Of a stretch of DNA of 64,000 bases, positions 1 through 64,000 are shown one piece after another; position 1 is the first letter of the stretch; each line of letters starts with the position of its first letter. Under the pieces are notes generated by a model. It was not told the origin of the DNA and did not search any database. It was given only the letters and a program-made list of their open reading frames with translations. Made by a program: the position numbers and the translations under genes. The stretch is from a virus: positions 1-64,000 of IMG/VR virus record IMGVR_UViG_3300028612_002727. One strand, given 5' to 3'.

Positions 1-420
1 CTAAATACGAGCCCGTTTTTTAACCACATCAACGGCGTACAAATTGTTTTTTGTATTGTAAATGGCGTTAACAATGATAATCAATGTGCGGTCGGATTCA
101 GTAAAGGTTGTTACCGTGGTTTGCAAATTCGCGCCATCCACTAAAGGAATGGAAGTACTCTGAGAGGTTCTAGTTATTGCTTTCAGTTTTTTATCTGATA
201 GGGATACGCGACCTGATTCCTGCGTTGTCTCGCCATCAATTGAAACGGTTTCCATGTAAATTTCGACACCCTCGGCGTTATAACCGGTAACGACAGCGAA
301 ATTCCCCCTTTGTTCTACAGAAACACAATTTGTAGAACAAGCAGGCTCAGCCAAAGATGGTACAGCATAAGCAGAGAGCAACGCCGCAAGCAGTAAAAAC
401 CAAAACAAAGCACGCTTCAT
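1..420 (-). CDS. Host secreted protein of unknown function
   Basis: A complete 139-residue protein. Residues 1-24 form a Sec-type signal peptide: basic KR, a hydrophobic LFWFLLLAALLSA core, and a likely cleavage after SLA. The mature part has two close cysteines (CSTNC, about residues 28-32) and is rich in beta-branched residues, so it is probably a small periplasmic beta protein. A good ribosome site (AAGGAT, 8 bases before ATG) supports the start. It lies outside the prophage, beyond the ssrA terminator, and lacks the phage start box, so I read it as host chromosome. I do not recognise the family. Confidence 0.75.
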   Translation of the reverse strand: MKRALFWFLLLAALLSAYAVPSLAEPACSTNCVSVEQRGNFAVVTGYNAEGVEIYMETVSIDGETTQESGRVSLSDKKLKAITRTSQSTSIPLVDGANLQTTVTTFTESDRTLIIIVNAIYNTKNNLYAVDVVKKRARI

Positions 421-663
421 AATGACATCCTTTTTATTGTACGAGAAATCAATATATTAGAGCGCGTGGTTAAATATTATACTGTATTTGCTTAATATTT
501 ACACTTTTCAATAAGCCAATATAAACGCCGACACCTAGGGTTGGTAGTGAAGGTTGTTTGATAATATCTTGCAGCTTATTTTGCTTGAAGATTTCTATCT
601 TACCAACTCAACTTATTGTGTTTGGTGTGCAGCAAAACACCCGCTATGAGTGGGCTAAAAAGC

Positions 664-690
664 AAAAAGCCCCTAAATATAGGGGCTTAA
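664..690 (-). terminator. Rho-independent terminator of ssrA
   Basis: On the minus strand an AAGCCCC / GGGGCTT stem with an AT-rich loop is followed by a T run. It begins a few bases after the CCA of the tmRNA 3' end, where the native ssrA terminator belongs. This marks the sequence to its left as host chromosome. Confidence 0.8.
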
Positions 691-697
691 TACAAAT

Positions 698-737
698 TGG
701 TGGAGCTGGCGGGATTTGAACCCGCGTCGATAATTCC
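698..737 (-). ncRNA. ssrA: 3' end of tmRNA gene (partial), prophage attachment site
   Basis: Read on the minus strand, the sequence has the T-arm GCGGG-TTCAAAT-CCCGC, the acceptor strand CAGCTCC, discriminator A and CCA. The bases before the T-arm (GGAATT...GACGCGGG) also resemble the end of E. coli tmRNA as I remember it. Only about 40 bases of the gene are present; the integrase stop codon abuts them, and no tRNA-like 5' part, tag reading frame or pseudoknots lie upstream. This is the displaced 3' fragment left when a phage integrates into ssrA, and it serves as one att site. The intact ssrA copy should lie at the other prophage end, outside this window. The exact crossover core cannot be set without the second att site. 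Confidence 0.85.
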
Positions 738-1976
738 CTAGATAGTTGATATATAAGGTTTTTCACTCTCCATAACTGACCCTCGTGCCGTATTCGTGCC
801 ATTTTGTTCTTTTTTCTGATAATCCTCAATAAATCTACCATAGTGTCTAAATAGCATTTCGGGGGAGGAATGGCCCATCCAGTTTGCGAGTTGCCATAAG
901 TTCATTCCCTCACTGATATGTCGGGTCGCAAAGGTGTGGCGCATTTGATAAGGGTAGCGATAACGAACCCCTGCGGCGGTTAAAATCCGGCTCCACTTAT
1001 GTTTACGAAAGGAATCAGGGTTCACTCGGTTCAACTCCCCGTTAGGCAGTTCCGGTCCAATGTTTAAGTTTTTGGGGAATACAAAGCCTCGAGCCAGAAA
1101 CGAGAGTTGTTTTTGCCGGTTAAGTGCTGTAAGTGCGGCCACATTTAAAGGTAGGCTTCTTTTACCCGCTCGAGATTTAGGGCCCTTCATTTCGTTATGT
1201 ACAATTGCCGCCTTGACGACTAATGTTTTGTGAACGAAATCTATTTCGTCCCATTTTAGTGCCGACCATTCACTAGGTCGCATTCCCGTATTGAAAACGA
1301 GTTCAACAATGTTGAGTTCTTCGGGTCGGCAGTGTTTATAGATAGCTTCAACTTCGGCAGGGGTGAACGGGTCGATATCTTCGTGATCACCGTCAAGGTC
1401 TACCTTATTATTTTTCTCAACGTAATTCGAAAGCTTCACACCATCAATTGGATTTGTCGATACCAGTCCATCCGTTACGGCCTCGGCCAGTGCGGTTCTT
1501 AGGAAGCTGAATTTGTTTCTTAGGGTTTTAGGCGAGTTCCCCGACTTAAGCACAAACTTTTTCAACAGCGCCGGTGAAAGTTCAGTTACCGGTATCGGGT
1601 GTAGCTCGGATAGCGAGGTACTTAATTTATCGTAGCCTTTGATTGTCGAAGGAGAGAGCCCCCGCTTTCTTACTGCCGCTAAGTAATCCTCCAGATATGC
1701 CCCAACAACCTTGCCTCTATCTACCGCCCCGCCAAATATTTTTAGTTTCGAGGACGTTGGGAAATAGTCCGCGTATCGGAAGGTTTCTCGTTCTATTTTA
1801 TTCTGAATTTCGCCCAGGAGGTTCGCCGCGTATTTAATATTCGGCTTTGTGACTGGGACTTTAAGGAGTTCACGGCAGCGAACCCCTTTGAAAGTGAAGT
1901 TAATTTGAATACGAGGGCCGTTGGCCCCCGTTCTAATTGTTACCCCGCGAGGCATCGGCCCCCATTTCTTATCCAT
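738..1976 (-). CDS. int: Tyrosine-recombinase integrase
   Basis: A 412-residue site-specific recombinase that would integrate the phage at ssrA. The first ~75 residues look like a phage integrase arm-binding domain (DUF3596-like: PRGVTIRTG, then INFTFKGVRCRE). A SAM-like core-binding domain covers about 95-190. The catalytic domain follows, with Arg in GMRPSEW (~232), MRHTFATRH carrying the HxxR motif (~345), GHSS, and the nucleophilic Tyr in HYGRF (~378). The gene ends exactly at the att site. The start may be seven codons downstream (MPRGV). Either start overlaps the excisionase-like gene, so the two are translationally linked. Confidence 0.93.
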   Translation of the reverse strand: MDKKWGPMPRGVTIRTGANGPRIQINFTFKGVRCRELLKVPVTKPNIKYAANLLGEIQNKIERETFRYADYFPTSSKLKIFGGAVDRGKVVGAYLEDYLAAVRKRGLSPSTIKGYDKLSTSLSELHPIPVTELSPALLKKFVLKSGNSPKTLRNKFSFLRTALAEAVTDGLVSTNPIDGVKLSNYVEKNNKVDLDGDHEDIDPFTPAEVEAIYKHCRPEELNIVELVFNTGMRPSEWSALKWDEIDFVHKTLVVKAAIVHNEMKGPKSRAGKRSLPLNVAALTALNRQKQLSFLARGFVFPKNLNIGPELPNGELNRVNPDSFRKHKWSRILTAAGVRYRYPYQMRHTFATRHISEGMNLWQLANWMGHSSPEMLFRHYGRFIEDYQKKEQNGTNTARGSVMESEKPYISTI

Positions 1977-2179
1977 TTTTCAACGGCCTCTAAGTCTATC
2001 CATAGGTCCCGAATATGGGGAGGCTTAATAGCATGCACTCCCTTCACCCAGATACCGCGCTTTATTCGTTGGCGCACGGTGTCGGGGGATTCCCCAGACA
2101 ATTCGCAATATTTGTCGAGGGGAACTGTTCTAAGACCAGTAGTTATATTTACAACAACAGGTGTCGTTTCGTTATTCAT
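1940..2179 (-). CDS. Excisionase-like DNA-binding protein
   Basis: A 79-residue protein with a winged-helix/MerR-like excisionase pattern: LDKYCELSGESPDTVRQRIKRG, then a WIDLEAVEKWI ending as in DUF1233-type Xis proteins. It lies immediately upstream of the integrase and overlaps it by about 37 bases, the standard place for a recombination directionality factor. The frame is open further upstream, but the conserved phage start box ends at the ATG used here. A role in excision is inferred from fold and position. Confidence 0.75.
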   Translation of the reverse strand: MNNETTPVVVNITTGLRTVPLDKYCELSGESPDTVRQRIKRGIWVKGVHAIKPPHIRDLWIDLEAVEKWIRNGGRCLAG

Positions 2180-2200
2180 ATCGTCGATTTCCAAATTAAA

Positions 2201-2219
2201 GGCTGGCACTACACCAGCC
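2201..2219 (-). terminator. Hairpin between the SbcC-like gene and the excisionase gene
   Basis: A GGCTGG / CCAGCC stem is followed on the minus strand by TTTAATTTGG and then the start box of the excisionase gene. It is a weak terminator or processing hairpin, and has the same hairpin/AT-spacer/start-box order as the accessory region. Confidence 0.4.
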
Positions 2220-2227
2220 CGTAAAAG

Positions 2228-4252
2228 TTAAACAGCTACCCGTGATTGAGCATCTAATTCCTTATGTGATGCCTGTAGCACTTGTCCAATATGTGGGGTG
2301 ATACGTTGTATACACTGCCATGTAAAGCTTGCTCGGGTATCATCCATTGCACTATCGATTTCATCCAGCATCATTAGCGGCAATACTCGGTGCGTTAAGA
2401 TACGGCCTAACCCGATACGTAAGGTTAGATTCGCTAAGTCCTTGCCCGATCCCGACAAGGTTCTTAGTGGTTGGCCATCGACCATCACCTCGAAGTCTTG
2501 GCCTACTTCAACCGATTGGAATTCTCCGCCGGTCATTTCAGACATAAGCATCGAAGCCACCTTATTTAATGACGGTAGCAGGTGACTTTGAACTTTGCTC
2601 TTTATAACTTTGAGCGCATCCCTAGCCCGAGTCAACTCCGAAAGCCGTGCTTCTTCGACCGCTACCCCTTCAAGACTTTTAGTATAGGTTTCCAATGAGG
2701 TTTCGTACTGGGCTTTTAACTGATCGTAATTCACCCATTCTTGTCTCTCATTTTCAAGGTTGGCAATGAGTTTACGTAAACAGGCTTCGGTATTCACAGG
2801 GAACAGTTCTTTTACGTCCGCCAATGACTGTTGAGCCGCTTCGTAACGTTCTTTCGCCTCGAGATAACTCGCTTTAGCCGCCTTGTAATGGTGAGATTGA
2901 CTGTTGTACTGCCTTATTTGGTTCTCATACTGGTTCTTTATACGTTCACACGTTTTTTCCCAGTTAGAAATCTGCCCTTGGTTTAGTTGTGCAATTTTTG
3001 AAGCTTGAGCTTTGTACGTTTGGTTAGCCTGTTCAAATTGCATAACACTCGATTTGGCCGTGCGAACTTCGTGAAGCGCAGTGCGTAAATCGTCAATTTC
3101 AAGTCGCTGCAATTCCTCAAGCAAGGTGTCGTGCCTTTGGTTTATCTCGAGCTGGTGAGCAATATTATCGAAATCACGAACCGTAAGACTCGGGGCCGTA
3201 TCCCGTAAAGGTTGTTTCTCGAGTTGTTCAATCTCGGCTGACAAGTGAAAGTGGTGCTTACAACTGGGGCATTCAATCGTGTGACTTGCCTTTAGTTCCT
3301 GTATACGTTCGTAACGTTCGTAGGCTGACCACTCGGCAACCAGTTCTTCTCGGTTGGGCCACTCGGGGTTCGGCTCACAAGGGCTATATTGGGCTTCGAG
3401 TTTGAGGTATTCGGTTTCAACTTCTCTAGCCTTATCTAGCTTCTTCTGAAACGTTGTTTCCAGCGTTGTTAGCTGTGAGATAGTTCCAGGCATCCCGTGG
3501 TTTAACTCAGGGAACTTAGGCGCCTCTATGGTTAACGGCACGGGCTCGGGTTTGTCAGGGTAAATAGGTTGCTCTGGCTCCGTTGGCTCCGTCGGTTCTG
3601 CCGGTAGCGTAACAGCATTGTTCGTTAACCAAGTTTCTAATTTAGCTTTGAACTCGGCTAAGGAGGCTTCGATATCCGCTTTAGGGCTTTCAGGGGCCAC
3701 AGGGGCGACCGGCTCAACTAATGTTTTCTTATGAGTATCGACAATGGCGCGTAGCTCTCTGATTTCCCCTGCCATATTATTCGCTAACCCATCCATTTGC
3801 GTAAGGCCAGCGACCGAATCAATCATGGCTTTACGTTCAGTAGGGCGCATATCCGCTAGGGCTTGTATATCCCCTTGTGCGCACCAGTGAGCAATACGAA
3901 ATACATCAAACCCGTACCCTAAAGTACGCACCACCCATTGATTGACCGGCTTGGTACCGCTAACAATCATTTCATCTTTGTGAAAAACTTCGGACTTTGA
4001 TTTGGTGCGTTTGATTGTGTACGTCTCACCATTTATCGAAAGGGTTACTTCGACTTTCATTCGCTTATAGTCACCCGCAACCCCTCGTAGCGCTTTATTC
4101 CCAAACAGGGAGAAGCCAACGATTTCAAAATTCAGGGACTTACCTTTACCGTTGGCCCCAGTGATTAGGGTTGAACCCGCGGTAAGTTCCAAATCTTGCT
4201 TAATTGTTTTGCCGTTTGAAAACGTTAAATCGTATTGAATTTTAGAAATCAT
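2228..4252 (-). CDS. SbcC/Rad50-like recombination nuclease ATPase subunit
   Basis: A 674-residue SMC-type ATPase, the large subunit of an SbcCD or T4 gp46/gp47-type complex that processes DNA ends for recombination-dependent replication. The Walker A motif GANGKGKS is at about 33-40. Long coiled coils flank a central zinc hook, CPSC near residue 328. The ABC signature region LSGSGKDLANLTL and Walker B LMMLDEID (~631) are at the C-terminus. The stop of the SbcD-like partner touches the start codon. It is smaller than E. coli SbcC (over 1000 residues) and closer to phage gp46 in size. Confidence 0.92.
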   Translation of the reverse strand: MISKIQYDLTFSNGKTIKQDLELTAGSTLITGANGKGKSLNFEIVGFSLFGNKALRGVAGDYKRMKVEVTLSINGETYTIKRTKSKSEVFHKDEMIVSGTKPVNQWVVRTLGYGFDVFRIAHWCAQGDIQALADMRPTERKAMIDSVAGLTQMDGLANNMAGEIRELRAIVDTHKKTLVEPVAPVAPESPKADIEASLAEFKAKLETWLTNNAVTLPAEPTEPTEPEQPIYPDKPEPVPLTIEAPKFPELNHGMPGTISQLTTLETTFQKKLDKAREVETEYLKLEAQYSPCEPNPEWPNREELVAEWSAYERYERIQELKASHTIECPSCKHHFHLSAEIEQLEKQPLRDTAPSLTVRDFDNIAHQLEINQRHDTLLEELQRLEIDDLRTALHEVRTAKSSVMQFEQANQTYKAQASKIAQLNQGQISNWEKTCERIKNQYENQIRQYNSQSHHYKAAKASYLEAKERYEAAQQSLADVKELFPVNTEACLRKLIANLENERQEWVNYDQLKAQYETSLETYTKSLEGVAVEEARLSELTRARDALKVIKSKVQSHLLPSLNKVASMLMSEMTGGEFQSVEVGQDFEVMVDGQPLRTLSGSGKDLANLTLRIGLGRILTHRVLPLMMLDEIDSAMDDTRASFTWQCIQRITPHIGQVLQASHKELDAQSRVAV

Positions 4253-5280
4253 TATTCTGCCTCCGAGCTTAGGTCCATAAACTGGCCCCAGAGTTGTTCT
4301 GTTGTTTCTTTTGAAACGTCATGGTCAGCCATTGTGCTTTTGAAAATAGCCTCGAGGTCGAAGCTATCCAAGTTCACTTCGAGATCATCATCGTCGTTGG
4401 AATTTGAAATCCGCTTATGGGTTAGGCTCAAACAATCAACGTCCGCGATAGGTGCTTCGGACGGTAATAAGGTAACGCGTAGATTCAGGTTCTTAAACGC
4501 GTCGGGGTCTGCCTCTAGCTCTGCCGTAGCCTCGGCTAAGGTCTTTGTGACATAAAACTTGCCGGTTGGGTCCTCAGCATGTGAGTAGGGCTGCATCGAG
4601 CCGACAATCCAAACCGGCAAGTCCCCCTCGAGATAGACTTTTGGCGTATGATAGTGGCCATTAATTATCGCTAAGGCCGTTTGTAGATGCTCGAACGGAA
4701 TAAGGTTATCTGTGGCGGAGCTATCTTCATTAAACGCTAAGATATCCCAATGGCCAAAAGCAAAGTATCCCACCGGTGGCTTTATTTCGGCTGCAATTTC
4801 CTTCGCGGTTTTAAATGGGTGCCAAGGGTAGAAAACAAAGTGCTGTTTGTTAACTGTAAGGTGTAACGCTTCATCCGCGACAACATGGATATTCGGGATA
4901 TTGGCCACAAGCTGCGTAAACACATCGAACGAGCTTTTTAGCTGGGTGTCTCGAGAGGCATCATGGTTCCCACGAATAATAACGAACTGGCGAGTAGGGT
5001 AACTACGAGCGGCTAAGCGATAAACATCGGCGGCAAATAAGATATCTTCTTCTGGGACACGGAACTTATCAAAGAGGTCCCCTACACAAATATGAAGGTC
5101 GTACCTTGGGGCGTTAACAGCTCCAGCAAACGTATCTTTCACCATTTCTTCACGCTCACCTTTACGGTGAAGTGGGACCCCTGTATTAAATTTACGGGCG
5201 AGGTGCGGGTCACCTAGCGTTTGTACGAAAGAGGGGAGTTTTATTAAATCATTAAGTGATTCAAGGGGGTGCATTTGCAT
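4252..5280 (-). CDS. SbcD/Mre11-like nuclease subunit
   Basis: A 342-residue calcineurin-type metallophosphoesterase, partner of the adjacent SbcC-like ATPase (compare T4 gp47). The motifs are in order: GDPHL (~25), GDLFDK (~68), RGNHDAS (~105), GHWD (~172) and INGHYH (~207), together covering the expected metal ligands. The N-terminal motif is GDPHL, close to the common GDxH. The true start is the ATG of the phage start box GGAAATTGACGATG; an in-frame TTG six bases upstream is inside the box. The stop overlaps the start of the SbcC-like gene, as usual for this pair. Confidence 0.9.
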   Translation of the reverse strand: MQMHPLESLNDLIKLPSFVQTLGDPHLARKFNTGVPLHRKGEREEMVKDTFAGAVNAPRYDLHICVGDLFDKFRVPEEDILFAADVYRLAARSYPTRQFVIIRGNHDASRDTQLKSSFDVFTQLVANIPNIHVVADEALHLTVNKQHFVFYPWHPFKTAKEIAAEIKPPVGYFAFGHWDILAFNEDSSATDNLIPFEHLQTALAIINGHYHTPKVYLEGDLPVWIVGSMQPYSHAEDPTGKFYVTKTLAEATAELEADPDAFKNLNLRVTLLPSEAPIADVDCLSLTHKRISNSNDDDDLEVNLDSFDLEAIFKSTMADHDVSKETTEQLWGQFMDLSSEAE

Positions 5281-5292
5281 CGTCAATTTCCT

Positions 5293-5652
5293 TTAAATTG
5301 TAATCGAGGGTATCTGGCCCTCAGTAAAGTTAACGTTAATTTTCCAGTTTAAGTTGGGGCTAAAGTATGGCCACCACTTAAAAATAAATCGGTTCAAGTC
5401 TGGGTAACGCTGCGACCAAGGTTCGTTTAACGCGTATTTTAAAACCTGTAACGCTGCGTCGGGGTTTTGAAGCTCATTATAGTCCTTGCAGTCATTGGCC
5501 CACGGTTCCATTACCCTCGAGATAAAATACTGGTCCACTAGATGATGGTTTCTCCATAAGAGAACCAGTTTCGCGAGTCGGGCATTTTGCTTCATTAACT
5601 TGTTGAGTTTGTTATCTTCATGGAACGCCCAGGCACAAACTATCTCAGGCAT
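5293..5652 (-). CDS. Hypothetical protein in recombination cluster
   Basis: A 119-residue protein with no family I recognise. It is rich in Trp and Tyr (PWANDCKDY, FKWWPYF) and has no membrane segment. The start MPEIVCAW overlaps the end of the upstream RecU-like gene by 13 bases, so it is probably translationally coupled. Its place between RecU-like and SbcD-like genes suggests a role in recombination, but this is inference. Confidence 0.6.
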   Translation of the reverse strand: MPEIVCAWAFHEDNKLNKLMKQNARLAKLVLLWRNHHLVDQYFISRVMEPWANDCKDYNELQNPDAALQVLKYALNEPWSQRYPDLNRFIFKWWPYFSPNLNWKINVNFTEGQIPSITI

Positions 5653-6092
5653 AACCGGCCCTCGTGGTCTGCTAAGTTCGGGTGAGCCCCCCAAGAAAAT
5701 TGAAGCTGGGGTATTTCATCGTAGCGAAGGGATTTTTTAGTCGCGTTCAAAATGTAGGAGGCTGGGACTCTAAACCACCCATCAATACTTAAGAAATGGA
5801 GGTAGAAGAAATAATAGCCTCGGGCTTTTGTTACTTTAGTGGCTTCCCGCCATTGGCGCTTTTCAATACGGGAGAAGTCAAAGCGGGGGCTCTCCGCAAT
5901 ACTTTTCACTTCGGCGTAGGCCGTAACTCCGCGAAGTGTAATGATGAAGTCGGAAGGTTTAGAAGAAACAATACGCTTACGAGTACGGCCTTTGTTTACG
6001 TCCGCATGATCTTCGAACCGGTATACATGAGCGCCGAGCATTTTGAGGTTGTCAGCGAAGATATCCTCAGAAGGTTTACCTGTATTTAACAT
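5640..6092 (-). CDS. RecU-like PD-(D/E)XK nuclease, possible Holliday junction resolvase
   Basis: A 150-residue protein with a PD-(D/E)XK nuclease core: SKPSDFIITLRG (~44-55) followed by AYAEVKS (~58-64), then a helix with Arg and Gln (EKRQWREA, ~77-84). The layout resembles RecU / penicillin-binding protein-related factor A resolvases. It would cut branched recombination intermediates made by the gp46/gp47-like complex encoded downstream. The start box GGAAATCGACGATG ends at the ATG used. Another VRR-type endonuclease is possible; the nuclease fold is more certain than the junction-cutting role. Confidence 0.72.
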   Translation of the reverse strand: MLNTGKPSEDIFADNLKMLGAHVYRFEDHADVNKGRTRKRIVSSKPSDFIITLRGVTAYAEVKSIAESPRFDFSRIEKRQWREATKVTKARGYYFFYLHFLSIDGWFRVPASYILNATKKSLRYDEIPQLQFSWGAHPNLADHEGRLCLR

Positions 6093-6118
6093 CGTCGATT
6101 TCCTAATTGTGATAAAAC

Positions 6119-6625
6119 TTATTTAGTTTTATTTAAAGTTAACACCCGTTTTTTAGGGTTCTTACCTTGGCTTTCGTTTGGGCCACTGTTTCTCTTGGCC
6201 TTCTTAGGGTTAACAATAACCCCTTTTTTCTTAGCCTTTCTGCGTGAGCTTAAGTACGCAGAATGTAACTCAACAAGTCGCTTACGAGCGTGGGTTGCTT
6301 CTTCCTCAGTCACGACACCATCAGGGTTACCCCACATATTATAGCGCTCGGCTCCAGCACGAAGTCTGTTAATATATTTTATAGAATTTACATGATAACC
6401 AATTGCCTCATATAACTCCCGAGACGAAACCTTCTTAGGTGAAATCACTTCTCGAAGCTGTGAATAGATATTGCGGCTTAATGGTCTATTCGTGAGGATA
6501 TAAAATTTGTTTCTACGACAATAAGCAACCACCCAAAGCCAGCAATTGATTGGTTTATTAAAATCGAGTTTTTTGGAGTTGTATCGTAGTGATACCCCCT
6601 CAACCCCTAGTGTTGCTTTGTCCAT
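6119..6625 (-). CDS. ProQ/FinO-domain RNA chaperone
   Basis: A 168-residue protein whose middle matches the ProQ/FinO fold: NRPLSRNIYSQL, then ELYEAIGYHVNSIKYINRL, AGAERYNMWGNPDG and VTEEEATHARKRL (~45-120). The GNPxG and EEEATHAR blocks are especially typical. A lysine-rich tail (about 125-168, KAKKKG, NPKKAKR, KNPKKR) should add RNA affinity. FinO/ProQ proteins bind structured RNAs and 3' ends and aid sRNA-target pairing. Its role in the phage is unknown; copy-number or antisense control of the helicase gene upstream is one option. The leader has GGGAATCGGATG, a weak variant of the phage start box. Confidence 0.78.
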   Translation of the reverse strand: MDKATLGVEGVSLRYNSKKLDFNKPINCWLWVVAYCRRNKFYILTNRPLSRNIYSQLREVISPKKVSSRELYEAIGYHVNSIKYINRLRAGAERYNMWGNPDGVVTEEEATHARKRLVELHSAYLSSRRKAKKKGVIVNPKKAKRNSGPNESQGKNPKKRVLTLNKTK

Positions 6626-6716
6626 CCGATTCCCATTGGTTAAATTATTTTATAATAGTAATTTTAATTTAGAATTATTTTATTAGTAAATAATTATTAT
6701 GCGCAATAACTTACTA

Positions 6717-9700
6717 TTATGCAACGTTAGCCGTTAGGTTAAATATCTTGTTATTTAAGAGTGTCACCAGCCTATTTTGAACTACCGGATGGAGTTTAGA
6801 AATATACGGATATAATTCTGAAACTTGCGGTGATCCCGCGAGAGCTTGGAAAACATAAGCTTTCAAATTCCCAGGCACTTCTTCTAGTCCGGTGTACATC
6901 GTACTGGACGAAAATTCCTTCGCTCGAACCACATCATCCACCCAGCGACCTAACCGTTCTTCATCAAGGTAATACCTGTAAGCTGTCTGGGTACCCGTTC
7001 GGAACTTTTCTCGCCGGTACTTAAGTCCAAAGGAGGTCAACACCCTTCGAACAAAGTCTTCACGCTTTTTATCCGTATCACATAACGGCATACGAACCCC
7101 GTGAAGTATTTCTAAATCGCGTTTGTTGGCCAATAGAAAATCAAAGGCTTGTGCCTTGGCAATGGCATTTATCTCTCGGCCATCGTAGTGCGGAATATCA
7201 GAAACGAACGTTACCCCGAAATGGAATAGAAAACCTCTCCCGAGCCCTTGGTGATCTGCGAACGCGGTCTTGTCTTTATCAGCACGTTTCTTATCAAAGC
7301 GGTTAAGCATATCAATAAGAAACAAATCATCGTTGTTGGCCCCGAGCAACAAACCTCGACGTCTAGCATTAAGGGCTTGTGTTGACATAGTAACTACATC
7401 ATTCAACTCGTCCCCTGCAGGAAGACCAAATAAACGGGACTGGCGTTTCTTAAGCAATAGCCTTTGGTCTTCCGCGCTTTTTAGTGTTTGATTATCTAGG
7501 AGTTCAAATTCTTCATCGGTTAGCAATTCAGCCTCCCGTAGTTTTTGACGCTCTACTTCTTTAATCTGGTCTTTCAATTCCTCCATCAACATTTTCAAAT
7601 TGTAACCATCATCTGTTGCCAGAGTATAAAGGGTATCTATCGTATAGCCTTCGTGAGTAAGGGCTTCGATAAGATTCTTTGAAAAATGATTGAGTTTATT
7701 ATTTTCAAAAGACTTTAGTTGGCCATACCAATCTGACCAACCATGATCGTTAATCTTTAGGCGTTCGGTGGCATAGTCATATTCAGAAATAAACTGAACA
7801 CACAGCTTATTATCAATAGTGTTGCGACTCCCATAGATTTCTTTCTGAACAATCTCTAAAGGGGAAGTTGGATAACGACGCGCATTGTCTAAATACATAA
7901 TATGATAGTCGCGGCATTCACGAACCCGACTCATATGCTGTAGACAATCCGACGGTAAGTTCCCCGCCATTTTAGTAAAGAAGGCGAACGTCTTATTAAA
8001 GCGAGCCCCCATTTCCGTCGCATCGATTGAATGGCCGGTCCCCATCGAAGGCGAGGACATAAAAATATCCTCGTCTCGTAAATTATTATTTAGGTCTCGA
8101 ATAAAGGCTTGCACGTCGGCGGTCTGGGAATTGTTACTGGTGATTGTAATAATCCGACGACCATTAACTTCCGTGATGAAATGCTCTTGTTCTATTCCAC
8201 CGTCTCCGCCGAGTTCTTCTATAATCGTCGCGGCTTTTTTCAGCACGTCTACTTTTGAATTTGAAGCGTAAAACAATCCTGAGACTTTGGCTTCATTAAC
8301 CAGCGCTTCAATAAAGGATGCTGTGTCACCTTTCCCATCAGTATCCTGGTATAAGGTAACCTTGCGGTTTTGCTCTTTAGCTGGGCGATACTTATTGATA
8401 ATAACGTTTATAGGGATATCAAAAGGAAGGATACCAAAATCACGATCACGCATAAGTTCCACGAAATCTTTATTTAAGTCCGCATCCATACAAACAATAT
8501 ATTTTGCCCCTGCAATAATCTCACGTAAGACTTTCAAACACGCGGCAGGCTTATCTACCGTAGACGCCTTAATCGCCCGTATTAGCTGACAAACCTCGTC
8601 CATTATCACAATGTCGTAAGTTTGCCCTTGCAACTTATAAATAGAGTTTAAGCATATACCTAAGCGTTTTTGCATTCTTAAGGTGTGTAACTGTTCGTTT
8701 TCTATCTCATTGTAGTCGGCGAGATTGAATTGCTTCGAAAGGGAATTAACAAGAGAGATTAGCTGGCTAACCGCCAAGACCCGACCTTCATACTGTTGTA
8801 CTTGTTGCTTAAGCATGTAGGTTTTGCCCGTACCTTTCTCACTTTTAACCAACGTTACCCCAGACCGAAGACGCAGCTCGGGTAAATAACGTTGGTTCAC
8901 TATCAGAGCTTTATCATCATATTCCTCAAGCTTCGACTCTGTTTCTTCACTTTTACTCATAAACATTTCAAGAGATTCACGAAGCTCGAAATTACGCTCA
9001 CCCTCTACGAAAGAATGGATTGTGGGGTTGTAATCTCCATAGCGCCCCGCGTTAGCGTAAAACTTAGCTTTAGAGAATCCTTTGTCGGGACGTAAAGGAT
9101 CTTGTAATTGAGCCCCATCATAAAGCACAGGGTTTAAGAAAGCTTCTAGCACCGTCGTTACACGACCATCCTCAAACTCGAGACGGTCGGCAGGGTGAAG
9201 AATTTTGTTTTCGTGCGCCTTAACAATCTTCTCAGCTTCACCTCGAGATAAAGGTTTCTGTGTATAGTGGGTGGTGTTAACGATTCGCTGTACCTGAATC
9301 TCTCGGAACTCTGAGACTCGAGCAATAACACTCTCGGATTGTTTCTCCATTTCAACTACACGACGGAATTCTTTATCTTGAGTTGGGGTGTAGTCTTTAA
9401 GTTTCTTCGTTGAGACCGTTCTATGACCACGACGGTTTATTTCACCTTTAGGCAACTTCTGATAGAAACTTTCGGAAGGGCGAATAAATGCACCGGCTTC
9501 AAAACATAATCGCTCGGGTTGGAATACTGAGGTATCAAAAATAGTTCGGGGTAAGCGGCCACCACTGGCACTTACCTTAATATGACCCATGCCGGCCATC
9601 CAGCATCGTTTCTCAAGCATCTTTCCGAACCGTGCGATATCTTCGCCTTTATCAACCAACATATAGATATGGAAGCCATCCGCGGGGCGAATTACTTTAT

Positions 9701-10220
9701 CGGTCGCCCTATCGAAAAGAGAGGTTGAGGTACTATAGGTTCTTATGTAGTCCGTGTTATTTAGTTCTAGTTCGGGCACGGCTTCACTTAAATACTTTAA
9801 GAATTCGTCGGGGCCTTTAATCGATATTTTAGCGTGTTCATCCTTATCGTAATCAAATAGGATTAAACTTGGTCCCTTGTTTACCATTGATTTAGAGGAA
9901 CGGGTACCGTAAACGCCTGTGGCGTCAACGTGTACAGGGTATTCATACCCTCGTCTTTCAAACTCTTTGCTGGTTAGGACTTCTACAAATTCGTGTTCAG
10001 TATCCATTACGCCAGGGGTAAAACACTGGTTAGGCTTAAGGCTTTTAATAAAGTCTGGTAGCTGGGATAGGGTCAACTGAACCTTTTGAGCGGTACCCGT
10101 CACCATTTTCGGGGCTTCACTTACGATCTTACCATGCTGCATTTTCAGCTCTTTGGTTAAGACCCCTGTGGAGTTCGTGAAAAGGGTCAGGTAAAACTGT
10201 TGTTCTACTTGGTTAGCCAT
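6717..10220 (-). CDS. Large replication helicase with primase-like N-terminal region
   Basis: A 1167-residue protein. Residues ~1-300 resemble the primase-like part of phage and plasmid replication proteins, with conserved SGGRLPRTIFD and PERLCFEAG segments. A P-loop SEKGTGKT (~460) and a DEVC Walker B (VIMDEVCQL, ~540) start a helicase core resembling the herpes UL9 origin-binding / CyRepA1 type. Later blocks include ASNSK (~650) and SPSMGTGHSI (~725), then LQHMSRVREC (~770) as motif VI with Arg. The C-terminal ~350 residues are unassigned. It probably melts the origin or acts as replicative helicase, with possible priming. A start box precedes the ATG. Confidence 0.8.
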   Translation of the reverse strand: MANQVEQQFYLTLFTNSTGVLTKELKMQHGKIVSEAPKMVTGTAQKVQLTLSQLPDFIKSLKPNQCFTPGVMDTEHEFVEVLTSKEFERRGYEYPVHVDATGVYGTRSSKSMVNKGPSLILFDYDKDEHAKISIKGPDEFLKYLSEAVPELELNNTDYIRTYSTSTSLFDRATDKVIRPADGFHIYMLVDKGEDIARFGKMLEKRCWMAGMGHIKVSASGGRLPRTIFDTSVFQPERLCFEAGAFIRPSESFYQKLPKGEINRRGHRTVSTKKLKDYTPTQDKEFRRVVEMEKQSESVIARVSEFREIQVQRIVNTTHYTQKPLSRGEAEKIVKAHENKILHPADRLEFEDGRVTTVLEAFLNPVLYDGAQLQDPLRPDKGFSKAKFYANAGRYGDYNPTIHSFVEGERNFELRESLEMFMSKSEETESKLEEYDDKALIVNQRYLPELRLRSGVTLVKSEKGTGKTYMLKQQVQQYEGRVLAVSQLISLVNSLSKQFNLADYNEIENEQLHTLRMQKRLGICLNSIYKLQGQTYDIVIMDEVCQLIRAIKASTVDKPAACLKVLREIIAGAKYIVCMDADLNKDFVELMRDRDFGILPFDIPINVIINKYRPAKEQNRKVTLYQDTDGKGDTASFIEALVNEAKVSGLFYASNSKVDVLKKAATIIEELGGDGGIEQEHFITEVNGRRIITITSNNSQTADVQAFIRDLNNNLRDEDIFMSSPSMGTGHSIDATEMGARFNKTFAFFTKMAGNLPSDCLQHMSRVRECRDYHIMYLDNARRYPTSPLEIVQKEIYGSRNTIDNKLCVQFISEYDYATERLKINDHGWSDWYGQLKSFENNKLNHFSKNLIEALTHEGYTIDTLYTLATDDGYNLKMLMEELKDQIKEVERQKLREAELLTDEEFELLDNQTLKSAEDQRLLLKKRQSRLFGLPAGDELNDVVTMSTQALNARRRGLLLGANNDDLFLIDMLNRFDKKRADKDKTAFADHQGLGRGFLFHFGVTFVSDIPHYDGREINAIAKAQAFDFLLANKRDLEILHGVRMPLCDTDKKREDFVRRVLTSFGLKYRREKFRTGTQTAYRYYLDEERLGRWVDDVVRAKEFSSSTMYTGLEEVPGNLKAYVFQALAGSPQVSELYPYISKLHPVVQNRLVTLLNNKIFNLTANVA

Positions 10221-10239
10221 CGTCGATTTAGTCCAAATT

Positions 10240-10264
10240 GTTGCGGCCCTCTAAATGAGGGCCG
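10240..10264 (-). terminator. Hairpin between replication helicase and MazG-like gene
   Basis: A GGCCCTC / GAGGGCC stem separated by TAAAT lies between the MazG-like stop and the helicase start box. It lacks a long T run on the minus strand, so it may attenuate or process the transcript rather than stop it fully. Confidence 0.4.
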
Positions 10265-10270
10265 ACTTTA

Positions 10271-10879
10271 TCAAAGTTTACTTAGGTCGGCTGGGGTATA
10301 GTCCACAGATTTAAGCACTTTGCCAGCGGGGTAAAACTCACCGTCTATATCGGTACAATCCTCAGTTACCTTCACAGCCCACAGTGCGGTTTCTGGGTTA
10401 TTATTTTTATTGTTAAGTGTTACGGCGAACTTATCACAAGTCACACCAAGCTCTCGGTATTTATTGAGTGTCGCTTGTACGTTATCATCATTACAGAGCT
10501 TACTCATGTTTGAGTGATGAACAATATCCCAAGCTTTTAGGATGTCAAAGTTTAGCTCTTTAGATGCGGATAGTAAGGTTTCTACGATATTTAGTTCGTG
10601 TGCCGAAATACCTTCTAAAAGATATTGAAACTGAACATACTTTCCAAACAATACATAGAGACTATCCGTTATAGCATCGATTTTATCTTTTCGAGCCTGG
10701 GCCTTGAACAATTCGCGCATTTCTTCCCCGTAAAGATTAAAGTGCAATTGTAAGGATTCCACGGTGTAGTCCTTGTCTATCGGTAAGTCAAAAGCTGTGC
10801 GAAATTCCGTAACATCCTCAAAGAACTTATCGTAAATTTCAGGGGTTAAAAAGTTATAGTTAATACCATTAAGTAGCAT
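10271..10879 (-). CDS. MazG/HisE-like nucleotide pyrophosphohydrolase
   Basis: A 202-residue all-alpha NTP pyrophosphohydrolase candidate. The metal-binding pattern is visible: YGEEMRELFKA (EExxE, ~50-60), then KIDAITDSLYVLFG (DxxxD) about 12 residues on. The family hydrolyses NTPs or dNTPs to monophosphates, and phage members are thought to adjust nucleotide pools. The C-terminal ~80 residues have no assignment. The start is the ATG ending the box GGAAATTGACGATG. A position beside the polymerase and helicase genes fits nucleotide metabolism. Confidence 0.75.
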   Translation of the reverse strand: MLLNGINYNFLTPEIYDKFFEDVTEFRTAFDLPIDKDYTVESLQLHFNLYGEEMRELFKAQARKDKIDAITDSLYVLFGKYVQFQYLLEGISAHELNIVETLLSASKELNFDILKAWDIVHHSNMSKLCNDDNVQATLNKYRELGVTCDKFAVTLNNKNNNPETALWAVKVTEDCTDIDGEFYPAGKVLKSVDYTPADLSKL

Positions 10880-10964
10880 CGTCAATTTCCTATTTGTAAT
10901 ATCAGACCAGCATTATAAAAAGTTATCAAGTTAGTTGCTGGTAAACTATCTGGATTTTTATTAA

Positions 10965-11174
10965 TCAGAGTAGGCGACCTGAATCGCTTTTTTCAATGGT
11001 AGCTAGGTCGTCCTCAGGGCTTTGGTCCTGAAATGGCTCGTAAGGTTCGGACCCCTGAACCATTTTCTTTGACTCGGTTATTCGCTTACGAATATAGCGT
11101 GGGATAAGGAATAGCACTGAAACAACCAGTACTATCCAAACCCCCCAAACATAAATCTGTAGTATTGTACTCAC
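10965..11174 (-). CDS. Small single-pass membrane protein
   Basis: A 69-residue protein with one clear membrane helix near the N-terminus (YVWGVWIVLVVSVLFLIP), then basic RYIRKR and an acidic tail. This suggests N-out, C-in topology. I chose the GTG that overlaps the TGA of the DnaQ-like gene (GTGA) because GGAGAG stands five bases before it; an ATG four codons upstream is possible. The function is unknown. Confidence 0.6.
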   Translation of the reverse strand: MSTILQIYVWGVWIVLVVSVLFLIPRYIRKRITESKKMVQGSEPYEPFQDQSPEDDLATIEKSDSGRLL

Positions 11175-11857
11175 GACTCTCTCCAAGGTTCAGCATCCGG
11201 CATATCAATTTCTTCCCACTGAGGGTCGTCAAATTCAGGGCCGAATTCTTCAAACTGAGGTTCGTTAGCCGAAACCACGAACTCCGACAGTATCTTACTT
11301 ACCAAAGCCTGAGTAACTTCCACATCAGCGGCGGCTCGGTGTAAAGACTGGGGGAGGGGAATACCTTCTAACTTCGCGGCGTTTATCAGCTTGAAGTTTC
11401 GATTACCCCCGTACAAGTGGTTATAAATTCTTGCGCGTCGGGCATACTCAGTCATTACACAGAAATACTCTTTTGCTCCAAAGTACCCGTTACAATTGAT
11501 ATTCCAAGCTTCGTTCGATTGAACCAGCATCTTGATATCGAAATTAGCGTTATAGATACATATAGTCTTGTTTTTTACGGCTCCCATTAGTTGGTAGCGT
11601 ACTTCCGGCCATGTAGGGGCTAACGCCACATCAGCATTACTAATCCCGTGTATCCGCTCCGCGCCTGGGTCTATCGCTCGGGTAGGGCGAACCAAGGTAT
11701 TAAGTAGCATATCCCCTGTAAGGCCATCCTTGACCGCAATTTCAACTATCTGGTGTCCGTGGCCAAGGCCTGTGGTTTCAGTGTCTAAGGTACACCAGTG
11801 TTTTCCAATCAAGTAAGAGAATGGAGCAGGTAAGTTATTTCCGGTAGTTGGGGTCAT
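11171..11857 (-). CDS. DnaQ-like 3'-5' exonuclease (DEDDh)
   Basis: A 228-residue exonuclease of the DNA polymerase III epsilon type. Motif ExoI is LDTETTGL (~23-30), ExoII NANFDIKML (~103-111) and ExoIII HRAAADVEVT (~172-181, His-x(4)-Asp). Residues 195-228 form an acidic tail (FEEFGPEFDDPQWEEIDMPD) that might bind a partner or mimic DNA charge. It lies two genes downstream of the PolA-type polymerase, which already carries its own 3'-5' domain, so it may act in repair or degradation. Its start overlaps the end of the gene upstream. Confidence 0.88.
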   Translation of the reverse strand: MTPTTGNNLPAPFSYLIGKHWCTLDTETTGLGHGHQIVEIAVKDGLTGDMLLNTLVRPTRAIDPGAERIHGISNADVALAPTWPEVRYQLMGAVKNKTICIYNANFDIKMLVQSNEAWNINCNGYFGAKEYFCVMTEYARRARIYNHLYGGNRNFKLINAAKLEGIPLPQSLHRAAADVEVTQALVSKILSEFVVSANEPQFEEFGPEFDDPQWEEIDMPDAEPWRES

Positions 11858-12038
11858 TTTTATCTCTCAGTAAAGGATGCTGGGGGTTTATTTCCCTCAG
11901 CGCATTTTCTAACAAAAGCACCCGTTCTATCTGGCTACTAATCTGTGTGATAAGCCGAGACTTATCACACAGGGAGCCACAACAGAATTCAGCTTCGGGT
12001 GTGTGTTGAACAATAACCCCAGGAATATGCGAACTCAT
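11835..12038 (-). CDS. Hypothetical 67-residue protein
   Basis: A small protein whose ATG overlaps the stop of DNA polymerase (ATGA), so it is translated by coupling. It has two close cysteines followed by another (CCGSLC, ~19-24) and a helical segment LITQISSQIERVLLLENAL that could dimerise. I do not recognise it. The overlaps with genes on both sides make it likely to be real. Confidence 0.6.
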   Translation of the reverse strand: MSSHIPGVIVQHTPEAEFCCGSLCDKSRLITQISSQIERVLLLENALREINPQHPLLRDKNDPNYRK

Positions 12039-14902
12039 GCTGCGGCCTCAACAGGATCATGTCCCATCAAATAAGCAACAACATTGTGCCGATACTCCAC
12101 AGGGAGTTTCTTTCCTTCCATTGACTTAGGGACATACCCTTCAAGAGAAGGTGCTTCGTCCAACTCTATCTGTCCATAAGGCGCGGTATCTGGATGGTAA
12201 GGTTCGAGTGTACGGCCTACTGAAACCGTTCCATCAAGCTTAAGCCAATTCACAAGGTCAGGGTGGTTACACATCACCTCGAGAATGCGTTTGCCAAAGT
12301 CAATAGCTTGATCCCAACGAACACTAAACACTAATTCATCGTGAATAGGCATCAAGATATCGGCATCCCATTGTGTATCAGGGGCGTTTATTTCATGCCA
12401 AAGTGTCAACATACTGCGTTTGGCGAGTGTAGCACAACCCCCTTGTATTTTAGCGTTTACGGCTTGGTTGAAGGCCCGTCTTTGGATACGCTTCGCGATA
12501 GCCGCACCGAAACTAGAGAGTGTCGGGTCGTTGTACGCATTCCACTTCGCGGTAAAATTATAATACCAATCGTCGGTACCTTCATATTTATAACGTCGGT
12601 GGCCATCGAAGATATCCACGTAACCTTGATAGCGTATCTCTTGCTGGGTGTTTATTCTCCACTGTTCCGCTACAGGGAACGTTTGACGGTAGTTGTCTGT
12701 ACCCTCCCACATTTGGTCTGAGGTCCAATTCAATTTATCTTGAACTGTCATTAACGACCCTGAGTACCAGTAGCCGAAGTTGGAAGGTTTACCCGCAGAG
12801 CCCCGCCACCATTTCGCGGCTTCATAGGGTTTTAGCTCTACGTTTTTTACAGGGTCCGTGAACACTTTCGAGTACTGTATCTTAAAGACCTCTAAGTCCT
12901 CACCTTCCAAATTCTTAACCGAACTAAGCATTTCTGCCGTAAACTCAGGGTAGTAAACGCGAAGTGCCGAGGTTGCTGCCCCTAAATGCAAATCGTCATA
13001 AGGTATCTGGCCATACGCTTTTTGGAAGTTAGGATCTTTACTTAACTCACCAATCAACACCAATTCAACCTGGGACCAATCCACAGCGACAATTAAATGG
13101 TCGTCTCTGTGAGGTAGAAAGAACCCACGAATATAAGTGGACTCGCCCCGTTTACTCAACTGCATCGGGTTAGGGTTCTCAGCGGCCATACGACGAGTGT
13201 TTAGCCTAGAACTGATTATTGGGTACATTCTCCCCGTCTCAGGGTCCGTCAATAGCAGGTAGTTAGTAATATATAACTTCATGCGTTGTTCGGTCTGGGC
13301 TAATGCGTTTATCGCTTTTATTACCCGCTGTGCGGTTTCAACGGGGTACTCTTTAGCACAGTTCTCCGCTAACTCCTGCAAAACTTCTATAGGCAACTCG
13401 GTGAGTTGACCATAACGTTTCCACTCCTTGATCCACAACGCCGGTTCTGACCCTAATCGCTCCGCTAACTCCAGTAACTTACCTCGAGCCTCCGCGTCGG
13501 TTTTAATATCACCTTTGATATAAACGAAAGGCAGCATCAATAAATCATGGAACAAGGTTCGCATCACCATGTAATGGGAGAAGTTCCCCCGCAAGTCGAG
13601 TTCCTTCTTCTTTAGCTTGAACTTTTCTTCTTCCATCCAAGGCAGCGACACCGGCCCCGCCGTAAGTGTGGCGAAATCGAAGTCCTCGACCGGCGCATCA
13701 TAATGATCTAAGGCGTCGATATACTCAGCATACCCGTTCTTTAGAAACAAAATCTTGTCACGGTAGCGCTGATACGAAATCCCTTCTTTACCCACATACC
13801 ATTTTGGTTGCTTCTGGTAGAGTCGGGGACTAGGGTCGTTAGAGAATTCAAGCTCTTGAAGAAGCTCACCCAGTTCTTTGATACCCTCCACATAGTTTTT
13901 CCGCTCAACTTCCCGTCGGCTTAGAATGGCTTCTGTATTTACCCGCCAACCTTTTACCCAGCAATCCGAATAGATATAACACATCGGGTTCTCTTGCTCG
14001 AAGAAGGTACGGATAACGGCGGGGTTCGTGTTCTGCATAAACTGACACAACCAATCATAAACCCGTACACACCAATAAGCATCGTCGGCGCCATAGTGAA
14101 GAACTTCCTCGCCGGTTAACTGACCCATGTGTGCTCGGCCTAACAGCGCGTCTTTAAATGTCGTTTGTTTGTACCCGAAGATACGCTCGGTTATCTGCTT
14201 AAGGTTGTACCCGTAGTTCAAAGACTTCACAAACCCGTTATAACTATGGTCGGCTTTTGACTCTTTACCCAAGACCTTTTGTATTAATTCCTGCTGGGCG
14301 GTGTCTAATTGCCTAAAGTCATTTACCCCCGCAAAGGTTCTGCGAATCTCAGGGATAAGCTTTTTTATCCCCATCAAATCCGATTGCCTGAACAAGTTAA
14401 TGTCGTACTGGTCGGAATTGTACGCAGATACCGCCATTTGAAGGGTATCTACATAGTTCCAACCCAAGTCAATCCCCAGGCTCTTAAGACACATCGTTCT
14501 TTCAAACGGATAGTTGTGAATTATTTTAAGCGGGTTATCTGCAAGGAACTGAATAAAGTCCCTTGCTAACTCTGGTGCTAATCGGTTTTCTTCGTCTGCA
14601 TGGGCCATGTTGGCATAGTAGACGGTAGTCTCCCCTCGGATATACAACGAAAAGCCCGTGACGGTCGTTCTGTTAATATCAAAGACCAGTTTCTTAGGGT
14701 TCTTATAATCCTCGGCGTCTTTATTCAGTTTCATAAACTGATTCAATCCATCGTGCCGGTCCGCATCATGGGTTTCGATATCGAAACCCACGGGTTGGTT
14801 CATCTGGTGAATTTTGGCTTTGATTTCCTCAAGAACGTGGGCGTTTCGAGCATCCACCAATTGCTCGACTAACCCCGTTCTCTCGTTAATTTGCGAGTAC
14901 AT
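12035..14902 (-). CDS. Family A DNA polymerase with 3'-5' exonuclease domain
   Basis: A 955-residue PolA-type replicative polymerase. The N-terminal ~330 residues hold a DEDD proofreading domain: FDIETHDADRH (~40), the HNYPFERTMCL segment (~130) and the GADDAYWCVRVY block (~268). The polymerase motifs are A, VAVDWSQVELVLIGE (~607); B, the KWWRGSAGKPSNFGYWY region (~692); and C, MPIHDELVFSV (~853). The 5' nuclease domain of E. coli Pol I is absent; a separate 5'-3' exonuclease is encoded at 20.1-20.9 kb. The ATG directly follows the stop of the gene upstream (TAAATG). Confidence 0.95.
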   Translation of the reverse strand: MYSQINERTGLVEQLVDARNAHVLEEIKAKIHQMNQPVGFDIETHDADRHDGLNQFMKLNKDAEDYKNPKKLVFDINRTTVTGFSLYIRGETTVYYANMAHADEENRLAPELARDFIQFLADNPLKIIHNYPFERTMCLKSLGIDLGWNYVDTLQMAVSAYNSDQYDINLFRQSDLMGIKKLIPEIRRTFAGVNDFRQLDTAQQELIQKVLGKESKADHSYNGFVKSLNYGYNLKQITERIFGYKQTTFKDALLGRAHMGQLTGEEVLHYGADDAYWCVRVYDWLCQFMQNTNPAVIRTFFEQENPMCYIYSDCWVKGWRVNTEAILSRREVERKNYVEGIKELGELLQELEFSNDPSPRLYQKQPKWYVGKEGISYQRYRDKILFLKNGYAEYIDALDHYDAPVEDFDFATLTAGPVSLPWMEEEKFKLKKKELDLRGNFSHYMVMRTLFHDLLMLPFVYIKGDIKTDAEARGKLLELAERLGSEPALWIKEWKRYGQLTELPIEVLQELAENCAKEYPVETAQRVIKAINALAQTEQRMKLYITNYLLLTDPETGRMYPIISSRLNTRRMAAENPNPMQLSKRGESTYIRGFFLPHRDDHLIVAVDWSQVELVLIGELSKDPNFQKAYGQIPYDDLHLGAATSALRVYYPEFTAEMLSSVKNLEGEDLEVFKIQYSKVFTDPVKNVELKPYEAAKWWRGSAGKPSNFGYWYSGSLMTVQDKLNWTSDQMWEGTDNYRQTFPVAEQWRINTQQEIRYQGYVDIFDGHRRYKYEGTDDWYYNFTAKWNAYNDPTLSSFGAAIAKRIQRRAFNQAVNAKIQGGCATLAKRSMLTLWHEINAPDTQWDADILMPIHDELVFSVRWDQAIDFGKRILEVMCNHPDLVNWLKLDGTVSVGRTLEPYHPDTAPYGQIELDEAPSLEGYVPKSMEGKKLPVEYRHNVVAYLMGHDPVEAAA

Positions 14903-15415
14903 TTACTCACCCTTTTTAGGCGGCAAAACGTAATCACCCTCTGCAAAGCTACCCGAGAGCTTAGTGACGGTAGGTGGTATTTTTTGGTTTGGCGGACCCA
15001 CCGGTTTATCACGCGTCTCTACCTTAGATTCGGCGGCAGGTATCGGTTCATCAAATAGACGGGACAACTCCCCAAGTAGCCGCTGAATGCCGCCCTCGTT
15101 GCCCTTTACCGCGAGGTACGCGTCTTTCAACGGGAGTAGCCTTTCAGGGCTTATGTACCCCATCTTGTATAAGGCGTTCTTAACCCCTTCGTCTTGGAGA
15201 AAAACTATCCGCTTAGTGATTCCCGCAAACAGCGATTCTTGTTCAGGGGTAATGACTTGCTGTTCGATAATGTCTTTGTTGAACGAGGTTTTGACTCTAA
15301 TGGCGTTACGGTAGTTATCCGACTCCGCTGCGGGTTTACATTCAGGCATCGAGGTGTCTGTACTCGCTTTAGGTAAAACTTCATCAACTTTTTGCATGGG
15401 TGGTACAAATGGCAT
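14903..15415 (-). CDS. Hypothetical protein upstream of DNA polymerase
   Basis: A 170-residue protein, proline- and lysine-rich at both ends, with a helical middle (PEQESLFAGITKRIVFLQDEGVKNAL, residues ~56-82). The start is the ATG ending the start box. It directly abuts the polymerase gene, so a polymerase accessory role is possible. I see no catalytic motif. Confidence 0.65.
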   Translation of the reverse strand: MPFVPPMQKVDEVLPKASTDTSMPECKPAAESDNYRNAIRVKTSFNKDIIEQQVITPEQESLFAGITKRIVFLQDEGVKNALYKMGYISPERLLPLKDAYLAVKGNEGGIQRLLGELSRLFDEPIPAAESKVETRDKPVGPPNQKIPPTVTKLSGSFAEGDYVLPPKKGE

Positions 15416-15426
15416 CGTCAATCTCC

Positions 15427-16542
15427 TTACATTAAAACTTCACGGTGACCATATGAGTTTAGGGCGCTAACTACACCTTCATGCTCTAAAGCCTCTACTA
15501 ACCTTGCTGCACGGCTGTAACCGATACGAAACTTACGTTGAAGGGTGGATACGTTGGCCTTACGCGTTTCAATTACAAAGGCTTTTGCTTCTTCGTAAAA
15601 AACGTCTTCGGGTTCGGGTTCGGGGTCGCAGGGTAGTTTAATTTCATGAGATAGCACTTCATCATCATCTAAATGAAAGGCTTCTTTTAGGCTCAGCGCT
15701 AAGGATAGAAGCCCATTAGCTCCGAGAAATATTTCTGACTCGAGACGGGCTTCCTGTTGGTCCTTAGGGATATCAGCGCTTTCTTCAATCAAGCGGTCAG
15801 AATACTTAATACGCTTAACCGAGCCATCTTCAACAAGCACCGCGGTTAACTGTTCGTCATAACTAACAGCAAGTTTCTGAACGAGCTTGCCTGAGTCTAA
15901 ACACAATTGAATTTCTTCTGAGTTTAGTTCCTGGTTCTTGGCTCTGATAACCGCCTTGGTTTCATCTGTGGCTTGAAGCTCAGTTTCTTCGAGTAATTCA
16001 AATTGGGTCGGGTGTCCATTCACAAGCCAGCTTGTTAGGTCTGAGGCTAGAGAGCGTCTTGCGAATGGGACAATAGGTAAACTGCCTAAGGCTTTACGCA
16101 GCACGGCAAGAAAGATTTCAGCTTCACCATCACTCGACGCGTTTACGATTATTAGCTTGTGGCTCGGGATAATTGTTCCCATTGTTGCAGTCTGGTCGGT
16201 AAAGGCTCGAGGTAAGAGCTGCGAGACAACTTGTTCTTTTAGGTCTGCCCGAGCTTTCTTACCTAACGGTGCGCCGGTTTCAGCTTCAAGTATCTTGGCA
16301 CGGACTTCTACTTCACGGGCCACAACCCGCGCTGGGATTATCTTACTTTCTTTAAGTAGCTTGACCGTATAGAAGCCATTAACCTCGTGGACCAACAACG
16401 AACCAATAACGGGAGAGAAACCTAAGGTCGCCATCGTGTGATCACCGCAAGGGTGGAAAGGGATATTTTCTAGGGCCTGGGTTAAGCCTGAGAAATCTAC
16501 GTGCTTGGTTAGTAAATAAAATTTTGCGTTTTTAAAATACAT
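15427..16542 (-). CDS. rdgC: RdgC recombination-associated protein fused to an FtsK-gamma DNA-binding domain
   Basis: A 371-residue fusion. Residues 1-~290 match RdgC along their length: YFKNAKFYLL at the start, PCGDHTMATLGF, the QLLPRAF block (~117), LRKALGSLPIVP (~155), AVIRAKNQELNSEEI (~200) and the DGSVKRIKYSD block (~245). RdgC is a ring-forming dsDNA-binding protein that restrains RecA. Residues ~318-371 match the gamma winged helix of FtsK (YEEAKAFV, STLQRKFRIGYSRAARLVEALEHEG, REVL), which reads KOPS motifs on the chromosome. The recognition helix has Ser where FtsK normally has Asn (RIGYSRAAR), so specificity may differ. An acidic linker (DPEPEPEDVF) joins the parts. The ATG ends the start box. 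Confidence 0.88.
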   Translation of the reverse strand: MYFKNAKFYLLTKHVDFSGLTQALENIPFHPCGDHTMATLGFSPVIGSLLVHEVNGFYTVKLLKESKIIPARVVAREVEVRAKILEAETGAPLGKKARADLKEQVVSQLLPRAFTDQTATMGTIIPSHKLIIVNASSDGEAEIFLAVLRKALGSLPIVPFARRSLASDLTSWLVNGHPTQFELLEETELQATDETKAVIRAKNQELNSEEIQLCLDSGKLVQKLAVSYDEQLTAVLVEDGSVKRIKYSDRLIEESADIPKDQQEARLESEIFLGANGLLSLALSLKEAFHLDDDEVLSHEIKLPCDPEPEPEDVFYEEAKAFVIETRKANVSTLQRKFRIGYSRAARLVEALEHEGVVSALNSYGHREVLM

Positions 16543-16582
16543 CGTCAATTTCCTAGTTGTTTAGTTAGTTTCTTTGTAAAGA

Positions 16583-16795
16583 TTATTTCTTTTGTTTCGG
16601 GTTTTTTGCTCTAATATCACGAACCACAACATAAGCTAAGATGGCGGTATCTAGGACTGCGCCAATCGCCAGCCCTAGAACTAAAGACTTCTCAAAGCCT
16701 AAATCCGTATAAAATTGAAGTGGGATAATCAAAGCTCCCGCCGTTAAGTACACCACTAAAACCATCGATAAAAGCTCTAAGATTATATTTTTCAC
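16583..16795 (-). CDS. Small two-helix membrane protein
   Basis: A 70-residue protein with two predicted membrane helices (ELLSMVLVVYLTAGALII and LVLGLAIGAVLDTAILAYVVV) and a basic C-terminus (RAKNPKQKK), which suggests both termini are cytoplasmic. Its ATG overlaps the stop of the gene upstream (ATGA). It is not a recognised holin, and its location in the early region argues against lysis. Confidence 0.6.
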   Translation of the reverse strand: MKNIILELLSMVLVVYLTAGALIIPLQFYTDLGFEKSLVLGLAIGAVLDTAILAYVVVRDIRAKNPKQKK

Positions 16796-17286
16796 TTTTC
16801 TTGCTCCTTACGTAGTTGTTCTATTTCCTCGTCTATACGGGTTTTCATGCAAAACTCAGGGTATTGCCTGTTGTATGTGAGAGGTGCAGAAAGCTTGTCA
16901 AGAACCTCAATCTTCTTCTCTATGGCGAATTTGTTTACATATTTATGGAATTCGTCACCACCACAGAAAAGCGTAAATAAATCACTAAGCAAGTCCGTAT
17001 ACTCTTTTGAGTTGACTTCCATTTCATCTAAATCAAGAAACATGTTTCTAGCTACATCTATAAACTCTTTAAATTCCTTAACATTAAGCTGTAACCTAGC
17101 AATACGCTTATTAGCCTTTGCTAAATCCTCTTTTACACACAAAAGGTCTTCGTGCAAGTTGTATGCTACTGAGCTGCTATCGCTTTCTGCTAAATTTTGA
17201 ATTTCTTCGTTTGTTTTACCGTCTGACCACAAAGTCATTTTTTCCTGATCCTTGCCGTACGTTTTATCTACTTTAAAAACAATCAC
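16792..17286 (-). CDS. Coiled-coil protein of a tandem phage-specific family (member 1)
   Basis: A 164-residue helical protein. A coiled coil (~50-90, LCVKEDLAKANKRIARLQLNVK) is followed by a VNKFAIEKKIEVLDKL motif and ends in EEIEQLRKEQEK. The last two motifs recur in the neighbouring genes, which marks it as a paralogue. It is coupled to both neighbours by four-base overlaps. The function is unknown. Confidence 0.6.
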   Translation of the reverse strand: MIVFKVDKTYGKDQEKMTLWSDGKTNEEIQNLAESDSSSVAYNLHEDLLCVKEDLAKANKRIARLQLNVKEFKEFIDVARNMFLDLDEMEVNSKEYTDLLSDLFTLFCGGDEFHKYVNKFAIEKKIEVLDKLSAPLTYNRQYPEFCMKTRIDEEIEQLRKEQEK

Positions 17287-17819
17287 TTTTTTTGCTCCTT
17301 GCGTAGTTGTTCGGCATACAGATTCATTGCTATTGCCATATGCATATCTATCGAAGTATTGGAGCGAAGCCAGTCTAGCGCCTCAACCTTCTTCTCTATT
17401 GCGAATTTGTTTAGTGCATCGACTGAAGACCCTTCTACAAAAGATTCATAAATATCGTCCGCCAGATGACACCTTGCATAAAGCTCACCGTCTTCTTGCA
17501 TATCCAAAAGCGGCTCAATTCGCTTTGTGAGTAATTGATGTTGAAACTCCAGTTCAGCAACACGCTGTTCTAATTTCTCGTATTCTTCATAATCTACATA
17601 CGAACCCTCAGGGCTTTCTTCTAAACCACGACACATAGGGCTTCTATGGCAGATGCACTCTTGAGAGTGATTAGGATCGTACTTTTCTTCATAGCGAATT
17701 ACCTTGGTCTGCTCTTGTTCAGACATCGTACCCCACTGCTCTTTGGTTACGTCTAAATCGGTACTACAAGTTGAACCCTCAGCATTTGTGCTAACAAAGA
17801 AGTGCATTGTTTTCATCAC
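17283..17819 (-). CDS. Coiled-coil protein of the same tandem family (member 2)
   Basis: A 178-residue protein. Residues ~45-90 contain a cysteine/histidine-rich stretch (CICHRSPMC), which may bind a metal, followed by DYEEYEKLEQRVAELE, a coiled coil. It then has LNKFAIEKKVEALDWL and the terminal AEQLRKEQKK shared with member 1. A 144-base DNA segment encoding residues ~39-86 is repeated in the next gene upstream. The first codon may be either of two ATGs. The function is unknown. Confidence 0.6.
   Translation of the reverse strand: MMKTMHFFVSTNAEGSTCSTDLDVTKEQWGTMSEQEQTKVIRYEEKYDPNHSQECICHRSPMCRGLEESPEGSYVDYEEYEKLEQRVAELEFQHQLLTKRIEPLLDMQEDGELYARCHLADDIYESFVEGSSVDALNKFAIEKKVEALDWLRSNTSIDMHMAIAMNLYAEQLRKEQKK
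17562..17705. repeat. 144-bp direct repeat, copy 1
   Basis: By eye it matches 18050-18193 at every base. This copy lies inside the 178-residue gene and encodes KVIRYEEKYD through YEKLEQR. The identity indicates a very recent duplication or unequal recombination. Confidence 0.9.
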
Positions 17820-18124
17820 TCTTGCCCCTTGCGTAGTTGTTTTACTTTATGTTTAAGCTCCGCTACTTCTCTTACAAGCTTGTTGTTCCTATCGATAACA
17901 GACACGTTTTGACGCATACGAACGTGAGCTCTTTCGCATAAGCCATGTATCTCTGTGTTATCGGTTAAAAGTTTAACTCGAATAAACTCATCGAGTAGAA
18001 GATCGTTCTGGTCAGTTGATAAAGTAAGTTCTTTTTCCAACTCCGCACAACGCTGTTCTAATTTCTCGTATTCTTCATAATCTACATACGAACCCTCAGG
18101 GCTTTCTTCTAAACCACGACACAT
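17816..18124 (-). CDS. Truncated paralogue of the tandem coiled-coil family (member 3)
   Basis: A 102-residue protein that begins inside the 144-bp repeat at MCRGLEES. Its first ~28 residues match member 2 exactly, then it diverges (LEKELTLSTDQNDLLL) and ends KVKQLRKGQE, like its relatives. The repeat continues upstream of the ATG with the reading frame open but no start codon, and runs into the stop of the gene before. It looks like a product of recombination that lost its N-terminal ~55 residues, so it may be a degrading copy. Confidence 0.5.
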   Translation of the reverse strand: MCRGLEESPEGSYVDYEEYEKLEQRCAELEKELTLSTDQNDLLLDEFIRVKLLTDNTEIHGLCERAHVRMRQNVSVIDRNNKLVREVAELKHKVKQLRKGQE

Positions 18125-18193
18125 AGGGCTTCTATGGCAGATGCACTCTTGAGAGTGATTAGGATCGTACTTTTCTTCATAGCGAATTACCTT
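18050..18193. repeat. 144-bp direct repeat, copy 2
   Basis: It matches 17562-17705. On the minus strand this copy starts at the last codons of the 144-residue gene (the Arg codon and TAA are repeat sequence) and runs into the truncated paralogue, so the junction is a recombination scar. Confidence 0.9.
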
Positions 18194-18621
18194 ATGTCGT
18201 GTGACTCATCAAGAGCGACACGGTAGCATCGTGTGAGTTCTTCAATACAAGCGTTAACCCCCTCATCATGTTTCTCTAAGGCGAATTTATTTTTATCTGA
18301 CAAGTAGCTATCCAAGTTACTTAGAGTCCATTCCAACTCCTTCACTCGTTGCGTGAGCGCTTTATGAGAGTCAATAAACGCCCCTACAAAACTCTGCCCT
18401 AAGGAGCCGATTTTTTCTTTGTCACAGTATTCCGTCATAGGGAGAAAAACTTGAACCCATTCGTCTTTAACTCGAGTACTGTCCTGGACCTTGGCTTGTT
18501 GTTTTTTCAGGATTTCTATAGCCTTGTCCGCGGGTATTACAAAATCGTTCTCCCCCCATGCGATAGAATTTACTGGTATAGCCGCTGCGTTTAATTCGAA
18601 ATCTAATTCTTTTTCAGTCAT
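18187..18621 (-). CDS. Helical protein related to the tandem family (member 4)
   Basis: A 144-residue protein with a central helix (VGAFIDSHKALTQRVKELEWTL) and a KNKFALEKHDEGVNACIEEL segment that resembles the NKFAIEKKxEALD motif of members 1 and 2. Its final codons lie inside the 144-bp repeat, so the native C-terminus may have been replaced. The start overlaps the previous stop by eight bases. Confidence 0.6.
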   Translation of the reverse strand: MTEKELDFELNAAAIPVNSIAWGENDFVIPADKAIEILKKQQAKVQDSTRVKDEWVQVFLPMTEYCDKEKIGSLGQSFVGAFIDSHKALTQRVKELEWTLSNLDSYLSDKNKFALEKHDEGVNACIEELTRCYRVALDESHDIR

Positions 18622-18937
18622 TATCTTTTACCTTGGTAAGAACAACATCCCAGTCGTCAACCATTCCTGATTCATAATCCCGACTAATGTTCGTGGCTGT
18701 TAATTCATAAACCCCATCAGGCACTTCAAGAAAATTAATGGGGAGTTCTTCTGAGATATCATCGATAATATCCCTGACCCCAAGTTCACTCTTTCTTTTC
18801 AAAACTCTAAAGGTTTTGGAAAAAGCGAACCCATGTTTAGTTTCATACATATAAGTGGCTACACGGCCAATACAACGTGCTATCGGCTTCGGGTTATTTA
18901 GCCTTTGGGTAATACCTAAAAAATTTATTGAACTCAC
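18614..18937 (-). CDS. Hypothetical 107-residue protein
   Basis: I chose the GTG overlapping the stop of the upstream gene (GTGA), with AAGGAG eight bases before it; an in-frame ATG 36 bases upstream is less likely. The sequence has an ARCIGRVATYMYETKHGFAF beta-rich part, then LEVPDGVYELTAT. There are no recognised motifs. Confidence 0.6.
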   Translation of the reverse strand: MSSINFLGITQRLNNPKPIARCIGRVATYMYETKHGFAFSKTFRVLKRKSELGVRDIIDDISEELPINFLEVPDGVYELTATNISRDYESGMVDDWDVVLTKVKDND

Positions 18938-19452
18938 GCTACTTTCTCCTTCTCTAGTTGGTCGCTCTCCCACTTCGAGAGGTAATCAAAGGCCCCGAGT
19001 TGTTCGTATATTTTTCCAAGGGTCTCTAAATCTAAGTCCTCAGTCTCATCGATAACGGGAATCGCCACCCAGGCCATAGTGACTACATGGAGGGGATTCT
19101 GCTTTTCTTTAAAGGCGACATGGGCTTCGTTGAGATAGTCATTCAATCGCTTGTCGGACTGGCGGTATCTCGATTTGAAATAGTGGGGCTCACTAACCAC
19201 GTATTCTTTTCCTGTCGGATCACGACAGACTACAGAACATTCGTAGTACCAGTTGAAACACCCCTTAGCGACACTCTCAGCAACGTCCTGTGAGACGTTG
19301 ATTTCTTTACAAGTCTTGTAATCAATCAAGGTGAAGTACTTCGACTCACCCAGCACCATAGCGATAGCAAAATTCTTAATTTTCTCGCGTACTACAATCT
19401 CTTGATACTTACGAGGGTTGTACTTCTTATTCCGTTTGGCTTTCTTTTTCAT
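18934..19452 (-). CDS. Hypothetical protein, possible nuclease-fold
   Basis: A 172-residue protein with a very basic start (KKKAKRNKKYNPRKY). A YFTLIDYKTCKEI segment (~39-51), a CFNWYYECSVVCRDPTGKEYVVSEPHYFKSRYR segment in two conserved-looking blocks (~65-97) and a DYLNEAHVAF helix follow. I cannot assign a family. It overlaps the Dam-like methyltransferase gene by 26 bases. Confidence 0.55.
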   Translation of the reverse strand: MKKKAKRNKKYNPRKYQEIVVREKIKNFAIAMVLGESKYFTLIDYKTCKEINVSQDVAESVAKGCFNWYYECSVVCRDPTGKEYVVSEPHYFKSRYRQSDKRLNDYLNEAHVAFKEKQNPLHVVTMAWVAIPVIDETEDLDLETLGKIYEQLGAFDYLSKWESDQLEKEKVA

Positions 19453-20059
19453 CAGTCAATTTCCGTTCTTTTACCTTCTTACTTCTGCGTCTAGTAGGTT
19501 TATCCCAGTTAAGGCGCCCGACGTTCGAGTCCACAAGCAAAATTCCAGCGGGGTCCCAACAGAACCAGGCATACTCGCAGCTATCACCCCCGCCACCACT
19601 AAAATCGGGTCTTGGTACCGCGACAACAATTTTGTCTGGAGGATTATCGGCCCAGAACTGTTCTCTTTTCTTGGTCCCTAACGCGTTAATACGCATTAGG
19701 AAGCATACGAACCCATGAGACTCAGCCTCGCTTCGTGCTTTAGTGACGAAGGCCTCGAATAGAGAGAAAGGGGGGTTGGTTACGATAATATCGAACTTAA
19801 TCGCACTAAGGTCTGTCTCTAGGTAATTCAAACCTTCCTGAATTTCGCAGTAATACTTTTCGAAGTCCTGCGGTACCAAATCGTAGATATTTCGTTTAGT
19901 GCCACGACACGGCTCTAGGAACCGTGCGGGGCGATTGTCATAAGACGCAAAGTGTCTAAGTGCATCCCAGTCGATATGCTTGAATAAAGCCTCAACAAGC
20001 GGTCTTGGGGTGGGGTAATCTTCGAACTCAGCGACCTTTTTATTTGTACTGCTCATCAT
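19427..20059 (-). CDS. Dam-like DNA N6-adenine methyltransferase
   Basis: A 210-residue SAM-dependent methyltransferase of the phage Dam type. It has EDYPTPRPLVEAL near the start, FLEPCRGT (~47, variant motif I), the FDIIVTNPPFSLFEAF block with catalytic NPPF (~94), and late RPDFSGGGGDSCEYAWFCW (~150) typical of these enzymes. It would methylate adenine in phage DNA, perhaps against host restriction. The basic tail RRRSKKVKERK may bind DNA. The leader GAGGAACGATGATG is only a partial start box. Confidence 0.85.
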   Translation of the reverse strand: MMSSTNKKVAEFEDYPTPRPLVEALFKHIDWDALRHFASYDNRPARFLEPCRGTKRNIYDLVPQDFEKYYCEIQEGLNYLETDLSAIKFDIIVTNPPFSLFEAFVTKARSEAESHGFVCFLMRINALGTKKREQFWADNPPDKIVVAVPRPDFSGGGGDSCEYAWFCWDPAGILLVDSNVGRLNWDKPTRRRSKKVKERKLTDEKESQTE

Positions 20060-20073
20060 CGTTCCTCAAAGGC

Positions 20074-20090
20074 GGGGCAAAAAGCCCCTA
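20074..20090 (-). terminator. Short hairpin upstream of the Dam-like gene
   Basis: A GGGGC / GCCCC stem with an all-T loop on the minus strand lies between the 5' exonuclease stop and the methyltransferase start. No T run follows, so termination is uncertain. Confidence 0.3.
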
Positions 20091-20094
20091 CTAA

Positions 20095-20895
20095 CTAACC
20101 AATCGGGATCGCAAGTTCGCGGAAGATTTCATTCGCGGCAGCGGTATTCCTAACCCCTTTAATGGCTCCAGCGTTGAGCTCACCTTGAGGGACATGGAAG
20201 AAACCGATAATGCGCCAGAACTTATTTAGTTCGTCTCGAGACTGGATAAGCCGTTCGGCCATTGCCTTGCTAAAGCCCAGTTTAGTTTGAGCTTGTTCAA
20301 CGGTGAGGTCTGTTTCCAGTTCGATAAATTCCTCAAGCAAACATTTCTGAGCATCATTCAGTTTTAGATAGGTGCCGTGGCCAAACCGAGATAATCCGGC
20401 TATGGAGTCTGACTTATCGCCAACCAGTGTTTTGTAGAGACGCATATCATCGGGTTTTAAGTCTTTAAGCGTTTCACTTATATAGTCCATCGTTACCGTG
20501 TCGCTAAGAAGTTGTCGGTAATCTTGGTCGTTACTATCAATGAAGATTTGCGTTTCAGGATCTTTCGTTCTAACCAACTCCGCTATCACATCATCCGCTT
20601 CACGACCCTCACAGCGAATTTGCAAACAGTTGGAATGGGTGAGTAGTTCACGGAACTTATCCATAAACAAATAGAATTCATCCGTAGAATCAGACTTAGC
20701 CTTGTAGTCAGGGTGTATGTCTTGGCGAGGCTTCTTGGCACCCTCACCATCCCAGACCCAAATAAGGACCCCGTTTGGTGGGTTCTCTACACAGGCTTGA
20801 ATATAGGCGTGTATGGCCCATGCTGGACCTTCACTTTCGAACTTACGGCGGAGCAGGTTATTACCGTCGCAAAGGTGTAGTTTTTTGGTTGTCAT
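20095..20895 (-). CDS. 5'-3' exonuclease / flap endonuclease
   Basis: A 266-residue nuclease equal to the N-terminal domain missing from the phage polymerase. Metal-binding blocks are LCDGNNLL (~7-14), WVWDGEGAKKPR (~46-57), the GREADDVIAEL block (~97), IDSNDQDYRQL (~119) and LVGDKSDSIAGL (~156-167, helix-hairpin-helix entry). It would remove RNA primers and flaps, or degrade ends for recombination. Start box GGAAATTGACGATATG. A strong hairpin terminator lies just upstream, so it may open its own unit. Confidence 0.92.
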   Translation of the reverse strand: MTTKKLHLCDGNNLLRRKFESEGPAWAIHAYIQACVENPPNGVLIWVWDGEGAKKPRQDIHPDYKAKSDSTDEFYLFMDKFRELLTHSNCLQIRCEGREADDVIAELVRTKDPETQIFIDSNDQDYRQLLSDTVTMDYISETLKDLKPDDMRLYKTLVGDKSDSIAGLSRFGHGTYLKLNDAQKCLLEEFIELETDLTVEQAQTKLGFSKAMAERLIQSRDELNKFWRIIGFFHVPQGELNAGAIKGVRNTAAANEIFRELAIPIG

Positions 20896-20914
20896 ATCGT
20901 CAATTTCCAGAGGT

Positions 20915-20943
20915 TAAAAAGGTCGGCTTTAGCCGACCTTTTA
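20915..20943 (-). terminator. Rho-independent terminator after the glutamine-rich repeat gene
   Basis: The stem AAAAGGTCGGCT / AGCCGACCTTTT has a very short loop and is followed by T residues on the minus strand. It sits between the stop of the repeat protein gene (20961) and the start box of the exonuclease gene. Confidence 0.8.
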
Positions 20944-20960
20944 GAGTTAATTACAAGGTT

Positions 20961-22031
20961 TTACTGCGCTGGACCGATTAATTCGAATTCCAACACACCC
21001 CACGTAAAGCTAAGGTTCTTAGGCGCTACTGCTTGGTTTTTCACTTTAACAAGTACCCGTTGACCTAGAAGTCCGGCTTGTTTAACCTGGCTGTGGAACT
21101 CCTGCCAGTTATGCCAGCCGGTTTTCGCCGTGGTGTGGCCCAACATAATACCCGCTTGAGCAATCGTGGTGACTTGCCCATCGGGTGCGGTGGCCACAAT
21201 ATCCTGGGTCAACTTCATAGGAAGTTGTACCGAGGGGTACGGGACGTTAGGTTTTTTCGGGTCTGTTGTGGTCCGGTAAGCGGTCATAACAGCATTTGCC
21301 CAAGGCTGGCCATCTGAACCCATTTCACCATCGTAGGTGTGAACGTAGTTAGTTTGGTCACCCGTTGGGGAAGCCACTACCCAGCGAACCATTTGGCAAA
21401 GCATGTAACCAGAGTTCTCCGTCATATCAATTTCAACTTGAAAGGGTTGAAGAATTGATTGTGGAGCGCTACCCAACGTCATACCGTGATAGGAAGTCTT
21501 AACCCAGTCCTGAACCAATAGGTCTGAACTGCCCATGGTTTCCATTGTCATTTCTCGAGCACCTAAGTACTTAGCTAGCTCGGGAGGTAGATTCGCTGGA
21601 ATATCCATGGCCGTGTTACCTTGCGGGTTTACTGCCATGGGTGTGTGTTGCTGAACGTGGTTTTGCGGTTGCTGAACGTGGTTTTGCGGTTGCTGAACGT
21701 GGTTTTGCGCTTGCTGAACGTGGTTTTGCGGTTGCTGGTAACCTTCTTGGTTCTGTGTTTGCTGAACGTGGTTTTGCGGTTGCTGAACGTGGTTTTGCGC
21801 TTGCTGAACGTGGTTTTGCGGTTGCTGGTAACCTTCTTGGTTCTGTGTTTGCTGAACCTGAGGGTTAGCTTGCTGCTGGTAACCTTCTTGGTTATTAACC
21901 ACCTGAGGGTTAGCTTGCTGCTGGTAACCTTCTTGGTTGTTAACTACCTGAGGGTTAGCTTGTTGGTGTTGTTGAGTCGCATTAGCGTTGTTTTGTGCTT
22001 CTGCGATCATTTGATCAATTTTATTACTCAT
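20961..22031 (-). CDS. Glutamine-rich repeat protein with globular C-terminus, candidate ssDNA-binding protein
   Basis: A 356-residue two-part protein. Residues ~20-130 are low-complexity repeats of QPQNHVQ and NPQVVNNQEGYQQQA type. Residues ~145-356 are globular, with no family I can name (blocks SSDLLVQDWVKTSYHG, QVEIDMTENSGYMLCQMV, TWGVLEFELIGPAQ at the end). Its position between helicase and 5' exonuclease genes, the beta-rich C-terminal part and the flexible tail make an ssDNA-binding protein plausible, but no OB-fold motif is clear. The start is the ATG of the box GATATCGACGATATG. Confidence 0.7.
   Translation of the reverse strand: MSNKIDQMIAEAQNNANATQQHQQANPQVVNNQEGYQQQANPQVVNNQEGYQQQANPQVQQTQNQEGYQQPQNHVQQAQNHVQQPQNHVQQTQNQEGYQQPQNHVQQAQNHVQQPQNHVQQPQNHVQQHTPMAVNPQGNTAMDIPANLPPELAKYLGAREMTMETMGSSDLLVQDWVKTSYHGMTLGSAPQSILQPFQVEIDMTENSGYMLCQMVRWVVASPTGDQTNYVHTYDGEMGSDGQPWANAVMTAYRTTTDPKKPNVPYPSVQLPMKLTQDIVATAPDGQVTTIAQAGIMLGHTTAKTGWHNWQEFHSQVKQAGLLGQRVLVKVKNQAVAPKNLSFTWGVLEFELIGPAQ
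21648..21965. repeat. In-frame tandem repeats (21-bp and 45-bp units)
   Basis: The 21-bp unit GGTTGCTGAACGTGGTTTTGC recurs many times, broken by a longer block with TGGTAACCTTCTTGGTT; a compound block occurs twice. A separate 45-bp unit encodes NPQVVNNQEGYQQQA. Units are nearly identical at DNA level, so the array probably varies in length. Confidence 0.9.
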
Positions 22032-22169
22032 ATCGTCGATATCCAAATTGTTAGATTATTGATTATTGATTAATTACTGTTTGTTTGGCTTTCGCCCCTC
22101 GCTTTTCTCCGAGGTCATATATACCAAGCCTTTGAGGCGGTATAGATGATAACCTTAGGCTAAAATTGG

Positions 22170-22448
22170 TTAGCTGTCAAGTAAACCAGCTTCCCGTGTC
22201 TCAATTTCTTTTTTAGCCCGTTGGATTAGGTTCTCTAATTTCTCCACCGTGTCTTTTGCCTGTGTCAAAGCCCTACGCTTTTCACTATCAGTTTCTGAAT
22301 TATAACTCTGAATCATTTTCAGTAGTGCGTATTCTGTGACCAGTTCTTCTTGGGTTTCAGCATTGGCGAAGCTTTTCTCTATAAGCTCGAGATTTGCTTC
22401 CAGAATAAACAGCACAAAAGGGAGTAAGTCGTCTTTATTTGTCAGCAT
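22170..22448 (-). CDS. Small helical protein
   Basis: A 92-residue, almost wholly helical, charged protein (LEANLELIEKSFANAETQEELVTEY, residues ~14-38; TVEKLENLIQRAKKEIETRE near the end). I start it at MLTNKDDL, because AGGAGAG lies seven bases before that ATG. The function is unknown. Confidence 0.6.
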   Translation of the reverse strand: MLTNKDDLLPFVLFILEANLELIEKSFANAETQEELVTEYALLKMIQSYNSETDSEKRRALTQAKDTVEKLENLIQRAKKEIETREAGLLDS

Positions 22449-22530
22449 TTTGTCTCTCCTGTACGGTAGCAAAATACTGGCCACTCTCTAAGGCATAGTG
22501 AATAGCAACAGCGAGTCTTGTTAGTTTCAT
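22435..22530 (-). CDS. Possible 31-residue small protein
   Basis: A short frame beginning MKLTRLAVAIHYALESGQYF right after the SF2 helicase stop. TAAGGA stands five bases before its ATG, and its end overlaps the start of the next gene by 14 bases. It could be a leader peptide coupling the two genes. Size alone makes it uncertain. Confidence 0.4.
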   Translation of the reverse strand: MKLTRLAVAIHYALESGQYFATVQERQNADK

Positions 22531-22538
22531 AAAAATCC

Positions 22539-24023
22539 TTATGCGGCTTGCATGATAGGGGTTACTAAGTCAACCGTTACACCATTTTCAACTTGGGTTC
22601 GGTCATTCGATTTGTTTAATAGCTTTTTAGCAACGTGCAATTCCAGTCCACCTCGATACACAAGCAATGTGATCTTAACGGGCTTTTCACGAACACCCCG
22701 TAAAGCTCGACGGTAGTTCTGAATAAAGGTGGTATCTTGCCAGTCAAAAGACATAAAAATAATGTGGTCTACATGCCCCCAGTTGAAACCCACTCCGGCC
22801 ACCTCAGGGCTACAAATCAACACATCAATTTCACCGTTACGAAATCTATGGTCGATTTCACCACGACGAGACACAATACTACCGTTAATAAACTCGGCCT
22901 TAAGCCCCAACCTTTCACAAATTTTCTTATATCGAGCGTGGGCCGTAACCACGACTTCAAAAATAATTAAAGGTTCTCCAGTGAACTTATGTGTCTCAAG
23001 ATGCTGTATTAAGTGTGCGTCCTTACCATCCGACTCATTCTGGGCCAACCCGTATTCGTCAGGGGATTGCATAATTTTAAAGCACCGCTGCAGAGCCACA
23101 GCCTCGTTCTCAGCTTCCAAGAAATCATCGTCCAGCTCAGTTATGCCGCGTTGTTTAATCTCCGTAAACGCTTTGGCCTGAGAGGGCGACATAGTACACA
23201 TTTCCGCATGGATTGATTTCTTTTCTTTCCCATACGCATCTTCATAGGTAATACGGCGGCTGTGACGGTCAATCAGCATTTTCAACCGGTCATGGTTCTT
23301 CCACATAAACGGGTTCCCATACTCGTCTAACATGGCATGCCATAACATAAAGTTGTTGTAGGTGGGATAATACAGTGGATTAATCAGTTTCAATCCTGGG
23401 TAAGCCGAACTTAACCGGCCATTGATATAGGTCCCCGTTAATACTAATAAATCCCCACCTCGAGCCATATACTGATACATATTGTGGGTTCGTCGAGGCC
23501 CGTTGAACTCCCCAGGTTTATTGTATTTAGGCTCACCGTGGGTACTGAATCCTAAATGCCATTCATCCCCGCATAGATGGTAGGTGTCGGGATAGCGCTT
23601 AATGATCTCGTTATAGTTATTTGCAAACGAGTCAAACCCCATCATAAAGACTTTCGTTTCACGATTAGCAAACTGCTTTTCTCTTTGCTTAGGGGTACCA
23701 TCTATAATAATAACTTGGTGAGGCTCGAGGTTAGACCACAACAATAACTCGTGGTAGTTCTTTACCAGTAGTGATTTAGGCATTGTCCAAATCACACGCC
23801 CTTCTTGTGTGTGATGGTAAACCCAGAGACAACCAACAGGTGTTTTACCGGTGCCGGCTTCTGAAAGATTCAGGCTACGTTTCTCAGCTAATGAGAAACC
23901 CAGATGGTCTATTTGATAATCACGTAAGGAGAGCGAACCCCGCTTATCATAAACATCATTCATATCAAACCAAGTGGCATTAGCTGGCTGTTTTGGTATT
24001 GTCGCGTGCTTCATTCTGGCCAT
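22539..24023 (-). CDS. SF2 DNA helicase (DEAD/SNF2-like)
   Basis: A 494-residue superfamily 2 helicase. Motif Q region LRDYQIDHL (~33), motif I LSEAGTGKTPVG (~53), motif II GDEWH (~152, in place of DEAH), motif III VLTGT (~194). The second RecA domain has LIIFEVVVTAHARY (~350), the EVAGVGFNW block (~408) as motif V and QNYRRALRG (~437) as motif VI with Arg fingers. Such phage helicases act in replication or recombination branch migration, like T4 UvsW. The first ATG overlaps the XRE gene by 44 bases; MKHATIPK three codons on is an alternative start. Confidence 0.88.
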   Translation of the reverse strand: MARMKHATIPKQPANATWFDMNDVYDKRGSLSLRDYQIDHLGFSLAEKRSLNLSEAGTGKTPVGCLWVYHHTQEGRVIWTMPKSLLVKNYHELLLWSNLEPHQVIIIDGTPKQREKQFANRETKVFMMGFDSFANNYNEIIKRYPDTYHLCGDEWHLGFSTHGEPKYNKPGEFNGPRRTHNMYQYMARGGDLLVLTGTYINGRLSSAYPGLKLINPLYYPTYNNFMLWHAMLDEYGNPFMWKNHDRLKMLIDRHSRRITYEDAYGKEKKSIHAEMCTMSPSQAKAFTEIKQRGITELDDDFLEAENEAVALQRCFKIMQSPDEYGLAQNESDGKDAHLIQHLETHKFTGEPLIIFEVVVTAHARYKKICERLGLKAEFINGSIVSRRGEIDHRFRNGEIDVLICSPEVAGVGFNWGHVDHIIFMSFDWQDTTFIQNYRRALRGVREKPVKITLLVYRGGLELHVAKKLLNKSNDRTQVENGVTVDLVTPIMQAA

Positions 24024-24327
24024 GGTTGTAAGTTAACCTAAGTAAATTTAACAAGTTAATTGTCGCCTCTTGATTTTCTCCTTTTTCAAGCAAGCCGATA
24101 ATCTCGGAGAGTTGTTCCTTAATGTCTGGGAACACTTGGTCTAATGGGTAATCGGCCTCTTTCAATACTTGAAGTAGAAAAACCATCGACGTTTCTTTAG
24201 ATCCTGAAAGGGTGTTAGAGATTGTCGAGGGGCTACACTTGAGTTTCTTAGCCAACGTTTCTTGACGAATCCCTTTTTCGCGTAGTGAGTGCTTCAACAA
24301 CGCGAGACGCTGTGCAAAATTCAACAT
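23980..24327 (-). CDS. XRE-family helix-turn-helix regulator
   Basis: A 115-residue protein with a lambda-repressor-type HTH: RQETLAKKLKCSPSTISNTLSGS (~21-43). The C-terminal helices (EQLSEIIGLLEKGENQEATINLL) may dimerise. It sits upstream of and overlaps the SF2 helicase gene. It is probably a regulator of early genes; no operator is identified. Confidence 0.75.
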   Translation of the reverse strand: MLNFAQRLALLKHSLREKGIRQETLAKKLKCSPSTISNTLSGSKETSMVFLLQVLKEADYPLDQVFPDIKEQLSEIIGLLEKGENQEATINLLNLLRLTYNHGQNEARDNTKTAS

Positions 24328-24361
24328 ATATTTTTTCTCTTTTTGTCAAATCCGAAGGAGG

Positions 24362-25054
24362 TTAGGCTACTTTTTCGAAGGAACGAGTTCCTTTGCAGTA
24401 TTTCGACAGCACGTAACTGCCTAGATGCTCTAAAGGCAAACTAATTAAGTCCTGCAACGTCGTAAGACTACTGAGATTCGTTTCCAATCGTTCGATATGT
24501 TTGGGGATAACAATTTTAGGATCACCGCAAAAAATAACGGTTCTCGGGGAAGTTTTCGCAATTGTAGCTAGCCTCAATACCGTATCGCTATCGTGAGGCG
24601 TTAAGTCTACAAACACCATCGGGTGAATATTCGTCATACCGAGGTGCTTGGCCGCATGGCCTTTGTTAACAGCAAACAAAGGTTTTACCCAAGTATGTAG
24701 AGGAGAGTTTAAACGCTCTAAACAAGCCAGCCAGTTCGCCGCCTCCGGCAGCTTAGTTTCATCCAAGAAATAAGTTTTACCATTAGGAATAGGTAGCATC
24801 GTTTGAACCAGCGGGTCAGTGACCACGCGGTTAAATTTGCGTAAATGGATTTTGCTTAGTTCTCGAGTGGCAAGATTAACATTGATATTGTGTGAGCACT
24901 GGTTCTTAAGGTGCTTAACCGTGAGGTTTGATTTACGGTTTAACCCTATAAATTCCCAGCCATAAGGGCAAACGTCTTGATAAAGATAGGAGACACCATC
25001 GTCGTCGTGGATACCATAGTACCCGAGTGGCGCTCCCTGAGTTAGCATTGTCAT
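24362..25054 (-). CDS. Hypothetical 230-residue protein
   Basis: The start box GGAATATCGACGATG ends at the ATG used. The protein has an aromatic N-terminus (GYYGIHDDDGVSYLYQDVCPYGWEF), and NLTVKHLKNQCSHNINVNLA could be a DNA-contacting helix pair. The segment MVFVDLTPHDSDTVLRLATIAKTSPRTVIFCGD, in two strands, suggests an alpha/beta fold. I do not recognise a family. Confidence 0.6.
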   Translation of the reverse strand: MTMLTQGAPLGYYGIHDDDGVSYLYQDVCPYGWEFIGLNRKSNLTVKHLKNQCSHNINVNLATRELSKIHLRKFNRVVTDPLVQTMLPIPNGKTYFLDETKLPEAANWLACLERLNSPLHTWVKPLFAVNKGHAAKHLGMTNIHPMVFVDLTPHDSDTVLRLATIAKTSPRTVIFCGDPKIVIPKHIERLETNLSSLTTLQDLISLPLEHLGSYVLSKYCKGTRSFEKVA

Positions 25055-25079
25055 CGTCGATATTCCAATTTGTAGGTAA

Positions 25080-25271
25080 TTAAAAATTAATTTTGAGAAT
25101 ATTTATTACCGTTGTGTTAAAAAATTTTGCCAGAATTTGTAAGTCTGTCAAGGTAATTTCTTTTGTTCCTCGGCGTAGTCGGCTAAAGCTACTTTCAGCC
25201 ATCCCCAACTTTTGTCTAAGGGTCTCACCTTTATCTGAAAGGTTGAACGTTACATGAAAGTCTATCCGCAT
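25080..25271 (-). CDS. Small XRE/Cro-like DNA-binding protein
   Basis: A 63-residue protein that is little more than a helix-turn-helix: GETLRQKLGMAESSFSRLRRG, then ITLTDLQILAKFF. The frame extends 35 codons upstream through a strong inverted repeat; I prefer the internal MRIDFHVTF because a Cro-like size fits and the hairpin then lies in the leader. A Cro-type role is possible. Confidence 0.6.
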   Translation of the reverse strand: MRIDFHVTFNLSDKGETLRQKLGMAESSFSRLRRGTKEITLTDLQILAKFFNTTVINILKINF

Positions 25272-25303
25272 TGCGATAGCCTTGTGTTGTTCTGAAATAA
25301 CCT

Positions 25304-25332
25304 CGAGCTGGAGCGAACAAGGCTCCAGCTCG
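25304..25332. promoter_or_regulatory. Perfect 11-bp inverted repeat before the Cro-like gene
   Basis: CGAGCTGGAGC and GCTCCAGCTCG are separated by seven bases, between the upstream stop (25339) and the likely start of the HTH gene (25271). It could be an operator or an RNA hairpin. The minus strand has no T run after it, so it is a poor terminator. Confidence 0.5.
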
Positions 25333-25338
25333 GGGGCC

Positions 25339-25608
25339 TTACGGTCCTGTGAACTCACTTGTAAGACTCGGTGCATCTAACCCTGTTTTGTAGTAGTAAT
25401 CTAAGCGTTTTTGCATAGCGGTGATTTCCTCAATAAGTTTAGCGGGGAAGGGGGTTGGATAAGAATACTCTTTAGCAGCCTTATTGCACTTTTCTATATC
25501 TGATAAGAGTTTTTCTAAATCCGCTTTACCATTAAGGTTGTTTAGCTTATTCAGCTCAGCTTGGACTTTTTTGAGTAACCCCAAATAATCGTCCTTAGCA
25601 GTAATCAT
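25339..25608 (-). CDS. Small coiled-coil protein
   Basis: An 89-residue helical protein (LLKKVQAELNKLNNLNGKADLEKLL, residues 11-35). TGGAGA precedes the ATG at a suitable distance. No function can be assigned. Confidence 0.55.
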   Translation of the reverse strand: MITAKDDYLGLLKKVQAELNKLNNLNGKADLEKLLSDIEKCNKAAKEYSYPTPFPAKLIEEITAMQKRLDYYYKTGLDAPSLTSEFTGP

Positions 25609-25628
25609 AATTGTCTCCAGTGGTTTTA

Positions 25629-26264
25629 CTAATCGATAGACAGTATCGTTTGCAAATCTCTATGCCTTGCTTGTACCCGAGAGCCCGTTACTGATGAAAA
25701 GTGATCCTTTGGTAGTTTGTATTTCCTTGTAAAGTACCGACAGTATTCCTCTCGTTTTACAATATAGTGATGATAGTTATTCGACTTAATATCCTCAGGA
25801 TTACGTTCACCATAAACCGTTTCAAAATAAGTATAAACCGAGTCAGGCAGATGCCAGAAACGCGAAGGGTAATGGTACATTGGGTTTGCCCAATTTCGCG
25901 CCTCAGCATCCATTGTTTTTTGTTTTCCTGGGGGCCAAGTTGGATACGTTATTAATAAATAGTCTGGGTAAACTAAACACCACATTAATTTACTTAAAGT
26001 GATAAAAACTTTATGCCCTTTTATATTTAATAAGACCCTAGCCCCATCTATTTCAGTATTTAAAGGCCCCCAATTTACTACGTGAGAAAAATCTTCACGA
26101 GCCAAACGTAGCTCTTTCTCCCAATTAAACTCGGGGAACTTATTCTCAATATAAGCGTACAGCTTCTTATAAATGAGGTTTACAAAAGGGGCGTCGAACG
26201 ACTTGTCCCAATAGAATAAACTACGTTGCAACCGGAAGATATTTTCTCTACGCAGTTGGGCCAC
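25629..26264 (-). CDS. Hypothetical 211-residue protein downstream of DNA ligase
   Basis: I start it at the GTG in TAGTG, overlapping the ligase stop by one base, with GAGGA seven bases before. It is rich in Tyr, Trp and basic residues (SRFWHLPDSVYTYFETVYGER; YCRYFTRKYKLPKDHF). I do not recognise a family; coupling to ligase suggests DNA work. Confidence 0.55.
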   Translation of the reverse strand: MAQLRRENIFRLQRSLFYWDKSFDAPFVNLIYKKLYAYIENKFPEFNWEKELRLAREDFSHVVNWGPLNTEIDGARVLLNIKGHKVFITLSKLMWCLVYPDYLLITYPTWPPGKQKTMDAEARNWANPMYHYPSRFWHLPDSVYTYFETVYGERNPEDIKSNNYHHYIVKREEYCRYFTRKYKLPKDHFSSVTGSRVQARHRDLQTILSID

Positions 26265-27439
26265 TATAAATCCTCGCGAATCCGAGAGTTTGTAATATGG
26301 CACGGCTTACCTTCTTTGGTGTAGCCAAAAGAGAAAACCGTTAGCTTTTTGCCAATATTCTGATGGCCGTTTACTGCATGGTGGTGTTTCTCTTTAGCAT
26401 CCCCTGGCGCCGTAACATCAAACAACTTACCATCGAGCGTCTTACAAATATAGATACCTACTTCGGTACCTAGGCGCTTGTTAGGCTTACCTTTGCGAAC
26501 CCCAACAATTTCAAACTCGGCATCTTTCTCGTCTTTTCTTTTCATCAGAGAAGAACTTCGCTTGTCGGTTTCGTAGTGGGCATGGCCATGGCGGATCATC
26601 GTCCCTTCATAACCATTTTGAGTCCAAGCCGCGTGATATCGGTCTATCCCAGCTTGGTCTATGACTTGGTAACAAGCCGTTAGACAGAGCGTAGGGTACT
26701 CACCTTCGGTAATAAGTTCATCTAGAACATCAAAGCGGACTCCATAAGGTGCCTCTAAAACGATATCGTAGATATTGTATGAGAGATACTTACTGTCCTG
26801 CTGGGGTTTCTTTATCAGGCTGGATATATTTTCAAAGGCCTTACCATGGCAATACAACTCACCATCCAAAGTTTCACCACCCCAGCGACCACTATCCGCA
26901 AGCTTCTGCAGCGCTGCCATAATATGGTGAACGATTATCGGTTTTCCACCTCTAGAATAGAGAAACACTTTCCCGTCTTGAAGTGTGGCGAGGCAACGAT
27001 GCCCATCCATCTTCGGTTGAACATGTACTGGGAATTGCCAGTTCTTAACTTTCTCGACCGGCTGGGCCAACATAGGTTTCACTAACCCTAATGCGTTAGT
27101 TACGTTGGCCCCTTCTTCCGGTTTTTCTTCAACGTAGCCTTTATCAAGCTGTTTCTTAACCTTGCTCTGAGCTTCAAACACAGCTTGCATAATAGGGGTT
27201 GTTTCATTACTGCGGCCAATATTTTTACCCTCGGTGTATTCCGTGAGGGTTTCAACACCTTTACCACCCAAAACTTTACATGCCGTAACAAGCATGGTGG
27301 CTGTTGCATCAGGGTTGAGGGTTACGGAGATATGCCAAGAGCCAATTTTGCCCGTGGAATGTACTTTATAGAGTAGTTGTTCAAAGCGAACATCAGCGTC
27401 ACAAGGGGTATTTACTGCGGTTTTCGCGGGGATATTCAT
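26264..27439 (-). CDS. ATP-dependent DNA ligase with WGR-like N-terminus
   Basis: A 391-residue ligase. Residues ~15-100 resemble a WGR domain (YKVHSTGKIGSWHISV, GKNIGRSN, the KKQLDKGY end). The nucleotidyltransferase core has motif I QPKMDGHR with the adenylated Lys (~143), motif III TLDGELY (~190), motif IV YEGTMIR (~278) and motif V SLMKRKD (~298), followed by an OB-fold (EIVGVRKGKPNKRLG). It would seal nicks made in replication and recombination. The ATG ends the start box GGAAATTGACGATATG; a TTG five codons upstream lies inside the box. Confidence 0.92.
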   Translation of the reverse strand: MNIPAKTAVNTPCDADVRFEQLLYKVHSTGKIGSWHISVTLNPDATATMLVTACKVLGGKGVETLTEYTEGKNIGRSNETTPIMQAVFEAQSKVKKQLDKGYVEEKPEEGANVTNALGLVKPMLAQPVEKVKNWQFPVHVQPKMDGHRCLATLQDGKVFLYSRGGKPIIVHHIMAALQKLADSGRWGGETLDGELYCHGKAFENISSLIKKPQQDSKYLSYNIYDIVLEAPYGVRFDVLDELITEGEYPTLCLTACYQVIDQAGIDRYHAAWTQNGYEGTMIRHGHAHYETDKRSSSLMKRKDEKDAEFEIVGVRKGKPNKRLGTEVGIYICKTLDGKLFDVTAPGDAKEKHHHAVNGHQNIGKKLTVFSFGYTKEGKPCHITNSRIREDL

Positions 27440-27678
27440 ATCGTCAATTTCCAAATTTTAAGTTAAGCCCAGTGGGCAAGTAATAAGCTACGCCTACAAC
27501 TAAATAAATTCAAGTCGAAAACGTAACAGAAGGATAAAATATTTAGTTTTAAGTAACTATTTATTCGCTATTAAAAATATTCTTTAAATACTTTAACTTT
27601 TACATTACACTAAATTCGACCTTGGAGGTCACTATCTATAAGAATAAGTAAAATGGCTGATAAATAATGGAGTATGCC
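27440..27678. promoter_or_regulatory. AT-rich divergent intergenic region
   Basis: About 240 bases between the minus-strand ligase gene and a lone plus-strand XRE gene. The middle (27520-27610) is strongly AT-rich. Divergent promoters must lie here, and it is a natural place for repressor operators, but I cannot fix -35/-10 pairs with confidence. Confidence 0.45.
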
Positions 27679-27999
27679 ATGTTAAGAAGATACGATGAAA
27701 CTATTGAGCTTGATTGGGAATTAGAACGCCGCCGAACTACAGCACGAAAATTTAAAAGTATGCGGCGACGTTACGCATTAACTCAAGAAGAACTCGCCCT
27801 TGCTGCTGACGTTCATAAAAATACTATTTCTAACGCCGAACGCTACGGTCGAATATCCCCCGAAGAATTCTATCGATACCAACAAATCGCAAAGCAAGCA
27901 CATAAGGATAAATCCGAGGGTGTCTTACTCAACAAAATTATCTTATCGGATATTTCCTTCGCCGATTTCAAGGAATTTCTCGCGACCTTCTTAGATTGA
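27679..27999 (+). CDS. Plus-strand XRE-family regulator, candidate phage repressor
   Basis: A 106-residue protein, the only plus-strand gene I support in the left 49 kb. It has a lambda-repressor-type HTH (ALTQEELALAADVHKNTISNAER, ~33-55), a basic N-terminal part (ERRRTTARKFKSMRRRY) and a short C-terminal region with no protease domain. The ATG chosen has TGGAG six bases upstream; an ATG four codons earlier overlaps that site. Its divergent, isolated position suggests a lysogeny or switch regulator, by inference. Confidence 0.68.
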   Translation: MLRRYDETIELDWELERRRTTARKFKSMRRRYALTQEELALAADVHKNTISNAERYGRISPEEFYRYQQIAKQAHKDKSEGVLLNKIILSDISFADFKEFLATFLD

Positions 28000-28001
28000 C
28001 C

Positions 28002-28847
28002 TTAATAGAGAACTGGTAACGTTGTTACCAGTTCATTTCTTTTCAGAAGTGGGACTTGGTTTTTGACCCAAACTTTGATCTTCTCTAAACGTTCCGCTAC
28101 CCGTGTTTTCTTATGCGCTACAACTTCGGATAGCGCCTGTTCAAGCGCCCAACCTTCACCCTCAGGACCGTAGAAACCCCAACAAGAATCATCGATATCT
28201 CCGGTGGCACTTTCGATAACATAACCATACACATTCCCCTCGAGAGCCGAGGCATAGGTTTCCACTTCCCCCTCAAGATACTTATAGCATTGCTGGATAC
28301 GCTTTTCAGTGAGTCGCTTGAAGCCATATTCCTTACGGGCTTTTTCTTTACTGACATAGATAAAACCCACTTGGCCAGAGTCCCAGGCACAAGAGAAACC
28401 ACCCGTATTCATCGTGATACCTGAATGGTCGTATAGGTAGAGGGGAAGCATCAGAAAGTACTTTTCCAATCGAGACTCGATTTTAGCTTGTACTTGCTGG
28501 TTAAAATCGGCTAAGCCTTCGGCATTGCAACGGGTCTTAGGCCACTGGTTCTCAAAGCGTTCGAGAATTTCTTCAAAACCAGGTTCGACTTCTTCAATCA
28601 TCCCTATTTGATATTCCTGAGGGGTGATACTGGGTTGCTCATCCCCTAGATTATAGTTGCGGTGCCAGCAAACCATCGTGCCTACGTTATCCCACTCGCG
28701 GGGACTTTCATAGTGATCGTCTCGCTCTATCTTGATAACGATATCTTTGATGTGAGTCTCAGACTCACCAATAGTATCTAGGTTTGAGAAGGGGATATTT
28801 AAAGCTTTGCAGTGCTTTTCTAAAGCATTTTTCAGTTCAGTATTCAT
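28002..28847 (-). CDS. Conserved phage/plasmid protein of unknown function
   Basis: A 281-residue protein with the block YLYDHSGITMNTGGF then SCAWDSGQVGFIYVSKEKARKEYG (~138-175), which I know as a hallmark of a widespread uncharacterised family on phages and plasmids. GFYGPEGEGW follows later. It contains many acidic and aromatic residues and no membrane segment. The start box precedes the ATG. No function is established to my knowledge. Confidence 0.75.
   Translation of the reverse strand: MNTELKNALEKHCKALNIPFSNLDTIGESETHIKDIVIKIERDDHYESPREWDNVGTMVCWHRNYNLGDEQPSITPQEYQIGMIEEVEPGFEEILERFENQWPKTRCNAEGLADFNQQVQAKIESRLEKYFLMLPLYLYDHSGITMNTGGFSCAWDSGQVGFIYVSKEKARKEYGFKRLTEKRIQQCYKYLEGEVETYASALEGNVYGYVIESATGDIDDSCWGFYGPEGEGWALEQALSEVVAHKKTRVAERLEKIKVWVKNQVPLLKRNELVTTLPVLY
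28011..28033 (+). terminator. Terminator between convergent genes
   Basis: A perfect AACTGGTAAC / GTTACCAGTT stem with loop GTT, followed on the plus strand by CATTTCTTTTC. It lies just past the plus-strand XRE stop and inside the last codons of the convergent minus-strand gene. Confidence 0.65.
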
Positions 28848-28879
28848 CGTCGATTTCCAAATTGTAAGTTAATTACCGT

Positions 28880-28897
28880 GGTGGGGTATTCCCCACC
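28880..28897 (-). repeat. Intercistronic hairpin repeat (GGTGGGG-TATT-CCCCACC)
   Basis: First copy of a dispersed palindrome found between genes of the accessory region. It stands upstream of the start box of the 281-residue gene. Confidence 0.75.
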
Positions 28898-28925
28898 AAG
28901 AAAATAGCCTAGTATTTATTCTCTC

Positions 28926-29138
28926 TTACTGTCCTTTGAAGGACTCATTAAGAAGATTCTCCCAGGTTAGGGTTAAGTTGTTTTGATAAAGAATTTTGTG
29001 TTGGATACCACTTTCAATTTCATAGCAAGCCGCACCGTTAATTGTGCCGACGGTTTTGCTTCGTCTAAAAGTAAGTCCTTGGTCTTTTGCCAGTTTACGG
29101 CACTCCTTTATAACTTCATTAGATGATAATTTTTGCAT
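28926..29138 (-). CDS. Hypothetical 70-residue protein
   Basis: A short basic-then-beta protein (MQKLSSNEVIKECRKLAKD; TINGAACYEIES). The open frame reaches back to a TTG, but the first ATG is used. The ribosome site is weak. The function is unknown. Confidence 0.5.
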   Translation of the reverse strand: MQKLSSNEVIKECRKLAKDQGLTFRRSKTVGTINGAACYEIESGIQHKILYQNNLTLTWENLLNESFKGQ

Positions 29139-29211
29139 CTTATTTTCGGGTATTCGGAAAAGAGTGTGTATTGACAAAAATAGGCATTAGCTAAACTAAT
29201 GCCTTGCTATA

Positions 29212-29571
29212 TCAAGATATAGTTTCCTCTTCACGCCACTTATCAGCCTCACTTTCGCAAAGCAAAGCGGTAGCCACTGACTGAGCCAAGCGCCATTTTA
29301 ATTCGTTCCCCGTACCGCCAGCGGTTTTATATTCATAAAATGAGTCAAAGTAGCAATAATTAGGATCGGCTTTATCAAACTCTATTTGCAAGCGCTCTAA
29401 GCGAGTAAGGGCGAGCATTTGGATTACCCTAGAAACATCGTTTGGTATAGATCTATCACCCTTTTCCCATCGTTGCCACGTTCTTGGCTCACACTCACCA
29501 ATGAGTTGAGCTGCTTCACTCACTTCGAGGAACAATAAGCGTCTAAGCTGTTTTAGTTCGTTATTTGTCAT
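29212..29571 (-). CDS. DUF1870/YdiL-like HTH protein
   Basis: A 119-residue protein whose N-terminal half fits the YdiL/DUF1870 lambda-repressor-like fold: TNNELKQLRRLLFLEVSEAAQLIG, residues 2-25, then CEPRTWQRWEKGDRSIPNDV. The WQRWEKG block is the conserved feature. The start follows TTTTGGAG at a good distance. It is likely a DNA-binding regulator; targets are unknown. Confidence 0.65.
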   Translation of the reverse strand: MTNNELKQLRRLLFLEVSEAAQLIGECEPRTWQRWEKGDRSIPNDVSRVIQMLALTRLERLQIEFDKADPNYCYFDSFYEYKTAGGTGNELKWRLAQSVATALLCESEADKWREEETIS

Positions 29572-29583
29572 AATAAAACTCCA

Positions 29584-29607
29584 AAATAAAAGGGGCTTAT
29601 TAGCCCC
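29584..29607 (-). terminator. Rho-independent terminator
   Basis: On the minus strand a GGGGCT / AGCCCC stem is followed by TTTTATTTT, directly after the 68-residue gene (stop at 29615) and before the DUF1870-like gene. Confidence 0.8.
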
Positions 29608-29614
29608 AAGAAAA

Positions 29615-29821
29615 TTACTGGCAATCAACCCAGCGCTTGCCGTCCTCTTTATAAGCCAACCACAATCCATTTACTGTTTCTATACGCATTACAGTACCAT
29701 GGAAACACTGATTTTTTGATGCAATACGCTTAGCTTGAGATAGTGAAGTTGTCTCGATTTGAGTGCCTTCACGTTCTGAATTGATGTTTTGAACTTCTTT
29801 GATGATGTATGCAGTTTTCAT
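29615..29821 (-). CDS. Hypothetical 68-residue protein
   Basis: It starts at MKTAYIIKEV after a GAAAGTGAGATACAT leader. A beta-rich small protein (IETTSLSQAKRIAS, GTVMRIETVNGLWLAYKEDGKRW), probably a single small domain followed by a terminator. No assignment. Confidence 0.55.
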   Translation of the reverse strand: MKTAYIIKEVQNINSEREGTQIETTSLSQAKRIASKNQCFHGTVMRIETVNGLWLAYKEDGKRWVDCQ

Positions 29822-30027
29822 ATGTATCTCACTTTCTTGAGTTGATTCGAACCAGTTCCGAACCGTTGAATATATTATGGTCGGATTCGCGACCGATTGC
29901 AAGTGTTAATTTGAAATTATTTTAACTTATCCGATACACACTCTTTTCCGAATACCCTTATTTTCCTTTTAAGTTAAATTCTTTTCTAGCCGACGATCGT
30001 GGCCCGTGTTGGGGTGTTAGTTATTGA

Positions 30028-30474
30028 TTAATACTGAACTTCGATATCGTACTCATGAATATGAGCAACAGAACCGTCTGCAAATGTGATATTGATAGCG
30101 TCATTCTTGCCGCCCTCACTATCCTCCCAAACAATACCCTCCACCTTTACAACAGTTACATTATTACGAGTTGCAATGGCTTTGATTATGTCCTTATTCT
30201 TATCGCTCATTTCATGTGATAAGCCCGAAGCTAGAAAAGTATCGTTACCTTCATCTTTCTTAAAAGATACCGCTTGAGGCTGTTCACCCTCTGGGACCCC
30301 AGCGTATGAAAGAGCAATATCACTTAGTTCATCCAAATCCGTTTCAGAGTAAATTGCATTGTTAACTGCGTTAGATGCGGCTTTTTGTTCTTGCTCATCT
30401 GTATACACAAATTTATCAACGATTTGCTCAATAATGTCAGTAGTTACAGTGTTTCCGTTTACGATATTAGTCAT
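30028..30474 (-). CDS. Hypothetical acidic protein
   Basis: A 148-residue acidic protein with a helical N-terminal half and a beta-rich end (VTVVKVEGIVWEDSEGG; INITFADGSVAHIHEYDIEV). AAAGGAAATC precedes the ATG: the GGAAATC half of the start box is present but the GACGAT half is not. The function is unknown. Confidence 0.6.
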   Translation of the reverse strand: MTNIVNGNTVTTDIIEQIVDKFVYTDEQEQKAASNAVNNAIYSETDLDELSDIALSYAGVPEGEQPQAVSFKKDEGNDTFLASGLSHEMSDKNKDIIKAIATRNNVTVVKVEGIVWEDSEGGKNDAINITFADGSVAHIHEYDIEVQY

Positions 30475-30558
30475 TTTGATTTCCTTTTTTTAAGTTAAAT
30501 TCCTTTATGGCCAATTCACCGGCCATAAAGGCTATAATGTGTTACTCAGATAGTTTTA

Positions 30559-30909
30559 TCAATCCTGCGTTACTTCCTGCGTCGCCTCCCAAGCCTCAAG
30601 CACTCTCAGGCGCAGCGCTTCTGGTATCTCTATCTTACGACTACAGCTCGTGATATATGTAAGTGGAATCATATTTTCGGTAAATACGAATAGAGCGTTT
30701 TCTCCACGGCGGCGAGCCATAGCAGCACCAGCCATATCCTTCGGGGTATCGATAAATACCACCTCCGCATCGATATCCTTTAAGTGTGCTTTTAAAAACA
30801 CCACCAAGCTAGGGTTCAGCAAACTTATGTAGGCTCGAACGCAATGAGGTTCGAACGTGTTATTGATTTTTCTTACAATTGCTTTTTTGTCCTTGTCTGA
30901 AATATTCAT
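30559..30909 (-). CDS. Hypothetical 116-residue protein
   Basis: The ATG overlaps the stop of the gene upstream (TGATG). The alpha/beta pattern includes AEVVFIDTPKDMAGAAMARRRG and ALFVFTENMIPLTYI. There is no clear motif for nucleotide or metal binding. Confidence 0.6.
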   Translation of the reverse strand: MNISDKDKKAIVRKINNTFEPHCVRAYISLLNPSLVVFLKAHLKDIDAEVVFIDTPKDMAGAAMARRRGENALFVFTENMIPLTYITSCSRKIEIPEALRLRVLEAWEATQEVTQD

Positions 30910-31346
30910 CACTCACCATCCCATGCCCAGTTACGTGCCTCGGGGCACACTTCTTCACGGGATACGGCATTGTCGGTGTAATTGCTAAACCATTCGGTCA
31001 GCGCATCTTCGTCCAGTTCGGCTAGCGCGTCCCAGTCATAGACTGTGGTGCTGTGGTGCTCCAAATAGTACCCGTGTTCGGCAATATACTCTTTACAGTG
31101 GTCAATCCATTCTTCCCAGTCTGAAATCCAGTCCATTTCTTCAAACCCTATACCCCAGCTACCTACGGGGTTCCCATCTATACTGTGCAACGTGTCATTA
31201 AGCCCTTCAATGGGGGCGCCGGATTCAAGACTACCAATTACTTCTTTAAGTAATCTTACAATTTCCCAAGTGGCATTCTCGGTTGTATCAAAAGCCGCAT
31301 CACCACTCTCGATATTTAATTCAAATTCTGCATTTGCTATTCGCAT
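30909..31346 (-). CDS. Hypothetical very acidic protein
   Basis: A 145-residue protein with high Asp/Glu and Trp content (FEEMDWISDWEEWIDHCKEYIAEHG; EDALTEWFSNYTD). The start is the ATG ending the start box. Strong negative charge is common among DNA-mimic and anti-defence proteins, but this alone is weak evidence. Confidence 0.6.
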   Translation of the reverse strand: MRIANAEFELNIESGDAAFDTTENATWEIVRLLKEVIGSLESGAPIEGLNDTLHSIDGNPVGSWGIGFEEMDWISDWEEWIDHCKEYIAEHGYYLEHHSTTVYDWDALAELDEDALTEWFSNYTDNAVSREEVCPEARNWAWDGE

Positions 31347-31379
31347 CGTCAATCTCCAAATTTTAGTTAATTAAAAAGT

Positions 31380-31397
31380 GGTGGGGTGTTCCCCACC
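31380..31397 (-). repeat. Intercistronic hairpin repeat
   Basis: GGTGGGG-TGTT-CCCCACC, followed on the minus strand by a TTTTTAATTAACT spacer and the start box of the 145-residue gene. Confidence 0.75.
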
Positions 31398-31402
31398 AAA
31401 GG

Positions 31403-32020
31403 TTAAGCTACATACCGAACAATTTTTGTGTAAACCTTACACGTGTTAAAGGTGTCACTAGGTAACGTCTCTACTTCCTCATAGCTTGGGTGGTCGAAAG
31501 ACGTTGGTACCACTGCAACTAGAACCCCTGTGAATCGGAGTAACTTGCGTGCCGCCTCCATATGCGCTTTTACCTTTTTGAAAGGCGGGTTCATTATGAT
31601 TTTTTCATAGCGATACCCGTTGTTGTAACGCGCCTCGGCCCAGCTTAGAAAATCTTCGTGGAAGATACGCGGGGTAACCCCTTCACAATCCCCCATAGCA
31701 AAACGAGACAGCAACGATTGAACTAAGGAATTGTCTTGTTCCACAACGGTTATTAGGTCCGCGTCGTGACCCCCAGCTTTTACCGCTTGAACCAAATTCC
31801 CAGTCCCCGCCGAAGGCTCAAGAACCTGATCGTCCGGTTCAAGCTCTAAGAGTTCCACCATACGTTCGGCCACCGCACTTGGGGTAACGTGACATTCCGT
31901 TGAGGCATGCACAATTACCGGTTTCGGGGTGTCCGTAAACTCGATAGGCTCGAGCTCGACTTTCGAGGGAGGTGCTACGAATTTAGGCTTGTTGGGACGG
32001 ATATAAATTGACTTATCCAT
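31403..32020 (-). CDS. DNA adenine methyltransferase-like protein
   Basis: A 205-residue SAM-dependent methyltransferase. Motif I is VLEPSAGTGNLV (~65-76), followed by VVEQD (acidic ribose contact, ~92) and the catalytic KIIMNPPF (~137). The fold has no clear target recognition domain, so it may need a partner or modify RNA. It directly abuts the DUF3560 gene upstream, a pairing that suggests one unit. Confidence 0.8.
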   Translation of the reverse strand: MDKSIYIRPNKPKFVAPPSKVELEPIEFTDTPKPVIVHASTECHVTPSAVAERMVELLELEPDDQVLEPSAGTGNLVQAVKAGGHDADLITVVEQDNSLVQSLLSRFAMGDCEGVTPRIFHEDFLSWAEARYNNGYRYEKIIMNPPFKKVKAHMEAARKLLRFTGVLVAVVPTSFDHPSYEEVETLPSDTFNTCKVYTKIVRYVA

Positions 32021-33411
32021 TAGGCGTTCTCCACTTCCTTAGTCACATACTCAATCGAGGTTGAGTTCGGCAACGCATGACGTTTCGAATCGGTGAGATA
32101 AACCGCCACCCATTCACCCTTCCAATAGTCCGCACCCTCGGGGACAATTCGACAAACCTTAGCTCGGAACTGGCCACATATACTAGGCCTAACACCACGC
32201 TGCTCGCTGTGCATTGCTGAATATTCCGCTTTCGTCATTGAGGTAATAGGATACTTATTAACATTACCCCACATTTTCACCGTTATGCTTTTTACTTCTT
32301 CCGGTGACAGGTTAAGAATTGGCGGGGCCTTTGGCTTAGGCGCCGGAACTTCATACCCAACGTTATACATCAAGTCGCGCCAGTCTTTCGTATCCATTTC
32401 GAGCGTTGACCCAGTGCCAATATGAATCGGTAAGTCGTTCTCACACTCGACAATCCAACCAAAGTCGGACTTCGTGGCTTTGGGTTTATCCGCGCCATGG
32501 GTTCTAAGGAACGTCTGTAATACGGGGCCCGTGACTTTACCGGTGTAGTAATCGACTTCACCTAATTGAGCCCGTTCGTAAGTAAGACGGTTCAAGATAT
32601 GGTTTATCTTGCGGTGTAACTTCGGGTCATTCTTACGCTTCTGGCCCAGCGCGATATTATCGTCGATAATTTCAGCCAGCGGTTTACTCTCGTTACGAAT
32701 ATGGTCTAACGTATCTGGAACACAAATATCCCAACGAAAGTTCGCGATTTTGAAAGCGAAAGCCCGTTGGCGTTCCGCATCCTCGAAACCCTTACAGCGT
32801 TCCCAAAGCGAAAGACAATCCCCCGCGGCATGTAATTCTCGTTGCTTCTTACGCAAGTCCGTCAGTAGGGTTTTAATACGTCGCTCGATAACATCAGGGC
32901 GGTTTTTGTGATTAGCATGTGCAACGGTACCCATCATCTTCCAGTTCCAATAACGAACCGCTGAACTCGCTTCCTTGGCGCGTTCCTCGTTACGCTCTTG
33001 CGCTTTCTGGGTCTTTTCCATTTTCCGCTGGCTGTGGTGGCCTAATAGAATAGGTTGATCACCAAACGACATATTGTTCGCCGCCGCACTGAAACCCCGC
33101 GCTTCATCCGCTCGCTTCTCAGCCAACGCTTTTAGTCGCTCAGCTTTGGCCTCGGCACGTTCCGCCATCGTGGTATCTTCGGGCTCGATCGTACCAGCCA
33201 AACGAATACATAAATCTTCGGCTTCGGGGGACCACGAGGGTTTAACAAACAGCTCTTGCTTAGGCGCCCAACCAAAACCTTGAGCTTTCAGCTCGTCGTA
33301 GAGGTCTTTGTCTAGGCGATTGAGGGGGTAGATACGCAACTTGTTGTCCTCAGGGGAGTAAGTGGCGCGTTCGATATCTTCGTGCTTTGCCGCAATAGTT
33401 TGATTAGTCAT
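32020..33411 (-). CDS. DUF3560-domain protein
   Basis: A 463-residue protein. After a start resembling LRIYPLNRLDKDLYDELKAQGF, GWAPKQELFVKP (~25-60), it shows the DUF3560 signature: long Glu/Arg/Ala helices (AERAEAKAERLKALAEKRADEA), then PILLGHHSQRKMEK and a YWNWKMMGTVAHA block, RPDVIERRIKTL. DUF3560 is frequent on plasmids and phages next to methyltransferase genes; its function is unknown to me. The ATG ends the start box. Confidence 0.8.
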   Translation of the reverse strand: MTNQTIAAKHEDIERATYSPEDNKLRIYPLNRLDKDLYDELKAQGFGWAPKQELFVKPSWSPEAEDLCIRLAGTIEPEDTTMAERAEAKAERLKALAEKRADEARGFSAAANNMSFGDQPILLGHHSQRKMEKTQKAQERNEERAKEASSAVRYWNWKMMGTVAHANHKNRPDVIERRIKTLLTDLRKKQRELHAAGDCLSLWERCKGFEDAERQRAFAFKIANFRWDICVPDTLDHIRNESKPLAEIIDDNIALGQKRKNDPKLHRKINHILNRLTYERAQLGEVDYYTGKVTGPVLQTFLRTHGADKPKATKSDFGWIVECENDLPIHIGTGSTLEMDTKDWRDLMYNVGYEVPAPKPKAPPILNLSPEEVKSITVKMWGNVNKYPITSMTKAEYSAMHSEQRGVRPSICGQFRAKVCRIVPEGADYWKGEWVAVYLTDSKRHALPNSTSIEYVTKEVENA

Positions 33412-33446
33412 ATCGTCAATTTCCAAATTGTAAAGTTAATTAAAAG

Positions 33447-33466
33447 CGGTGGGGGACTCCCCACCG
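33447..33466 (-). repeat. Intercistronic hairpin repeat
   Basis: CGGTGGGGGACTCCCCACCG directly after the stop of the 75-residue gene, followed on the minus strand by CTTTTAATTAACTT and the DUF3560 start box. Confidence 0.75.
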
Positions 33467-33467
33467 G

Positions 33468-33695
33468 TTAGTTCTCGTCTATAAAGTCATCAGGGTCAGC
33501 AGTCACTTTCAACTGCACTTCAACACGCTTACCTTTGTGTTCGATTGTGGCTAACAAAACTTCAACGTCCACGCCATTTTCGTCGATATAGTCTTCGGTT
33601 AACTCACCAACAAGATTGTTAAAATGCTCGGACTCCGAACAAATTATTTGTCCGGCACTCACATCGTATCCAGGGTTTTCACAATGGTTTTTCAT
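33468..33695 (-). CDS. Hypothetical 75-residue acidic protein
   Basis: The ATG overlaps the stop of the gene upstream (ATGA). It is acidic, with a beta pattern (VDVEVLLATIEHKGKRVEVQLKVT). No family recognised. Confidence 0.55.
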   Translation of the reverse strand: MKNHCENPGYDVSAGQIICSESEHFNNLVGELTEDYIDENGVDVEVLLATIEHKGKRVEVQLKVTADPDDFIDEN

Positions 33696-34495
33696 GCCGC
33701 CACCTGTTTAGTTCTGCCATACGTTTTATGGCGGAGTTCTCGATACCCGCTACTAACCAAAATATTCTTAGTCTCGGAAGTGATAGACCACGTAGAACAG
33801 AACTCGGTGCGTAACCCGATACCCTGATAGTCTTTACGTGGAGCCCCAGCATTTATCATCCGGTCAACCACGAGCAAGTCGTGGGGGTAGCCTTTAACGA
33901 ACCATTCGATTTTATTGCCAAATTCGGTCAATATATCTTCGAAAAACAACATGCCGGTATCTCTGGCCAGCGTGTCTTTAGCAATGACAAAACTGTATAG
34001 CGAAGCCAGGAATACATCCGCGTTTGCAATATCGCCACCCCAGCGCCAGTCGTTGTCTGGGTGTCGAGGGTCACGGGACTGGCTTAAAATTGCTCTGTGA
34101 GGGTTAGCACTCAACATTAAGTCGGTTAAAGCTTTCGGTAGACTGACACCTCGGGGGACAATAAATTTCTTACTGCTTTGATGGAGCTTTACGCGCCACT
34201 TGCGAGCCGTGCGGTGGGCTAAGTCAATAAGCTTTTCACTCATCATTTGTAGCTTTTCTTCCCAGCTTAAAACTAAATACTGGTCGGAGAATACGCTAAC
34301 GGCTTGTTTGAGCTGGAAGTCAAAATCGTGTCTTAGCTTGTCGTGAAGGTCTTCAACGGTACCGGTACCATCTGAACCAAATCGGGAGGTGTTATCTTCT
34401 AAGAACTTCACAAAGCGGGGTTGCGTAATCGCGTCAGCAATTACAAATAGCATCGTGGCCGTAGCCTGTTTGTTGATACGTTTAATATCCGTCAT
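33692..34495 (-). CDS. Hypothetical 267-residue protein
   Basis: The ATG ends the start box; the hairpin repeat at 34530 stands upstream. The protein is mainly helical (FVKFLEDNTSRFG; LSWEEKLQMMSEKLIDLAHRT) with a conserved-looking SRDPRHPDNDWRWGGDIANA block near the middle. No family recognised. Confidence 0.6.
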   Translation of the reverse strand: MTDIKRINKQATATMLFVIADAITQPRFVKFLEDNTSRFGSDGTGTVEDLHDKLRHDFDFQLKQAVSVFSDQYLVLSWEEKLQMMSEKLIDLAHRTARKWRVKLHQSSKKFIVPRGVSLPKALTDLMLSANPHRAILSQSRDPRHPDNDWRWGGDIANADVFLASLYSFVIAKDTLARDTGMLFFEDILTEFGNKIEWFVKGYPHDLLVVDRMINAGAPRKDYQGIGLRTEFCSTWSITSETKNILVSSGYRELRHKTYGRTKQVAA

Positions 34496-34529
34496 ATCGT
34501 CAATTTCCAAATTTTAAGTTAATTAAAAG

Positions 34530-34549
34530 TGGTGGGGAACACCCCACCA
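34530..34549 (-). repeat. Intercistronic hairpin repeat
   Basis: TGGTGGGG-AACA-CCCCACCA, followed on the minus strand by CTTTTAATTAACTTAAAATT and the start box of the 267-residue gene. Confidence 0.75.
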
Positions 34550-34554
34550 TTACA

Positions 34555-34833
34555 CTACGCTTTTTCAGGGCGATCGAACTTCTCACCGCAATAACAGCAA
34601 TGGCTCGCAAGTATAGTGATAGAATCTTTCTTAAGATTCTTTTGCGGCGTACCGTCACGCTTCAAAGGACGGTAAGAATACTCAATCTTTGGGCTGGTTG
34701 GGGCGTATTCACCTTTGGCCAGCATATACGCTCGGCCTTGCCAGTCGGCTTCAAAGTCTTGAACGTTGTCCGGCAATTGCTCTTTAACATGCTCGGTTAC
34801 TTTTTCCATTGTTTCTTCAAAACAGTTACACAT
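34555..34833 (-). CDS. Small cysteine-rich protein, possible zinc binder
   Basis: 92 residues with CNC at the start and HCCYCGEKF near the end, which could form a zinc knuckle. The start box ends at the ATG. No function assigned. Confidence 0.6.
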   Translation of the reverse strand: MCNCFEETMEKVTEHVKEQLPDNVQDFEADWQGRAYMLAKGEYAPTSPKIEYSYRPLKRDGTPQKNLKKDSITILASHCCYCGEKFDRPEKA

Positions 34834-34851
34834 ATCGTCAATTTCCTAATT

Positions 34852-35103
34852 TTAGTTGTTTGCCATAGCGACTTGATCGCTATCATAAGTCGTAGACTCG
34901 TACCAAGCGTAATGCTTGAAACAATCGCTACTATAATCACGCTGCCAAACCCGACCGTTAGCATCTTTAATTAAGTACGGTATTCGACGACGTTTACACA
35001 TAGCATCAGCGTGTTCTTGCGCTTTTTCTATCGACGGAGCGAAGAAATAGCTAGAACGCTGAACACCATTGTATTTATCAGGGTAACGTAGTTCGTATTT
35101 CAT
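34852..35103 (-). CDS. Hypothetical 83-residue protein
   Basis: The ATG overlaps the stop upstream (ATGA). The sequence is basic and aromatic (SSYFFAPSIEKAQEHADAMCKRRR), similar in style to small phage dsDNA-interacting or WGR-like proteins, but I cannot assign a family. Confidence 0.55.
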   Translation of the reverse strand: MKYELRYPDKYNGVQRSSYFFAPSIEKAQEHADAMCKRRRIPYLIKDANGRVWQRDYSSDCFKHYAWYESTTYDSDQVAMANN

Positions 35104-35432
35104 CCCACTACCTCACTTAACCCCAATTCCTCAGACGTTACCGTCTCTACCCAACCATCATCGTAATCAAGGAACCCGATTTTGAATTCTGTGCCACCTG
35201 AACTCTGGTAACTAACCGTACCTTTTGGGTCTAACTTTCGTAGGGTGTCCGCCAACGAACTTAAAGACAGACCGCCAAAATTTGGGGCCGGTCGGTATAT
35301 CCCAATTTCGTCTAAACCTACCGTTAAAAGTACACCCTCGAAAGTTTCGATTGGACTCACCGAGCCCAGATGCGCATTGTTAAAAACACACTCCTGACTC
35401 GCCACAATGTCTAACAGTTCTTCAACTTTCAT
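35100..35432 (-). CDS. Hypothetical 110-residue protein
   Basis: The ATG follows directly after the cytosine methyltransferase stop (TAAATG). Acidic, with a beta-rich C-terminal half (GTVSYQSSGGTEFKIGFLDYDD). The function is unknown. Confidence 0.55.
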   Translation of the reverse strand: MKVEELLDIVASQECVFNNAHLGSVSPIETFEGVLLTVGLDEIGIYRPAPNFGGLSLSSLADTLRKLDPKGTVSYQSSGGTEFKIGFLDYDDGWVETVTSEELGLSEVVG

Positions 35433-36326
35433 TTACGCCACCAATTTTTTACTTTGTTGAAAATAGCGGTACAACTCACCACCAACCCATTCGCTTTTCG
35501 GCACTGACACACCATTCCCAATCTGGCGATACGCCGCCGTTGAAGATACGGGGAAGGTAAACCAATCTGGAACACCTTGAAGCCTCGCATACTCTCGAAC
35601 CGAGTAAGGCCGGACACCTCGAGGGAATCGCTTATCCGCCACTAAGCGGGTCGATTTATCTTTGGCGTAATGGGCTATACACGTTGGCGCTAAATCACCT
35701 TTCGTGGGGTCGCTGATAATCGGAAGGTCACGATATTTACCCGTCATTCGCGCCTCGATAGCGCTAGGTAAGGTGACGTCGGGGTCCTGTTCCACTATCT
35801 CGGCTAACGTCACTGGCCGACAGTGCTTAGGAGGGCGAACTTCAAATCGATTACGCGTCCCAAAGATAATCAGTCGGTCCCTTCGCTGGGGGAGCCAATG
35901 CTGGGACTGAACCGGACAAAATACGTGAACATAATAGTCCGGCAATTTCGTCATGGCCTCCATCACCAGCGGGAACGCTCGCATTCCTGGCACATTCTCT
36001 ACCACATAAGCATCGGGCTTTCTTATCGCTAAGTGGCGTAAAGCGTGAAGGAATAAATCGTCACCGGTTCTAACCCCGTGGATATCCCCAATCGTTGAAT
36101 ACTTGGTGCAAGGGTAGGTGAATACCATTGCATCACATTCCTCTTGGTTTAATACCAGTTCTTCGGTCAAGTCACATTGCTGAACATGATTGCCAATATT
36201 GGCGCGGTAAGTTTTCACCGCGTCTTTATCAATCTCAAACGCTTGATTGATAGTAAGACCAGCATTAATCAGCCCAATATCCATCAGGCCAGCACCACAA
36301 AAATAACTGTTTACGTTAATTTGCAT
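35433..36326 (-). CDS. C5-cytosine DNA methyltransferase (Dcm type)
   Basis: A 297-residue enzyme with all main motifs in order: I, YFCGAGLMDIGL (~8); IV, TYPCTKYS with the catalytic Cys (~71); VI, VVENVPG (~110); VIII, LPQRRDRLIIFG (~143); and the C-terminal IGNGVSVP (~272) as motif X. The target recognition region between VIII and X is short. It probably modifies phage DNA against restriction; no cognate endonuclease is visible beside it. The ATG ends the start box GGAAATTGACGATG. Confidence 0.93.
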   Translation of the reverse strand: MQINVNSYFCGAGLMDIGLINAGLTINQAFEIDKDAVKTYRANIGNHVQQCDLTEELVLNQEECDAMVFTYPCTKYSTIGDIHGVRTGDDLFLHALRHLAIRKPDAYVVENVPGMRAFPLVMEAMTKLPDYYVHVFCPVQSQHWLPQRRDRLIIFGTRNRFEVRPPKHCRPVTLAEIVEQDPDVTLPSAIEARMTGKYRDLPIISDPTKGDLAPTCIAHYAKDKSTRLVADKRFPRGVRPYSVREYARLQGVPDWFTFPVSSTAAYRQIGNGVSVPKSEWVGGELYRYFQQSKKLVA

Positions 36327-36348
36327 CGTCAATTTCCAAATTTAAGAG

Positions 36349-36894
36349 TTAATTTTCTAAACTACTTTCGCGATTCCTACGGCGCTTTCTCTCCTCGTAC
36401 ATATACTTCTTGGCTTGTTTGTCGCAGAACTCATTTACCGCTGAACGTTTATTGCCATACCCACTATGACCTTTAACCCACTTCCACTTTATGTACTTAA
36501 GTTTCAAGTGTTTTAAGTTCTTACCCATAACAGGTTTTAGTTTTCTGATTGCTCCTTGGCAATCCGACTGGATTACTAGAACTTTTCCCTCCCAGTTAAA
36601 ATCCGTGTTAAACCACTTACTGTTTTGTGCGTGGGTTAATGTATAGATAACGGCACAAATCTCAGCTTCTTCCGCGTTATTACATTGGTCAAGAACCCCC
36701 CCTACGCGAAAGGTTCTAGGAGGGAATCCAAATTTCACCCAACCGCCAAAACCTCCAGCTTTTGTTTTGGGGCAGAAACTAGCATCACAGAACAATGTAA
36801 TAAATAAATCTCTATTGTCAGGTTTAGTTCCCGAGTGAGTAACAATAGGTGTTCTTTCAGTTACATCCCAAGGAGGGGTATCCGATTCAATCAT
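36349..36894 (-). CDS. Ribonuclease HI
   Basis: A 181-residue RNase H-fold enzyme that would cut RNA in RNA-DNA hybrids. Catalytic acidic residues are in LFCDASFCP (~37), NNAEEAEI (~75) and IQSDCQGA (~110), with the later GHSGYGNKRSAVNEFCDKQAK block (~146-166) carrying His and the last Asp. The N-terminal ~28 residues and the basic tail (RKRRRNRE) are extra. The start is the box ATG. Confidence 0.85.
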   Translation of the reverse strand: MIESDTPPWDVTERTPIVTHSGTKPDNRDLFITLFCDASFCPKTKAGGFGGWVKFGFPPRTFRVGGVLDQCNNAEEAEICAVIYTLTHAQNSKWFNTDFNWEGKVLVIQSDCQGAIRKLKPVMGKNLKHLKLKYIKWKWVKGHSGYGNKRSAVNEFCDKQAKKYMYEERKRRRNRESSLEN

Positions 36895-36914
36895 CGTCAA
36901 TTTCCTAAGTTAAT

Positions 36915-37937
36915 TTAATCGTCTCTAAGTAAGTCAGAAACTTGTTTTACCTTTCTGGCATAATTAGCATAGTGCTCAAGACTTGGGACCTGTGCAATCG
37001 GCTCAAGCGACATTACCTCAGCCAGCGTATCGCTATTTTTTCGAAGCCAATCCAAAAGAACCTCACGCTTTCGAGCATCTGTAGCCGCTTTTGTTACACT
37101 TGGCGTCATTAAGAGAGGTAAATCATCTACGTTAAGCTTTTCTAATACGTTATTCTCTTTCGCTATACTCATAACGTGTCCCAGTGTGTTAGCAATAGCC
37201 TCCACACTATCTTCATCTAAGGGGCCGACCTTGAATTGCGGGGTAACACGATATTCACCCTCGGGTATCAACAGACAGAACTCATCCCAAATTTCGAGAA
37301 ACTGCTTATCTAGCAGAGCTACACGCTCATCGGCAGTGAACGCACTGGCCTGTTGAGGACCTGCCTGTTGAGGACCTGCCTGTTGAGGACCTGCCTGTTG
37401 AGGACCTGCCTGTTGAGGACCTGCCTGTTGAGGACCTGCCTGTTGAGGACCTGCCTGTTGAGGATATTGCTTCGGTTCCGAACGACGTTTGTGGAAACTA
37501 AGATCTTTACCGTTAATCACAAATATTTCACTACGAACCATTGAAAGAATATCTAAATATGATTCGGCAAAATCATACCCACTAAAAGCTACAGGTAGCG
37601 TGTCCTTGTGTTCTTGGTGGGCATGGTAAATGTAGAAACCTAGTTCAACATCCGCCTCGTTGGTGAATGCTTGAATAATTGCATTCGCTGTCTCAGGACA
37701 AGTGATAGGGATCTCCGTTGATAACCGGTACTGTGTTATTTCTTCTACCGCTAACAGAGTTTCGTAACTGCCAGTTGTTGCAACAGTGGGTTTCTCAGCA
37801 AGTACCTTCTTCAACCATTCCTCGTGAGAAACAGTTAAATTTTTGAGCGCACTCTCAAGTTTTTCCTTGTTCCAAATAATAATTTTGGCCGCAACAACCG
37901 CGCCATTTCCTAATTTCAGACCTTTTTTCATAGTCAT
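36915..37937 (-). CDS. Hypothetical protein with PQQAG repeats
   Basis: A 340-residue protein. The N-terminal ~155 residues (HEEWLKKVLAEKP; LLAVEEITQYRLS; FYIYHAHQEHK) and the C-terminal ~130 are globular and joined by eight PQQAG repeats (~158-197) acting as a flexible linker. The C-terminal part has LPLLMTPSVTKAATDARKREVLLDWL, split by turns. No family recognised. The ATG ends the start box. Confidence 0.65.
   Translation of the reverse strand: MTMKKGLKLGNGAVVAAKIIIWNKEKLESALKNLTVSHEEWLKKVLAEKPTVATTGSYETLLAVEEITQYRLSTEIPITCPETANAIIQAFTNEADVELGFYIYHAHQEHKDTLPVAFSGYDFAESYLDILSMVRSEIFVINGKDLSFHKRRSEPKQYPQQAGPQQAGPQQAGPQQAGPQQAGPQQAGPQQAGPQQASAFTADERVALLDKQFLEIWDEFCLLIPEGEYRVTPQFKVGPLDEDSVEAIANTLGHVMSIAKENNVLEKLNVDDLPLLMTPSVTKAATDARKREVLLDWLRKNSDTLAEVMSLEPIAQVPSLEHYANYARKVKQVSDLLRDD
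37348..37464. repeat. 15-bp in-frame tandem repeat, eight copies
   Basis: The unit GCCTGTTGAGGACCT (PQQAG on the minus strand) is repeated almost without change. Perfect identity between units indicates recent expansion. Confidence 0.95.
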
Positions 37938-37962
37938 CGTCAATTTCCTAAGTTAATTGAAA

Positions 37963-37983
37963 GGGGGGGGGAATTCCTCCCCC
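37963..37983 (-). repeat. Degenerate intercistronic hairpin repeat with G9-type run
   Basis: A GGGGG...AATTCCTCCCCC palindrome in the place where the other intergenic hairpins occur, before the start box of the PQQAG protein. It includes a long G run, which may be length-variable. Confidence 0.6.
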
Positions 37984-38183
37984 TAGAATAAGTTACTTTT
38001 AACCGCTTCACGGTTATGACAGTCAGAGCAAACCTTCTTGCTCGTACCCATCAACTCCAGCTCGGACTTAATTGCCCGTAGTCGAGAGTCGCTAATCTTC
38101 GACTGGCATTTAGCACAATAAAAATCATTGTTTTTCGGGACGAGTTTTGAGGTTGATGCTAACTCTTTAAGCATGCTATTCAT
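37983..38183 (-). CDS. Small zinc-ribbon protein
   Basis: 66 residues with two CxxC pairs (YCAKCQ, VCSDCH) about 27 residues apart, a four-cysteine zinc site recalling DksA/TraR-type or rubredoxin-like ribbons. The first ATG with a plausible size was used (MNSMLKEL). A transcription-related role is possible but not shown. Confidence 0.55.
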   Translation of the reverse strand: MNSMLKELASTSKLVPKNNDFYCAKCQSKISDSRLRAIKSELELMGTSKKVCSDCHNREAVKSNLF

Positions 38184-38373
38184 CGTGCAAATCCCTTTGA
38201 AAGTCCAAACGCCCAGAGCGAATTTCAACTTCAACCGTGACCGAAAACTTTTCAGCTAAAGAGGTTCCAAAGTTCTCCGCTTGGTGAACGTTAGAGGCCA
38301 TACACTCAGCGGCACAATGATTCACGCGCTTACCGCGTCGTTCATCGAATATAACTATTGTGTAATATTGCAT
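38176..38373 (-). CDS. Hypothetical 65-residue protein
   Basis: It starts at MQYYTIVIF, with GGGAGC before the ATG; the frame extends upstream without a better start. The end overlaps the zinc-ribbon gene by eight bases. No assignment. Confidence 0.5.
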   Translation of the reverse strand: MQYYTIVIFDERRGKRVNHCAAECMASNVHQAENFGTSLAEKFSVTVEVEIRSGRLDFQRDLHDE

Positions 38374-38383
38374 GTGCCGCTCC

Positions 38384-38611
38384 CTATTTCTTCGAACGCG
38401 CTCGAAACGCTTTACGTTTCTTTGCCGCTCGACGTTGGATAGCTGCACTCCCTTTAGGCTTTTTACGCCCTGCATAGTCTACCTTTGGGGCATACTTCTT
38501 AGCTAGGTTGATAGACTCGAGGTGTAAGGATTTTACTTTCTCACCCCACGCCCCTGAGACTGACCCCCCAAGTCCCATTATACTCGCCGCTAGTAATAGA
38601 GTTTTGTTCAC
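38384..38611 (-). CDS. Small basic protein with signal-like N-terminus
   Basis: 75 residues starting at GTG, with GAAGGAG before it. The first ~22 residues are hydrophobic (KTLLLAASIMGLGGSVSGAWG), like a signal peptide; the rest is strongly basic (RKKPKGSAAIQRRAAKKRKAFRARSKK). It could be an exported cationic peptide or a nucleic-acid binder. The function is unknown. Confidence 0.5.
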   Translation of the reverse strand: MNKTLLLAASIMGLGGSVSGAWGEKVKSLHLESINLAKKYAPKVDYAGRKKPKGSAAIQRRAAKKRKAFRARSKK

Positions 38612-38636
38612 AGGTGTTTCTCCTTCTTATCGTCGA

Positions 38637-38897
38637 TTAATCGTTAGGTTCTAGGTCTAAATACAACTGCCAGCGGAAGCCGGCCGAGGTTACAAAAAAC
38701 AACAGTTGGCCCGTTTGGTCGCAATAAGCCTCATCGGTGCAGGGCTTGAAATCACAACCCCGAAAATAAATCTTTTCAAACTCGGCTATTGCCGTAACCC
38801 TGTCGTGATAAATCTTCAGGGGCCAGAAACTAAGAGCCTCATTATCCGGTCTACGACACACAATCATATGTACGTTCTTATTCTTCTTCTTAGGCAT
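38637..38897 (-). CDS. Hypothetical 86-residue protein
   Basis: Basic N-terminus (PKKKNKN), then a compact alpha/beta sequence (ALSFWPLKIYHDRVTAIAEFEKIYF; LLFFVTSAGFRWQLYLDLE). The start overlaps the end of the 291-residue gene by eight bases. Confidence 0.55.
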   Translation of the reverse strand: MPKKKNKNVHMIVCRRPDNEALSFWPLKIYHDRVTAIAEFEKIYFRGCDFKPCTDEAYCDQTGQLLFFVTSAGFRWQLYLDLEPND

Positions 38898-39765
38898 CCG
38901 AGTAATCCTCCAATCGTTCGTTCCAGTCCTCGGTGTAAAGCGAAAAGCAGATTGCTTGTAAGGCCGTATCGTCAGACAGACTCACAGCTTTACCAGCCCC
39001 ACCACAATCGGCATCGAGTGCTCGACTCAATTCATCAGCATCACGGATAGTCAGAACCGCAATAAACGCGGGTTCCTCAGGATCATCAGGCTCAACCCAA
39101 GTCAGATTTCCCATGATGTAGTCGTGAATAGTGTATTTACCTTTTACGAAGTTCATCCAACCCCATTCCGCATCATCTAACACGTACTCAATAGGGGTAC
39201 CCGAGCTTAACTTCTCGGGTATCTCATAGAACGCGATATCTTTATCCGCCAATATCTGCGGTGAGGTGTATCGGTGAGGTTGTGGCTGTCTTCTTTCTTT
39301 TACTCCCACGCGGCCATTTAACAACAGGTCGAGCATATGCTTCATAAACGCCAAAGCGTCGGCCGCGGCAGGTTCCACCTCTAGTAGATGATTGAACCGT
39401 TGGGATTCAGGAGGAAGATACGTTTCTGCCGCCGCGTGTCTTAGAAAGCGTGACCCCGCGACAATCGCATCCGCGACCTTGCCTATTTCATGGTGTAAAG
39501 CCCAATAAACACGCTCCGCCGCCATTCTCGAGCAGAATTCCTCGGTGTCGATACCTATGAAATTCTGAATTTCTGGTGTTACGGCCCCATAGCCAACGAC
39601 ACAAGCCGGAGTACCGCAGGTGTGAATATCTTTCGCGTCATTAGCTACCATTTCACTGTCAAAATAAACAACCATATTCAAAGGCAACTCAGCCTTAACC
39701 ACTTCCTCCATGGTTTCTATTAAGAGTTGAAGCAGTGGAAAAGGGTTTTTCTGTTCAGTTTTCAT
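38890..39765 (-). CDS. Paralogous accessory protein with TCGTPACVVGYG motif (long form)
   Basis: 291 residues. The first ~140 residues match the 157-residue protein at 41.7-42.1 kb: FPLLQLLIETMEEVV, ELPLNM, then DIHTCGTPACVVGYGAVTPEIQ. The C-terminal half, absent from the shorter paralogue, includes WGWMNFVKGKYTIHDYIMGNLTW and an acidic tail. I do not know the family. The ATG ends the start box variant GGGAATTGACGATATG. Confidence 0.65.
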   Translation of the reverse strand: MKTEQKNPFPLLQLLIETMEEVVKAELPLNMVVYFDSEMVANDAKDIHTCGTPACVVGYGAVTPEIQNFIGIDTEEFCSRMAAERVYWALHHEIGKVADAIVAGSRFLRHAAAETYLPPESQRFNHLLEVEPAAADALAFMKHMLDLLLNGRVGVKERRQPQPHRYTSPQILADKDIAFYEIPEKLSSGTPIEYVLDDAEWGWMNFVKGKYTIHDYIMGNLTWVEPDDPEEPAFIAVLTIRDADELSRALDADCGGAGKAVSLSDDTALQAICFSLYTEDWNERLEDYSDA

Positions 39766-39787
39766 ATCGTCAATTCCCAAATTTTAG

Positions 39788-39807
39788 TGGTGGGGAACTC
39801 CCCACCA
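39788..39807 (-). repeat. Intercistronic hairpin repeat
   Basis: TGGTGGGG-AACT-CCCCACCA between the stop of the 187-residue gene and the start box of the 291-residue gene. Confidence 0.75.
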
Positions 39808-39808
39808 G

Positions 39809-40372
39809 TTAGTAAAAGCCCAGTTCACCCTCGCTATCGTCAATCAACCAACGACGCATCGGGAACGTGATATAAATACCGCGATTCGCACCGGCGCTTT
39901 CACCCCAGAACCAATAGTTCGCGTCAACAAACCCGTCGGGTTTTAACTCGATAGAATCAAGCTTCTCGTGCCAATGGAAGTAGCCCCCAGACACACTCAT
40001 ACTTAATGCGCCAGTCTCACCCACCTTAGGCCGGTGAAGGTGAGGCCCAGCGTTCATACAAATCGCTCGACTTGACCCATACTCACGGCAGATAAGCGCC
40101 TTTTCGTAAACCCGCCCATTCTTACAAATAACCCGAACACGATGCCCAGGTATTGCACGGGCATTTACGTTGCTGCAAGTCTGCAACGCTTGGCGATACA
40201 TATACCAGTTATCCAGAACCGCTCGGTTGAAAGAGCCAACATAGGTAAGGTTTGAGCGTACAATCTTGAATAGGTCGCACAACTCGGTAAACCCAAAACT
40301 ACCCCTTGGCACACGATAGCTATTCAAAATACGCCCCGTCTCATCTACCGCGATATCGTGAAAAAGACTCAT
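39809..40372 (-). CDS. Hypothetical 187-residue protein
   Basis: The ATG overlaps the previous stop (ATGA); an upstream extension is unlikely. A beta-rich protein with HRVRVICKNGRVYEKALICREYG and a SMSVSGGYFHWHEKLD segment. The His/Trp-rich middle might bind a ligand. No family recognised. Confidence 0.55.
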   Translation of the reverse strand: MSLFHDIAVDETGRILNSYRVPRGSFGFTELCDLFKIVRSNLTYVGSFNRAVLDNWYMYRQALQTCSNVNARAIPGHRVRVICKNGRVYEKALICREYGSSRAICMNAGPHLHRPKVGETGALSMSVSGGYFHWHEKLDSIELKPDGFVDANYWFWGESAGANRGIYITFPMRRWLIDDSEGELGFY

Positions 40373-40857
40373 ACGTCCACAGCCTCCGCCCACGCTTTTT
40401 CGAACTCGGCTTTCGAATAGCCGCGAAGGCCACCAAAATCGTAACGATGTAAAATCTCGTCTTTAGTGAACTCGCAATCGTTGATTTGATAGCAAAGCCG
40501 ACGGGTAACGTCATACATCAACACACCTCGTCGCGCCCCTCCCGAGAGGGCAATATACTCATACTCGACAGCACGGATAATCTGACCCTCCGGCCCGTAG
40601 TGACGACCCGTGTTCCACTCCATACGGCGCATTTTTTCAGGTTCGGGTTTCACTTCCTCGGGCCAGCAAGACCACGATGTTTCCGTCGGGCCGTAACCCT
40701 TCTGTCGGTCTATCTCACACGTAGGCATATCCGCAGCAACATGATTGCCATAGGCTTCTGCAATCTCATAATCACAGGCCTTCACGTTGGGTAAAACAAG
40801 CTGTCGGCCCGTGTCGCTTTCTTCAAGCACGATTTTAAATTCTTTCAAATCATTCAT
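40369..40857 (-). CDS. Hypothetical 162-residue protein
   Basis: The start is the box ATG. The N-terminal half is acidic (EETSW-like CWPEEVKPEPEKMRRMEW segment), followed by IIRAVEYEYIALSGGARRGVLMYDV and a GLRGYSKAEFEKAWAEA helix. No family recognised. Confidence 0.6.
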   Translation of the reverse strand: MNDLKEFKIVLEESDTGRQLVLPNVKACDYEIAEAYGNHVAADMPTCEIDRQKGYGPTETSWSCWPEEVKPEPEKMRRMEWNTGRHYGPEGQIIRAVEYEYIALSGGARRGVLMYDVTRRLCYQINDCEFTKDEILHRYDFGGLRGYSKAEFEKAWAEAVDV

Positions 40858-40888
40858 CGTCAATTTCCAAGTTTTAAGTTAATTTCAG

Positions 40889-40908
40889 TGGTGGGGAACT
40901 CCCCACCA
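40889..40908 (-). repeat. Intercistronic hairpin repeat
   Basis: TGGTGGGG-AACT-CCCCACCA between the csrA stop and the start box of the 162-residue gene; likely ends or shapes the csrA transcript. Confidence 0.75.
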
Positions 40909-40917
40909 GTTTCGCCG

Positions 40918-41106
40918 CTACTTCATTCGGGCTTTTGACGCACGTTCAGCCTCGATACGCTGCTGTATTTCCTCGCGGTGTACAGAAACTTCTCGGGGAG
41001 CATTAACACCCACGCGAACTTGATTCCCATGTACCCCCAGGATAGACACCGTAACATTGTCACCAATAACAACAGCTTCACCGATACGTCTGGTTAGTAT
41101 TAACAT
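40918..41106 (-). CDS. csrA: CsrA/RsmA-type RNA-binding translational regulator
   Basis: A 62-residue complete CsrA protein: [15 protein letters not shown], the [20 protein letters not shown] beta core, then [10 protein letters not shown] with the RNA-binding Arg (~44), and a short charged tail. CsrA dimers bind GGA motifs in mRNA leaders, often covering the ribosome site. The gene's own leader has AAAAGGAATAAGTAA before ATG, and most phage genes carry GGAAAT in the start box, so phage or host mRNAs could be targets. A hairpin repeat lies downstream. Confidence 0.93.
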
Positions 41107-41131
41107 TTACTTATTCCTTTTAAGTTAAGAT

Positions 41132-41320
41132 TTACTGGTTTTTATTCGATGATTTCGGCTCGTCAGACTCAACAAAGTCACAATAAACCGGCCCTTCATC
41201 GGAGGCCATAAAATCAATTTCAGGGTCGGTTGCAAACTCGCAGTGCTCAACGCTTTTGTAACCATCCCCGAGCAGAGTCCCGCCACACTTTTTACAAACG
41301 GGACGGTGGGATTCAAGCAT
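41132..41320 (-). CDS. Small zinc-ribbon-like protein
   Basis: 62 residues, starting at MLESHRP with GAGGTGGA before the ATG and overlapping the previous stop by eight bases. PVCKKCGG provides one CxxC pair; later HCEFA and YCDF supply single cysteines. Zinc binding is possible. Competing out-of-frame reading is rejected because it lacks these features. Confidence 0.5.
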   Translation of the reverse strand: MLESHRPVCKKCGGTLLGDGYKSVEHCEFATDPEIDFMASDEGPVYCDFVESDEPKSSNKNQ

Positions 41321-41666
41321 GTTCCACCTCGCATTCTTCGTCGTTAGGGATAGGCCAATACCCAAAATCAGAACCATCCCCCTCGTTAGCACCAAAGTAA
41401 TAACCCTCCGGCGCTTGGTGTTCTAAAATATCGAACAGTTCTTCAAGCTTGTACCCCGCTTCTTCACTGTCCCACCATTCGCTCTCGTCGCCCTCATCCA
41501 CCACCCAAGCGGGGATAAAACCGAAAGGCCCCAAAATCAATTGGGTATACTCAGCATCCGCATATCGACGGACAGCCTCGAGGAACGCGGGGATTAAATC
41601 TTGGCGGCGGTGGGTAGCCTGAATAAGCGTACCCAGTTCAATATCAATATCTTGGTCGTTTTTCAT
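41313..41666 (-). CDS. Hypothetical acidic 117-residue protein
   Basis: The ATG overlaps the previous stop (ATGA). Strongly acidic with Trp and Tyr (VVDEGDESEWWDSEEAGYKLEELFD; GANEGDGSDFGYWPIPNDEECE). Unknown; the composition would suit a DNA mimic but nothing more supports that. Confidence 0.6.
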   Translation of the reverse strand: MKNDQDIDIELGTLIQATHRRQDLIPAFLEAVRRYADAEYTQLILGPFGFIPAWVVDEGDESEWWDSEEAGYKLEELFDILEHQAPEGYYFGANEGDGSDFGYWPIPNDEECEVEHA

Positions 41667-42136
41667 ACGTTTTGTTCCTCCGCCTCAAGTTCACGAACCT
41701 TAAACGCCAGCACATGCTTCATGTACTTCAATGTCTCCGCTGGAGAAGGTTCATCCTTGTGAAGATGCTCAAAATCCAGGTCGGTCTCTGGTAGTTCGTC
41801 CGCCGCATGTAGGTGTCTTTCGTAAGCTATGCTACAAAAGATTGAATATCCCAAATCGCCAAGTTCATCTAGCAAAATCTCCGCAATATCCTCAGCGGTT
41901 TCGGCAGCACGAAAATGGAGGATATCAACCTTTAGGTGTTTTTGAATTTTAGGATCTACCGCACCATAACCAACGACACAGGCAGGGGTCCCGCAAGTGT
42001 GGATATCCTCCGCTTGGTCTGCGATTCCATAGTCGTAGTAGAAGTCCTTCATATGGAACGGCAACTCAAACGAAACCACTTCTTCCATCGTGTCAATCAA
42101 GAGACACAATAAAGGGAATTTTTCAGACGCGTTCAT
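41663..42136 (-). CDS. Paralogous accessory protein with TCGTPACVVGYG motif (short form)
   Basis: 157 residues. It shares FPLLCLLIDTMEEVV, ELPFHM and DIHTCGTPACVVGYGAVDPKIQ with the 291-residue protein at 38.9-39.8 kb. The ATG overlaps the radC stop (ATGA), so it is coupled to radC. The paired cysteines in the motif might bind metal or be redox-active. No known family comes to mind. Confidence 0.65.
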   Translation of the reverse strand: MNASEKFPLLCLLIDTMEEVVSFELPFHMKDFYYDYGIADQAEDIHTCGTPACVVGYGAVDPKIQKHLKVDILHFRAAETAEDIAEILLDELGDLGYSIFCSIAYERHLHAADELPETDLDFEHLHKDEPSPAETLKYMKHVLAFKVRELEAEEQNV

Positions 42137-42621
42137 AGCAACCCCCGTTGAGCCATGGATACACAAGGGCAACCCTGACCATTGCCCACGACAACATGGT
42201 CGAGTAACGCCACATTGATAACCGTCAGCGCTTCTCGGATTTCTCGGGTAATAGCAATATCAGCCTGACTCGGGGTAGGTTCGCCTGAGAGGTGGTTGTG
42301 CGCCAAGATTACCGCCGCAGCATTGTACTCAAAAACCTTGCGGATAATCTCGCGAGGATAGACCGCCGACGAATTAATCGTCCCCTCAAACAGAATTTCA
42401 CTGCCCAACACACCATGCTGAGTGTCAAGAAAGATACACAAGAAACGTTCACGCTCACGCCCCACCAATTGCAAGGCGCAATAATCCATCGCCGCCCCCG
42501 AGTCGTTTAACTGTTTACGGCTGTAGAAGTTGGGTTGTTTCTCACGAAGGATATTTAATGCACGAGTGATAGCCCGTTTTTCGGCAGGGCTGTAAGTGCC
42601 ACAAGCGGTTAGATTAGTCAT
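42133..42621 (-). CDS. radC: RadC/JAB-domain protein
   Basis: 162 residues matching the MPN/JAB metalloprotease-like RadC family. The zinc motif is VILAHNHLSGEPTPSQADI (~104-122; HxHxxGxxxPSxxD), with LLDHVVVG near the end and an upstream acidic residue in FEGTINSS. The N-terminal HhH part of chromosomal RadC is absent, as in most phage and plasmid copies. RadC homologues are common in mobile elements; their role is unsettled. The leader is a box variant (GGAAATTGACGTATG). Confidence 0.9.
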   Translation of the reverse strand: MTNLTACGTYSPAEKRAITRALNILREKQPNFYSRKQLNDSGAAMDYCALQLVGRERERFLCIFLDTQHGVLGSEILFEGTINSSAVYPREIIRKVFEYNAAAVILAHNHLSGEPTPSQADIAITREIREALTVINVALLDHVVVGNGQGCPCVSMAQRGLL

Positions 42622-42745
42622 ACGTCAATTTCCAAATTTTAAGTTAATTTCCTAAAAAACTGCGTTACGAGTCGTAAATACACATCAAGAGTGTCGATTC
42701 TCGCAACGCAGCGCAACACAGCGAAGACTTCTCGCTTAATTAGTC

Positions 42746-43141
42746 CTAACCTATAGCCTTCTCCATTGCACCGGCTGAGGATGCGATAGAGGACGCGCAA
42801 GAAATCCCGCAATTGAACCCAAATTCCGCAATGGTTTGCACCAGTTGAAACGAGATATCCAGTTCCACCGCAAGGCGTTCCATTCGACGATGCATTTCGC
42901 CAAGGTCGGCGGTGCCAGGCAATGCCTCAGGTTTACGATACAACCCGATTAACATTTCGATTTGTTTGGCTTTCATGCCCATCACGGTATCCATGACGAC
43001 ACGTTGCGTTTTCGCGAGGCTATCGCCAAGCGGGGTGTTCACGGCTCGAGGGGTGGGGTTAGAGTCAGTACCGGCAGTAGGCTCATGGGGTATTGCGTCG
43101 GGTGAGGTGTGTTCGGTTGAACGGTTAGCGTTCGAGTTCAT
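42746..43141 (-). CDS. Hypothetical 131-residue protein
   Basis: The start is the ATG after a box variant (GGAAATCGACGCTATG). The N-terminal ~40 residues are disordered and rich in Thr, Pro, Asn; the rest is helical (VVMDTVMGMKAKQIEMLIGLY; MHRRMERLAVELDISFQLVQTI) and ends with small residues. No family recognised. Confidence 0.6.
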   Translation of the reverse strand: MNSNANRSTEHTSPDAIPHEPTAGTDSNPTPRAVNTPLGDSLAKTQRVVMDTVMGMKAKQIEMLIGLYRKPEALPGTADLGEMHRRMERLAVELDISFQLVQTIAEFGFNCGISCASSIASSAGAMEKAIG

Positions 43142-43195
43142 AGCGTCGATTTCCTTCAAGTTAATTTCAAGGGTTGCCCCTTAAGTCGAGTTATA

Positions 43196-43215
43196 CGGTG
43201 GGGAGTTCCCCACCG
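43196..43215 (-). repeat. Intercistronic hairpin repeat
   Basis: CGGTGGGGAGTTCCCCACCG, between the non-coding region and the start box of the 131-residue gene. Confidence 0.75.
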
Positions 43216-43500
43216 TCAAGTAAAAATTCAATTTCACCTGAAAAATCACATTTACCCTGTGTCTCCAAGTGTTTTTCGTAAACCGGTCGCGACAGTGGTG
43301 CACTGTCCAAAATCCAAATTTCTCCACACGCAAAAGTCGTTTGGTGGATCACTGCGCCTTGCAGCAAAGAGCAAGGAGGATTTCGCTTAATACTTTTATT
43401 TAAACCTTAAGTATGTTTTAAAAAGTAACGAAGCTTTTTAAAAGTTTAAGTTAGTATTTTTGTTCCCAGTAAAATATATAAATGTACATTATATAACGAT

Positions 43501-43514
43501 AGTTTGTGGGAACA
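43501..43514 (+). repeat. AGTTTRTGGGAACA element, copy 1
   Basis: AGTTTGTGGGAACA, paired with an inverted TGTTCCCA at 43461-43468 across an AT-rich segment. Confidence 0.5.
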
Positions 43515-43657
43515 TTTTTTGAAATAGGGTCGTAGCCCAATAAACCTACGGCATTGCGACTGGGTGCCGCGGTTACCTCGGTTACGCGTAACTGTACAAA
43601 ATTTGCACAGCTACAGGCCGCATTCTTCCGTTTCGAGATTTGCGAAAAATGGCCAAG

Positions 43658-43673
43658 AAAGTTTATGGGAACA
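43658..43673 (+). repeat. AGTTTRTGGGAACA element, copy 2
   Basis: AAAGTTTATGGGAACA, identical to the copy at 43753-43768 over 16 bases. Confidence 0.6.
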
Positions 43674-43702
43674 GAAAGTCTAAGTATTTGTATTTTAGTT
43701 AT

Positions 43703-44005
43703 TTATTTTAGTCTTAATCTTTCTTTTGAGGCTTTCGTGTTAGTTCTGTCAAAAAGTTTATGGGAACACGCGTTAACTGGGCTTGGATTCGCCCTTTGAG
43801 TGTCTGTTTTTGCTTTTCTAAGTAGAGTGGCGGCCTCACAAACTAGTAGGATGTTATGCTGCTCAGGGTAGGTTTCAGGGTCTAGGTTTGAGAGTTGTTC
43901 TAGCGTAATACCACCCATTTCAGGTAACCCAATGATGTAGTTTAACCCCCCGTATTCGAGTTCAAATAACCCCGTCGTTTTCTGATAATTTACACGTAAT
44001 GCCAT
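43703..44005 (-). CDS. Hypothetical 100-residue protein
   Basis: The start box GGAGAATCGACGATG ends at the ATG. The N-terminal ~65 residues look folded (ELEYGGLNYIIGLPEMGGITLEQL); the tail is basic (ERLRLK). The tail is partly encoded by one copy of the AGTTTATGGGAACA element, so it may have been extended into control DNA. Confidence 0.6.
   Translation of the reverse strand: MALRVNYQKTTGLFELEYGGLNYIIGLPEMGGITLEQLSNLDPETYPEQHNILLVCEAATLLRKAKTDTQRANPSPVNACSHKLFDRTNTKASKERLRLK
43753..43768 (+). repeat. AGTTTRTGGGAACA element, copy 3
   Basis: AAAGTTTATGGGAACA, here inside the C-terminal codons of the 100-residue minus-strand gene. Confidence 0.6.
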
Positions 44006-44032
44006 CGTCGATTCTCCAGTTTTTTGCCTCTT

Positions 44033-44054
44033 GTGGTGGGGAGTTCCCTACCAC
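44033..44054 (-). repeat. Intercistronic hairpin repeat
   Basis: GTGGTGGGGAGTTCCCTACCAC, one mismatch from the common form, upstream of the start box of the 100-residue gene. Confidence 0.7.
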
Positions 44055-44278
44055 TTAGGCGGTTAAATGTGCCACCCTGTAAGCCTGAAAATGCTTTACA
44101 AGGTTTGGCACGGGTTCTATATTCTCATGCGAGAAGCTTGGATAGAGGGTTTATATTTGAAATCGGCGCTGCTCCAATTTCCGCAATGTCAAACCTCAAG
44201 CCGAATTTTTCGTTCTTTTTCTTAGAACGATAATCCACCCGCAAGCCCAAATCATTCTACTAATTAGAATGTTCAAGC

Positions 44279-44491
44279 CTACTTTTCGTTACCTGGGACT
44301 TTTTTCGCGGCTTCACGATTGGCTTTAGCGCCAAAAACCACCAGCAAAAGCAGTGGCACCCCTGCAAAGCTAGACACATCCACCAGCGCCATCATTTCAC
44401 GGCCATAAACCACCAGCGCGAGACCCGCCACCAGCAAAAACAGGTGAATAAACGCCCCCAGTACCATTACTATTTTTCTACCTAATTCCAT
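44279..44491 (-). CDS. Small two-helix membrane protein
   Basis: 70 residues with two membrane helices (IVMVLGAFIHLFLLVAGLALVVYG; VDVSSFAGVPLLLLVVFGA) and a basic tail (NREAAKKVPGNEK). The start is the ATG ending the box AAGGAAATTGACGATG; the longer frame upstream is leader DNA. The function is unknown. Confidence 0.65.
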   Translation of the reverse strand: MELGRKIVMVLGAFIHLFLLVAGLALVVYGREMMALVDVSSFAGVPLLLLVVFGAKANREAAKKVPGNEK

Positions 44492-44539
44492 CGTCAATTT
44501 CCTTCTCGTTTCACGTTTCTCGTTTCTTGGTTTGCGGGT

Positions 44540-44559
44540 TGGTGGGGAGTTCCCCACCA
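44540..44559 (-). repeat. Intercistronic hairpin repeat in duplicated leader, copy 1
   Basis: TGGTGGGGAGTTCCCCACCA, flanked by GGGTTG and CAACCC that extend the stem. It belongs to a ~75-bp leader that recurs at 44844-44912. Confidence 0.75.
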
Positions 44560-44567
44560 GCAACCCT

Positions 44568-44843
44568 TTAGTGTAATCTCGCTAAAATTTCTTGAACACG
44601 CGGATCTTCTAATACCCCTTCCATTTCCACGTTATACATAGTTGTTACCCCAAGGTGTTCCTGGGGGGAGCCCCAGTTAAACCGAGCGATACAACGAAGG
44701 TTATGCTCCCAGAATCGCTTAAGTTGCGCCGTAGTCCCAACCACTTCGGTTTGTTTTCGACCTTCACCAGCGGCACTACCATAAAGAGTTTGCTTTATAA
44801 AAAAGCCCTTACTTTGTCGAGCTAAATTCTTAGGTATTTTCAT
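44568..44843 (-). CDS. Hypothetical 91-residue protein
   Basis: The ATG ends the start box. Basic N-terminus (KIPKNLARQSKGFFIKQTLYG), then TAQLKRFWEHNLRCIARFNWG and an acidic end. The frame upstream runs into an AC microsatellite and is not coding. No family recognised. Confidence 0.6.
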   Translation of the reverse strand: MKIPKNLARQSKGFFIKQTLYGSAAGEGRKQTEVVGTTAQLKRFWEHNLRCIARFNWGSPQEHLGVTTMYNVEMEGVLEDPRVQEILARLH

Positions 44844-44884
44844 CGTCAATTTCCTTCTCGTTTCACGTTTCTTGGTTTGCGGGT

Positions 44885-44904
44885 TGGTGGGGAGTTCCCC
44901 ACCA
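44885..44904 (-). repeat. Intercistronic hairpin repeat in duplicated leader, copy 2
   Basis: TGGTGGGGAGTTCCCCACCA with the same flanks as the copy at 44540. The two leaders differ mainly by one extra 7-base unit. Confidence 0.75.
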
Positions 44905-45038
44905 GCAACCCCGCGACAGTGAGCCGTACCGCGTGACTCAAATTCTCTTTGCGCGCAAATTACCCCACGTGCTAACCCCTCAACCCTAGAGCCAAGAGCC
45001 ACACCGCACACGTTATAAAAAAAAAAACCTACGTACAT

Positions 45039-45079
45039 GTACACACACACACACACACATACACACACACACACACACC
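45039..45079. repeat. AC dinucleotide microsatellite
   Basis: Two runs of nine AC units interrupted by AT, just after an A12 run (about 45017-45027). Such simple repeats are rare in phage DNA and prone to length change. Confidence 0.95.
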
Positions 45080-45140
45080 CACGCCTATACGCGGCTATAC
45101 TGGTTTTTCCTAGCTGTCAACAAAAATTTTGCAAAATTAA

Positions 45141-45177
45141 AAAAGCGATTAAACCCCGTAAGGCTTAATCGTTTTTT
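45141..45177 (-). terminator. Rho-independent terminator after the ETKA-repeat gene
   Basis: A CGATTAA / TTAATCG stem is flanked by A and T runs on both sides, so it can work in both directions. It lies downstream of the minus-strand gene that stops at 45217. Confidence 0.7.
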
Positions 45178-45187
45178 CAATTTGTAA

Positions 45188-45207
45188 TGGTGGGGAACAC
45201 CCCACCA
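45188..45207 (-). repeat. Intercistronic hairpin repeat
   Basis: TGGTGGGG-AACA-CCCCACCA just downstream of the ETKA-repeat gene; here it is not followed by a start box but by the terminator at 45141. Confidence 0.75.
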
Positions 45208-45216
45208 CCTACCCGC

Positions 45217-46044
45217 TTACTTTTCCATCTGTGCTAGGATATCGGCGCGGACTGATTCAGCGAGCTTGTGCATTTCACCCCCCACCATAGCGCGGTATTT
45301 TTTCGGTAGACCACCGGCGTCCAGTTGTTCCATGTGATCATTCACTAGCGCTTTCACATGGCTTTCAACTTTTGCAAGCATTTGGGTTAATGCCTTGTGC
45401 ACGTTGGTATCTGCGGCGCGTTGTGCCTCGCCCTTGTCGGCATTATCCTTAGCATTGGCCGTTGTGCTTTTTGGCGTTTCAGCCTTGGTTTCAGCCTTGG
45501 TTTCTGCCTTGGTTTCATCCTTGGTTTCAGCCTTGGTTTCAGCCTTGGTTTCTGCCTTGGTTTCATCCTTAGGCAAATAACCCCCTAAAAATTCGAGCCA
45601 TTCTTTTCTGTTAACAGGTGCGCCCATCTCGCCGTATATATCAGCGTCCAAAATGCGATCGGCTAGCTGTGCAAAAGTGCCTTTAAATTCCAGCGCCTTA
45701 AGGCTGTCAAAAAACTTGGTGAAATATTGGCGATTCTCGCTTACATATTTTGCGTAGTCCTTCCAGAAACCTTTCGCCTGTTGATATAAGCGACTAGTGT
45801 CACGGTTGGTACGGGTGCGCTGGTTAGCCGGTACGCCGTATAAATCTAAACAGGTGGCGGTATCAATTCCTTTTTCCATGTTGTGCGCCGTAGCAATGCA
45901 AGCAATAGCCATTTTCACAGCGGGGACGCGTTTAGCGTTTTTATCCGCCGTAGTTAACACGGTAGCGAATTGGTTTAAGTCGAATGCCTTAGGTGCAGTG
46001 GTGGCAGTGGTGTTTTTTGGTGCTGGTTTGGTTGATGTAGTCAT
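45217..46044 (-). CDS. Hypothetical protein with ETKA repeats
   Basis: 275 residues. After a Thr/Pro-rich start, residues ~20-155 are helical (FATVLTTADKNAKRVPAVKMAIACIATA; FWKDYAKYVSENRQYFTKFFDSL). Residues ~160-190 are ETKA/ETKD repeats, then a charged linker and a helical end (HKALTQMLAKVESHVKALVNDHMEQL). The leader GGAAATCGACAAATG is a box variant. No family recognised. Confidence 0.65.
   Translation of the reverse strand: MTTSTKPAPKNTTATTAPKAFDLNQFATVLTTADKNAKRVPAVKMAIACIATAHNMEKGIDTATCLDLYGVPANQRTRTNRDTSRLYQQAKGFWKDYAKYVSENRQYFTKFFDSLKALEFKGTFAQLADRILDADIYGEMGAPVNRKEWLEFLGGYLPKDETKAETKAETKAETKDETKAETKAETKAETPKSTTANAKDNADKGEAQRAADTNVHKALTQMLAKVESHVKALVNDHMEQLDAGGLPKKYRAMVGGEMHKLAESVRADILAQMEK
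45477..45572. repeat. 12-bp in-frame tandem repeat (ETKA/ETKD)
   Basis: About eight copies of GGTTTCAGCCTT and close variants, encoding ETKA or ETKD on the minus strand. Confidence 0.92.
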
Positions 46045-46075
46045 TTGTCGATTTCCTTAAAAGTTAATTGTTAGT

Positions 46076-46093
46076 GGTGGGGACTTCCCCACC
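46076..46093 (-). repeat. Intercistronic hairpin repeat
   Basis: GGTGGGG-ACTT-CCCCACC, rightmost copy, upstream of the start box of the ETKA-repeat gene. Confidence 0.75.
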
Positions 46094-46231
46094 GGTTAGA
46101 GCAGTAAAACGGGTGTTGCTCGAACGTGATTCACTATATAAGGGGGGGTGGTTTTTATGCAAGAAAATGGCTTGATATAGTGGGGTTGCCCCAACACTCC
46201 ACCTGAAAAATTTTTGGGATTTTGGGAGGTA

Positions 46232-46301
46232 GTATCTAAACCCTCAATCCTAGAAACTAGAAACTCAACCCTAGAAACTCAACCCTAGAAACTAGAAACA
46301 A
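46232..46301. repeat. Tandem CTCAACCCTAGAAA repeat
   Basis: Imperfect 14- to 20-base units CTCAACCCTAGAAA and CTAGAAACTAGAAA in a non-coding stretch. Confidence 0.75.
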
Positions 46302-46340
46302 AAGTGAGGAACGCGGGACTGGGGTGGTGGCCTAAAAGAA

Positions 46341-46367
46341 AACCCTCAGCTTTTTGAGCTGAGGGTT
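46341..46367 (-). terminator. Rho-independent terminator
   Basis: A perfect AACCCTCAGCT / AGCTGAGGGTT stem with a five-base loop is followed on the minus strand by TTCTTTT. Confidence 0.8.
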
Positions 46368-46672
46368 TGAGACAATTATTTGCCTTAGGCGTTAATTGTA
46401 GATTTCCGAAACAATTAAACAACATGGTCAAGTGTCTTGGAACGTTCGTCGATTTCCTGATTGTGGTGCCTGATAAACCCCTGATTATTTTGGGGTCTCT
46501 CGGCGACGTAGACTAAAGTATAGGATTTGGTCTGGTTGGTCAACGGGGTAAAAAGCGCAAATAAGGTTCGGCCTATATTACCAATACGTCAAATTGGACT
46601 GGGGGTAACACAGGAAAATTGTGCAAAGTAAAGAGAAAACATAGGCTACAGAGGGGGTGAGTGTAACCCAAA

Positions 46673-46721
46673 AAAGGCAAGAAAATTTTTTGTAAAAATG
46701 TGAACTTTTTTTCTTGCCTTT
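46673..46721 (-). terminator. Terminator of the SF3 helicase gene
   Basis: A 13-bp AAAGGCAAGAAAA / TTTTCTTGCCTTT stem around a 23-base AT-rich loop, followed by TTT on the minus strand, starts 18 bases after the helicase stop. Confidence 0.7.
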
Positions 46722-46738
46722 CAGTAGGTGTTTATTAA

Positions 46739-49234
46739 TTAGCCGTTCAAATTAACTTCCAAGCCGTAATATTGGATAACTAATCTATTTTTTGAATCAC
46801 GGCCTAAGACTTGAAGAAATTGATAGAGGTTACTGAGCTCTTTAGTTCTTCGATAAAAGTCGCCTTCGTCTACAGCGGCACCGTTTTTAAATTCTTTAAC
46901 GGAGGCACAATAAAGCGTATACAAATCTCGGCCGGAAATTGCGTTAAGTGTTTTTAGTTCCTCAAGCAACTCATCTTTTGGGAGTGACTTAAGTACCGCC
47001 ATCATCGAATCGTCACTGAGAGAAATGTACCCTGAGGCCTCAAAGAAAAACCGGACATTGTTATTCATCTGGCCAAGCTGGCGCGTCAACTCCTGATGGG
47101 ATTCGGGTAAGGTGTAATCTCTTTGGCTAATCAATCGGGGGTAGGCCTGAATTGCCCACGAGATAATTTTGTCTTTTTCAGCCGAGACGATTTTATTGCC
47201 GATATCTAGCACCCTTTGCTCTTGAGGGATAGGGTGTTTCATATCCAATATTAACCATCTACGGGTGAACCCTTCTGAGAAATCTTTGGTTTTTGGTAGA
47301 TGGTTAGACGCGAACCAGTGGGTCGCTTGCGGGTGTAGCGTCACATGTTGGCTGGCGGTTTTCTTTAAGGTTATCTCCGTGCCATCAACGATATCTTTGA
47401 AACGTTGGCTATTTATTTTTTCGTCTTCTGAAAGTTCCCCACACAAGTTAAGTAATTTATTAGTGAGCGCGGCCAAAGAGTCGTTATCGTGCCATTTGTT
47501 AGGGGGCAGTGATACGCGTTTTTGTACAGGGATGAGTCCCCGTATGATGTTCAGGATTTGGCTTTTGCCTGACTTTGGGGTGCCATGTAGCAATATGGCT
47601 CGTTGAAAAAGGGTACCGGTATTGAAGAACGTGGAGGCCATGGCTTCTTGCAGCGCTAAAATACTGTCTTCATCATGTGGCCACAATTGATTTAAAAATC
47701 GGCCAAAGCGTTTTGGCGGATTAAGCTGTTCTGGGTCAAACGTGAATGGCAACGTATAGGTTAATCCCATATCTGGATCATGCGGAAGCAATTGTAGACT
47801 AGGGCTAACAAACCCGTTGTTGAAGTTAACTCCGGTGGAGCTGACACGACGCAGGGGTAGGGCAAGTTTGTTTTTCACTGCCGTAAGAATGGCATTCATG
47901 TTTCGAGTCCCTTTAAGCGTGAAGCTTGACGGGAAGTAGGTGTTTATGATGTTAGTAATTTCATAATCTTCTAAAGGGCGCCAGTGTGTTCCCTCCCAGC
48001 GAAACAAATGCTGGGCATCTACCCCCGAATCGAATCGATGTTCGGTTTGACTGGTGAGAAAATTAACAACGTTGTGAACGATGGCCGGCAGATTAACAAC
48101 CCCTTTCGCTTGGAGTCGCAATTTGTTTATTTGGCTCTCCATTTTGCTCATGTTCAGTTTCATTCCCGACTGTCGAGAGATATATCGCTTAAGCTGGTCG
48201 GACTCGAGTTTAGTGATGGTGAACGAACGGGCGATTTCTTCCATAGCACGTTGGCATGCAGCAAGCATTTTGGTCTCATCCCCGATAGCCTCGGACATTT
48301 GTTCGAAAACATACTCTTGTAACTGGCTATAATTTAATTGTGCGTCCTTTTTGGTGAACGGAATCGCGTACTTTTCCTTCAAGGTACTACCTATTTGCTT
48401 GTCCCAAGCGGGAGGGAGCTTAAGGTTGTAAGTAATACGCATTTGATAGATAAGTGAGAAAAAAGCTTGAAAATAGGCCTGTTTTTGATGATTTGGCGGG
48501 ATTTCGTCAAAATTTTGACAAAAACTATCATAAAGTGCATCAATCTCTTGCAAAATGGGCAAAAGTGTCGTGTTTTCTTCACAATTGAATAAAAAATCGA
48601 AGCAAAAATGTGTGAGGTAGCTACGTATTTTTACGTCCAACTGTGTGAGAGTGTGTAATTGTTCGTTGGATTCAGCTTTATAGGGCTCTTTTTGAACCTC
48701 AATGTTGGGTAGAATATCTTCAACCAGCGTCACAATATCACTCGGGTTATATACCGGTAAGTTATCCACCATTTCTTGGGTCGGTATCTGCGTATGATTA
48801 TTTAGTACGATACAAGTATCTTCGGCGAGAAACGAAAGTAACGACCCGTCGTGGCCGGTGCCAAAGAGGGTGAAGGAAGCTATATCATTTAGGGTTGCAT
48901 CCGAGGGGATCTTAAAAATTAAATAGTGCATGTTCGCGGATGAAACTACCCAGCAATTGGAGGGCATGCTTTGAGTTAACGCCAATTTCAAGTCACTTTG
49001 CTGTTGCGTTAAGGCCAGCGCCCCCAGGGCATGTTCGGGTTGTTTTTCTAAAGGCAGGCCTAAAAGAATACCGCAGAGTTTATCTGCGTGAACCGATTGC
49101 CAATTCTTTTGATGTAGTGACTGGGTGGCAAGGGCAATTTTATCTTGAGGTATGGCCGGAAGTTTTGAGCGTTTGAATAACGGGATAGTTGGGACACCTA
49201 CCGTAAATAGTGATTTAGATAGTGATGTGTACAT
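46739..49234 (-). CDS. D5-like primase/SF3 helicase
   Basis: 831 residues. The N-terminal ~200 residues may be a primase/polymerase-like domain (IPLFKRSKLPAIP, HYLIFKIP, GHDGSLLSF), though catalytic residues are not clear. The C-terminal half is a superfamily 3 helicase of phage D5 type: ILLHGTPKSGKSQIL as Walker A (~540), LLNLCGELSEDEKI as Walker B (~590), and HWFASNHLPKTKDFSEGFTRRWLIL as motif C and arginine finger (split near 637-660). SF3 helicases start replication at phage origins. The start overlaps no box; it follows the upstream gene by four bases. Confidence 0.88.
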   Translation of the reverse strand: MYTSLSKSLFTVGVPTIPLFKRSKLPAIPQDKIALATQSLHQKNWQSVHADKLCGILLGLPLEKQPEHALGALALTQQQSDLKLALTQSMPSNCWVVSSANMHYLIFKIPSDATLNDIASFTLFGTGHDGSLLSFLAEDTCIVLNNHTQIPTQEMVDNLPVYNPSDIVTLVEDILPNIEVQKEPYKAESNEQLHTLTQLDVKIRSYLTHFCFDFLFNCEENTTLLPILQEIDALYDSFCQNFDEIPPNHQKQAYFQAFFSLIYQMRITYNLKLPPAWDKQIGSTLKEKYAIPFTKKDAQLNYSQLQEYVFEQMSEAIGDETKMLAACQRAMEEIARSFTITKLESDQLKRYISRQSGMKLNMSKMESQINKLRLQAKGVVNLPAIVHNVVNFLTSQTEHRFDSGVDAQHLFRWEGTHWRPLEDYEITNIINTYFPSSFTLKGTRNMNAILTAVKNKLALPLRRVSSTGVNFNNGFVSPSLQLLPHDPDMGLTYTLPFTFDPEQLNPPKRFGRFLNQLWPHDEDSILALQEAMASTFFNTGTLFQRAILLHGTPKSGKSQILNIIRGLIPVQKRVSLPPNKWHDNDSLAALTNKLLNLCGELSEDEKINSQRFKDIVDGTEITLKKTASQHVTLHPQATHWFASNHLPKTKDFSEGFTRRWLILDMKHPIPQEQRVLDIGNKIVSAEKDKIISWAIQAYPRLISQRDYTLPESHQELTRQLGQMNNNVRFFFEASGYISLSDDSMMAVLKSLPKDELLEELKTLNAISGRDLYTLYCASVKEFKNGAAVDEGDFYRRTKELSNLYQFLQVLGRDSKNRLVIQYYGLEVNLNG

Positions 49235-49238
49235 TTGG

Positions 49239-49724
49239 CTACTCCTGATTAAGCTTCAATTTCATTTCGTCCACGAACTCGGAAAGCTGAGACGGGTCTA
49301 GGTAGCGCTCCATCATGTCGAGAATAAATGTTTTGAATACACCGAACTGCTTAATACCTGAGGCCCTTTCCTGTACGTCGAGTATTTTCTCCATTAGTGA
49401 CACCATGGTTCTAAAGGTGCTTGTCATTTCACTGGTATCACGGGCGTTTAAGTCCGACTTAAAATTTTTCATATCTCGATAAAGTTGAAGCGCTTCAATC
49501 TCGAAGTCCGGCACCTCGTTAGGGTCCTCAACGTCCGAAGCGGTTACGGAGGTTGCTTTTGGTGCTGATTCAAAGAGGCTTTTTAGAAGGTCAATATCGG
49601 GGCCAGAGTATGGACAATCTTCATCGTTGAGATATTCGGGGTCTGACTCAATGAGCTTTTTCCACGTGTTAAGTGTGGTACGTAGAGCAGGGGATAATTC
49701 AGGATAAAATTTTGGCTGTTGCAT
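49239..49724 (-). CDS. Helical protein next to terminase, possible terminase small subunit
   Basis: 161 residues. The C-terminal half is helical (TFRTMVSLMEKILDVQERASGI; FVDEMKLKLNQE) and could oligomerise, as small terminase subunits do, and its N-terminal half carries an acidic GPDIDLLKSLFESAP segment. It sits beside the large subunit but on the opposite strand and in an operon with the SF3 helicase, so this is a guess from position. Start box GGAATCGACGATG. Confidence 0.45.
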   Translation of the reverse strand: MQQPKFYPELSPALRTTLNTWKKLIESDPEYLNDEDCPYSGPDIDLLKSLFESAPKATSVTASDVEDPNEVPDFEIEALQLYRDMKNFKSDLNARDTSEMTSTFRTMVSLMEKILDVQERASGIKQFGVFKTFILDMMERYLDPSQLSEFVDEMKLKLNQE

Positions 49725-49740
49725 CGTCGATTCCTCTTTA

Positions 49741-49797
49741 ATTATAGGTTAAATATCATACCGCAATATTGCCTGTATAGTCCGTAAAGCGTATTCT
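49741..49797. promoter_or_regulatory. Divergent early/late promoter region
   Basis: Plus strand: TTGCCT (49769-49774), a 17-base spacer and TATTCT (49792-49797) form a plausible sigma70-like late promoter. Minus strand: a perfect TATAAT (complement of 49741-49746) lies before the box of the 161-residue gene, without a clear -35. Both assignments are by eye. Confidence 0.35.
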
Positions 49798-49836
49798 TTA
49801 GCGAAAATAGACTAATTGACGATAATTGAGGTGGCC

Positions 49837-51624
49837 GTGGCTAACCAATTCCTCTTGGATTTGTATTCGACCGCTGAGGGGCGATATAACCGTGACTCTG
49901 CGGATATGACTCACGGCGAATGGATGTGTGCTAATACGTCCTTGAACAAACGCCCCTTTAGTTTCGACCGATACCCCTTCCAGAAACAAATTGCCGATGA
50001 TATGCACCCTAGTTTGGATTGTATTAAGCCCTCACAGGTTGGCCTAACAGAAATCCAGATACGTAAAGCGCTTGCGATATTGAGCCGAATTCCCAATACG
50101 TCACTTATCTATACGATGCCCAACGAGAGAATGTTTAAACGTATCTCAAAGGCCCGTATTCAACCATTGATAAATTTCGATAAAGCGTTTCGTCAAGAAA
50201 GCGGGGATAAGACCAAGCAATCAATGGACTTAATGCGCGTGGGCACCAGTTTTTTGTATGTGACCGGTTCAGCGGAGGCCGATGCCACGAGTATCAATGC
50301 GGATTTTGTTTTTAACGATGAAATCGATTTAACCGACCCTGCTATGCTCTCGTTGTTTAACTCTCGTCTGCAGGGTTCAGACCATCGTATTAATCAGCGG
50401 TTTAGCACCCCCACTTATGAAGGGGTTGGGGTTGATCGAGGTTACAAGCGAAGTGACCAACATGAATACGTGATTAAGTGCCGGTGCTGCAACCATTACC
50501 AGATACCCGTTTTCAGTCGGGCTTTTGTAGCGGTGGATGGGTTGCCGGATGATTTAGAGAAGTTTGAAGATATCAGCGATGCGTTAATCGATTCGGGCCA
50601 GATTGATATTCTATCGGCCAAAGTCGTGTGTGAGAAATGTCGTAAGCCCTTAAATCTTGCGGACTATGAAAACCGTGAATGGGTAGCGAAATATCCCTCT
50701 CGAGTCTTAAACCGTGGTTATAGAGTCCGAACGTTTTCTACTCACCGATTAGATCCTCAGTATTGTTTTGCGCAGCTCTTAGACTACAAAGCGAACGATA
50801 ATTTAAAAGGCTTTTACAATACGGTAAAGGGAGAACCGTACAATAACGAGGACCAAAAGTTATCCTTAAGCCAGATAAAGATGGTGATGGGAAGTCCTGC
50901 GATACCTAAACCACGGTCAGGGGAACCTCACTTTATAGGAATTGATGTGGGTGTCACATGTCATATCGTTGTTGGTAGTGGCGTAGAACCTAGAAAGATG
51001 CGAATTATTTTAGCCACATCCTGCCATATCGATCAATTAAACGGGCTTGTGAAAAAGCTTGATGAACAATACAACTTTGTTGGGGGTGGGGTAGATAGAT
51101 ATCCTTACACGCCCACCAGTAACGGGCTACGGGAAGGTAGCTTTGGTCGTATTATGCCTGTGCATTATCATGGTAGTAAGGAAGTTGTCGAGGATAAGAA
51201 CGCGTTAGGTGATGTGGATTATATCAAGGTTAATCGAACGGATATGTTAGACCATGTGGCCACAGGTATTAGAAACCTTACGTGGTCTATTGAGGGTTAT
51301 ACCAGCAACAAAGAAAAAATAGAATCGCACCTTCAAGATATGATACGCGAGGAAGTGGAAGAAGCTCAAGCCGTATGGGTGAAGCTTTCAGGGAAAGATC
51401 ACTTTTTTCATGCAATGGCGTATCTTTGTGCCGGTGTCTCTTACAAAATTATTAAAGATGGCCTAGAAGGTTGGACCAACGTGAATACTGATATATCAGG
51501 CGTCACTCAAGGGGGCGGCGGGGTCCTTTTAGGCAACACGGAAATGGATATTTTTGGCACAACCAATTTAATCGGGTATTCTGGGGCGAATGCGCGAGAT
51601 AAGATAATTCGCCGACATAAATAA
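49837..51624 (+). CDS. Phage terminase large subunit (GpA-type)
   Basis: A 595-residue DNA packaging motor and nuclease. The ATPase part has PFQKQIADDM, a KPSQVGLTE P-loop-like segment (~65), YTMPNERM, and NADFVFNDEIDL as Walker B (~160). CRCC and CEKC pairs (~215, ~270) may form a zinc site. The nuclease part has FIGIDVGV (~365), GGGVDRYPYT (~415) and the HFFHAMAYLC block (~522). I chose the GTG with GAGG six bases before it. A box-like TTGACGATAATTG lies at 49816 but lacks ATG; an in-frame TTG there would add seven residues. Confidence 0.88.
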   Translation: MANQFLLDLYSTAEGRYNRDSADMTHGEWMCANTSLNKRPFSFDRYPFQKQIADDMHPSLDCIKPSQVGLTEIQIRKALAILSRIPNTSLIYTMPNERMFKRISKARIQPLINFDKAFRQESGDKTKQSMDLMRVGTSFLYVTGSAEADATSINADFVFNDEIDLTDPAMLSLFNSRLQGSDHRINQRFSTPTYEGVGVDRGYKRSDQHEYVIKCRCCNHYQIPVFSRAFVAVDGLPDDLEKFEDISDALIDSGQIDILSAKVVCEKCRKPLNLADYENREWVAKYPSRVLNRGYRVRTFSTHRLDPQYCFAQLLDYKANDNLKGFYNTVKGEPYNNEDQKLSLSQIKMVMGSPAIPKPRSGEPHFIGIDVGVTCHIVVGSGVEPRKMRIILATSCHIDQLNGLVKKLDEQYNFVGGGVDRYPYTPTSNGLREGSFGRIMPVHYHGSKEVVEDKNALGDVDYIKVNRTDMLDHVATGIRNLTWSIEGYTSNKEKIESHLQDMIREEVEEAQAVWVKLSGKDHFFHAMAYLCAGVSYKIIKDGLEGWTNVNTDISGVTQGGGGVLLGNTEMDIFGTTNLIGYSGANARDKIIRRHK

Positions 51625-51639
51625 TTTGGGAAATCGACG

Positions 51640-53100
51640 ATGGCCGAAACAATTTTAAATAAGTTGAAAGTAATAGTACCTAATCGGTTTAAGCCGAAGG
51701 GGAATACTCAAACGGCGACATATAACGCCGAAAACAACACCGAAGTCCTATCGCTCCCAGATTATCGAGAACACCTAGAGGACCTTATTTCTACGCGGAC
51801 GGAAAAAACGTCGCAAGAATTAGTGTTGAATTTGGTTAAGTCAGACCCCGATGCCTCGGCGGCGCTAGGCGCGTATCTTACCACCGCGGGGAGCTCTACC
51901 CCTTATCTTATCGTCCGTGACCCCGATGGCGCTATTGACCGTGACGGGGCTAAAATCGTGAATGAATTAATCGAGGCCTTGGAAACGCGTCGAGATTATT
52001 CAAAAGGTTATATACGTAAAAAGACGCTCCGAGAACTTGCCGAAGAATTCCGCTATATGTTGTTGGCCCGTGGGGGTATTGGGTGTGAAACGGTGTTTGG
52101 CGACCAGTTAGAATTAACCGAACTTAGGCAAGTTGATATGGGGAGTATCCGCTGGCAAGAGAAAGAGCCTGGGAAGATGATACCTTGGCAAGATCAAGGG
52201 GGTGGTGACCCGATAAAAATGGATATCCCAACATTCTTCATTGCATGGTACCGGAAACCGCCTACGGAAGCTTACGGCCATAGCCCCTTTATCAGTGCGA
52301 TTAATACCATGGCAGCACGACAACAGGTGATTAACGACTTATACCGTATCATGCAGGTAACAGGCTTTCCTCGTATTACCATTAAGGTTTTAGAAGAAGT
52401 CCTTGTTAGAAATGCCCCCGCGGATGCGCGAGCGGATATTAGTAAGATGCGTCAGTATATCTCGCAGAGCCGACAAAGTATTGCCACTCAGTTCGCATCA
52501 ATTCGCCCAGACCAACCAATAGCCCACACGGACAGTTCTGAAATTGGTATGCTGAATGAAAAGAACCCCGCCACAGGACTCAAGATACAAGAAGTTATCG
52601 ACACGTTGAACGCGCAGAATCAAGCGGGATTAAAAACTATGGCCACGGTATTAGGTCGCGGGGAATCTGGGGTTAATACGGCAACGGTTGAAGCGAACCT
52701 GTTTGCGAAGAATGCTGACAGCTTAAATGAGCCTATCGGTGAAATACTCGGAAGTATGCTAACCATGGCCTTACGGCTACAAGGGTCAGAAAGTCGAGTT
52801 ATCGTTCGCTACCCGAATATCGATTTGCGTTCGGAACTAGAGCTCGAAGCGCAATTAAATCTAAAAGCGAACCGGTTAAGAGTCGATTTAAGTGACGGGT
52901 TAATTACCGACGACGACTATCATATTGCAATGTACCGACGTATTCGACCGGATGCGGTACCAGAGTTAACGGGTACCGGTTTTGCGAATATAAAAATGGA
53001 CGTAGATGAGGAAAAAGTTTCCCCGAATTCTGACCCCGCAGGTCGCTCCGTAAGTAGAGCCTCAGATAAGAGCAGCAAGTCTAAAGCAAACCAGAGTTAA
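51640..53100 (+). CDS. Portal protein
   Basis: 486 residues. The gene follows terminase by 15 bases behind the start box GGAAATCGACGATG. Portal features are a helical core with APADARADISKMRQYISQSRQS, a Gln/Ala-rich stem (IDTLNAQNQAGLKTMATVLGRGESG, split by turns) and ELEAQLNLKANRLRVDLSDGLITDDDY near the end. The order terminase-portal-protease-capsid supports the call. It would form the dodecameric DNA entry channel. A disordered Ser/Lys tail ends the protein. Confidence 0.85.
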   Translation: MAETILNKLKVIVPNRFKPKGNTQTATYNAENNTEVLSLPDYREHLEDLISTRTEKTSQELVLNLVKSDPDASAALGAYLTTAGSSTPYLIVRDPDGAIDRDGAKIVNELIEALETRRDYSKGYIRKKTLRELAEEFRYMLLARGGIGCETVFGDQLELTELRQVDMGSIRWQEKEPGKMIPWQDQGGGDPIKMDIPTFFIAWYRKPPTEAYGHSPFISAINTMAARQQVINDLYRIMQVTGFPRITIKVLEEVLVRNAPADARADISKMRQYISQSRQSIATQFASIRPDQPIAHTDSSEIGMLNEKNPATGLKIQEVIDTLNAQNQAGLKTMATVLGRGESGVNTATVEANLFAKNADSLNEPIGEILGSMLTMALRLQGSESRVIVRYPNIDLRSELELEAQLNLKANRLRVDLSDGLITDDDYHIAMYRRIRPDAVPELTGTGFANIKMDVDEEKVSPNSDPAGRSVSRASDKSSKSKANQS

Positions 53101-53175
53101 GGTTAATTTTTAATCGGACTTGGCAACGTGATTAAAAAGTCCTAATATAATCGAAAATATGGATGGAAATCGACG

Positions 53176-54345
53176 ATGGCTAAACGGCTAACTCTCACCG
53201 AGCGTATCAAAGCGCTAATCACCGAAGCAGCGGGTGATGAAATAGACTTTTCTCAAATTGCAGCGTATGAATCCGTTGCGGCTTCCACTCGCCCGATTAA
53301 CCAACCCCATACAGCTTACCATGGCGCAATAATGACAGAAGGATTTCTGTCTCAGATGGCCACCGCCTACAAAGAAGAAAGTGTTCCTATTCAGGTAATG
53401 CACAACGGCCAGATGCTTCCGGTAGGTAAAGTATTTGCCGCTGAGACGTTTTCTGCCGACGAGGGGCATACCGACTTAAACGTATTATTCTATGTCGATG
53501 CTAATAGTCAGTATGCGCGGGATATTGATCTCGCTATTCTTGATGAAGTTTCCATCGGCGCGGCTTCCACCCACGCTTATTGTTCCGAGTGTAGTTTCGA
53601 CTACATGGAAGAAGGTAACGAAATGAGTTTTTGGTACCGTGAATGTGACAACGGACACCAAATAGGTAAAGACGGGGTTCATTTACGTCTTACGGAATTA
53701 CGCGCATGGAAAGAATTATCGCTGGTCAATAAAGGGGCCAGCAATAAACCGAAGATACTTGGCTCTGCCAAGCAACGTTTGGGCAAAGACGCATATAACC
53801 AGCTTGCCGCTTCACATAGTAACCCCGAAGCGGTTCAGTTTAGTTATTTGGCTTGCTCACCTACTCAAAGTGAAACAACAGGTGAAACTATGGATTTATC
53901 AGCACTAAGTAATCAAGTTTCTACGTTGTCCGCAGCTAATGGCAAGCTGGAATTAAAACTGGAAACGGCTGAATCGGCGTTAGAAGCGTCTCAGACGGAA
54001 GTTGCCAAGCTCAAAGGACAAATAGAAACTTTAGAAGCACAAGTCGAAGCCGGTTCAGACTCGAAGTTAAAAACTGAGCTTACGGAAGCGAAAACAAGCC
54101 TTGAGGCCGCGAAAAAAATCGTTGGTTGTTTTGACGAACAACTTAAGGTTGCCGCAGTGGCCGCAGGGTTGGAATTCTCTGAGGATGCTACGGCGGACGA
54201 GAAAATAGAGCTTTTGAAAAAGGCTCAAATTAAACTGGCAGCTATTCCTCGCGGTGGCGTCTCTCAAGGTGCTGGCGCACCGGAAGACGACAATATTCGT
54301 GTTGTATCTGCCGCGCATAACAGTGCGTTTGTTTCTAATCGATAA
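53176..54345 (+). CDS. Prohead protease fused to scaffold, with zinc-ribbon insert
   Basis: 389 residues. Residues ~1-200 resemble phage capsid maturation proteases, with VMHNG (~75, candidate His) and VSIGAAST / ELSLVNKGASNKPKI (~125 and ~177) as Ser candidates. CSECSFDY and CDNGH (~137-158) insert a possible four-ligand zinc ribbon. Residues ~240-340 are coiled coil (LETAESALEASQTEVAKLKGQIETLEAQVE), typical of scaffold. The DNA has an in-frame ATG at 53890 behind AGGTGAAAC, which could start a scaffold-only product. The box precedes the main start. Confidence 0.75.
   Translation: MAKRLTLTERIKALITEAAGDEIDFSQIAAYESVAASTRPINQPHTAYHGAIMTEGFLSQMATAYKEESVPIQVMHNGQMLPVGKVFAAETFSADEGHTDLNVLFYVDANSQYARDIDLAILDEVSIGAASTHAYCSECSFDYMEEGNEMSFWYRECDNGHQIGKDGVHLRLTELRAWKELSLVNKGASNKPKILGSAKQRLGKDAYNQLAASHSNPEAVQFSYLACSPTQSETTGETMDLSALSNQVSTLSAANGKLELKLETAESALEASQTEVAKLKGQIETLEAQVEAGSDSKLKTELTEAKTSLEAAKKIVGCFDEQLKVAAVAAGLEFSEDATADEKIELLKKAQIKLAAIPRGGVSQGAGAPEDDNIRVVSAAHNSAFVSNR
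53890..54345 (+). CDS. Nested scaffold protein (internal start)
   Basis: In-frame ATG at codon 239 of the protease-scaffold gene; AGGTGA stands six bases before it. It would give a 151-residue coiled-coil scaffold alone, as lambda does with C and Nu3. The internal ribosome site is moderate, so this is a prediction. Confidence 0.45.
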   Translation: MDLSALSNQVSTLSAANGKLELKLETAESALEASQTEVAKLKGQIETLEAQVEAGSDSKLKTELTEAKTSLEAAKKIVGCFDEQLKVAAVAAGLEFSEDATADEKIELLKKAQIKLAAIPRGGVSQGAGAPEDDNIRVVSAAHNSAFVSNR

Positions 54346-54356
54346 GGGGAAAAGTC

Positions 54357-54749
54357 ATGCAAATTGGCCAATTACAACATAAGGGTATCCGTACTGAATC
54401 CGCGGCAGCATCATTCTATCTGGATACGAGTATTACAGGGTATTCCGACATTGGTAAACCCGTGAGTATTACGGATGATTTTACCGTAGGCTTTGGTGCC
54501 GACGGTGCTGAAATTATAGGTTACCTCGAGTCTTATGAAGATCGTATTACCGAGACTGTAAAGATGGGGGGGGTTAATTGGCATATGTGCGCGGAGTTCA
54601 CGTACACCGGAACAGACCCCACAGCAGGTTCCCATGTGGTTGCGGATGGCGCGGGTAACGTAAAACTTGCGGGAGCTGGCGCAGGTTTAAATACTCTTGT
54701 GTGTGCTGTAGACACCACGAACAAAGTGGTTTCAATAATTTTCCGTTAA
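54357..54749 (+). CDS. Capsid decoration protein candidate
   Basis: 130 residues, beta-rich and glycine-rich (FTVGFGADGAEIIGYLES; GAGNVKLAGAGAGLNTLVCAVD). The position between protease-scaffold and major capsid genes and its size fit a head-decorating (capsid cement) protein. SD GGGGAAA precedes the ATG. No membrane or signal segment. Confidence 0.65.
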   Translation: MQIGQLQHKGIRTESAAASFYLDTSITGYSDIGKPVSITDDFTVGFGADGAEIIGYLESYEDRITETVKMGGVNWHMCAEFTYTGTDPTAGSHVVADGAGNVKLAGAGAGLNTLVCAVDTTNKVVSIIFR

Positions 54750-54800
54750 GTCGGGAATGATTGAACCAACTCTTTAGAATTTACAATTTGGAGATCGACG

Positions 54801-56012
54801 ATGCAGGCACAAAACCTAAGTCAGATTAAACGCGCCCCTTTAGCGGTAGTACTAAATGGAATTGACAGCGACGACCAAGAAGTCTCTCGCCGTGCAGGGG
54901 TAAGGCTAGTTCAAGAAGCCAAAAAGTACGGCATCAATGTCCGTGATTACTTAAACCTTTCGGTTGATGTACACGCGTCTAACGATGAGAAAGCTGGTAA
55001 GCATTTCCGTCTAGGTAACGGTCAATATATGACTGGCTATCAAGCGGCTATTGTGGACCTTAACCTCCCGTTTAAAAACGCGTTTGAAGAAGGTATCACC
55101 CTCCAAGCCGCGGCGGATACTTTTAGTGCTCGCCCTGGGTCCCGAGCGCTATTCCCCGAAGTTATCGACGATATGCTTCAATGGAATAGTCGCCAAGATA
55201 TGTTTGAGTCTACGGCCCCGATGGTTGCCCAAACCCGAACTATTTCAGGTACCGAACTTATCACTACGGCTATTTTTGACGACCAAGGCGAGTTGAATAC
55301 GTCGCCTCTAGCAGAATTAGCCAACATTCCGATGCAGACTATCACCAGCTCTGATAAATCCGTCCGATTCTTCAAGCATGGTTCAGGTATTCGTACTTCG
55401 TATGAATTTGAGCGTCGTGTCAGCCTTGATATCTTAACCCCTTATGCGGCTCGTATTGCGCGTAATAAAGAAATCAGCAAAGTGAAAATGGCGACCAACC
55501 TGTTAATTAACGGGGATGGTGTACATGGTGCTGCCGAGGTTGTTGCCGCGTCAGATTATAAGAACTGGGACGTAACAGGGGGTAAATCGCTTAAAGACAA
55601 CTATGTTGCTTTAGCCGATTTCTTTGCTCGTCGTGCGCGTAAAGGTACCCCTGTAGACATTATCGTGGGCAACTACGATATGTGGCTAGAAATGTTCTTA
55701 ATGTTCTTGCCAACGCAACCTAACGGTAAGTCAACGGCGGAAGTCCTACAAGAAAGAGGTGGCCCTAAGGTTGCCTTGATGATGGATTTCCTTAACGGCG
55801 TGAACTTCCATATTTCGAGCTCTGCGCCAACCGGAAAACTTATCTGCTATTCAAAAGCGGATACGTTAGAAGAATTGATCGAAGCAGGGTCGGTTCTGTC
55901 TGAGTCTGAAACCGCGATTAAGAACCAGTCAATTACTTACGTGAAAACTGAAAACTCCGGTTATCGCCTCGTTTACGGCGACACACGTGTCGTTTTCGAC
56001 ACCCTGGCATAA
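54801..56012 (+). CDS. Major capsid protein
   Basis: 403 residues. The position after protease/scaffold and decoration genes, the 44-kDa size, the strong start box (GGAGATCGACGATG) and a terminator directly after the gene fit the major head protein. DMLQWNSRQDMFESTAPMVAQ and the VNFHISSSAPTGKLICYSKAD region suggest the HK97-type or related fold, but I cannot name a subfamily. The N-terminal ~120 residues may be a delta-like segment or part of the shell. Confidence 0.82.
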   Translation: MQAQNLSQIKRAPLAVVLNGIDSDDQEVSRRAGVRLVQEAKKYGINVRDYLNLSVDVHASNDEKAGKHFRLGNGQYMTGYQAAIVDLNLPFKNAFEEGITLQAAADTFSARPGSRALFPEVIDDMLQWNSRQDMFESTAPMVAQTRTISGTELITTAIFDDQGELNTSPLAELANIPMQTITSSDKSVRFFKHGSGIRTSYEFERRVSLDILTPYAARIARNKEISKVKMATNLLINGDGVHGAAEVVAASDYKNWDVTGGKSLKDNYVALADFFARRARKGTPVDIIVGNYDMWLEMFLMFLPTQPNGKSTAEVLQERGGPKVALMMDFLNGVNFHISSSAPTGKLICYSKADTLEELIEAGSVLSESETAIKNQSITYVKTENSGYRLVYGDTRVVFDTLA

Positions 56013-56020
56013 CCAACGAT

Positions 56021-56042
56021 GGCGCCCTTCGGGGCGCTTTTT
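56021..56042 (+). terminator. Rho-independent terminator after the capsid gene
   Basis: A GGCGCCC / GGGGCGC hairpin followed by a five-T run directly after the capsid stop. It probably lowers readthrough so that capsid mRNA is most abundant. Confidence 0.85.
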
Positions 56043-56053
56043 AGGAGACTAGA

Positions 56054-56506
56054 ATGAAAAATATACTCGTAGAAACCACGGGCGCCTTTATGCTGATGAC
56101 ACGTTTTGGGGAAGTGAGCGCATTTCGCCCTAGTGTGATAAAGCATTCTCAAGAGATAAACCAGTTTGTTTCTCAAGACCAAATCAAGGTTTTGCACAAG
56201 GAGCTCCCTGAGAATGCGGACGATGCAGGGTTTTATTCCTTTTATAAAGCCCATGATAAGGACTGGGAAGCGGCCCTAGAGAACTATATCCATTCGTTAG
56301 AAGGTACTGGCGAAGATAGTTTGGACTATGCCACTAAGGACGGTGCTACTAAGGACGATGCCACTAAGGACGGTGCTACTAAGGACGATGCTACTAAGGA
56401 CGGTGCTACTAAGGACGATGCCACCAAGGACGGTGCCACCAAGGACGGTGCTACTAAGCCAACCACTAGGAAAACTGGGACTCAAGCCACTAAAGCTCAG
56501 TCTTAA
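56054..56506 (+). CDS. Hypothetical late protein with ATKDG/ATKDD repeats
   Basis: 150 residues. The N-terminal ~90 residues are folded (FMLMTRFGEVSAFRPSVIKHSQEINQFV), and the C-terminal part is a run of ATKDG/ATKDD repeats ending in a basic tail. SD TAGGAGA precedes the ATG. The position after the capsid gene suggests a structural or head-completion role. Confidence 0.6.
   Translation: MKNILVETTGAFMLMTRFGEVSAFRPSVIKHSQEINQFVSQDQIKVLHKELPENADDAGFYSFYKAHDKDWEAALENYIHSLEGTGEDSLDYATKDGATKDDATKDGATKDDATKDGATKDDATKDGATKDGATKPTTRKTGTQATKAQS
56330..56458. repeat. 15-bp in-frame tandem repeat (ATKDG/ATKDD)
   Basis: Eight full units GCYACTAAGGACGRT and a partial ninth, with only silent or D/G changes between them. 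Confidence 0.95.
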
Positions 56507-56515
56507 GGTGTAACC

Positions 56516-57202
56516 ATGATAACAGTCTCAAATAATGATCCTTTACCGCTGTCTGAGTTTCAAATAGGGGATTACATTTTTACGCCGGACTTTGGGACTG
56601 TAGATATTCGCATCACGGATAGTAAGGGTGTAGTAGTTCATGAAACGAGTGTGTCCTTCGATGCTGATTTTAGCATCCCTCAAGACCTCCTGACAGTCAG
56701 CGGCAGTGAGGTTTTGAGTTTTTTTAAGCTTACCGTAAAGTTTAGTAGTGAAAATAGATTACGTATTCTCACAGATATTATTCGTGTTTATACGGAGATA
56801 CTTATTACCGTACAACCCTCACAGGTTAGGACGTTGTTAGGGTTATTCTCAGAAGAACTTCCTGATGAAGAAATAGATTTTATTGGCTCCTACAGTGAGT
56901 TGGTAGAAGATATTGGTGAAACGTTCTTAGAAGACACCAGCGCAAGAATAAATAAATTAATACTATTGCATGAAGCTATGCGTCACGCCGTATCCCTCGA
57001 GTTAAAAACGTTGAAGTCTAACGAGCTAGACGACACGAAGAAATCACGTCTCTCGAGCATCAACATCCCCGCATTGCAGAAAAAAATAGAATCTCAATAT
57101 TGGGCCCATAAGCTAACGTTTGAGGGTGTAGACCCGCTACCAGAAGAAAACCTTATTGAGTTCATTACTCGAACAGACCCGTTCACGGGTGAAGACTCAT
57201 GA
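56516..57202 (+). CDS. Head-tail connector candidate
   Basis: 228 residues with an N-terminal beta domain (SEFQIGDYIFTPDFGTVDIRIT) and a helical C-terminal half (ELVEDIGETFLEDTSARINKLILLHEAM). It lies between capsid and tail genes, as connectors do, and overlaps the next gene (ATGA). No family recognised. Confidence 0.5.
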   Translation: MITVSNNDPLPLSEFQIGDYIFTPDFGTVDIRITDSKGVVVHETSVSFDADFSIPQDLLTVSGSEVLSFFKLTVKFSSENRLRILTDIIRVYTEILITVQPSQVRTLLGLFSEELPDEEIDFIGSYSELVEDIGETFLEDTSARINKLILLHEAMRHAVSLELKTLKSNELDDTKKSRLSSINIPALQKKIESQYWAHKLTFEGVDPLPEENLIEFITRTDPFTGEDS

Positions 57203-57682
57203 ATATCTTTACCAAGTATCGTTGTGGCAATCGAGTGGTGGAAGCGAAAGCGACTTCTCCTTCTGATAAACTTTACACTTTGGTCCCCACCCGAGCACTC
57301 ATTCATATCCCCAAGCGTTACGGTTTAAAGGGGGGGGGATGTAATAAGCAAACCCGAGGGACGTTCTTGGTTGCTGGCCGAGCATCATAGCTATGGCCAT
57401 AATGATGTTTTTGTGGGTTTAGCCATAAATTATAGTGTTAAGGTTGTTTATTCAATACGTTTAAAACATCCAGTGACCGGTCTGGAGACAAATGGTTTTT
57501 CTCCAAAAGCTAAGACCTACGACTGTGTTAAAGAAGTTCAAACTCCCGAAGAAGTGAAAGGGTTAACAGTAAGTAAAGAAGTTTATTACTTTGCGGCCCC
57601 CATCCCAAAAGATTGCAAAATAGACGGTAAGCCAGTATTAAAAGTAATTTTTTCCTCCGGCATCTATCGCGTTGAGGTGTAA
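57199..57682 (+). CDS. Connector/tail-completion protein split by a G9 frameshift
   Basis: Two frames make one protein. Frame 1 gives MNIFTKYRCGNRVVEAKATS through RYGLK; it meets a run of nine G (57330-57338), then reads a non-sense tail ending at 57390. In frame 2 past the run the sequence continues GDVISKPEGRSWLLAEHHSYGHND and runs to 57682 with a coherent protein. With eight G the product would be a continuous 160 residues. The in-frame ATG at 57371 would give only a 103-residue fragment. Either a sequencing error, phase variation or slippage. Confidence 0.6.
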
Positions 57683-57684
57683 TC

Positions 57685-58602
57685 ATGTCGGTTACGGCGG
57701 ATTTTCAAGCCCAGTTCGAAGCCCTTGTTACAGGATTAACCGAAGGGGAAACGGCCTTTGTTCGAAGTGAAATAGAGACTGCAACAGTCGAATTCTTAAA
57801 GAATGTCTTTACCTCCCTCGCCGGAGTGTTAAATAGTATGTCGAAAACCGCCAAGGTAATTCAATACCCTCCGAATGCCTTTGGGTATGGTGGTAAAAGT
57901 TCACCTATTAGCCCACGGTGGCAGATTAGGAAAAACAAGGATTTTAATAAACCCCCCTTAACCGATGAGCCCTATCTGTTTCGATGGCAGAATGAGATTG
58001 ATGGTCCTAGAAAAGAAACCTCGTTGGTGAATTTACTTACCCGCTTGGGGGGAGATGATGATGTAGGCGCGGAACTTTACACGGGTTTAGGTGGCTTGAC
58101 ACTATCACCCATTGCGTCGGGCGCTAAGTCCTTAAAGTCGGGGCTTAGAGTTTCAGGATGGACGGGAAAAGCTTACAACCCTAAGACCAAAGAATATGTC
58201 TCATGGAAAGATGCCGTAGACCCTGCGGTAAATCATTACCTTCGGCAAGGAGCTTTACAGGCCAAGAACGGGGTGAAAATACGTACGGATAACCGTGTAA
58301 CGGTTGAGGGTCGAAGCGGCTGGATATCGATACAAAGGGCCGTAGTTGAAGGTTTAGTAAGTGCGGGGATCTCGGTTTCCTATCTTGCCAAACTTAATAC
58401 TTTTACAGGGGCTAATTCCACCTATGACGATTTAGCGGATTTGATGGGAGAATTAGGCATACTTACCGAAAAAGAAAATTTTAAGATTGGTTTCCTTCAC
58501 AAATATAACCACGCGATATTGTTACCATATTTCGGTGGGTTGCTGGCCGGAACGGGTAAAGATTCGCTTACCGGTTATCTACAACGAGAGGGTGTCCTTT
58601 AA
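57685..58602 (+). CDS. Late structural protein of unknown function
   Basis: 305 residues in the connector-to-tail region. It has a helical start, a RWQIRKNKDFNKPPL segment, SGWTGKAYNPKTKEYVSWKDAV and a glycine-rich end (LLPYFGGLLAGTGKD). The order suggests neck, tail completion or minor tail protein. No family recognised. It directly follows the split gene by three bases. Confidence 0.5.
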   Translation: MSVTADFQAQFEALVTGLTEGETAFVRSEIETATVEFLKNVFTSLAGVLNSMSKTAKVIQYPPNAFGYGGKSSPISPRWQIRKNKDFNKPPLTDEPYLFRWQNEIDGPRKETSLVNLLTRLGGDDDVGAELYTGLGGLTLSPIASGAKSLKSGLRVSGWTGKAYNPKTKEYVSWKDAVDPAVNHYLRQGALQAKNGVKIRTDNRVTVEGRSGWISIQRAVVEGLVSAGISVSYLAKLNTFTGANSTYDDLADLMGELGILTEKENFKIGFLHKYNHAILLPYFGGLLAGTGKDSLTGYLQREGVL

Positions 58603-59061
58603 ATGGCCCAATATATAAATATACAAAGCTCAGTACTGCGATTTTGCAAAGATAGTGCGGGTATTTTGAAAACACTTACAGGGAGTAATTTCGAGAGCTT
58701 AAACCTTGACGCGTTTTCTAACGAGGATGATTTACCCGACGGTGATCTTATTGGGATAGAGAACTTGGCAATGCAATCAGCGTCGGATTCCTCACCTTTG
58801 GACTCGTTATCCGCATCCGTAACCCTAAGTACAGTTTCGGACATAAACAATATGCGCTTAAGTAAAGCCATAGATTATATCTATGAATGCTTAAGACCCA
58901 CAAAATCCTTTATTCTTTATGATGAATCAACCGCCGCTAGGCTGGGCCAAATTACGTGTGTAAGAATGACCCAGATACTACCAGTACAGGACGGGAAGAA
59001 TGGAAGGGTGTTTCAATCAGTTATTTTTCAAGCGTCCGCGCTGGATGAGTCACAAAACTGA
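58603..59061 (+). CDS. Tail-terminator-like late protein
   Basis: 152 residues, mixed helix and beta (FESLNLDAFSNEDDLPDGDL; FILYDESTAARLGQITCVRM). It lies immediately upstream of the tail tube gene, where tail terminator proteins occur, and its ATG directly follows the previous stop. Function inferred from order only. Confidence 0.45.
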   Translation: MAQYINIQSSVLRFCKDSAGILKTLTGSNFESLNLDAFSNEDDLPDGDLIGIENLAMQSASDSSPLDSLSASVTLSTVSDINNMRLSKAIDYIYECLRPTKSFILYDESTAARLGQITCVRMTQILPVQDGKNGRVFQSVIFQASALDESQN

Positions 59062-59369
59062 GTTAAACCTAAATGTCTAAGACTTGTACAAACAGCAATT
59101 TGAAAAGCCTGTGGACGGGTGTATAGTGTTCTTTGGCAGTACTTATCCAGACGTTCCAGTGATTTTTTCTGGAGTCTTAAAGTAAAGCTTTTAGATGATT
59201 CCGACATAGGGACAGACCGCATATCTATAGGACTTAAGTTATTGTCCAAAAAGTGGTCTAATAAAGCCCTTAATTTATCAGCGCTCGATTCTCCATCAAT
59301 AGGAGCTTGAGCGGCGGTAATTAAAATGTTCGTGGGTGTGATGATTGTTATTGGTGTTAATTTTGCCAT
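59028..59369 (-). CDS. Antisense ribbon-helix-helix-like regulator in the late operon
   Basis: 113 residues on the minus strand between two plus-strand late genes. A strong ribosome site, AAGGAGG, lies nine bases before ATG. FTLRLQKKSLERLDKYCQRTLYTRPQAFQIAVCTSL (residues ~62-97, in two helices) looks like a ribbon-helix-helix DNA-binding motif. It overlaps the end of the 152-residue gene by 34 bases. A moron carried in antisense, probably expressed from its own promoter during lysogeny, is the likely explanation. Confidence 0.6.
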   Translation of the reverse strand: MAKLTPITIITPTNILITAAQAPIDGESSADKLRALLDHFLDNNLSPIDMRSVPMSESSKSFTLRLQKKSLERLDKYCQRTLYTRPQAFQIAVCTSLRHLGLTQFCDSSSADA

Positions 59370-59424
59370 GATTCATCCTCCTTCAACAAGGTATCAATAG
59401 TAACCTAAAATTTGGAGATTGACG

Positions 59425-60255
59425 ATGGCTGGTGAAGCTAAAACCACTAATTTTATGTTGGGTACTGCCACAGTAATGATTGGTAAACCCGAAGAATTAT
59501 ACGACCTTAACCCAGAACAACATTCGGTTGGTCTAGTTAAGAATTTCACAATCGAATCGCAAAAAGAAAGTACCGACCTTCCTCAAGGCCGTACTAACGA
59601 GATTGCGTTCTCTATTACCACGGGATCTACTACCCGAGGTACCTTTGAAATGTACGAATACACCGAGCAAAACTTAGCCTATGCGTTAGGTTTAGACGGT
59701 GGTGAGCTGGTTGAAGTTACCGGCGATGCCCATGTGCTATCGGCTGAGGCTTCATTTGCTTCGGGGACTGCAACCCTACAGCTTATTGACGGTGTTGGCC
59801 AAAATGTGGAAGTCGGTAATACGGTAAGTGTTCGTGATGAAGTATCTGAAAATATTGTTATTGCGAAGGTTACGGACGTTACTGGTATTTCGGAGGGTAC
59901 CGCGACAACGGCCACGATTGAACTAACAATCCCTGATAGCGATTCTACTCAGACCTTAGCCGCGGGTTCTTATGTCTCGGTAGTTAATGTCCTGGACTTA
60001 GGCTCAACCTCCGACGAGCTTCGTTACGCAGCAAAAGTTATCGGGCAGCTCGCTAATGGTATTTGGGTTACCTTCCTTATCCCTAAATTCCGTGTGAGTT
60101 CTGGACTAACGATGGCCTTTGGTACGGACAACTTCGGGAATATCCCTTTTGAGTTCACGCCGATTCGTGTTAACCCTACAGACCCGTACTATGCGGAGTT
60201 TAAAGGTAAAACGGGTAAAATGCTTAAAGATTCGGTTAAGGCCCCTCTAAGCTAG
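59425..60255 (+). CDS. Major tail (tube) protein
   Basis: 276 residues, beta-rich and typical of tail tube monomers: FTIESQKESTDLPQGRTNEIAFSI, then GTFEMYEYTEQNLAYALG in the core, an inserted Ig-like domain from ~95 to ~190 (ASFASGTATLQL; NTVSVRDE), and PFEFTPIRVNPTDPYYAE near the end. A terminator follows, then the frameshifted chaperones and the tape measure, the standard tail order. The box ATG is used instead of a TTG two codons upstream. Confidence 0.85.
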   Translation: MAGEAKTTNFMLGTATVMIGKPEELYDLNPEQHSVGLVKNFTIESQKESTDLPQGRTNEIAFSITTGSTTRGTFEMYEYTEQNLAYALGLDGGELVEVTGDAHVLSAEASFASGTATLQLIDGVGQNVEVGNTVSVRDEVSENIVIAKVTDVTGISEGTATTATIELTIPDSDSTQTLAAGSYVSVVNVLDLGSTSDELRYAAKVIGQLANGIWVTFLIPKFRVSSGLTMAFGTDNFGNIPFEFTPIRVNPTDPYYAEFKGKTGKMLKDSVKAPLS

Positions 60256-60279
60256 GTCTATTGGGCCAATAATATAACT

Positions 60280-60302
60280 AAGGCCCTTCGGGGCCTTTTT
60301 TA
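60280..60302 (+). terminator. Rho-independent terminator after the tail tube gene
   Basis: An AAGGCCC / GGGGCCTT hairpin followed by TTTTT, just after the tail tube gene. Confidence 0.85.
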
Positions 60303-60314
60303 AGGAAATCGACG

Positions 60315-60671
60315 ATGAGTGACGCACTGAAAACCACTTTTATTATCAAGATTAATGATAGTGAAAAAGAAGTATTTATGAGCTTTGCCCTCTTAAATAC
60401 TATTACAGGTTATTTCGAAAACCCTGAACAATTGAGTGAAATTTTTCTTAACCCCCAGGTTAGGGAAAGTATCTTGGTTGAACTCTTGTCTGAACGAAAC
60501 CCCACGGGGCGGATAACTAAGCAACTTAATACGTCAAGCTTACTTATTGACCCTAACGACGTATTGGATTTGCTTGAATGGGTGGCGGAGCACGTTGAAA
60601 ATTTTTTTACTCAGGCCTTCAAGAAGGCCAATCAAAGATTGAAAGCGAAGATGAAAGCCCCGAATGCTTAG
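60315..60671 (+). CDS. Tail assembly chaperone, zero-frame product (G-like)
   Basis: 118 residues in the place of lambda G. A folded N-terminal domain (TTFIIKINDSEKEVFMSFALLNTITGYF) and an acidic-to-basic C-terminal helix (KKANQRLKAKMKAP). The slippery heptamer A AAT TTT lies at 60599-60605 in the zero frame. The start is at the box ATG. Confidence 0.82.
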   Translation: MSDALKTTFIIKINDSEKEVFMSFALLNTITGYFENPEQLSEIFLNPQVRESILVELLSERNPTGRITKQLNTSSLLIDPNDVLDLLEWVAEHVENFFTQAFKKANQRLKAKMKAPNA

Positions 60672-60976
60672 AAATCTTCAATAGTTGGTACTTGAAATTA
60701 AGTTTCGAAGAACGTTTGTGTTTCGTTTTTGAAACGGCACCTAGCCGGTTGCCTGAAATATTTTGGAGCTATACCGACCACGATATAAAAACCCAAACAA
60801 AACTCAAACTCGGGTTACGGGTCGTCACTATGACACAAGAATATGTGACGTTATTAAATGCTGCGGGAGCTATTTTCGGGGGCGGCAATTCGAAAGGAAC
60901 TAAGGCCACACCCAAAGGTCGCATACCAAAAGACGAAAATGAGGCTATGGCTCTGGCTCAAGCAGTGTTCAGCTAA
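60315..60976 (+). CDS. Tail assembly chaperone, frameshift fusion (GT-like)
   Basis: A -1 shift at AAATTTT (60599-60605) moves ribosomes into a frame open from 60599 to 60976. The new frame reads SGLQEGQSKIESEDESPECLE and then LSFEERLCFVFETAPSRLPEIFW, without a start of its own. Product about 220 residues. The coordinates span both frames; the coding sequence joins 60315-60605 and 60605-60976. This is the standard arrangement of phage tail chaperones. Confidence 0.78.
60599..60605 (+). promoter_or_regulatory. -1 ribosomal frameshift slippery site
   Basis: A AAT TTT follows the X XXY YYZ rule in the frame of the first chaperone. A longer T run follows (60602-60608), which adds slippage. I did not find a clear downstream pseudoknot. 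Confidence 0.8.
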
Positions 60977-60994
60977 CAATCAGGGGAATCGACG

Positions 60995-63900
60995 ATGGCT
61001 AAAGGTAGCTCCGCATCTAATACTATCCGTAAAACACTTCTAAACTTCACCATTGACGGTAACTCACAAAAGCAAATCGAATCGCTAGTTAAGGAATTTG
61101 AAAAACTCGAGCGGGTGACGAAAAGCTCGAGTAAGCAGTTGCAGGGGTATTTGGCTCAGATCCCCGATACTCCCGCGGGTCGTGAAAAGCTTGCTTCAAA
61201 TGCTAAGAACGAAGTCAACACCCAGCGTAAAATTCTCCAAGAAAATGAGAAGAATGCTAAGGCGATACTTGACCAACTGGCCCTCACTATTGGTAAAGGG
61301 TTAAATCCTCAGCAACAGCAACAGTTGTTAAAAGGGCTAAATACGGCAATGGGTGAAATCACCGGCCGATTTACGAAACAAGCCCAAGAGCAAGCTAAAA
61401 AAATGGCTGCGTCTCTGGATACTTATTACAAGAAACAATTTGATAGCAACCCCACGATTAAGCGTCGCCGCCAGATTGACCCTAATGCGGTTCGTGATTA
61501 CAACCAGCGAGATTTAGCGAATGCTTTGGCCAGTCAGCGTATTTTTAGAAAAGGGGCGAGTGAGGCTTTAAAAGATGCGCAACGGTTGGGTGACACCGAG
61601 GCCATCGCGAGATTCAAAAAGAAATTACAGAGTTTGGACGCGGGTCTTACTGCGGCTGAAAAGCAGTTAAAGAAATTTGAAACTACCGCCAGCGAGGCCG
61701 CTAAACAATCAACCAAGGTACGTAAAGAGGCGGAGCGTAAAACGCTTGCTGACTACCGTAGGGAGGCGCTACGCCTTGACCCCACGGTTCCTAAGACAGA
61801 TCCATTACGAAAAGACGCCTTACGGTCGCTAACTCGGGACCAAATCCAAGTTGAGATAGATAAGAATAAGGTTTTAAAACGCGCTGCGGACTCGGCTTTA
61901 AAACAAGGGTTGACGGCAGGTGACACCTCTTTAATACGGGATAGTAGCAAAGCCTTAAAAGAACTTAAGCATAGTACCAAAGAAGCTAAAGAACAGCTTT
62001 CCCAGCTAACTATTGAGAGTCGTAAAGCGGCAGATGCCGAGAAAAAAGCTCAGCAAAAAGCGGCGTCTCTGGATACCTATTACAAGAAACAATTTGATAG
62101 CAATCCCGCGATTAAGCGTCGCCGCCAGATTGACCCTAATGCGGTTCGTGATTACAACCAGCGAGATTTAGCGAATGCTTTGGCCAGTCAGCGTATTTTT
62201 AGAAAAGGGGCGAGTGATGCTTTAAAAGACGCGCAACGGTTGGGTGATACGGACGCTATCCCTAAATTCAAAAAGAACTTACTACGTTTAGATGCCGGTA
62301 TTGCTGCGGCTGAAAAGCAGTTAAAGAAATTTGAAGATACGACCAGAGAGGCCGCTAAACAATCAAACAAGGCACGTAACGAGGCGGAGCGTAAAACTCT
62401 TGCGGACTACCGTAGGGAGGCGCTACGTCTTGATCCCACTGTCCCTAAGACAGACCCGTTGAGAGGGGGTAGTTTACGCTCTCTCACTCGAGATCAAATC
62501 CAAGTTGAGCTGGATAAAAATAAAGTCTTAAAAGGTGCGGCAGATAAAGCTTTAAAGCAAGGGTTGGACACAGGTAACACAGCATTAGTAAGGGATAGTA
62601 GCAAAGCCTTAAAAGAACTTAAGAAAAGTACCAACGAAGCTAAAGAACAACTTAAGGCCCTTACCAGACAAAGCCGTGAAGCCGAACAGCTAGAACGGGA
62701 GAAAATTAAGGGAGCTAAAGCTAAGGCCCCTGTCACTGAGCAGCAACGCGTAAACCGAAGAATTGAACAGATACAGCAAGCGAGAACAAACCAACGTCTC
62801 GATGGGGGTGCTCAGTTATTTCGAAACCAAGGGCAACTTCTACGTAACTATGCGGTTATGGGTGCGGGTATCGGAGGGATTACGACCTCGGCGATATTCT
62901 CCACCGAGCTTGACCGGCAGTTTAAGCAGCTCCAGTCGATAGTTAACCTTACCAATGTGGAAATGGAAGAACTTTCGACAAATCTTATTGATGTGTCGGA
63001 GAAAACGAAGTTTACGGCTACCGAGGTTGCGGATGCGGCGATTACACTGGGTCAGGCCGGTTTAGGTCAAAAGGATATTCAAAATGCGATAGAGGGCGTT
63101 ACACTCTTTGCTACCGCCGTAGGTTCAGATTTAAAAAGCGCCGTAGACCTCGCCACGTCCACGCTGGGGGTATTTAATAAAGATAGTTCTCAGATGCTTA
63201 ATATCGTGGACAAAATGACGACCGCGGTAAACAACTCGAAACTAAACCTCGACAAACTGACTTTAGGTTTGCAGTACTCGGGTAACCTTGCGGCTCAGTC
63301 GAATGTGACCTTTGAAGAAACAGTCTCGGCGTTAGGTGCAATGGCCAACTCAGGGATTAGAGCGGGTTCAACGTTGGGCACAGGTTTACGTCAAATAATT
63401 ATTTCGTTACAGAAGCCCTCAGACACATTTATACGAACGGTTCAGGCCTTAGGTATTTCAATGTCTGATCTTGATATCACTGCCCATGGTTTAATCCCTG
63501 TGATGCGAACTCTCGCAGAGCGAGGGTTTACCGTTCGTGACGCCATGGAGAGTATGGAAGTTCGGGCAGCATCAGCCTACGGGGCCTTTGCCAACAACAT
63601 TGAAGTTGCGGAGGAATTAAGCGAACAAATGCGTATTGGTGGTTCTTCGGCGCGAGCGAACGAAACCCAGATGGGTGCGTTGTCTAACCAGTTAGCGCGA
63701 TTAAGCTCTATCAGTAAGTCGATTGTTTATGAGTCTCTTGAACCCCTCTTAGATGTTATAACCGGTTTAACTGAAACCACGGCGGACTTTTTATCCGTGG
63801 TACGTGATTTAGGCCCCGCGCTAAGTGTGCTGGCGGTTCCTGCGTCAATCTTCGGTAGCTTACTGGCTTCACGTAGCGTACTGAGTCTTGGTGCGGGTTT

Positions 63901-64000
63901 GTTGGGTGGGGTGGAAATGCTCACAGGGGGCGGCAAAAAGGGAAAATCTAAAGGTAATATTTTCTCTCGTCTTATCAATGTCGCGAAAGGCCGTGGTGTA
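60995..64000 (+). CDS. Tape measure protein (partial, runs off the window end)
   Basis: More than 1000 residues, open to the window edge. It follows the chaperones behind the box GGAATCGACGATG. The N-terminal ~600 residues are helical and charged, with a near-perfect 218-residue internal duplication. Residues ~625-900 match the TP901/PhageMin tail tape measure domain (YAVMGAGIGGITTSAIF, KFTATEVADAAITLGQAG, EETVSALGAMANSGIRAGSTLGTGLRQ). A hydrophobic ALSVLAVPASIFGSLLA follows. Tape measure length sets tail length, so the tail is long. Confidence 0.88.
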   Translation, partial: MAKGSSASNTIRKTLLNFTIDGNSQKQIESLVKEFEKLERVTKSSSKQLQGYLAQIPDTPAGREKLASNAKNEVNTQRKILQENEKNAKAILDQLALTIGKGLNPQQQQQLLKGLNTAMGEITGRFTKQAQEQAKKMAASLDTYYKKQFDSNPTIKRRRQIDPNAVRDYNQRDLANALASQRIFRKGASEALKDAQRLGDTEAIARFKKKLQSLDAGLTAAEKQLKKFETTASEAAKQSTKVRKEAERKTLADYRREALRLDPTVPKTDPLRKDALRSLTRDQIQVEIDKNKVLKRAADSALKQGLTAGDTSLIRDSSKALKELKHSTKEAKEQLSQLTIESRKAADAEKKAQQKAASLDTYYKKQFDSNPAIKRRRQIDPNAVRDYNQRDLANALASQRIFRKGASDALKDAQRLGDTDAIPKFKKNLLRLDAGIAAAEKQLKKFEDTTREAAKQSNKARNEAERKTLADYRREALRLDPTVPKTDPLRGGSLRSLTRDQIQVELDKNKVLKGAADKALKQGLDTGNTALVRDSSKALKELKKSTNEAKEQLKALTRQSREAEQLEREKIKGAKAKAPVTEQQRVNRRIEQIQQARTNQRLDGGAQLFRNQGQLLRNYAVMGAGIGGITTSAIFSTELDRQFKQLQSIVNLTNVEMEELSTNLIDVSEKTKFTATEVADAAITLGQAGLGQKDIQNAIEGVTLFATAVGSDLKSAVDLATSTLGVFNKDSSQMLNIVDKMTTAVNNSKLNLDKLTLGLQYSGNLAAQSNVTFEETVSALGAMANSGIRAGSTLGTGLRQIIISLQKPSDTFIRTVQALGISMSDLDITAHGLIPVMRTLAERGFTVRDAMESMEVRAASAYGAFANNIEVAEELSEQMRIGGSSARANETQMGALSNQLARLSSISKSIVYESLEPLLDVITGLTETTADFLSVVRDLGPALSVLAVPASIFGSLLASRSVLSLGAGLLGGVEMLTGGGKKGKSKGNIFSRLINVAKGRGV
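61409..62700. repeat. Direct 654-bp internal duplication in the tape measure gene
   Basis: Units begin at 61409 and 62063 (GCGTCTCTGGATAC). The first ~160 bases of the two units are almost identical, later parts diverge slowly, and the second unit fades near 62700. The period is 218 codons, so frame is kept. Confidence 0.92.

Follow-up and report, generated by a model that had tools for sequence, protein, structure and literature searches.

E. coli RdgC is a ring dimer that binds DNA and restrains RecA (Drees 2006 and Briggs 2007, as cited in PMC11077077). In a 64,000-nucleotide stretch of viral DNA (hereafter referred to as the window), which belongs to a virus record 75,962 bases long, one gene joins an RdgC protein to the gamma domain of FtsK. 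Here we ask how this fusion was assembled and what a gamma domain might do on a phage RdgC.

The gene runs on the minus strand from an ATG at 16542 to a stop codon at 15427-15429, in an unbroken frame. Its parts are as follows.

15427..16542, minus strand: RdgC-FtsK gamma fusion gene (P0001), 371 residues, defined by its open frame and Pfam matches.
16551..16554, minus strand: AGGA, a likely ribosome-binding site, in a repeated AGGAAATTGACG-ATG start context read from the sequence.
15673..16542, minus strand: RdgC domain, residues 1-290 (PF04381, E = 3.7e-81; fold of 2owl/2owy).
15613..15672, minus strand: acidic linker, residues 291-310 (pLDDT below 50 at 298-308).
15430..15612, minus strand: FtsK gamma winged helix, residues 311-371, with the recognition stretch QRKFRIGYSR (PF09397, E = 5.6e-23; fold of 2ve9).

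The first-pass annotation, made from the letters and open reading frames alone, had placed RdgC at about residues 1-290 and an FtsK gamma domain at about 318-371, separated by an acidic linker. A domain search, which it had proposed as a check, put both Pfam families over their cut-offs in the one protein, far past chance: PF04381 scored 273 bits (cut-off 25) across model positions 1-296 of 298, and PF09397 (FtsK_gamma) scored 81 bits (cut-off 30.6). The RdgC match covers residues 1-290 as proposed, and the gamma domain is real and ends at residue 371, but its start lies nearer 311 than 318. Among the NCBIfam models, the RdgC part reached subfamily NF001464 (241 versus 227) and not the equivalog models, and PHROGs matched the RdgC family phrog_724 together with several gamma-containing families. 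Pfam and NCBIfam returned RdgC and gamma only, and an FtsK/SpoIIIE ATPase motor domain was not found in the protein.

An AlphaFold2 model of the fusion protein, built from 33 sequences, has a mean pLDDT of 90.7, and residues 298-308, within the acidic linker, are disordered. Foldseek matched its N-terminal part to E. coli RdgC (2owl/2owy; target TM about 0.9, rmsd about 2 Å). The C-terminal region, for which a structure prediction had also been proposed, does model as an FtsK gamma fold, superposing on 2ve8/2ve9 at 0.5-0.7 Å for the best chains; 2ve9 is the P. aeruginosa FtsK gamma domain bound to KOPS. Among viral models, the gamma domain of the Sam46 small terminase was also matched. We reject an assembly artefact, as the frame is continuous and the same architecture occurs in many unrelated records.

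RdgC and the gamma domain are known families, and one earlier case of gamma on a phage protein, with a different partner, has been published: the small terminases of Bacillus phages Sam46 and Sam112 carry an N-terminal FtsK_gamma, with a role stated as unknown (PMC8190038). They are likewise phage DNA proteins with a host-type gamma domain, but theirs is N-terminal on a packaging subunit, whereas that of the window is C-terminal on RdgC. Residues 1-290 resemble the RdgC proteins of E. coli and P. aeruginosa (PF04381; 2owl, 2owy) over their full length and in fold; unlike the fusion, the known bacterial RdgCs and all 80 that we sampled end near 300 residues without gamma. The C-terminal part shares its fold and contact loop with FtsK gamma (PF09397; 2ve9, 5dcf). 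In contrast to FtsK, however, the window protein lacks membrane and motor domains, bears its gamma domain on RdgC and has Ser in place of Asn at E. coli position 1296. Lambda RexA (PMC11077077) likewise shows an RdgC-like fold in a phage protein, but it is a two-domain exclusion protein without gamma. The first-pass annotation knew of no described protein of this architecture. We also found no description of RdgC joined to FtsK gamma in the literature searched, which did not extend to subscription journals and preprints, but the architecture itself is common in phages, where it is deposited mostly as plain RdgC.

By tblastn, 50 public phage records have a single place that spans 80% or more of the query; most are full-length matches in phages of Vibrio, Pseudomonas, Achromobacter and Pararheinheimera, with the proteins annotated as RdgC, exonuclease or recombinase. 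IMG/VR viruses with this architecture number in the dozens. Vibrio phages PS14A.1, SHOU24, ST2-1pr and D60, Pseudomonas phages CF63a and Skulduggery, Achromobacter phage CF418P1 and KLER1-1 share the domain order of the window protein at 366-406 residues, but represent separate RdgC lineages, all with Asn at 1296 and for the most part labelled RdgC or exonuclease. Some records, D60, K279 and Skulduggery among them, were reached by way of their gamma domains and confirmed as RdgC-gamma by Pfam. Gamma is present in 23 of the 80 viral RdgC loci that were fetched by RdgC patterns, and on none of the 80 bacterial RdgCs sampled, a set that is mostly Vibrio. A gamma-based scan, which is biased by its patterns, yielded about 31 further viral RdgC-gamma loci, and two RdgC-gamma genes, presumably prophage-borne, are among the second gamma copies in 296 host-order genomes. 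When mapped on a tree of 65 RdgC domains, gamma requires seven changes (gains or losses), at least six of them forced by well-supported branches, while some rows sit on long branches and their exact placement is unsure. The RdgC-gamma join appears, from these sequences, to have arisen several times in phages. One locus (L242:2606-4180) encodes a three-part fusion, in which about 140 extra N-terminal residues matching phrog_20424 precede RdgC-gamma.

The close relatives of the window phage bear on how the join was made. The fusion gene belongs to a replication and recombination block that also encodes a family A DNA polymerase, helicases, primase-like proteins, an SbcC-like protein and a DNA ligase; the phage has a tyrosine integrase as well. 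The closest annotated polymerase is that of Pseudoalteromonas phage KB12-38 (51%), whose corresponding block holds a divergent gamma-less RdgC. Three features are relevant here.

12035..14902, minus strand: family A DNA polymerase, by tblastn to phage DNA polymerases.
14903..15421, minus strand: downstream gene of 172 residues, conserved in position in the sisters and without a Pfam match.
15430..15654, minus strand: extra codons 297-371 of the fusion gene, missing in the five sisters (L001-L005) and starting at their stop codon.

These five IMG/VR sisters have an RdgC 80-81% identical to that of the window, in matching context, which ends at 295-296 residues without gamma, and no gamma was found anywhere in the five records. 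In the two best-aligned sisters, the extra codons of the window start exactly at the sister stop (...DDDEV-LSHEI... in the window versus ...DADEV-stop), and TAAGGAGATTGACGATGCC, after the stop, is common to the window and the sisters. In the RdgC tree, the window clade nests among Alteromonadaceae RdgCs (Glaciecola, Aliiglaciecola and Marinifaba). Because these are gamma-less, a gain of gamma in the line of the window is the simplest reading of the sequences, with loss in the sisters a possible alternative. Since one clade offers natural pairs with and without gamma, the role of phage gamma-domain genes, given as unknown in PMC8190038, becomes directly testable.

The gamma domain of the window is closest to that of Glaciecola FtsK (67%), whereas, among the FtsKs compared, P. 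aeruginosa FtsK is the best match for the gammas of Pseudomonas phages CF63a, Skulduggery and D14P and of Achromobacter phage CF418P1; the comparison uses 60-residue domains, which limits its resolution, and an unbalanced FtsK set. This pattern fits independent captures of gamma from host-lineage FtsK. Phage RdgC gammas and the FtsKs compared share 50-69% identity. The window gamma and Glaciecola ftsK have similar GC and 60% DNA identity, so the window gamma is no very recent copy. Both the RdgC and the gamma domain of the window find their nearest cellular relatives among Glaciecola-type bacteria, so it appears that phages assembled this fusion from host components more than once. A fusion that is recurrent, phage-only in our samples and host-built points to a real selective use.

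The contact loop of the gamma domain is under constraint. Residues 1289-1297 of E. coli FtsK read RQFRIGYNR and their counterparts in the window RKFRIGYSR, and across the loop Q-R-x-x-[RK]-I-G-Y-N every position is kept except Asn, which is Ser. The first-pass annotation had correctly picked out this substitution, which falls at E. coli position 1296 and is unusual: Asn is found there in 18 of 19 phage RdgC-gamma domains and in all sampled FtsKs. These 19 domains were gathered without exact gamma-loop patterns, and loci retrieved with the QRKFRIGY pattern were left out to avoid ascertainment bias. Across them, five FtsK-invariant contact positions are kept at 0.99, and for 28 further FtsK-invariant positions the figure is 0.70 (p = 0.0007 by permutation). 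The loop is thus retained while the rest of the domain drifts. The five positions contact XerD in E. coli and are a subset of those that contact KOPS (PMC5052618). As the KOPS and XerD contacts lie on one shared surface, sequence cannot separate the two partners.

We consider it close to an even bet, if anything slightly worse, that gamma is a flexible, host-derived tail that directs the RecA-restraining RdgC ring to KOPS-like duplex sites. Judging from the two families, the RdgC part would form a DNA-encircling dimer that blocks RecA access to duplex DNA, and gamma would act as the tip for targeting and loading, recognising KOPS-like octamers and their orientation in duplex DNA. While the phage replicates and recombines, gamma would concentrate or load the ring at such octamers on the host chromosome, and possibly at polarised sites in phage DNA. 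We favour this reading because both domains pass their Pfam cut-offs and match solved folds, including a KOPS-bound gamma; because gamma sits on 23/80 viral against 0/80 bacterial RdgCs and recurs on the RdgC tree; because gamma is host-derived, with its contact positions kept and KOPS polarised in gamma-bearing genomes; and because it is also found on beta-clamp-like phage proteins and a small terminase.

The polarity of KOPS (GGGNAGGG) was compared between phages with and without gamma. In 17 gamma-bearing genomes, KOPS shows the strongest strand polarity among 56 octamers of identical composition: 6 of 102 copies take the minority orientation, and the next-best octamer has 15%. In 17 gamma-less genomes, by comparison, KOPS ranks eighth, with 18 of 97 copies in that orientation. 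Record permutation gives p = 0.002 for this link, and 0.013 after removal of four near relatives; eight of the 17 gamma-bearing genomes share 11-40 kb and form one clade, and collapsing them (G306-G313) weakens the polarity further. The gamma-less sisters of the window are KOPS-polarised too. A tie between KOPS polarity and gamma is therefore only suggestive.

Several observations count against targeting. The first-pass annotation had suggested placement of RdgC at set sites on host or phage DNA, or an effect on XerCD/dif recombination. Such placement is plausible, but KOPS or dif sites of the window phage itself find no support as targets: in the window, KOPS is at chance (4 seen versus 6.1 expected) and no dif-like site was found. 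In the gamma-bearing Vibrio phages PS14A.1 and SHOU24 KOPS is missing altogether, and collapsing related phages lowers the polarity signal. The window has Ser for an invariant Asn, and XerD is touched by the contact residues as well. Binding to one KOPS takes three gammas (PMC5052618, citing Loewe 2008); an RdgC dimer supplies two. Finally, gamma also occurs alone or on proteins without known ring formation.

Most gamma-bearing phages are unremarkable in how much KOPS and dif they contain. This, and the drift of phage RdgC gammas to the identities given above, would also suit a general duplex-DNA-binding winged helix that raises the DNA affinity of RdgC without sequence or partner specificity. 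We regard this as rather unlikely, since the reading loop has hardly changed amid drift in the remainder and one rare domain, not just any winged helix, is reused.

A role as a protein-contact tail, in which gamma contacts host XerD and changes XerCD-dif recombination, with RdgC reducing the crossovers that produce dimers, seems about equally unlikely. The XerD-contact residues Q1288, R1289, R1292, I1293 and G1294 are retained in the window, and the nine-residue E. coli loop by itself activates Xer recombination (PMC5052618). However, these residues also read KOPS, and Asn1296, which bonds XerD Glu119, is Ser in the window. Moreover, beyond the window, about 34 other gamma-bearing phage records gave just two weak dif-like matches (three mismatches), neither convincing; the search on Vibrio and Glaciecola genomes gave matches with two mismatches. 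Host takeover, with gamma occupying KOPS or XerD, competing with host FtsK and hindering chromosome segregation and division, is highly doubtful, because, although gamma is host-derived with its FtsK contact surface kept and small stand-alone gamma proteins exist in viruses, the genes lie in replication and recombination blocks by SSB, exonuclease and polymerase, not in takeover gene clusters, and takeover gives no reason for the link to RdgC. If targeting of the RdgC ring is true, the fusion would illustrate how phages direct a RecA antagonist to particular DNA, and the gamma domain would be a reusable address reader outside FtsK.

Gamma also has other partners in phages. Two loci (L247:2180-3082 and L261:2001-2900) encode a beta-clamp-like N-terminal part (NCBIfam DnaN, E = 1.1e-6) followed by a C-terminal gamma, and Gordonia phage Hedwig gp56 combines gamma with a weak match to clamp structures (E = 0.0013), although all beta-clamp matches of gamma proteins fall below curated cut-offs. 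A 50% identical relative of the first two (L262:2001-2642; DnaN, E = 3.2e-7) lacks gamma, so that the add-on pattern seen for RdgC is repeated on another ring protein. Mycobacterium phage Sejanus gp65 carries gamma and is deposited as a sliding clamp. An AlphaFold2 model of the clamp-gamma protein, built from two sequences, reached a pLDDT of 29.5. Because several gamma partners (RdgC, the clamp-like proteins, small terminase and FtsK) are DNA rings, phages may repeatedly graft FtsK gamma onto DNA-encircling proteins as a portable, orientation-reading ring loader, as at KOPS for the FtsK hexamer. We hold this generalisation to be rather unlikely, given the stand-alone gamma proteins and the partners of unassigned fold. 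Three loci (L388, L389 and L259) have gamma at the N or C terminus of uncharacterised proteins of roughly 280-300 residues. Separately, PHROG families 3007 and 12598 are labelled RusA-like resolvase, but their members look like beta-clamp domains, a possible annotation error.

An 18-bp palindrome, GGTGGGGNNNNCCCCACC, occurs in 12 copies between 28880 and 46093 of the window, most of which precede a minus-strand start codon by about 20-40 bp, and was not found in the five sister phages or gamma-less relatives. In one sister without gamma, the corresponding region holds 11 copies of another palindrome (GGGGGA stems); the element is thus not gamma-specific, and we rejected it as a gamma target. 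It is possibly a 5' hairpin or an operator with quick turnover.

Other repeats are present in the window. The start context GGAAATTGACGATG (or GGAAATCGACGATG) precedes many genes of the window phage and a sister, for example at 10878, 16532, 27440, 34496 and 40856. A 158-bp direct repeat, 97% identical, spans adjacent small genes (17548-17705 and 18036-18193), indicating a recent duplication. Several predicted genes contain short in-frame tandem repeats (21616-21945, 37348-37464, 45452-45582 and 56281-56473), and the structural region at 61392-62682 contains a tandem duplication with 654-bp spacing and 78-90% identity.
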